The notes beneath the pieces were generated by a model. That model was not told where the DNA came from and ran no database searches. It saw only the letters and a list, made by a program, of their open reading frames with translations. The position numbers were made by a program, and so were the translations under genes. Of a stretch of DNA of 21,032 nt, positions 1 to 21,032 are shown in pieces (position 1 is the stretch's first letter; each line of letters begins with the position of its first letter). The DNA is from a virus. The stretch covers positions 1-21,032 of the IMG/VR virus record IMGVR_UViG_3300033553_000093; one strand, 5' to 3'.

Positions 1-363
1 GACCAGGCCCGTGATTTTAGCTTCTAGATCATAACATTCTCGCGTCTTTTCGTCCAATTTCTCCTGTAGGTACGCCACCAGCTCGCTATTGCCTGCCACC
101 GGTGCTGCTGCGGGCTGTTTTGCCGCCGTTTCCGCCTGACCAAGCAACATTTCGCCCCTGCCCGTGAGTAACCATGTCGGGTTGATGTCTCGACAATTGT
201 TTATAATGATATTGATGATTTCCTCTCCTAAATTGCCATTTCTCTTGAGTTGAGTACCTAAATATCCATTAGACAAACCATTTTCTTTCTCAAATCTTGT
301 GGGTGCTATGCCATTTAATTTCAGATAGTTGTGTATTCTGTGAATAACCTTTTGATCTTCCAT
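1..363 (-). CDS. Phage repressor, HTH type (partial, C-terminus off the left edge)
   Basis: Reading leftwards from ATG at 363, 121 codons stay open to the edge of the window. The product begins MEDQKVIHRIHNYLKLNG and has a helix-turn-helix around residues 18-45 (TRFEKENGLSNGYLGTQLKR), then NPTWLLTGRGEML. That last pattern is typical of Bacteroidota prophage repressors and some host XRE-like regulators. An Ala/Gln-rich linker and a charged, probably coiled-coil stretch follow. The gene is divergent from the early operon, the position of the Mu c repressor, so its likely job is to keep the early promoter silent in the lysogen. Seen: the reading frame and motifs. Inferred: repressor role. The C-terminal end and any cleavage domain cannot be judged. 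Confidence 0.85.
   Translation of the reverse strand, partial: MEDQKVIHRIHNYLKLNGIAPTRFEKENGLSNGYLGTQLKRNGNLGEEIINIIINNCRDINPTWLLTGRGEMLLGQAETAAKQPAAAPVAGNSELVAYLQEKLDEKTRECYDLEAKITGLV
192..205 (-). promoter_or_regulatory. Candidate repressor operator, copy inside repressor gene
   Basis: The inverse of the 14-mer at 395-408 (here GACAATTGTTTATA on the plus strand), 189 bases away and within the repressor coding region. Two identical sites flanking the repressor start would allow looping or a roadblock. A chance match of 14 bases in so short a distance is unlikely but possible, because the site also encodes ordinary codons. Confidence 0.3.
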
Positions 364-389
364 GTAAAAAATAGTTTACATAACGCTTG

Positions 390-418
390 TTTGATATAAA
401 CAATTGTCTATATATTTG
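390..418 (+). promoter_or_regulatory. Early promoter (Bacteroidota type)
   Basis: TTTG at 390-393 and TATATTTG at 411-418 match the -33 TTTG and -7 TAnnTTTG consensus of Bacteroidota sigma factors. The spacing is 17 bases, slightly short. The start of transcription would be near 425, about 40 bases before the first early gene at 464. The palindrome ACAATTGT lies between the two boxes, so a bound repressor would block polymerase. Confidence 0.6.
395..408 (+). promoter_or_regulatory. Candidate repressor operator, copy in promoter
   Basis: The 14-mer TATAAACAATTGTC, whose core ACAATTGT is a perfect 8-base palindrome, lies between the -33 and -7 boxes of the early promoter. Exactly the same 14-mer occurs in inverted orientation at 192-205 inside the repressor gene. 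Operator function is inferred from position and symmetry only. Confidence 0.45.
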
Positions 419-463
419 CAGTGTAATAATTGACGTAGTTATACACATAAACATACAAATAAA

Positions 464-676
464 ATGAAGACAGAAAGCAATCAAGTCGATGCGATTGATC
501 AAAAAGAATTAGTTGCAATCCCAAAACAACCCCCATTCGGCTGGGGACGTGCATTAGCAAAGGAATGCGGTGTTAGTCTTGTCACTGTGACACGGGCTAT
601 TCGCTACAACACCGCGGGTGTAAAGAGCGAATTGGTGCGGGCAAAGTACCGTGAGTTATATATGAACGATAAATAG
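464..676 (+). CDS. Small HTH DNA-binding protein, Cro/Ner-like position
   Basis: This 70-residue protein is the first gene of the early operon. Residues about 27-50 (WGRALAKECGVSLVTVTRAI) form a helix-turn-helix, followed by a basic helix with VRAKYRELY. Its size, its place directly downstream of the early promoter and its divergence from the repressor match Mu Ner or lambda Cro, which turn down repressor and early transcription. The sequence does not resemble Mu Ner closely enough to name it so. Function is inferred from the fold and the position. Confidence 0.7.
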   Translation: MKTESNQVDAIDQKELVAIPKQPPFGWGRALAKECGVSLVTVTRAIRYNTAGVKSELVRAKYRELYMNDK

Positions 677-682
677 GAAGCT

Positions 683-940
683 ATGAACCACTACCTAGTA
701 AAAGTTAATGTCAAGATACATGACAGTAAAGATCTTAAGGCTGACTACAGACCAATTAGGCTTGAAGGATTGTATTCGACAGAGAAAGCAAGGCTGAATA
801 AAGAAGATGCGACGGAATGTGTTAAAGTTGAGACAATAAATAGGCTTATGTCTCAAAAATCGCATAAAGAAGGCTTAAGCTACGAAGTTGATGTTCGTGA
901 ATTTCGCAAACAAACCATTGATTTCTCTTATAAAAACTAA
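683..940 (+). CDS. Hypothetical early protein, 85 aa
   Basis: Starts six bases after the upstream stop and ends four bases before the next start, so it is part of the early operon. The product is charged and soluble, with a predicted beta-rich N-terminus (NHYLVKVNVKIHD) and no membrane segment or cysteine-rich motif. It contains a Lys/Glu-rich middle and ends with VDVREFRKQTIDFSYKN. I do not recognise the family. Support comes from the operon packing and a clean reading frame. Confidence 0.6.
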   Translation: MNHYLVKVNVKIHDSKDLKADYRPIRLEGLYSTEKARLNKEDATECVKVETINRLMSQKSHKEGLSYEVDVREFRKQTIDFSYKN

Positions 941-944
941 AACC

Positions 945-1616
945 ATGGAAAACCACATCATTAAACTTCACAGAGGCGCGACCGCGGTCAGCATACGCCA
1001 GTACTTCGAGGGTATATTATACCTGCAGAGTAAAAACGATACACCGTTCCCGATAGATCTCGATACGGTATGGCAATTGGCATACGAAAGAAAAGATCAT
1101 GCCGTGCGAATATTGAAAGATACATTCATTGAAGGTACTGATTTTCAAACGATCCCCCAAAAATGGGAGGCAGGAAAACACAACAAAACCGTAATCAACA
1201 AATACTATCTCACCGTCCCTGCAATGGAATGGTTCGTTGCGAGACGTGTACCGCAAGTGTTTGAGGTTTACCGATCGGTATTTCACGCATCGGCAAAGAA
1301 AGCATTGCCCAGTGCTGATAGCCAATACCTGAACGGACTCATCGGAAGCCCGTTGGTCGTGAATAATACCAATTACTGGCCTTATAACCTAGTAATGGTA
1401 AGCGCTGGATACAAGCGTTGCCCACATAGGCTGTACCAATTTGCCAATAGGAATATTACAGGTATGAAGCTATTTAGTGATGAGACTCCAATGTTCATCC
1501 GTGAATACGGCAGAGTTTGGGCACGTGCTGAGGTGTTCACCTATTTGGCCAAGCGACGTGATGCGTGGGTGGCACTGAATGATGCGAATAAGGAGTTTAT
1601 CAAGATGTTGGGTTAA
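945..1616 (+). CDS. AntA/AntB-type phage antirepressor-like protein
   Basis: The start chosen is ATG 945 (MENHIIKLHRG), just after the previous stop at 940. An in-frame ATG at 888 lies inside the upstream gene. Residues about 35-115 have the AntA/AntB layout: a helix giving FPIDLDTVWQLAYERKDH, then GTDFQTIPQK, then YYLTVPAMEWFVARR and a helix ending in VYRSVF. The C-terminal 100 residues are a separate domain (YNLVMVSAGYKRCPHRLYQF) I cannot place. Proteins of this kind counter the lysogeny repressor or modulate host regulation in several phages. The N-terminal call is by pattern; the C-terminal domain is unknown. Confidence 0.55.
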   Translation: MENHIIKLHRGATAVSIRQYFEGILYLQSKNDTPFPIDLDTVWQLAYERKDHAVRILKDTFIEGTDFQTIPQKWEAGKHNKTVINKYYLTVPAMEWFVARRVPQVFEVYRSVFHASAKKALPSADSQYLNGLIGSPLVVNNTNYWPYNLVMVSAGYKRCPHRLYQFANRNITGMKLFSDETPMFIREYGRVWARAEVFTYLAKRRDAWVALNDANKEFIKMLG

Positions 1617-1618
1617 TT

Positions 1619-2311
1619 ATGAGACGCCCAATATTGATAGGATTTGAAGAAAGCCAAGCAGTCTGCAAGGCGTTCCGAACTCTTGGATACGAGGCTTATT
1701 CATGTGATATAAAAAAGTGTTCTGGCGGTCATCCAGAATGGCATTTACAAATGGATATTATGGAAGCGATGGAATTGAAAGATTGGTTTTTTATTGGCCT
1801 ACATCCTGAATGCACTACGCTCACCGTTGCCGGCAATCGAACTTATGCATACGGGATGCCGAAACATGAGGAACGATTGAAGCAACTTGATTGGACAATA
1901 GCACTATGGAATAAAGCAATTGCAAATAGTAGCTACACATATCTTGAAAATCCTATGGGTATGCTAAACAGCGATAGACGTATGCCTAAGCCTCAAATTG
2001 TGCAGCCGTTTTATTTCGGCGACCCATTTCAAAAGACAACGTGTATATGGCTTAATAATCTGCCACACCTGTACCATAATGCCACGCCAAATTTATTTGA
2101 CCCGCATGTTACCCATGTCGATAATGGTGAGTTCTACGAATGGATTGACAAAAAAACGGGTAAAAAAAAGAGGCAACCCCTTTGGTATGCCCAGGCTAAA
2201 GGATGCGGAGGAAAGCAATTGATACGAGACTATTCAGAAACACGATCAAAAACATTCCCCGGAATCGCCAACGCAATGGCTAAACAATGGGGCAAATTAA
2301 TCACTGTTTAA
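1619..2311 (+). CDS. DNA cytosine-methyltransferase-like protein
   Basis: A 230-residue protein starting two bases after the upstream stop. It has a nucleotide-binding-like start PILIGFEESQAVCKAF (the SAM-loop position), YSCDIKKCSGGHPEWH, a Pro-Cys-type motif as HPEC (62-65) and ENP at 110-112, matching the order of motifs I, IV and VI of C5-cytosine methyltransferases. A later stretch, FQKTTCIWLNNLPHL, and the tail KTFPGIANAMAKQWG are typical of the short phage version often annotated as DNA cytosine methyltransferase. It is much smaller than a full C5 enzyme and lacks an obvious target-recognition region. It could modify phage DNA against host restriction, or be a related base-modifying enzyme. 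Activity is not shown. Confidence 0.6.
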   Translation: MRRPILIGFEESQAVCKAFRTLGYEAYSCDIKKCSGGHPEWHLQMDIMEAMELKDWFFIGLHPECTTLTVAGNRTYAYGMPKHEERLKQLDWTIALWNKAIANSSYTYLENPMGMLNSDRRMPKPQIVQPFYFGDPFQKTTCIWLNNLPHLYHNATPNLFDPHVTHVDNGEFYEWIDKKTGKKKRQPLWYAQAKGCGGKQLIRDYSETRSKTFPGIANAMAKQWGKLITV

Positions 2312-2322
2312 ATAGCATTGAA

Positions 2323-2493
2323 ATGAAAACACTCATCAAAAAGCTGTTCGGCACACAGCCCGAAGCCATACCGGACGAACCGCCAATTTCAAAAGAAGAA
2401 ACATTGCGGCGCATCAGAGAGCGCAATGTCCTTAGATGGCTTGATGCTTCCAATAAAGAAGCTTATTACCGAAGTATTAACAAACCACTTTAA
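2323..2493 (+). CDS. Hypothetical early protein, 56 aa
   Basis: The start chosen is ATG 2323 (MKTLIKKLFGTQPE), 11 bases after the upstream stop. A longer start at 2287 would overlap the upstream gene. The product has a basic amphipathic N-terminus, a proline-rich linker (PEAIPDEPP) and a charged helix (KEETLRRIRERNVLRWL). It has no recognised family. The frame sits cleanly between two neighbours in the operon, which is the main support. Confidence 0.5.
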   Translation: MKTLIKKLFGTQPEAIPDEPPISKEETLRRIRERNVLRWLDASNKEAYYRSINKPL

Positions 2494-2503
2494 TTATACT
2501 GCC

Positions 2504-2830
2504 ATGAACGATGACTATATACCAGAACAAGTGATAAAAGCGCATAAAGTAGTACGTGAGATGATGGGAGTCCCGTCATTGCCAGCCAAACGACCAAAGC
2601 TTGTCATACACATCGAAATAGACAACAATGATATTGACTCAGCAATATTGGACTTTGACGGGCACGCTATAGATGCAATAGAGGGGCTATTTGTTGCGGG
2701 TATGTATTGCGAATCTTTGATAAGACCCATCATTGCAGCCTCTGCAATGCTTATCGGTGATAATGCTGAGTTGCAGAAATGCTTTGATAAAACAAAAGAA
2801 TACTTCTTATCAACACAAAGCCATGAATAG
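2504..2830 (+). CDS. Hypothetical early protein, 108 aa
   Basis: Start at ATG 2504 (MNDDYIPEQVIKAHKVV), ten bases after the previous stop. An upstream in-frame ATG at 2426 would overlap the previous gene. The protein is acidic, with a helical N-terminus, a beta-like segment (KLVIHIEIDNND) and a helical C-terminal half containing GLFVAGMYCESLIRPIIAAS, which is mildly hydrophobic but not a clear membrane span. Its family is unrecognised. Its last codons overlap the start of the next gene by eight bases, indicating translational coupling. Confidence 0.55.
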   Translation: MNDDYIPEQVIKAHKVVREMMGVPSLPAKRPKLVIHIEIDNNDIDSAILDFDGHAIDAIEGLFVAGMYCESLIRPIIAASAMLIGDNAELQKCFDKTKEYFLSTQSHE

Positions 2831-2975
2831 CGAATCATACCTAGGCTACGATCCTACACCAGACCAAGACGGGACAAAGAAACGGCTCATTTACCTATGC
2901 TTCTTTCTTCTGGGAATGCTGATACATAACCTTCCCGATGCAATGATTGAAATAATACAGATGTTCACCAATTAA
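2823..2975 (+). CDS. Small single-span membrane protein, 50 aa
   Basis: Start at ATG 2823 (MNSESYLGYDPTPDQDG), overlapping the upstream stop by eight bases. The product has a polar N-terminal 25 residues, then RLIYLCFFLLGMLIH, a hydrophobic stretch long enough for one membrane helix, and a short tail. An early membrane microprotein of this kind could act in superinfection exclusion or host takeover, but nothing in the sequence shows which. Function unknown. Confidence 0.5.
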   Translation: MNSESYLGYDPTPDQDGTKKRLIYLCFFLLGMLIHNLPDAMIEIIQMFTN

Positions 2976-2985
2976 ACCAATCGAC

Positions 2986-3153
2986 ATGCTCCTTGAAGTG
3001 AAAAAAATAAACGGATACCTCAATGTCATACAAGACATCTCGGCCGAGCAACTTGCGGTCGCAATGGCGGTGGATGCGAAGCTTGCAAAGCTGATCTCAA
3101 CCGCGCACATGATGCACGTGACGCTTAATCCAGTCAAAGTAACCCAAGCATAA
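2986..3153 (+). CDS. Hypothetical small early protein, 55 aa
   Basis: The frame starts at ATG 2986 and ends with TAA 3151-3153, whose last A is the first base of the transposase ATG. It begins MLLEVKKINGYLNVIQDIS and continues with an Ala/Lys-rich helix ending HVTLNPVKVTQA. It lies ten bases after the previous stop and abuts the next start, which is strong positional support in an operon this tight. The family is unrecognised. It may be a DNA-binding or structural helper of the transposase, but that is speculation. Confidence 0.55.
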   Translation: MLLEVKKINGYLNVIQDISAEQLAVAMAVDAKLAKLISTAHMMHVTLNPVKVTQA

Positions 3154-5129
3154 TGAAAGCCATGCGGTACGAAATGTATAACGGTATGCTCTGCGTAGAG
3201 GGGCTGATGGATGCGGCGGGAGCTGGCGTATATGCCAACCTTTACCGTTCTGGCCTCCGTATCGTTCGCACCGGTGGCCGTGGCCGTACAAGTCTGGCAA
3301 CTTATGACAGCATCCGCGAAGATTGGCGCGAGCGTATTGCCGATGAGCTGGGAGATCCGCGCCAGCAAAGCGGAGACGGCGGGTTTGTATCCATGGTACA
3401 GTTTGATCATGCCGCGCTTACGTTTTACGAGGGGCATATATTGGAAGATGGTCGCGTGATACCTGTCGATACGCAGATACGATATGCCAATAGTGCTTCG
3501 ATACTGAACGCATTGCGTACGCTGGAACTGCAATACATACAGATGGGGCGCGGAGGTGCGGGTTATTTAAGTATTTGCGCCAGCTCTATGCCTTTGCTCA
3601 AAGATATGTATCCGCACACATTGCCCGAAAGTGTCCGCCGCCTGAAACCACGGTATGAGGAATATAAGGCAGATGGGTATGAAACGCTTGTACACGGCAA
3701 TTTCGGCAACATTAATGCTAGAAACATGACTGACAATGTGAAGCGGTTGATCCTGTCTATCAAAGGTATGCCTCAGAAGCCGTACGATGGAACTGTGCTA
3801 GAGATATACCACGAATGGCTGTCTATGGCCTACGACCTATGCGATGCTAAGACTGGCGAGCTGTTTGACCGTGCCGACTTCATGCGCAATGGCAAGCCTG
3901 TTGAGATAAGTCTGTCCACCGTTCGCCGATATACAACAGACTCACTCAATGCGGCTGCCGTGGATCGCAACCTGATGACCTTTCACGATTACAACAGTGC
4001 TCACCGCCCTCACCGACACCGCGACAACAATCTAATGAGCGGATCTTTCATATCGATGGATGATAGGGACTTACCGCGCAAGGCCAAGAACGGCAAGCGC
4101 CCGAAAGCTTACTATGCGTTTGACAGCGGTAGCCGTGCTGTGATAGGATATGCGCACAGCATCGGTAAGGATGCAAATCTATACGAAGAATGTATGCGCA
4201 ACATGTTTCGCACCATTCAGGACAACGGGCTTGCGATGCCGGGCGAGGTGCAAGTAGAAAACCACCTTGTCAAAGAGTATTTCCCGCACTTACGGGCAAT
4301 GTTTCCCTTTGTCCGTGTCTGTGCTCCGACCAATTCGCAGGAAAAATTAGCAGAGCACATGATCAAGCAAAAGAAATACGGGTCTGAAAAGAAATCGCAG
4401 AATAACATTGGCCGTTACAACCTCCGCAATAAGGCAAACGTGCTGAATGTTGAGCGGATAAATGATGAGGACATCGAAAAGATGTATGATTATGATGAAC
4501 TCATAGCTGACGACATCCAGACTATACACGATCACAACCATACACCGATGAAGAAATTCGGCGGGCGTACTCGCTGGCAAAAGTTCATTGATGACCAAAA
4601 CCCTGCATTGAAACCTTTCGAACGCCATACGGCCGCCTTCTGGTTTGGGAAAAAGAGCGATGATAAAGTAAATGTCTATCGCAACCAATATGTAAATGTG
4701 GCCAAAGGCAAATACATGCTCCCATCATCGGACGTGATGGCACAGTTGCCAGACGCCAAAGCGATGGCGCACTGGATGCCCGAACCTGACGGATCTGTCG
4801 GCAGTGTGTACCTGTACCGCGATGACCGATATATATGCGAGTGCAAGCGGATAGAAGGGTACAAGACGGCACGGATAGAACGCACGGATAATGATGAAGT
4901 ACTGAAAAAGATACAAGACAAATTCGTCTCGCACTTCGATGCCGATGTGAAGCACCGCAACGAAGATCTATATAAGATCAAAAAACAGCCAATTGTCATA
5001 GCCGAAACGGTACAGACGCCAAAACTACAGCCTGTCATGGCTGTAGTAGAACGACACGACTCGGTTGATGATATGATGGATGATTTCAGCCCAGAGGCTA
5101 TGGCTCGCAGAGCATTAAACGACTGCTAA
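3153..5129 (+). CDS. MuA-like DDE transposase
   Basis: At 658 residues this is almost the length of Mu A (663). It would bind the phage ends and catalyse strand transfer for integration and replicative transposition. The N-terminal 260 residues are helical and DNA-binding. The RNase H-like catalytic core starts near GSFISMDDRDL (D303/D304). The expected second acidic residue is at VQVENHL (E369) and the third at NSQEKLAEHMIKQKK (E401), a D-x65-E-x31-E spacing. Residues about 505-580 (YRNQYVNVAKGKYMLP onwards) look like the Mu beta-barrel domain. The Lys/Glu-rich C-terminus is where MuA contacts MuB. The second position is usually Asp in this superfamily, see findings. Its start overlaps the preceding stop by one base. 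Confidence 0.9.
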   Translation: MKAMRYEMYNGMLCVEGLMDAAGAGVYANLYRSGLRIVRTGGRGRTSLATYDSIREDWRERIADELGDPRQQSGDGGFVSMVQFDHAALTFYEGHILEDGRVIPVDTQIRYANSASILNALRTLELQYIQMGRGGAGYLSICASSMPLLKDMYPHTLPESVRRLKPRYEEYKADGYETLVHGNFGNINARNMTDNVKRLILSIKGMPQKPYDGTVLEIYHEWLSMAYDLCDAKTGELFDRADFMRNGKPVEISLSTVRRYTTDSLNAAAVDRNLMTFHDYNSAHRPHRHRDNNLMSGSFISMDDRDLPRKAKNGKRPKAYYAFDSGSRAVIGYAHSIGKDANLYEECMRNMFRTIQDNGLAMPGEVQVENHLVKEYFPHLRAMFPFVRVCAPTNSQEKLAEHMIKQKKYGSEKKSQNNIGRYNLRNKANVLNVERINDEDIEKMYDYDELIADDIQTIHDHNHTPMKKFGGRTRWQKFIDDQNPALKPFERHTAAFWFGKKSDDKVNVYRNQYVNVAKGKYMLPSSDVMAQLPDAKAMAHWMPEPDGSVGSVYLYRDDRYICECKRIEGYKTARIERTDNDEVLKKIQDKFVSHFDADVKHRNEDLYKIKKQPIVIAETVQTPKLQPVMAVVERHDSVDDMMDDFSPEAMARRALNDC

Positions 5130-5153
5130 TATTCACACACATACACCAATATC

Positions 5154-6041
5154 ATGGAATCAAAAGTTAAAGACAAGATCATCAAAGAAATGCTACGAGA
5201 CCGGAGCAACTTCACGGGTAGCGATGCATCTTACTCCAAAAGCCTCGGCATTAACAGCGCACAGTATAGCCGTATCGTGAACGGTGACACAGAACAGGTA
5301 CTCAGTGATGCAAAGTGGTACAGCATAGCCCGCGCTCTGTCGGTACAGATACATGACCGCCCCGAATGGAAGGTTGCACAGACACCCGTATATACATATA
5401 TCATGTCTCAGCTCGAAATGTGCCAACAGAATAGCATCAGCCTTATGCTGTGTGACCTTGCAGATATAGGCAAAACATTCTCGGCAAAACAGTATGCCAA
5501 AACGCATAAGAATGCGGTATATATAGATTGCTCACAGTGTAAATCAAAGCAAAAATTTGTGAGAACAATAGCAAAAACATTCGGAGTGTCCTATACCGGA
5601 CGCTACAACGATGTATATGAAGATCTTGTCTTTTTTCTGAAATGTCAGAGTATCCCGCCAATCATCATACTCGATGAGTATGGAGACGTCAATCATGAAA
5701 CTTTTCTTGAGTCAAAAGCTCTATGGAATGCCACTGAAGGTATATGCTCATGGTTCATGATGGGAGCCGACGGCCTGAAAGAAAAGATACGTCGCGGGAT
5801 AGATGGCCGTAAGATCGGTTTTACTGAAATGTACCGCCGATATGGAAGCAAGTTTCAGCGGGCGACACCCGAAGCAAGCGACGAACGCGAACGGTTCAAC
5901 GTGGCACAGGCGGCCGCTATCATCCGCGCAAATGTTCCTGAAGGTGTCGATGTTGACATCAACAAGATGATCGCCCGTTGCGGTAATTCTCTCACACGGA
6001 TACACATAGAACTTACCAAACTACAGACATCCAATGGCTAG
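5154..6041 (+). CDS. MuB-like transposition ATPase
   Basis: A 295-residue protein directly downstream of the transposase, matching Mu B, the AAA+ ATPase that selects target DNA and activates the transposase. Residues about 23-50 (SYSKSLGINSAQYSRIVNGD) form a Cro-like HTH, as in MuB. The Walker A region is at 101-108 (DLADIGKT) and Walker B at 170-175 (IIILDE). The Walker A loop begins with Asp rather than the usual Gly/Ala, yet keeps GKT. The tail (NSLTRIHIELTKLQ) corresponds to the C-terminal AAA lid. Its end overlaps the next gene by eight bases. Confidence 0.85.
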   Translation: MESKVKDKIIKEMLRDRSNFTGSDASYSKSLGINSAQYSRIVNGDTEQVLSDAKWYSIARALSVQIHDRPEWKVAQTPVYTYIMSQLEMCQQNSISLMLCDLADIGKTFSAKQYAKTHKNAVYIDCSQCKSKQKFVRTIAKTFGVSYTGRYNDVYEDLVFFLKCQSIPPIIILDEYGDVNHETFLESKALWNATEGICSWFMMGADGLKEKIRRGIDGRKIGFTEMYRRYGSKFQRATPEASDERERFNVAQAAAIIRANVPEGVDVDINKMIARCGNSLTRIHIELTKLQTSNG

Positions 6042-6690
6042 AGCTATATCAATACACCAGCTCATGCATACAAAGTATGACATGGTGAAGCTAGACGGTG
6101 ATTGGGCTGATCTGCTAGGCGATCAGATAGAACTGAAGGGAGGCATATTCATTTGGGGAGATTCAGGATTCGGAAAAACTCGTTTCTCGCTTAAACTAGC
6201 AAAATATCTGTCACAGTTCGAGCGGGTGCTGTACAACAGTATGGAGGAGGGTAATAGTGCTACACAGCAGATCGCATGGCAGGATGCTCAGATGGTCGAT
6301 GCGAGAGGCCGTGTTCATCTTCTGGACAATGAACCGATCTCTGAACTTCGCATAAGACTATCAAAGAGACAAAGCCCCCGGATATGTTTCATAGATTCAT
6401 TCCAGTACTCAGGTCTATCGTTTGAGGCATGGAAGAAACTGAAAGACGCTAACCGAGATAAGCTGTTCGTATTCCTCAGCCACGCAGAGGGGCGTAAGCC
6501 ACAAGGTCGCACGGCGAACCGTGTCCGGTACGATTGCGGGATTAAGATATTTATCAATGGTTTTGTCGCATATCCACGAAGCCGTTACGGAGGAAATAAG
6601 CCTATGGTACTGTGGGAGGAAGGCGCAAGGCGTTGCCATGGAGATGCTGAAATAGATAGATTGATGGAATATGGCAGAGAACAAGAATAG
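6034..6690 (+). CDS. RecA/RadA-superfamily P-loop ATPase
   Basis: A second ATPase, eight bases overlapped with the MuB-like gene. Walker A GDSGFGKT is at 42-49. YNSMEEG (67-73) corresponds to the acidic strand of RecA/DnaB-type ATPases, where the Glu is catalytic. Walker B is RICFIDS (D121), and FVFLSHAEG follows like the sensor segment of RadA. The end ANRVRYDCGIKIF with SRYGG resembles the RadA/DnaB core. It is too short for a helicase with a DNA-binding domain. It may load or remodel the transposition or replication complex. The Mu genome has no obvious equivalent. Family call is by motif order; role is unknown. Confidence 0.7.
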   Translation: MARAISIHQLMHTKYDMVKLDGDWADLLGDQIELKGGIFIWGDSGFGKTRFSLKLAKYLSQFERVLYNSMEEGNSATQQIAWQDAQMVDARGRVHLLDNEPISELRIRLSKRQSPRICFIDSFQYSGLSFEAWKKLKDANRDKLFVFLSHAEGRKPQGRTANRVRYDCGIKIFINGFVAYPRSRYGGNKPMVLWEEGARRCHGDAEIDRLMEYGREQE

Positions 6691-6916
6691 AATAGCGCGG
6701 GCTCTGCTAGTACTGGCAATAGTAGATGAACATTATGAACCGGGGAGACAGGACAGAAGCAAAACATGGATATGGCGCAACATTGTAAGAAAACAGCACC
6801 CAATGAGCCGTGTAACCTATTTCAGGCTACTGACACTCGCAGCCAAACACAAACCAGTAGTGAAAGGACGCCCCAAAGGCAGTAAAAACAAACCAAATAC
6901 CACGCAATATGAATGA
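6671..6916 (+). CDS. Small HTH protein with AT-hook-like tail
   Basis: Starts 20 bases inside the end of the ATPase gene, so it is translationally coupled to it. The 81-residue product has a helical centre ending MSRVTYFRLLTLAA, the shape of a helix-turn-helix recognition helix. Its C-terminus KGRPKGSKNKP has the GRP core of an AT-hook. A DNA-binding regulator or a partner of the ATPase is likely. No named family is recognised. Confidence 0.6.
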   Translation: MAENKNRIARALLVLAIVDEHYEPGRQDRSKTWIWRNIVRKQHPMSRVTYFRLLTLAAKHKPVVKGRPKGSKNKPNTTQYE

Positions 6917-7358
6917 CTTCAAACAATTTTTCGCCATCACAAAAGCACTCGGCATGGATGACGAAACACGTAAGGCCCTGGTTGAGCAATTCAGCGAAGG
7001 GCTGACGGACAGCCTTAAAGAAATGGGCGCAAAGTATCCATCTGCCTACAGCAACATGATGATAAACCTCCGATCACAGCAATCTAAGGAGAAAGCTACG
7101 AAAAGCGATATTGCTCAGTGGCGAAGTAGATGTTTCGCCGCTATTGGTGCATGGCTTGATCGTACGGGTTGCACACCTGAAAAACGAATAGAATACATCA
7201 AGTCGGTTGCTTGTCGCGCAGCGGGAAAAGAAGATAAGGCATTCAGCGATTTAAGTATTCCCCAATTAATAGCCGTTTACAATTCATTCTGTCGCCAGAA
7301 TGAAACGGCAGAAAGGGCAGCGCAACTTAAAGGAGTAATCAACCCTTCAAAAAACTAG
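6909..7358 (+). CDS. Mu gp16-like early protein (DUF1018-like)
   Basis: A 149-residue protein overlapping the upstream gene by eight bases. The C-terminal half carries the pattern DIAQWRSRCFAAIGAWL followed by EYIKSVACRAAG and a final helix IPQLIAVYNSFC. That matches the layout of DUF1018 (Mu gp16-like) proteins, which sit between the early ATPases and the late-regulation genes in Mu-like phages. The biochemical role of the family is unknown. The similarity is pattern-based and would need a profile search to confirm. Confidence 0.5.
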   Translation: MNDFKQFFAITKALGMDDETRKALVEQFSEGLTDSLKEMGAKYPSAYSNMMINLRSQQSKEKATKSDIAQWRSRCFAAIGAWLDRTGCTPEKRIEYIKSVACRAAGKEDKAFSDLSIPQLIAVYNSFCRQNETAERAAQLKGVINPSKN

Positions 7359-7360
7359 AT

Positions 7361-7576
7361 ATGAGTAAAGACTTAGAACATGCCGAACGGCGCAAAAAAG
7401 ATCTCGAGTTGTGGTTGCTCAAGCATCATTGGGATCATCAAAATTGGGACACGAACGTATCTGATCTACATAATGTAAATCTTAAGATCGCAAAGATGAC
7501 CGAAAAAATACCCGAATCGATGAGGCAGTCAATTCCTGAAATGTCAACAATAAATAAATATAACAATGGTAGGTAA
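7361..7576 (+). CDS. Hypothetical early protein, 71 aa
   Basis: Starts two bases after the upstream stop and overlaps the next gene by 11 bases. The protein is highly charged and helical (HAERRKKDLELWLLKHH) with a His/Trp-rich segment (HWDHQNWDTN). It has no membrane span or signal. Family not recognised. The operon packing supports it as a real gene. Confidence 0.5.
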   Translation: MSKDLEHAERRKKDLELWLLKHHWDHQNWDTNVSDLHNVNLKIAKMTEKIPESMRQSIPEMSTINKYNNGR

Positions 7577-8030
7577 GTATTACACAGCGACCGTTAGATA
7601 CGACAAGGTCGATGAGCACAGCGGAAAAGAAGTAACAGTCTCAGAACCGTATCTTATAGATGCACTCAGCTTCACCGAGGCAGAGGAACGCATCCACCGC
7701 GAGATGGAAGCGTACATCAGTGGTGATTTCGATGTTTCAGGTTTGAAACGTGAAAAGTATGAAGAAATAATTTGTGGAAGCCCACAGTTTGATATTTGGT
7801 TTAAGGCTGTCGTAAGATTCATTTCTTGCGATGAAAATTCGGGTAAAGAAAAGGCTGTCAAGATAAATTTCCTTATCAACTCTGACACGCTACAGAGTGC
7901 GATTAAAGATCTTGAGGAAAGACAAAAGGATGTAATCGTACCGTGGTCTCTTTATTCGATAATAGAAACGCCAATCCTAGATGTTTTCTTTTATCAACAG
8001 CCTGAAGATGAAAAAAAAGAAAAGCAATAG
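7566..8030 (+). CDS. DUF4494 family protein
   Basis: A 154-residue protein of the DUF4494 type found in Bacteroidota phages and conjugative elements. The N-terminal strand YYTATVRYDKVDEHSGKE and the second copy AVVRFISCDENSGKEKAV give the typical repeat. Between them is ALSFTEAEERIHREM with DFDVSGLKREKYEEI. The function of the family is unknown. It starts 11 bases within the previous gene and ends in a Lys/Glu-rich tail. The family is one reason to place the host in Bacteroidota. Confidence 0.75.
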   Translation: MVGKYYTATVRYDKVDEHSGKEVTVSEPYLIDALSFTEAEERIHREMEAYISGDFDVSGLKREKYEEIICGSPQFDIWFKAVVRFISCDENSGKEKAVKINFLINSDTLQSAIKDLEERQKDVIVPWSLYSIIETPILDVFFYQQPEDEKKEKQ

Positions 8031-8079
8031 GCCGCCAAAGAATTATAAAGGAGTATTCATCAATAATAACAATAACCAA

Positions 8080-8748
8080 ATGGAAAATCAAGCACAAACC
8101 GTAAGTGTGACTCTTGACAGTCTGACACCAGAACAGAGAGCACAGTTAGTAAAAGAACATCTCGCATCTGTTAAGACCGAAGAAATGACGCGACGCGGGA
8201 ACATCTCTGCGTATGATGCTATCCGCAATGAGACAATAGAAGAATTGTATCCAAAATTAATGGAGGCAAGTCAACGACTCGCTGAAATAAAGAATGAAGT
8301 CTTTGAAAAGACAAGACAGCTAGTCGAGATGAAAGCTGAATTGCTCGGACGAAAAAAGGTTCAGAAGTCCGACAAATTTACAAACGTCAAAAATACAATA
8401 TTTATACAAGTCGGATACAATGAGGTTGATGACTGGGGAACTGGTGCAGTTGAAGCAAAAGAGCAAATAAATGAATGGCTTACGAATAAGATTACTGGAT
8501 CAAATCCAATAATTGTAAATCTTGTTAAAGAATTATTAAAGGCCAATAAAGATGGTAATATGAATTTGCAGAATGTTACAGTACTTCGGAATAGTGCTGC
8601 AAGTAATAATGAATTCGAATTGACTGGATATATTGATTTAATGCTGGAATCGTATTCGAAAAAGCCTTCTTCTGTTTTTATTAAAGCAAAACACAAAGAT
8701 GCAAATCATCAATGGGTTGATTTGGGACTTTCAATAACAGCTGTTTAA
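8080..8748 (+). CDS. DUF3164-like early protein
   Basis: The start chosen is ATG 8080 (MENQAQTVSVTLDSLTPEQ). In-frame ATGs at 7981 and 8008 lie inside or against the upstream gene, and their N-terminal extension is a low-complexity Lys/Asn stretch. The 222-residue product has a coiled-coil N-terminal half. The C-terminal half matches the DUF3164 pattern of Mu-like phages: AKEQINEWLTNKI, then NPIIVNLVKELLKANKDGNMNL and a final strand ending FIKAKHKD. DUF3164 proteins are found in the same early region of Mu-like phages with no proven role. The resemblance is moderate. Confidence 0.45.
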   Translation: MENQAQTVSVTLDSLTPEQRAQLVKEHLASVKTEEMTRRGNISAYDAIRNETIEELYPKLMEASQRLAEIKNEVFEKTRQLVEMKAELLGRKKVQKSDKFTNVKNTIFIQVGYNEVDDWGTGAVEAKEQINEWLTNKITGSNPIIVNLVKELLKANKDGNMNLQNVTVLRNSAASNNEFELTGYIDLMLESYSKKPSSVFIKAKHKDANHQWVDLGLSITAV

Positions 8749-8755
8749 ACAACCC

Positions 8756-8781
8756 AGCGGGCGCGACGTTATGCGCCCGCT
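8756..8781 (+). other. GC-rich hairpin between early genes
   Basis: AGCGGGCGC (8756-8764) and GCGCCCGCT (8773-8781) are perfect 9-base arms with an eight-base loop. There is no run of T after it on the plus strand. It is probably an mRNA-stabilising or attenuating hairpin in the gap between two early genes, not a classical terminator. Confidence 0.55.
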
Positions 8782-8796
8782 CATTAATCATCATTT

Positions 8797-9216
8797 ATGA
8801 AATACGCTATCACCAGCCCATTGCTGGACGGGTGTATAACCCTCGAATATTACAAAGATACCGGAATGATCGCACAGGCTACTTTTGATTTTGAATTGAA
8901 GCCTGATCAAGCTAAATGGCTCGCATCGCATTTCCCGATACATGAATCAATGGTCGATAAAGTCACCAGTAACGGCACAATCACGAAATACAATGATGAG
9001 CCTGAATTCATGGATTTTTATCGCAGATATGATAATAAGGTCGGTAAGATAGCGGCTCAGCGAGCTTGGAAAAAGCTTAAGGATTTTGAAAAGGTGTTGG
9101 CAATTAAGAATATCCCTAAATATAAAAGCGATCTGAAAGGATATCAAGACATGCTGATGCCAGCAACATATTTGAATAATCAACGATTTATGGACTACGA
9201 AAAAGACCCGCTCTAA
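8797..9216 (+). CDS. Hypothetical protein with replication-protein-like C-terminal module
   Basis: A 139-residue protein. The second half has the pattern FYRRYDNKVGKIAAQRAWKK, then a helix KVLAIKNIPKYK and MLMPATYLNNQRF. That module is found at the C-terminus of many phage replisome-organiser and DnaC-type proteins. The N-terminal half (ISPLLDGCITLEYYKD-like strand and a helical segment) carries no P-loop. It could be a stand-alone interaction domain or a DnaC/DnaT remnant. Function is inferred only from the module. Confidence 0.5.
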   Translation: MKYAITSPLLDGCITLEYYKDTGMIAQATFDFELKPDQAKWLASHFPIHESMVDKVTSNGTITKYNDEPEFMDFYRRYDNKVGKIAAQRAWKKLKDFEKVLAIKNIPKYKSDLKGYQDMLMPATYLNNQRFMDYEKDPL

Positions 9217-9695
9217 TGAACCAAGAAACTGAAATAGTACAAGACCAAGATGCTGACAAAAAATGTTATGTCTTAATGTTGCAGTCGCATTTGCCCAAAG
9301 GACATCCACGGGCGGGTAAAAAAACAGACTTTGAATCGTTGGTCGCACGTGGCGTGAAAATTCACACGTTCCGCGAAAATTATCACGAATTGAAACGACA
9401 GGCGATGAACATCAATAATGGTCTCGCTTATATGAGTCTACGAGTATGGACGGGAAAGCCGTACAATTCTCCGCAACGTGAAGTGAAACGGCTGTACAAG
9501 ATCGAAGTACAGTATGTTTTGGCAAAGATAGAACACGGTTTGCTATGCATAACAATTGATGGAAAGTTGCAACATTCTCCGTGGGCAATCGCAAGCAGTG
9601 ACGGGCTGTCACATGATGACATGCAACACTGGCTTTGTTACAAAGAAAAGCCGTTTAAAGGCTGTTTAGTCCAGTTTACAGACCATAAGTACTGA
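9216..9695 (+). CDS. ASCH/PUA-like domain protein
   Basis: Overlaps the upstream stop by one base. Residues about 45-130 resemble the ASCH/PUA-like fold: KIHTFRENY at the first strand, then a basic segment, YMSLRVWTGKPYN with NSPQREVKRLYKIEV and a last strand IASSDGLSHDDMQHWLC. Related proteins in Bacteroidota phages keep the KIHTFRxNY and SLRxWxGKPY patterns. Such domains bind RNA or modified nucleotides, but no catalytic role is shown here. Fold call is by pattern, so moderate. Confidence 0.45.
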   Translation: MNQETEIVQDQDADKKCYVLMLQSHLPKGHPRAGKKTDFESLVARGVKIHTFRENYHELKRQAMNINNGLAYMSLRVWTGKPYNSPQREVKRLYKIEVQYVLAKIEHGLLCITIDGKLQHSPWAIASSDGLSHDDMQHWLCYKEKPFKGCLVQFTDHKY

Positions 9696-9874
9696 TGATA
9701 GACATATACACCTTTTCGGCCATGGTGGCGCGGATGCGGTACTTGCAGGTGGAAGCAACTAAATTCAAATCATCATCCGCAAGATTAGCATGTGCCAAAG
9801 CCGAAAAGGAGGTTGACACAGCATTGCAGTCAATGCTTCAGCCACCCAAAGGAACTCAGTTTGAAATGTTTTAA
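9695..9874 (+). CDS. Small helical protein, 59 aa
   Basis: ATG 9695 overlaps the previous stop (TGATG), and TAA is at 9872-9874. The product starts MIDIYTFSAMVARMRYLQVE, contains a basic helix with SARLACAKAEKEVD and ends QPPKGTQFEMF. Short proteins with an M(R/K)xxQxxYF-like start and a K-x-E-x-E-V-D centre are common in this place in Bacteroidota phages. The function is unknown. One-base start/stop overlap supports it as coding. Confidence 0.6.
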   Translation: MIDIYTFSAMVARMRYLQVEATKFKSSSARLACAKAEKEVDTALQSMLQPPKGTQFEMF

Positions 9875-9903
9875 TATTAATTGTAAATTATAAATTGTGA
9901 ATT

Positions 9904-10257
9904 ATGAATAATGAAAATAATACACGTGTTTACATCGCAGGTAAGATAACCGGGATGGACAAGGCCGAATCAAAAGCTATGTTTGACGTGGCAAAAGATA
10001 TCCTGAATGATAATGATTACAATGCGATAAGTCCGTTTGATGTATGCGAAGAAAATCCAGAAAAGCACTGGAGCGACTACATGGGTGAATGCCATAGCGA
10101 GTTGCTGAGGTGCAATGCAATAGTGATGCTTCCGAATTGGTATGATAGCCGTGGAGCACGCATCGAATATGCCGTCGCTCGTGAGATGGGAATGCAGGTT
10201 GTGTTTGCTACGATTGAAGATGATTGTATCTGTATTGATACTGAATATATCATATAG
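9904..10257 (+). CDS. DUF4406 nucleoside 2-deoxyribosyltransferase-like protein
   Basis: A 117-residue protein. VYIAGKITGMD at the N-terminus, ISPFDVCEE, and SELLRCNAIVMLPNWYDSR with GARIEYAVAREMG follow the DUF4406 / nucleoside 2-deoxyribosyltransferase-like Rossmann pattern. The Glu in ARIEYA (E88) is at the position of the catalytic Glu in the deoxyribosyltransferases. The substrate is unknown. Such proteins are frequent phage accessory genes and could act in nucleotide metabolism or anti-defence. It starts the AT-rich accessory block and is preceded by an AT-only tract (9875-9903). Its stop codon overlaps a repeat element. Confidence 0.75.
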   Translation: MNNENNTRVYIAGKITGMDKAESKAMFDVAKDILNDNDYNAISPFDVCEENPEKHWSDYMGECHSELLRCNAIVMLPNWYDSRGARIEYAVAREMGMQVVFATIEDDCICIDTEYII

Positions 10258-10283
10258 GCTGGTTTTTTCGCCAGTAAGTTTTT
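10257..10283 (+). repeat. Post-gene hairpin element, copy 1
   Basis: GGCTGG-TTTTTTCG-CCAG followed by TAAGTTTTT. CTGG pairs with CCAG around an eight-base loop. Its first G is the last base of the DUF4406 stop codon. Copies 2 and 3 follow at 10488 and 11151. Confidence 0.7.
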
Positions 10284-10303
10284 AACTTAAAACCCTTATT
10301 TAA

Positions 10304-10480
10304 ATGTATATAGTTGTTTTTAATATAGGATCTTCAGACATTCAAGTGATGACAGATGGTCACGGATTTATTGAGGAATTTGACAGTTATGAAGATGCTA
10401 ATAATGAAGCATCTGAATGGTTAGATGCCGAACAATACTTTCAATTTGATGTTTTTCAGAAAAGGAGTAATCCCGATTAA
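10304..10480 (+). CDS. Small acidic protein, 58 aa
   Basis: ATG 10304 opens a clean frame to TAA 10478-10480. The product starts MYIVVFNIGSSDIQVMTDGH, is rich in Glu/Asp (EEFDSYEDANNEASEWLDAE) and ends VFQKRSNPD. Its composition is like a soluble acidic beta-alpha protein or a DNA mimic, but no family is recognised. It lies between copies 1 and 2 of the repeated element, which mark its two ends. Confidence 0.55.
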   Translation: MYIVVFNIGSSDIQVMTDGHGFIEEFDSYEDANNEASEWLDAEQYFQFDVFQKRSNPD

Positions 10481-10487
10481 TGTAAAA

Positions 10488-10514
10488 GGCTGGTGTTTTA
10501 GCCAGTAAGTTTTT
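10488..10514 (+). repeat. Post-gene hairpin element, copy 2
   Basis: GGCTGG-TGTTTTAG-CCAG followed by TAAGTTTTT, seven bases after the stop of the 58-residue gene. It shares GTAAAA upstream with copy 3. The 64 bases that follow, up to the next gene at 10579, contain a weak ACCT/AGGT hairpin and no clear promoter. Confidence 0.7.
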
Positions 10515-10578
10515 GATATAAAAGACCTGCAATTGTGTAGGTATTTTATACTTTTAATCTCAAATAAAAACAAGCATT

Positions 10579-11148
10579 ATGGACTACAAAAAAATTCTTA
10601 AGAAATATTGGTGGGTTGTTGCGCTTCTCATCATGGCAGGAATCGGTAAGATTGTCGAAAAAAAACAAGTCCCCGTTAGAGACTGGAATGGTGAAGCAAC
10701 TGAATTGATCGCAAAACTACGAGATCCATCAAGCATTGAGGCGTTGCAACATGACTATATTGTTGCAGATTCGCTTTATGCCGAAATGAAGCTTTTGCCA
10801 GATTCATTGCAAAACAAATACATTTCGCAAATGATGGAACTTGAGGCAATGACTACACTGAAAGATCAAAATATTGTTAGTGAAGGACGTCGGTTGAAGA
10901 TCAAAAATCAATTCAGTTCGTACGATGGCCATAATATGTATCTTGAGCGCGCAATCAAACAATCAATGAATGATCCTGACTCTTATGAGCATATAGAAAC
11001 AACGTATAAAACGGCTGGTGATTCAATGATCGTTTATTCGAAATTTCGCGGTAAAAACCCATTCAATGCCCTTGTTGTCTCAGATGCAAAAGCACTGATG
11101 AATCTTGACGGATCTATATTGAGCTTTGCAATGCCGTTCACACAGTAA
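10579..11148 (+). CDS. Membrane-anchored hypothetical protein, 189 aa
   Basis: N-terminus KKILKKYWWVVALLIMAGIG is a signal anchor. After it comes an acidic helical stretch (residues 40-90) and a C-terminal domain of about 75 residues: LERAIKQSMNDPDSYEHIE, IVYSKFRGKNPFNALVV and LMNLDGSIL. That pattern of a NDPxSxEHxET motif followed by a FRGKNxF strand occurs in small secreted or membrane-bound proteins of many bacteria, with no known function. It is the last gene of the plus accessory block and is followed by the third hairpin element. Envelope location suggests lysogenic conversion or exclusion, but this is inference. Confidence 0.55.
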   Translation: MDYKKILKKYWWVVALLIMAGIGKIVEKKQVPVRDWNGEATELIAKLRDPSSIEALQHDYIVADSLYAEMKLLPDSLQNKYISQMMELEAMTTLKDQNIVSEGRRLKIKNQFSSYDGHNMYLERAIKQSMNDPDSYEHIETTYKTAGDSMIVYSKFRGKNPFNALVVSDAKALMNLDGSILSFAMPFTQ

Positions 11149-11150
11149 AA

Positions 11151-11176
11151 GGCTGGTGTTTTCGCCAGTAAGTTTT
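11151..11176 (+). repeat. Post-gene hairpin element, copy 3
   Basis: GGCTGG-TGTTTTCG-CCAG followed by TAAGTTTT, two bases after the stop of the membrane-anchored gene. It shares GTAAAA in front with copy 2. Its last four T (11173-11176) are the start of the bidirectional terminator arm. Confidence 0.75.
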
Positions 11177-11221
11177 AAATAAAAAAAGCCCCGCTATTGA
11201 CGGGGCTTTTTTTATTTAAAA
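11173..11221. terminator. Bidirectional intrinsic terminator between convergent units
   Basis: Arms 11173-11193 and 11201-11221 are perfectly complementary over 21 bases, with a GCCCCG / CGGGGC core (11188-11193 and 11201-11206), seven-base loop CTATTGA and A and T runs on either side. It can terminate both the plus accessory block and the minus packaging operon. The stop codon of the gp37-like gene (TTA at 11216-11218 on the plus strand) lies inside the right arm. Confidence 0.9.
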
Positions 11222-11683
11222 TGTTTCTTCGAATTGTGTTGTGAAAACCAAGTCGCGGATACGCAAGCCGATATCGTTTCGGTTGTTGCTGCTGACTCGT
11301 TTTCTGATGAGTGCTTGGCAATAATTGTCCGCGTTGTAAATATTCGGTGTCCATCCGTGCAGAGCCTTACACACATCGCTTTCAAGGTCGAAAAAGCCCA
11401 AAGCATCTTCGCGCACGTCAATCGGTGCATCTTCATAACTCTGTGAGAACGGCGCGACAAATAGCCGTATTGATATTGCCACATCGCACAATTGGTCTAT
11501 TCCTCCCATCTCTGAATATTCACCCGTGGTGAAGTCAATCAACACAGCTGGAAAGGCAACATTGGGACGCCATTTATCAAATGCATCTTGTCCGAAGTCC
11601 TGTTCTATCCACTGTATTTCGGGCACTTCGGTTTTTATGCGTTCCTGAATGTCAAGGAATAGTTTTGCAAAAAATGATTTCAT
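11216..11683 (-). CDS. gp37-like head-tail/tail terminator protein (DUF1834-like)
   Basis: The last gene of the minus packaging operon, 155 residues, starting two bases after the gpG-like stop. It begins MKSFFAKLFLDIQERIKTEV, has a central FPAVLIDFTTGEYSEM strand region and ends with IGLRIRDLVFTTQFEETF. The size, the WIEQDFGQ / P-A-V-L-I-D layout and the place after gpG fit the Mu gp37 (DUF1834) or tail-completion type of protein, which joins head to tail. The family call rests mainly on place and fold pattern. Confidence 0.5.
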   Translation of the reverse strand: MKSFFAKLFLDIQERIKTEVPEIQWIEQDFGQDAFDKWRPNVAFPAVLIDFTTGEYSEMGGIDQLCDVAISIRLFVAPFSQSYEDAPIDVREDALGFFDLESDVCKALHGWTPNIYNADNYCQALIRKRVSSNNRNDIGLRIRDLVFTTQFEETF

Positions 11684-11685
11684 GT

Positions 11686-12276
11686 TTAAATGGTGTTAAA
11701 TATGCGTTTAAGTTCCTTTTCAACATTCCTTAAAACAGCCCTATTAAGTATAGGGCTGGGGCTTGATGGTGTCGGTGCAAACTGCCGCCGTGGAATATTT
11801 ATGTTGAGATATGTCTTTTTTGTCAATGCCAGACCGCGCCATTTGCCCGCCTTGCGACCAACTTCAATACTTTGATACTCCGCTCCGCCTTTTGTCTTTT
11901 TGATGCCTTTGCCCGATTCTTTGTAATACATAGCCCATGCAAACTTTCGCATCTTGTCCGTGACAGGGATTGTCAGGTCTCCGCCTTCGTTGTGGATGTC
12001 TGCATACGGTTCAGTATTTCGGATCGTAGCCATTCCCGGAGACGTGATGTAGAACGTTGCAGATCGGAGATGCCCCGTCTGTACCAATGTAGTTCCACCG
12101 CGCTTGTTCTTTGCCCACGGCTTGAAAGATGAGCCCTGCCATCCTTGCGCCTTGAAATTACCATTGATGAAACGTATCGCAGTATTACCCGCCTCCGCAG
12201 GAAATCGAGTCACAACGTACGCCTCAAGTTCTTTTGCTTTCTGCTTTATGAGATTGTCAAATTGTTCGGGTGTCAT
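11686..12276 (-). CDS. gpG-like virion morphogenesis protein
   Basis: The start is ATG 12276 (MTPEQFDNLIKQKAKE), with a candidate upstream start at 12351 rejected because its 25 extra residues look non-coding. The 196-residue product has the features of the Mu gpG / phage virion morphogenesis family: AIRFINGNFKAQGWQG, W-A-KNKRGGTTLVQTGHLR, YADIHNEGG and a basic C-terminus with RRQF. In Mu, gpG works in tail-head completion. It lies 114 bases downstream of the MuF stop, an unusually wide gap in this operon, which holds an antisense-oriented hairpin. Confidence 0.75.
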   Translation of the reverse strand: MTPEQFDNLIKQKAKELEAYVVTRFPAEAGNTAIRFINGNFKAQGWQGSSFKPWAKNKRGGTTLVQTGHLRSATFYITSPGMATIRNTEPYADIHNEGGDLTIPVTDKMRKFAWAMYYKESGKGIKKTKGGAEYQSIEVGRKAGKWRGLALTKKTYLNINIPRRQFAPTPSSPSPILNRAVLRNVEKELKRIFNTI

Positions 12277-12363
12277 AACTTTTTTTGTTGAATGTTCGTA
12301 TATTCGTTTATCCCGGTGCGTAGCTCCATAAACCCGAACGGACGCATTCAATAGGATACCTTG

Positions 12364-12386
12364 AGGCTGTAATTATATTACAGCCT
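12364..12386 (+). terminator. Plus-strand-oriented hairpin terminator, antisense in the minus operon
   Basis: AGGCTGTAAT (12364-12373) and ATTACAGCCT (12377-12386) are perfect 10-base arms with a three-base loop, followed on the plus strand by TTTTTTT then ATTTT. On the minus strand, where all neighbouring genes run, the hairpin has no T run behind it. It would thus stop transcription going against the operon, or merely shape the mRNA end after MuF. Confidence 0.6.
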
Positions 12387-12390
12387 TTTT

Positions 12391-13584
12391 TTATTTTCTG
12401 AATTTCAAAATGCCAGACCGTACCTGTCCAACTCTGTTTTTCTCAAGATCATACATACTTTCAGCTGTCAGCTTATTGTTGACTGCAATAGTTACTGTTT
12501 TGTCATTGTAGAATTTAACGTAAAAAGACATAGTTCCATCATCCCATATTTCATCTGGCTGCTTTATTATGGTGTCGAATTCAGACGCATAGCTAGATCT
12601 GTTTTCTTTTTTGAATATATGGTCCTTGAAGTATAAGTTTGATCTTCCATTTTTCGTAGTCTCCCAGCTATCAAACAGCACCTTTTGCCCCAGCGGATCG
12701 GTTAATACTATGTCATCACCGCTATGTTTTGGCATGCCAGCCCACTTCTGATAATACTGTTCTTTTGTTGATTCTTGCAAAGATGGTGTCTTAGGTGATA
12801 GACGAATCTTTTCTTCACTACGCAGGCCATATTCTTTCCAAGAAAGATTTGATATACTGCCTTTGGTATTGACAAAATATGGATGTCTGCCATCAAACAC
12901 CGCTTGCGTCTTACCGACATTCTTTGCAAAATACTCTGGAACATCAACACTTTTTGCAAAATCAAAACCTGCATCTGAATTGTCATTTTTAGCAATACCG
13001 GGAATAACGGTACACCTACAGTTCCAATCTAATGGAGGATAGTACTTGTTCCAAAATCCGTGATCTTTCGGGTATGTTTTACCGTTCAATATCCTATGAT
13101 CATCACGTACTCGGTTATCACCTACTGTGCTGTATTCCAGATGTTCAGCATCAAGCGTCTGCCATCGGTGCGCCATTATCGCGCTTGTTTTGGCGGTGTC
13201 GTACTCTGTACGCAGATATGTATCATTGAACCGTTTTCCCATTTCAACGACATTGCGCCTAAATAGGTAGAACGGCAACATCGCGCCCGTCTCTTTGTCA
13301 AGCATCGCGGTTCTGAACTGTTGAAGCTCGGTCAATGATTTGGCAGCCGAAAACAGATATATATTGCGCATGAGTGATGAACGCAACACATTGCGGGTGT
13401 CATCGTAGTTGAACGACTCACCACCAAGACCGCCATTTATAGCATCCAACAGTGTGTTTGCCGTCTTGAAATAAAGATCTTGGTGTATGTCGCCATCTGC
13501 TAATTTCGCTGAAAGCATTGTTCTTGCTATGTCATCATAGATTGAATCAAGTGCGACACTGTCAATGCTTCCAAGATCGTGCAA
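12391..13584 (-). CDS. MuF (gp30-like) head morphogenesis protein with C-terminal nuclease-like extension
   Basis: The MuF domain is near residues 60-195: YLRTEYDTAKTSAIMAHRW, TVGDNRVRDDHRILNG and YYPPLDWNCRCTVIPG, the standard signature. MuF proteins act in capsid assembly next to the portal and are often fused to effector domains. Residues about 275-397 form a second domain (LYFKDHIFKKENRSS, FDTIIKQPDEIW, FYVKFYNDKTVTIAV) that resembles phage MuF-attached BECR-type (barnase/EndoU/colicin E5-D/RelE fold) nuclease domains. The only canonical start in frame is TTG 13584, with GGAGG seven bases before it. The reading frame continues 24 codons or more upstream without ATG (see the slippery site). 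No immunity gene follows. Confidence 0.8.
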   Translation of the reverse strand: MHDLGSIDSVALDSIYDDIARTMLSAKLADGDIHQDLYFKTANTLLDAINGGLGGESFNYDDTRNVLRSSLMRNIYLFSAAKSLTELQQFRTAMLDKETGAMLPFYLFRRNVVEMGKRFNDTYLRTEYDTAKTSAIMAHRWQTLDAEHLEYSTVGDNRVRDDHRILNGKTYPKDHGFWNKYYPPLDWNCRCTVIPGIAKNDNSDAGFDFAKSVDVPEYFAKNVGKTQAVFDGRHPYFVNTKGSISNLSWKEYGLRSEEKIRLSPKTPSLQESTKEQYYQKWAGMPKHSGDDIVLTDPLGQKVLFDSWETTKNGRSNLYFKDHIFKKENRSSYASEFDTIIKQPDEIWDDGTMSFYVKFYNDKTVTIAVNNKLTAESMYDLEKNRVGQVRSGILKFRK

Positions 13585-13637
13585 TGGTGTGCCTCCGCAT
13601 CCGCAACCGCACGATTGAGAATAAAGTTTGTCTAGGC

Positions 13638-14960
13638 TTATCGTTTCTTCATATCCAAAAAAAAATCTGCCATCTCTGCCAACAACCCTTTTTTCTTCAT
13701 TTTCAGCAATATCTCTTTTTCAGCCTCGTTATCCGTTTCGTCGGCTTCTGGCGTTTCGTTGCCTTTTGTCTTTTCGCGTTTCGATTCTTGTTTTTCGCGC
13801 TCTGCCTCAGCTTTCGATTTCAGTGCATCGTAATTGTCCGGCTTTGGTATGCCATACGTGAAGTACCAATAATCATCATCAATAGGCACTTTGGCAGAAA
13901 CGCGTTCATCAATAGCAAGTCGCTTGGTGAGTGTTTCAAGATCAAGTTCTTGTTCAAATTCAAACTTTCCATTCTCAACGGGGAAACCGTAGCTTTTCAG
14001 AATGAGCAAAAACTTCTTATCATTGAGCATGTTTTCAACAAACCTCAGATCACTTTTGGTGATTTCTAGTTGCTGATCTGAATGCGTCTCGCTCTGTGCG
14101 TAACCACTGCTTTTGCTTGATGTCGTGGTTTCTGTGTTTCCAAGAATAGCAACGGCCATTTCTTCATTGCATGCATCAATGAGCGTCTTTTGAAGCTTAC
14201 CGTCTCCGTTCGAAGTCTTACCGTCAAGCATCTGGAATTCGGCCTGCTTTGGGATCATCATTGCAAGTGACGAACCGCTTTCATCTAGTGTTTTTCGCAG
14301 TTCGTTTCTTGTAAGTGTGTCGTGTGCGTCGTAGTACATTATTCGCACGGGCTGTCCGAATATCTCAACGAATTGCGCGAAGTCTCCGAAACCGCTACGC
14401 TTGTAAAGCGCATACATAGCACACTGAAGCAAGCGTCCAAGTTCATACGGTTCACCTATTACCCAGACAAATGGCATATCTGTATAAGAGTCGCCAGTAC
14501 TATCGTATTGCGACTTGACAATCTCTTTTCGCTCCGGGCGGATGTGTTTGCGCGGTATCTCCGCAAAATCGAACTCTTTGCCAACAATGAACTCAACGCC
14601 CGACGTTCCCCACATCTTTTGTTCAATAAGCAACTCTACTAGACGGTTGAATTTGTTTGACCAAATAAGATCATCAAATGCATCAACTTTATGGCCTTCT
14701 TTGTCGATAAACTTGATCGCCTTGTTCGTCACTCCGCAGACACGTTTCAGCATCATTCCGCTTAGTTTGCCGTCTATCGTTACCACATCGTGATACAGGT
14801 CGTACAGCTGTGTCCGGCTGGCGTGATGAATGCTTTCGGCTCGCTCAATGGCAGATTTAAGTTTGCCGACATCCTTGCGCGAACGGTCGGGACTTACTAA
14901 TGTAAGATCGTGGATAACAGGTGTAGGGATGTCGCCCCCCTTTTTGATATTAGTTGCCAT
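13638..14960 (-). CDS. Portal protein, Mu gp29-like (DUF935)
   Basis: The 440-residue protein has the DUF935 layout. RTQLYDLYHDVVTIDGKLSG starts the stem-wing region, LIEQKMWGTSGVEFI and DFAEIPRKHIRPER follow, then VWVIGEPYELGRLLQCAMYALYKRSG and FVEIFGQPVRIM. Near residue 272 AILGNTETTTSSK leads to SETHSDQQLEI, the typical end of the family. The portal forms the dodecameric channel for DNA entry. The last 60 residues are very charged (Lys/Glu-rich) and finish at the T9 run. It abuts the gp36-like gene without a gap. Confidence 0.9.
   Translation of the reverse strand: MATNIKKGGDIPTPVIHDLTLVSPDRSRKDVGKLKSAIERAESIHHASRTQLYDLYHDVVTIDGKLSGMMLKRVCGVTNKAIKFIDKEGHKVDAFDDLIWSNKFNRLVELLIEQKMWGTSGVEFIVGKEFDFAEIPRKHIRPERKEIVKSQYDSTGDSYTDMPFVWVIGEPYELGRLLQCAMYALYKRSGFGDFAQFVEIFGQPVRIMYYDAHDTLTRNELRKTLDESGSSLAMMIPKQAEFQMLDGKTSNGDGKLQKTLIDACNEEMAVAILGNTETTTSSKSSGYAQSETHSDQQLEITKSDLRFVENMLNDKKFLLILKSYGFPVENGKFEFEQELDLETLTKRLAIDERVSAKVPIDDDYWYFTYGIPKPDNYDALKSKAEAEREKQESKREKTKGNETPEADETDNEAEKEILLKMKKKGLLAEMADFFLDMKKR
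13656..13662 (-). promoter_or_regulatory. Candidate -1 slippery heptamer at the portal/MuF junction
   Basis: On the minus strand a run of nine T then G ends the portal gene (13665-13656). In the portal frame it reads T TTT TTG, the X XXY YYZ form, eight codons short of nothing but five codons before the TAA. A -1 shift leads into the MuF frame, which is open across the junction and joins to the TTG-started MuF reading frame, giving a product of about 856 residues. Whether slippage really occurs is not known. Confidence 0.35.
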
Positions 14961-15407
14961 TTAGAAAAAGTTTGATCGTTTAGTGTTTGAGCTCCATGAT
15001 ACTGAACCAAGGCTTTCGTCTGTGTCCGTTTCTGGATTGTCTGGGCGGTATGGCAGTTCGGGATTAACACCCCCGTTCTGTAGATCTTTGAGCCACGTGA
15101 TAGCATCTTCATAGTCGGCACGGTATAGTTCCAGTTGCACGTTCGGATTTGCCAGCCTTACCAAATAGTATGATGCAATGATTTTCACCATTTTCTTGAT
15201 AAGCTCCACGTCTCCGACGGTGAAAGTCGGTGCCGTCTCCGATGTTCCGAATATGGCCATTGTATCGTATTTGCTCATATATGAGCGTACAAGACTTTCG
15301 GCCGAAAGAATCTGCATTTCTGCAGCGGGTTCGCTTCCACGGGTTATCTTCTGTATTATTTCAGGGTAAAGCGATGACATACCCAGTTCTTCTATTGTTA
15401 CAAGCAT
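14961..15407 (-). CDS. gp36-like head protein (DUF1320)
   Basis: A 148-residue protein whose stop lies directly before the portal ATG (TAAATG). The N-terminal pattern SSLYPEIIQKITRG with EMQILSAESLVRSYMSKYD, then VKIIASYYLVRLANPN and LYRADYEDAITWLKDLQNGG, follows Mu gp36 (DUF1320). Members are small head-tail connector or completion proteins. In Mu gp36 lies after the capsid gene, but here it is between terminase and portal. The C-terminal 35 residues are Pro/Asp/Ser-rich and probably disordered. Confidence 0.75.
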   Translation of the reverse strand: MLVTIEELGMSSLYPEIIQKITRGSEPAAEMQILSAESLVRSYMSKYDTMAIFGTSETAPTFTVGDVELIKKMVKIIASYYLVRLANPNVQLELYRADYEDAITWLKDLQNGGVNPELPYRPDNPETDTDESLGSVSWSSNTKRSNFF

Positions 15408-15431
15408 GTTTAATCAGTGTTTAAATGCTGT

Positions 15432-16970
15432 TTACATTCGTTTGTTATTGACACGCGGAACATGTTCAATCCCGCCAGTTGCTTGCATTGCAAATTTTTC
15501 TTGCAGTTTGAATATTCCTCCCTCTACCATATCGGGACCATCCATGCGCTTCTGTTTGCGGGAAAAGTTGCGAAACTGTGCTTTCAGTCTCATCATGTGC
15601 GGACACTGTGCTTCATTTTCGTTGAAGATCATTTGCCCGTTTCGGTTGAGCGGTTCTAGTGTCCCTTCTATACGGGTGTATTTGTCGGGCTTCTTTCGGT
15701 CGTCACCCATGATTGGCAGTAGTATATTTGTTTCTTTTGATCGCCTGAATATTTCGGGCATGATTACCTGTTCGAGAAATGGGCTTTGCAAACTATTGTT
15801 TTCGATCCAGATGCGAACATTCTCCGCGCCTTTTGCTTTTGCCCATGCTTGTGCCTCAAACAGTGCATCTACAAAGCGAGAGTTTCCTATGGTGTCGAGC
15901 CATACTTTAGCGATGTAACAGTCAAACCCTTTCTGAACCAACACACCGACCGCCTTAAACGATCCGCTTGAAACATCCTTGTTGCTAGTCGATGGATCGG
16001 CATATATGCAGACATTCAGTGATTTCAGCGATGGGAGTTTACCATCTTTCAGATCCTTGAATGTGTCACTGCCATCCATAGGATTATTATAATACTCCTT
16101 TTGCTGAGATTCGTAAGAAACATTCTTCAGGACTCGGTCTATTTGTTCCTCAGTATTCTTTTCAGGCCACGAACTTTTCCCGTCCTTATCTCTGATGTTG
16201 ATTACTTCAAATTTGTCCGCTTTCTGTCCGAGACTGTTCACCGCACAATTGTCGTGGATGATGTTGCCATTTACAAGTATTCGAGTGTCGCAACTAATGG
16301 AACGTGTCGCAAAAAGTGCCTGTTCTATCCAGTTGATTTTAGCGGTCATTGTATCCTCGTTTCGACATTCCTCATCCGTATCAATATCATCAATGAGAAT
16401 GAAGTCAGGGCGGATATTTTCGTTTCGCGATCCGCGCGGAGATTGTCCCCATCCAATTGCGCGAAATGCGCATCCCTTGCGGATAAGGAACTCATCTTTC
16501 GACCAATTGCCAAATGTCTCTTGTTCGCCATAGTCGAATATGAGACGCTGGTTTGCCTCAAAGCATGATTTGAATGGAAGTAAAAGACGCTGTGCGTTGT
16601 CCGATGAATTGGATACAAGGATGACGTTTTTTGTTTTGCCGGTCATTGCGAGATAGGTAATTTCCATCATTGACCGGGCGGACTTTGCAAGTTCGCGGCT
16701 CCATGCCCTGACTTCATACCATTCAGCATTTTTCACCAAACGGCGTGTCGCGCTGCGGTGAAACTTTGCGGGCTTTGCGGTGCAATAGTTCGGATAATAG
16801 TATGCGAACCATTCCTCTGGACGTGACTCCAATCGGGCAATCCGCTTTATCTTGTCTCCATGCGACTCATTGACATTAACGGGCGTTGCCTTTTTGAAGT
16901 TCTCTCTGAACTCCGCCCACGCCTTGATATACTCCGCATCGCTTGCTTGTGCTATTCGTCCTTTTGCCAT
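15432..16970 (-). CDS. terL: Terminase large subunit, Mu gp28-like
   Basis: A 512-residue packaging motor. The N-terminal ATPase has RELAKS at 92-97 as the Walker A-like loop, VILVSNSSDNAQRLL as the next strand and FILIDD (190-195) as Walker B. The C-terminal nuclease (RNase H-like) is marked by IYADPSTSN (D325), VRIWIENNSLQSPF (E390) and GDDRKKPDKYTRIE (D429). The N-terminal IRESWFAYYYPNY-type segment (EEWFAYYYPNYCTAK) is usual in Bacteroidota Mu-like phages. The Walker A loop is not GxxGxGKT, which is common in this subgroup. It overlaps the terminase small gene by 19 bases. Confidence 0.9.
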   Translation of the reverse strand: MAKGRIAQASDAEYIKAWAEFRENFKKATPVNVNESHGDKIKRIARLESRPEEWFAYYYPNYCTAKPAKFHRSATRRLVKNAEWYEVRAWSRELAKSARSMMEITYLAMTGKTKNVILVSNSSDNAQRLLLPFKSCFEANQRLIFDYGEQETFGNWSKDEFLIRKGCAFRAIGWGQSPRGSRNENIRPDFILIDDIDTDEECRNEDTMTAKINWIEQALFATRSISCDTRILVNGNIIHDNCAVNSLGQKADKFEVINIRDKDGKSSWPEKNTEEQIDRVLKNVSYESQQKEYYNNPMDGSDTFKDLKDGKLPSLKSLNVCIYADPSTSNKDVSSGSFKAVGVLVQKGFDCYIAKVWLDTIGNSRFVDALFEAQAWAKAKGAENVRIWIENNSLQSPFLEQVIMPEIFRRSKETNILLPIMGDDRKKPDKYTRIEGTLEPLNRNGQMIFNENEAQCPHMMRLKAQFRNFSRKQKRMDGPDMVEGGIFKLQEKFAMQATGGIEHVPRVNNKRM

Positions 16971-17407
16971 TTTTGACGCTCTATTACATTATTGATAAAT
17001 GCATCGTACAAAGCCAATATCTGCTTTGCCTGTGTGCTGTCTATGCCTTGGACAAATTGGATGAAGTCACGGCCTATGGAAATAGTCTGTCCAACATTAT
17101 ACTTTCGCTCAAGCTCGCTGATGTCTGCAATAAGCTTACGTCTAGCATCTGCCTCCTTTGAGTCGCAGATCTTATACCCTTCTTTTGATTTCACCATAAG
17201 GTTGAACTCAGCAAGCTCATTGTATAGCTCGCCCAAACGTTCGTGACGTGAATTGAGTAGGTTAGTTTTGAGATTGTCCCATTGCCCTTTCTTTTTCCAC
17301 GTGCTAACCGATACTTCTGAAACATCAAGACGCTCGGCAATATCCTTCTGTGAGTAGTTCTGTAGATACAAGATCTTCGCAAGTTCCTCGCTGTTCTTTT
17401 TCGCCAT
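16952..17407 (-). CDS. terS: Terminase small subunit (HTH DNA-binding)
   Basis: First gene of the minus late operon, overlapping TerL by 19 bases. It is 151 residues long. Residues about 4-42 (ELAKILYLQNYSQKDIAERL with DVSEVSVSTWKKKGQW) form the HTH typical of phage terminase small subunits. The C-terminal half is a coiled-coil-like helical stretch with ARRKLIADISELERKYN and ending VIERQKWQKDE. TerS recognises phage DNA and brings it to TerL. Position and HTH give good confidence. Confidence 0.85.
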   Translation of the reverse strand: MAKKNSEELAKILYLQNYSQKDIAERLDVSEVSVSTWKKKGQWDNLKTNLLNSRHERLGELYNELAEFNLMVKSKEGYKICDSKEADARRKLIADISELERKYNVGQTISIGRDFIQFVQGIDSTQAKQILALYDAFINNVIERQKWQKDE

Positions 17408-17535
17408 GATACATATTTATGGCAAAATTGAACCTAAAAGTACCGAAATAAAAAAACTGCTATCAGTTTGATACTACTCTTTGTTATGGGCAATTTATTA
17501 GACAAAATTTGCATCTCTAAACAAATGAAACGCAG
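17408..17535. promoter_or_regulatory. Divergent late control region
   Basis: These 128 bases separate the TerS start (minus) from the protease start (plus). They hold a plus promoter (17480-17511) and an inverted repeat TATCA-GTT-TGATA at 17461-17473. A strong minus-strand promoter is not visible: CAAAATTG at 17423-17430 is one mismatch from a minus -7 box but lacks a partner. A single activator acting here would turn on both late operons. Confidence 0.5.
17480..17511 (+). promoter_or_regulatory. Late promoter for capsid/lysis operon
   Basis: TTTG at 17480-17483 and AAAATTTG at 17504-17511 match the Bacteroidota -33 and -7 boxes with 20 bases between them and one mismatch (A for T at the first base of the -7 box). 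Transcription would begin near 17518, about 18 bases before the protease ATG. Confidence 0.5.
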
Positions 17536-18468
17536 ATGTCATTCAAGAAAATTGATAAAGAATTTTGCCTAACTGATAATACTCTGAATGTTTATTCATA
17601 TAGACTATTGACCGAAGGCTTACAACTTGATAGATTCAACCCTGCGATTGGTTACTTGATGCACAATCGTGATAACGGTGTTGCTGTCAAGTGGGAAGAT
17701 TTCAGAATTGACGGTGATAAGCTATTTGCAAAGCCGGTAATTAACACGGCTAAATTCCCCGATCTGGCTGAACAGATAGAAGCGGGCTTTTATTCGGCTG
17801 CATCAGTAGGACACATTGTCGTATTAGAGCTGAGCGATGATAAAGCAATGAAACTCCCAAACCAGAAAGGACCCACAGTCACGAAATGGTTTCCCCGTGA
17901 AACAAGTATCGTGGATGTTCCGGGCAACTTCAACGCGGTGACTCTTGAAAAGCTGTACGATGAATCTAATAGCATCATGCATGACTTATCTGCTAATCCA
18001 TTTACTCAAACAAAAAACACTGAAACAATGCAAAAACACATTCTAACAGCGGAACATCTCGCGCTGATGAATCTTGCTGCCGACTCTCCTGAAGATATGG
18101 TGTCGCTAAAACTGAATGATCTCATTGCCAAAGCTGGCAGAGCTGACGTTGCAGAGGCATCGCTCGCAAAGATCGCCAGCGAACGCAAAGCTGAACAGGT
18201 TGCTGACATCATAGCGAAAGGGCTCACAGATCGCAAGATCACTAAAGAGCTTGGTGATACACTTGCAAAAGACTATGCGGAGAATCCTGACGGCCTCAAA
18301 GCTCTTGTTGCAACTATGCCGGCTCAGACACTTGTAACTGACAATCTGCAAGGCGCACCGAATATACCTGAAAAATGGGTCGGTAAGACTAAATCTGACT
18401 TGTATAAGTCAAACGAATTGCCAGCGTTACAGACAATGTTTCCAGAATACTACAAAACCCTTAAATAG
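17536..18468 (+). CDS. Prohead protease fused to scaffold (Mu gpI/gpZ-like)
   Basis: A 310-residue protein. Its N-terminal 150 residues are the protease: GYLMHNRD gives the catalytic His (H43), and IEAGFYSAASVGH gives the catalytic Ser (probably S90), followed by an acidic/hydrophobic strand with ETSIVDVPGNFNAV. That matches the HK97/Mu-type prohead protease (His-Ser). The C-terminal 145 residues are Ala/Lys/Glu-rich and helical, as in scaffold proteins. In Mu the same gene makes the protease and, from an internal start, the scaffold gpZ; here M165 (18028) is a similar candidate. The protease trims the prohead during maturation. Confidence 0.8.
   Translation: MSFKKIDKEFCLTDNTLNVYSYRLLTEGLQLDRFNPAIGYLMHNRDNGVAVKWEDFRIDGDKLFAKPVINTAKFPDLAEQIEAGFYSAASVGHIVVLELSDDKAMKLPNQKGPTVTKWFPRETSIVDVPGNFNAVTLEKLYDESNSIMHDLSANPFTQTKNTETMQKHILTAEHLALMNLAADSPEDMVSLKLNDLIAKAGRADVAEASLAKIASERKAEQVADIIAKGLTDRKITKELGDTLAKDYAENPDGLKALVATMPAQTLVTDNLQGAPNIPEKWVGKTKSDLYKSNELPALQTMFPEYYKTLK
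18028..18468 (+). CDS. Scaffold from internal start (predicted)
   Basis: ATG 18028 (MQKHILTAEHLALMNLA) lies in the protease frame at residue 165 and would give a 146-residue Ala/Lys/Glu-rich helical protein. It coincides with the boundary between protease and scaffold regions, as in Mu gpZ and lambda Nu3. It is not separately proven. Confidence 0.45.
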   Translation: MQKHILTAEHLALMNLAADSPEDMVSLKLNDLIAKAGRADVAEASLAKIASERKAEQVADIIAKGLTDRKITKELGDTLAKDYAENPDGLKALVATMPAQTLVTDNLQGAPNIPEKWVGKTKSDLYKSNELPALQTMFPEYYKTLK

Positions 18469-18474
18469 ACAACT

Positions 18475-19440
18475 ATGTCAGGAAATAGTAATATCCCTGT
18501 TGAAGTATTCCAGAACTACGCTGTAGAGAAACTTCGCAAAAAAAACCCGTTCATGCAGTTCGCGACAGACGAAAGTCTGAATGTAATCGGTGGTGCTGTG
18601 GTACACATTCCACAAGCTGGTAATGCCCCAAGTGCGGTAAAAAACCGCACAGTATTCCCCGCAACTGCTGTTATGCGCGGTGATTCGTTTGTTACATACG
18701 CACTTGACGTATTTTCAACCGATCCTACTCATATCACATGGGATGAGAAAAACGAAATCAGCTATGAAAAAACTGATTCGGTTTTAGCAGATCATGTCGA
18801 AACTCTTTTTGAAGTTGCAGGTGACAACATGTTGTATGCATGGGTTAATGGATTGAAAACATCTGGCGGGTCGTTAGTTGCTGTCGTTATCCCAACAACT
18901 AATATCATTCGCACGTCTGGGGCTGATGTAGCTGTAAATGCAGAAGATGGCCAGACTGGAAATCGTAAGGCATTCAGCTCTGCAGATGTGTCCAAGGCAC
19001 AGGCTGTAATGAATAAGCAAAATGTTCCTGCTACTGATCGTTACTTGATCTGCGAGAGCTACATGTATCAGCAATTGATTGATTCATTGAGTGCGAACCA
19101 AATGGCTGCATTCCAGCAATCGGCTGATCTCGCAAACGGAATAGTCGGTAAACTATTTGGTTTCAACATTATGGAGCGTTCGACAGTGTTGGCATTTGCC
19201 TCCAATCTTGCAGTTAAAGTTCCGGGTGAGGCACTTGCGGCTACCGATCAACTGGGTGCGCTTGCATGGCAAAAATCATCAGTTGCTAAGGCGATGGGCG
19301 ACGTAAAGCCGTTTCAAAACACCGATGATGCTTTGTATATGGGGGATGTATTTTCAGCTCTTATAAAGCTCGGCGGCCGTTGCCGTCGCGGAGATTGGAA
19401 AGGACTTATTGCAATCGTTCAGGATAACGCTGCAGTCTAA
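18475..19440 (+). CDS. Major capsid protein, HK97 fold (Mu gpT-like position)
   Basis: A 321-residue protein starting six bases after the protease stop. It begins MSGNSNIPVEVFQNYAVEKL and contains FMQFATDESLNVIGGAVVHI as the N-terminal arm and beta segment, DSVLADHVETLFEVAGDNML as the spine helix, ATDRYLICESYMYQQLIDSL with LFGFNIMERST as the A domain, and the tail GDWKGLIAIVQ. This is the P22-coat / HK97-type major capsid of Bacteroidota Mu-like phages. Its place next to protease/scaffold and ahead of the lysis genes is typical. Confidence 0.85.
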   Translation: MSGNSNIPVEVFQNYAVEKLRKKNPFMQFATDESLNVIGGAVVHIPQAGNAPSAVKNRTVFPATAVMRGDSFVTYALDVFSTDPTHITWDEKNEISYEKTDSVLADHVETLFEVAGDNMLYAWVNGLKTSGGSLVAVVIPTTNIIRTSGADVAVNAEDGQTGNRKAFSSADVSKAQAVMNKQNVPATDRYLICESYMYQQLIDSLSANQMAAFQQSADLANGIVGKLFGFNIMERSTVLAFASNLAVKVPGEALAATDQLGALAWQKSSVAKAMGDVKPFQNTDDALYMGDVFSALIKLGGRCRRGDWKGLIAIVQDNAAV

Positions 19441-19463
19441 AATATTCTTTGGTGTGGTGACCC

Positions 19464-19499
19464 GAATCAGGCTATATGACTATGTCTGTAGCCTGATTC
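19464..19499 (+). other. Hairpin after capsid gene
   Basis: GAATCAGGCTA (19464-19474) and TAGCCTGATTC (19489-19499) are perfect 11-base arms around a 14-base loop, with a wobble and one more pair inside. No T run follows on the plus strand, so partial termination or mRNA protection after the capsid gene is likelier than complete termination. Confidence 0.65.
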
Positions 19500-19521
19500 A
19501 TACAACCGAAAAAACAGAAGT

Positions 19522-19965
19522 ATGAAAAGAGTCTTAGATACTGCAATCGGAGAAATCGGCATTACAGAAGTGCCTGCAAACAGCAACCGGACAAAGTACG
19601 GCCATTGGTTCGGTATGAACGGCCTAGCGTGGTGCGGGATATTCGTTAGCTGGTGTTATGCTCATTCGGGTGTACAGTTGCCTAATATCGGTTATTCGTA
19701 CGGATATGCTGGTTGTCAAACAGCTGTTGAGTATTTCCGCAAGCACAATAAAATCGTGAAAGATCCGCGTCCCGGTGACATTGTGTTCTTTGATTGGAAT
19801 AAGGACGGCCGTTATGACCATACGGGCATTTTCGAAGAATTCATTCCCGGATATGCATATTTCACCTGTATTGAGGGAAATACAGCACTTGGTAACGATA
19901 GCAATGGTGGAAAAGTAATGCGGAGAACTCGCAGTGTGTCAACAGCTTTATTTGTGAGGCCATGA
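19522..19965 (+). CDS. Endolysin, CHAP amidase/peptidase
   Basis: A 147-residue protein that cleaves peptidoglycan. GLAWCGIFVSWCYAHSG carries the CHAP Cys (C38), GRYDHTGIFEE the His (H100) and YFTCIEGNTALG the third polar residue (E118). There is no signal peptide, so it needs the holin to reach the wall. It begins 81 bases after the capsid gene, and its stop overlaps the start of the holin-like gene (ATGA). CHAP endolysins are usual in Bacteroidota phages. Confidence 0.85.
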   Translation: MKRVLDTAIGEIGITEVPANSNRTKYGHWFGMNGLAWCGIFVSWCYAHSGVQLPNIGYSYGYAGCQTAVEYFRKHNKIVKDPRPGDIVFFDWNKDGRYDHTGIFEEFIPGYAYFTCIEGNTALGNDSNGGKVMRRTRSVSTALFVRP

Positions 19966-20297
19966 CAGATGTACTAGGGATCGTGAGTCTTGTGCTTAAC
20001 CTTCTATTTGGCGGTGGTCTGGTAGTGATGGTGACAATGAAGGCGACCAAGCGCAAAGCGAATGCAGAGGCTGACAGTGCTGACATCGACAACGTGAACA
20101 AGGTGATCGGTATATGGAAGGACACTAGCACCCATCTTCGTAGCGAGATGGATCTAATGCAAAAGGAAATGTGTGAACTCCTTGGTGAAATAGCTTCACT
20201 GAGGAAAACTATCTCTGATATACGGAAGATCGCAGACGGGGAAATGCCTGCACCCGAACAAATAACGGCAATTAAACAGACTTTAAACAACAATTAA
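19962..20297 (+). CDS. Holin-like membrane protein with coiled coil
   Basis: The start ATG overlaps the endolysin stop by four bases. The N-terminal 25 residues (MTDVLGIVSLVLNLLFGGGL) form one membrane span, followed by a basic KATKRKANAEAD segment and a long coiled coil (MQKEMCELLGEIASLRKTISD). A single N-terminal span with cytoplasmic or periplasmic coil could be a holin, or the inner-membrane half (i-spanin) of a spanin pair. Between endolysin and the lipoprotein-type gene, both are plausible. Confidence 0.6.
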   Translation: MTDVLGIVSLVLNLLFGGGLVVMVTMKATKRKANAEADSADIDNVNKVIGIWKDTSTHLRSEMDLMQKEMCELLGEIASLRKTISDIRKIADGEMPAPEQITAIKQTLNNN

Positions 20298-20299
20298 TC

Positions 20300-20779
20300 G
20301 TGAAAAACTTCATTTATCTCATCTTACTGATGGCAGGCATGTTTTCGTGTAAAGCACATGAAAAAGCCACAAGCACTGAGACATCGGTCTCAACAACAAC
20401 CGTCACCGAAACATTTGTCCCGGTGACTATCCCAAACGATAGTTTGTATTTATCGGCACTGTTTACGTGCGATAGTGCGGGGAAGGTTCTAATGGATGAA
20501 TTGTTTGAATATAAAAGCAAATCGGCCAAATCATCTTATGTTTTCCATGATGGTAAGTTGGCTTATAAGTATCTCTTTGTACATGATACTATTTATGTTC
20601 CTACAACCAATATCGTTACTAATACAGAAAAGGTTGTAACAGTTACCAATCCACCGATTACGATAAAAGAGCCTCCAACATGGTGGCAGAGTGTATTGAT
20701 GTGGCTCGGTGCAATATCATTATTCATCATTACTATTTTATCCACCATATACATATATCGAAGATGGAAGCGAAAGTAA
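20300..20779 (+). CDS. Lipoprotein plus C-terminal membrane span: unimolecular spanin candidate
   Basis: GTG 20300 starts a 159-residue protein two bases after the preceding stop. The N-terminus MKNFIYLILLMAGMFSCKAH has a lipobox ending in Cys17, so it is an outer-membrane-targeted lipoprotein. The C-terminus SVLMWLGAISLFIITILSTI is a strong membrane span followed by Arg/Lys (RRWKRK). The periplasmic middle is Thr/Val-rich with many beta-prone stretches. A lipoprotein at one end and an inner-membrane helix at the other is the topology of the u-spanin (T1 gp11), which fuses inner and outer membranes at lysis. The place in the lysis cluster agrees. Confidence 0.7.
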   Translation: MKNFIYLILLMAGMFSCKAHEKATSTETSVSTTTVTETFVPVTIPNDSLYLSALFTCDSAGKVLMDELFEYKSKSAKSSYVFHDGKLAYKYLFVHDTIYVPTTNIVTNTEKVVTVTNPPITIKEPPTWWQSVLMWLGAISLFIITILSTIYIYRRWKRK

Positions 20780-21032
20780 GAGACTATTTCAATAGACATC
20801 CGAAGCAAGATGTCTTTTTCGAAAACGGTGGAAAATTCTTTTTTAACCGTGGTACGGCTGATAGTTACGGTAAATCCGAAACTGTAGAATATAAGCGGAG
20901 TCAGTTTGTTGCAGATATGCAAATTGTTGATGAATCAGAGTCAGACGCGAAAGCAGAGTCAGACGCGAAAGCAGAGGCAGATGCAAAAGCTGAGGCAGAC
21001 GCGAAAGCAGAGTCAGACGCGAAAGCTGAGGC
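20764..21032 (+). CDS. Repeat-rich protein (partial, C-terminus off the right edge)
   Basis: ATG 20764, overlapping the spanin gene by 16 bases, opens a frame that runs off the window. The N-terminal 45 residues (VRDYFNRHPKQDVFFENGGK with FFFNRGTADSYG) are a small domain common in Bacteroidota phage structural regions. From residue 59 on, a tandem repeat E-(S/A)-D-A-K-A follows, with five complete units and part of the sixth. The repeat is highly charged and would be a helical or coiled stalk. Role unknown. It may be a head decoration or tail-region protein. Confidence 0.65.
   Translation, partial: MEAKVRDYFNRHPKQDVFFENGGKFFFNRGTADSYGKSETVEYKRSQFVADMQIVDESESDAKAESDAKAEADAKAEADAKAESDAKAE
20938..21032 (+). 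repeat. 18-base coding tandem repeat
   Basis: Units of 18 bases (GAGTCAGACGCGAAAGCA and variants) begin at 20938, 20956, 20974, 20992 and 21010, with a sixth cut by the edge. Each codes E-S/A-D-A-K-A. The differences are mostly GAGTCA against GAGGCA and silent changes (GAC/GAT, GCG/GCA, GCA/GCT). Confidence 0.9.

What the first reader, a model, noticed from the sequence alone, without database searches (positions are those of the whole stretch)
12391..12732. MuF protein carries a C-terminal domain resembling a BECR-type nuclease toxin
The MuF signature ends near residue 195 of the protein. The last ~120 residues form a separate module with LYFKDHIFKKENRSS, then FDTIIKQPDEIW, then FYVKFYNDKTVTIAV and a final strand GILKFRK. 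That order (a His-containing helix, a PDEIW turn and Lys-bearing strands) is the layout I know from the phage MuF-linked barnase/EndoU/colicin E5-D/RelE-like nucleases. The coding sequence of this end is visibly more AT-rich than the MuF domain, as if added. If real, the capsid would deliver an RNase-like effector. No immunity gene is evident next to it.
Basis: partly seen in the sequence, partly recalled or inferred. Interest (0 to 1): 0.72.

Follow-up and report, generated by a model that had tools for sequence, protein, structure and literature searches.

The report
Capsid-borne phage RNase with RNA partner
A minor capsid protein of a Mu-like phage ends in an RNA-cutting-enzyme domain of a known family, and next to it, on the opposite DNA strand, lies a previously undescribed small-RNA gene that disappears whenever the enzyme loses its catalytic histidine, suggesting that an RNA rather than a protein keeps the phage's weapon in check.

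Summary
Residues 291-396 of the MuF protein match Pfam PBECR2 above its cut-off (35.2 vs 27.1 bits). The predicted fold is confident (pLDDT 89.8), and its best solved matches are colicin D and other BECR RNases. The expected His322 and Ser376 are present. C-termini of MuFs in related phages are swapped or missing, and the segment is AT-rich. MuF-PBECR2 fusion was described in 2017, so that part is a new member of a known kind.

New here: no immunity protein is encoded, but the 114-nt gap after muF is not empty. On the opposite strand lies a compact RNA unit: promoter element beside the gpG start, then a structured ~80-nt RNA, then a terminator whose U-tail overlaps the muF stop. The same layout occurs in nearly all relatives. 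Across 64 loci the gap is present in 48/48 domains with the catalytic His and absent in 16/16 without it (four independent losses). Phage Mu, whose domain is reported inactive, also lacks the gap. Two lineages of a distant subfamily carry Tyr instead of His yet keep the RNA.

Best reading: an injected RNase-like effector kept in check by an RNA. Transcription, binding and toxicity are untested.

The parts
12391..13584 (-). muF minor capsid gene, 397 aa as called from TTG; conserved upstream LYSQSCGCGCGG suggests the real start is ~13641 (ATA overlapping the portal stop)
13003..13227 (-). MuF domain (PF04233), residues 120-194
12391..12873 (-). C-terminal extension (residues 238-397), absent from short MuFs of related phages
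12397..12714 (-). PBECR2 domain, residues 291-396; predicted BECR fold with His322 (helix) and Ser376 (strand 4)
12299..12306 (+). putative Bacteroidetes -7 promoter element TATATTCG (one mismatch to TAnnTTTG) of the opposite-strand RNA, beside the gpG start
12311..12391 (+). predicted small structured RNA on the strand opposite to muF, filling the muF-gpG gap (folding z -3.6)
12363..12387 (+). intrinsic-terminator hairpin (11 pairs) with T-tail running over the muF stop codon
11686..12276 (-). gpG/neck tail-completion gene (likely ATG start at 12276), next gene of the operon
13638..14960 (-). Mu-type portal gene upstream of muF

Best explanation
The gene encodes a MuF minor capsid protein carrying a C-terminal PBECR2 domain, a colicin-D-like metal-independent RNase (His322 with Ser376/Tyr378 and basic residues). 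It is most likely carried in the phage head and injected with the DNA to cut host RNA early in infection. The gap downstream of muF encodes, on the opposite strand and from its own promoter, a small structured RNA. I propose that this RNA binds and blocks the RNase, so that lysogens and producing cells are protected: RNA immunity, working like a type III antitoxin. Shown: domain identity, fold prediction, conserved active-site residues, modular swapping, the layout of the RNA unit, and its concordant loss with the catalytic His. Inferred: injection, RNase activity, transcription of the RNA, and inhibition by it.
For: Effector: Pfam PBECR2 35.2 bits vs cut-off 27.1; AlphaFold model pLDDT 89.8 whose best solved matches are colicin D, CdiA-CT, BrnT and RelE RNases; His and Ser/Thr conserved; purifying selection in near pairs, dN/dS about 0.04-0.05 in the two informative ones; C-termini swapped on the portal tree, 8 changes among 20 rows. 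RNA: opposite-strand TAnnTTTG in 34/39 His-bearing loci vs 3.4 expected, and 0/39 on the muF strand; terminator hairpin at the muF stop in most loci; mean folding z -2.6 vs -0.1 for controls; compensatory changes in the core hairpin of a related subgroup, covariation score 1.04 vs 0.285, 0/500 shuffles; gap with RNA unit in 48/48 His-bearing and 0/16 His-less domains, 4 of 4 independent losses concordant; phage Mu, whose domain is reported inactive (PMC5512222), has a 4-nt muF/G overlap; 16 loci of a distant PBECR2 subfamily found afterwards show the same gap layout, some with sigma-70-like TTGACA promoters.
Against: No transcription, binding or toxicity data exist. In the distant subfamily, L107 and L113/L114 have Tyr instead of His yet keep the RNA. 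RNA units also follow MuFs with LPD3 or an unassigned C-terminus (L007, L008, L002), so the link is not exclusive to PBECR2. Only four independent losses, so a sign test cannot be significant (p 0.125). The window's own -7 element has one mismatch and its RNA does not match the core model R1. The folding signal comes mostly from the terminator hairpin. A few His-bearing loci have weak or no hairpin (L029, L086, L096, L097).
Confidence: 0.5

Rival explanations
1. Ordinary MuF-PBECR2 effector as described in 2017; the opposite-strand RNA is only a regulatory antisense transcript (silencing late mRNA in the lysogen or setting gpG expression) and does not touch the RNase.
For: The RNA is complementary to the muF-gpG mRNA gap and its promoter sits at the gpG start. 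RNA units also follow LPD3 MuFs.
Against: An antisense regulator should not vanish exactly when the RNase active site is mutated while the domain itself is kept (L037, L074, L080, L083, L144 and others). Where the C-terminus is another type (L003, hankyphage L053), the same slot holds an opposite-strand protein ORF instead.
Confidence: 0.25
2. The PBECR2 domain is a structural or RNA-binding part of the head without enzymatic attack on the host, as proposed for the inactive domain of phage Mu gp30; injection and toxicity do not occur.
For: Pseudo-enzyme versions with H->N/F and S/T->D persist as intact ORFs. Mu keeps an inactive version (PMC5512222).
Against: The window version has the full active-site set, and related phages do without the domain altogether.
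Confidence: 0.1
3. The RNA is a positive partner (substrate, guide or activator, or packaging signal) needed for the active enzyme, not an inhibitor.
For: The same concordant presence with the catalytic His would be expected.
Against: An independent promoter on the opposite strand suits expression in the lysogen, when the late capsid operon is presumably off; that is the pattern expected of immunity.
Confidence: 0.1
4. A classical polymorphic toxin whose immunity protein is encoded elsewhere, for example the 189-aa ORF at 10579-11148 (+).
For: That ORF has its own terminator and a hydrophobic N-terminus.
Against: It has no homologue in any related PBECR2 locus held and lies beyond two structural genes.
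Confidence: 0.05

Closest known systems
PBECR2 (PF18810) fused to MuF/portal proteins, Iyer et al. 2017 (PMC5512222)
   Same: Same domain family, same fusion to MuF, His plus Ser/Thr active site, same predicted injected RNase role
   Different: No RNA partner or immunity is described there; here an opposite-strand RNA unit accompanies active versions
MuF polymorphic toxins, Jamet et al. 2017 (PMC5576092); Bxa of Bacteroides stercoris prophage (PMC11699363)
   Same: MuF N-terminus with exchangeable C-terminal effector in temperate phages
   Different: Those are followed by small immunity protein genes; here no such ORF exists in any PBECR2 locus examined
Colicin D tRNase and CdiA-CT BECR toxins
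   Same: Predicted fold (Z 5.7, 2.7 A over 77 residues to colicin D 1tfo_A) and a catalytic His in the helical part
   Different: About 10% identity; bacteriocin/CDI delivery; protein immunity
Type III toxin-antitoxin systems (ToxIN, CptIN, TenpIN)
   Same: Endoribonuclease proposed to be held by a structured non-coding RNA
   Different: Type III RNAs are tandem repeats upstream on the same strand and the toxin is ToxN-like; here one RNA, opposite strand, downstream, with its own promoter and terminator, and a BECR enzyme in a capsid protein

Membership tests
PBECR2 (PF18810) | Profile score above the curated cut-off | tested here: met
   35.2 bits vs 27.1 on the C-terminal segment, 32.0 on the whole protein
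PBECR2 (PF18810) | His in N-terminal helix and Ser/Thr in strand 4 | tested here: met
   His322 and Ser376 at the aligned columns; definition from PMC5512222
PBECR2 (PF18810) | BECR fold | tested here: met
   Model pLDDT 89.8, helix plus antiparallel strands; first 11 VIA-align rows are BECR RNases, best Z 5.7. Predicted fold only; Foldseek alone gave no E below 0.09
PBECR2 (PF18810) | RNase activity | not testable with these tools
   needs biochemistry
MuF polymorphic toxin | MuF domain with C-terminal extension of 100 aa or more bearing a toxin domain | tested here: met
   PF04233 plus 160-aa extension with PBECR2
MuF polymorphic toxin | C-terminal domain exchanged among related phages | tested here: met
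MuF polymorphic toxin | Small immunity ORF immediately downstream | tested here: not met
   The next gene is gpG 114 nt downstream; no small ORF in the gap here and none shared by PBECR2 relatives
Type III toxin-antitoxin system | Tandem-repeat RNA antitoxin upstream of the toxin on the same strand | tested here: not met
   A single RNA on the opposite strand, downstream
Type III toxin-antitoxin system | RNA binds and inhibits the RNase | not testable with these tools
   needs co-expression and binding assays
Known Rfam RNA | Match to a curated RNA family | tested here: not met
   No gathering-level hit in the window or 25 loci; best chance hit HrrF 16.5 vs 77 bits

The most novel reading that the evidence does not exclude
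Active capsid-delivered PBECR2 RNases of Mu-like phages across several bacterial groups are neutralised in the lysogen by dedicated small RNAs encoded on the opposite strand in the muF-gpG gap: an RNA-based immunity system for injected phage effectors. Protein-targeting MuF effectors would carry protein immunity genes in the same slot.
Probability: 0.45. Interest if true: 0.88.

Novelty: new variant of a known kind. Interest (0 to 1): 0.72.

Why it matters
MuF-PBECR2 proteins have been predicted to be injected RNases since 2017, but why producers are not poisoned, and whether the domains are active, has been open. A small RNA gene that tracks the catalytic histidine makes both directly testable with a two-plasmid experiment. 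If confirmed, it would add RNA immunity, in a layout unlike known type III toxin-antitoxin systems, to phage-borne effectors. The RNA could also reveal the enzyme's target if it mimics the substrate.

Tried and rejected
Viral scans with the window MuF or its C-terminus alone found nothing; the portal and alignments worked. Sequence searches of the PDB gave only chance hits. Foldseek gave no E-value below 1e-3 in PDB or BFVD; only the VIA-align second look singled out BECR folds. NCBIfam knows only the MuF part; PADLOC has nothing. Rfam: nothing. RNA model R1 (31-nt core) recovered only its own training loci among held loci and not the window RNA. Over 320 genomes of one family its top hits beside PBECR2 were G001, G571 and G1217 (training loci or a near-duplicate of one) plus one independent locus, G1116; eight of twelve hits were not beside a PBECR2 match, so the reverse test is weak. 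The folding z of the 5' part alone is not different from controls (-0.27), though cutting there breaks the outer stem. tblastn of PBECR2 domains against named phages or plasmids found nothing. The literature searches found no RNA partner for MuF or PBECR.

Full report
What is there. The window is a 21,032-base virus record of a Mu-like transposable phage: MuA-type transposase and MuB-type ATPase, terminases, a Mu-type portal, muF, and gpG/neck. Its closest named relatives are transposable phages of Bacteroidota, such as Winogradskyella phage Peternella_1 and the Bacteroides phage p00 (hankyphage) group, but only at low similarity.

The C-terminal module. Residues 291-396 of the MuF protein match PF18810 PBECR2 above the curated cut-off. 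In an alignment of 17 relatives, P343, D344, E345, W347, K357, R389 and G391 are invariant, and D296, R329 and Y359 nearly so. A histidine in the helical part (His322) and a Ser/Thr in strand 4 (Ser376) are the active-site pair that Iyer et al. give for most PBECR families (PMC5512222). The structure prediction is confident (pLDDT 89.8). The first eleven VIA-align rows are all BECR RNases, colicin D among the best (Z 5.7, 2.7 A over 77 residues), before unrelated beta-propellers start at Z 2.9. From my own knowledge of colicin D (Lys608, Lys610, His611, Ser677, Trp679), the PBECR2 pattern K/R-x-His plus Ser/Thr-x-aromatic looks equivalent; His611 as general base is in PMC9990079.

Modularity. 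MuFs of phages with related portals (55-63% identical by best segment) end in nothing, in LPD3, in a HEILH-containing domain, in full PBECR2 or in truncated PBECR2. The C-terminus type changes at least eight times on a 20-row portal tree, and DNA similarity stops at the module and resumes in gpG. The module is AT-rich here and in most homologues with extensions. It is under purifying selection where near pairs allow a measurement. The module boundary is residue ~238, where extension-less MuFs end.

The gap that is not empty. In extension-less MuFs, gpG follows with a 4-nt overlap or immediately. In PBECR2 loci there is a gap of 60-250 nt. Read on the strand opposite to muF it has a fixed layout: a promoter element next to the gpG start, then a folded RNA, then a hairpin whose U-tail lies over the muF stop codon. 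The Bacteroidetes -7 element TAnnTTTG occurs on that strand in 34 of 39 His-bearing loci, against 3.4 expected from its density and 0 of 39 on the muF strand of the same gaps. In the window the element is TATATTCG (12299-12306, one mismatch), the predicted RNA is ~12311-12391 (+), the terminator-like hairpin is 12363-12387, and the folding z-score is -3.6. No small ORF is shared. Rfam does not know it.

RNA constraint. In nine related loci (L010, L011, L021, L022, L024, L025, L055, L059, L089) the RNAs share an apical hairpin with a 7-nt loop CUAANCN. The four-pair stem changes sequence but keeps pairing: covariation score 1.04 against 0.285 in shuffles, 0 of 500 reaching it, and sliding destroys it. 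I anchored this alignment on the loop, which favours the pairing next to it. Some of these rows are also related to one another.

Link to catalysis. Aligning all loci, the catalytic His is present in 48 domains of the main set, and all that could be measured have the gap (at least 67 nt; in one, L043, the next gene was not found and it was counted as having the gap). In 16 the His is lost: helix deleted in L005, L015, L140, L143; H->N in L037, L074, L080, L144, L145, L150; H->F in L083, L085, L087, L142; H->I in L081, L082. In most of the H->N and H->F cases the Ser/Thr has also become Asp. All 16 have gaps of -4 to 5 nt (35 nt of simple repeat in L087) and no RNA unit. Fisher p is 2e-15 but inflated by relatedness; some loci are near-duplicates of one another. 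On the MuF tree there are four independent losses, all four concordant. Four pairs cannot reach significance in a sign test (p 0.125). Phage Mu, whose PBECR is reported inactive, has a 4-nt overlap between gp30 and gene G, a prediction made before looking.

Out-of-sample test. A distant PBECR2 subfamily (alignment A7) was then fetched. All 16 loci examined have a structured opposite-strand gap region; several have sigma-70-like promoters (TTGACA) and a terminator-type end. Thirteen have His. L107 and L113/L114 have Tyr yet keep the RNA. These are exceptions to the strict rule unless Tyr can serve in catalysis, as related BECR enzymes without His suggest.

Other C-termini. Hankyphage (a papain-like-looking C-terminus, my reading) and L003 (HEILH domain) have a protein ORF on the opposite strand in this slot. 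LPD3 MuFs (L007, L008) and L002 have RNA hairpins there. The slot therefore looks like an immunity or moron site whose content fits the kind of effector; this is inference.

Mechanism and limits. Most likely the MuF-PBECR2 protein is packaged, enters with the DNA and cuts host RNA, tRNA being the best guess by the colicin D resemblance. The opposite-strand RNA, expressed in the lysogen, would bind the enzyme and protect the producer. Shown: domain, fold prediction, residues, modular exchange, RNA-unit layout and concordant loss. Not shown: injection, activity, transcription, binding. The effector reading alone I hold at about 0.9; the RNA-immunity reading at about 0.45-0.5.

Noticed in passing
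window 13585-13641 (-): The muF frame continues upstream of the TTG start with ISLDKLYSQSCGCGCGG, matching the conserved Cys-rich N-terminus (LYxxxCxC) of homologues; the start may be a rare ATA codon overlapping the portal stop as ATAA.
   Followed up: partly
window 10579-11148 (+): 189-aa ORF with hydrophobic N-terminus between the early genes and the late structural operon, followed by a 20-pair terminator-like hairpin at 11174-11220: a moron-like gene of unknown function (phrog_3403), with no homologue in the related loci held.
   Followed up: partly
L007:10459-10540, L008:3006-3090, L002:7811-7920: MuFs with LPD3 (L007, L008) or an unassigned C-terminus (L002) also carry an opposite-strand hairpin RNA with a TAnnTTTG element, which suggests LPD3 may act on RNA too.
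   Followed up: partly
L003:10745-11076 and L053:2043-2342: Opposite-strand protein ORFs (92 and 99 aa) in the muF-gpG slot beside MuFs with a HEILH-containing or papain-like-looking C-terminus: candidate immunity proteins.
   Followed up: no
L037, L074, L080, L083, L085, L087, L142, L145, L150: Pseudo-enzyme PBECR2 domains with paired substitutions His->Asn/Phe and Ser/Thr->Asp, retained as intact ORFs.
   Followed up: partly
L020:4673-5185 and L018:4727-5224: Other Mu-like phages carry a different MuF or portal-MuF C-terminus; that of L020 scores just under the Pfam CdiA_C cut-off (25.9 vs 26.6 bits).
   Followed up: no
L049:1396-1833: Solo weak PBECR2-like ORF overlapping the end of a 238-aa ORF that looks DUF3800-like to me; a possible separate two-gene unit.
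   Followed up: no
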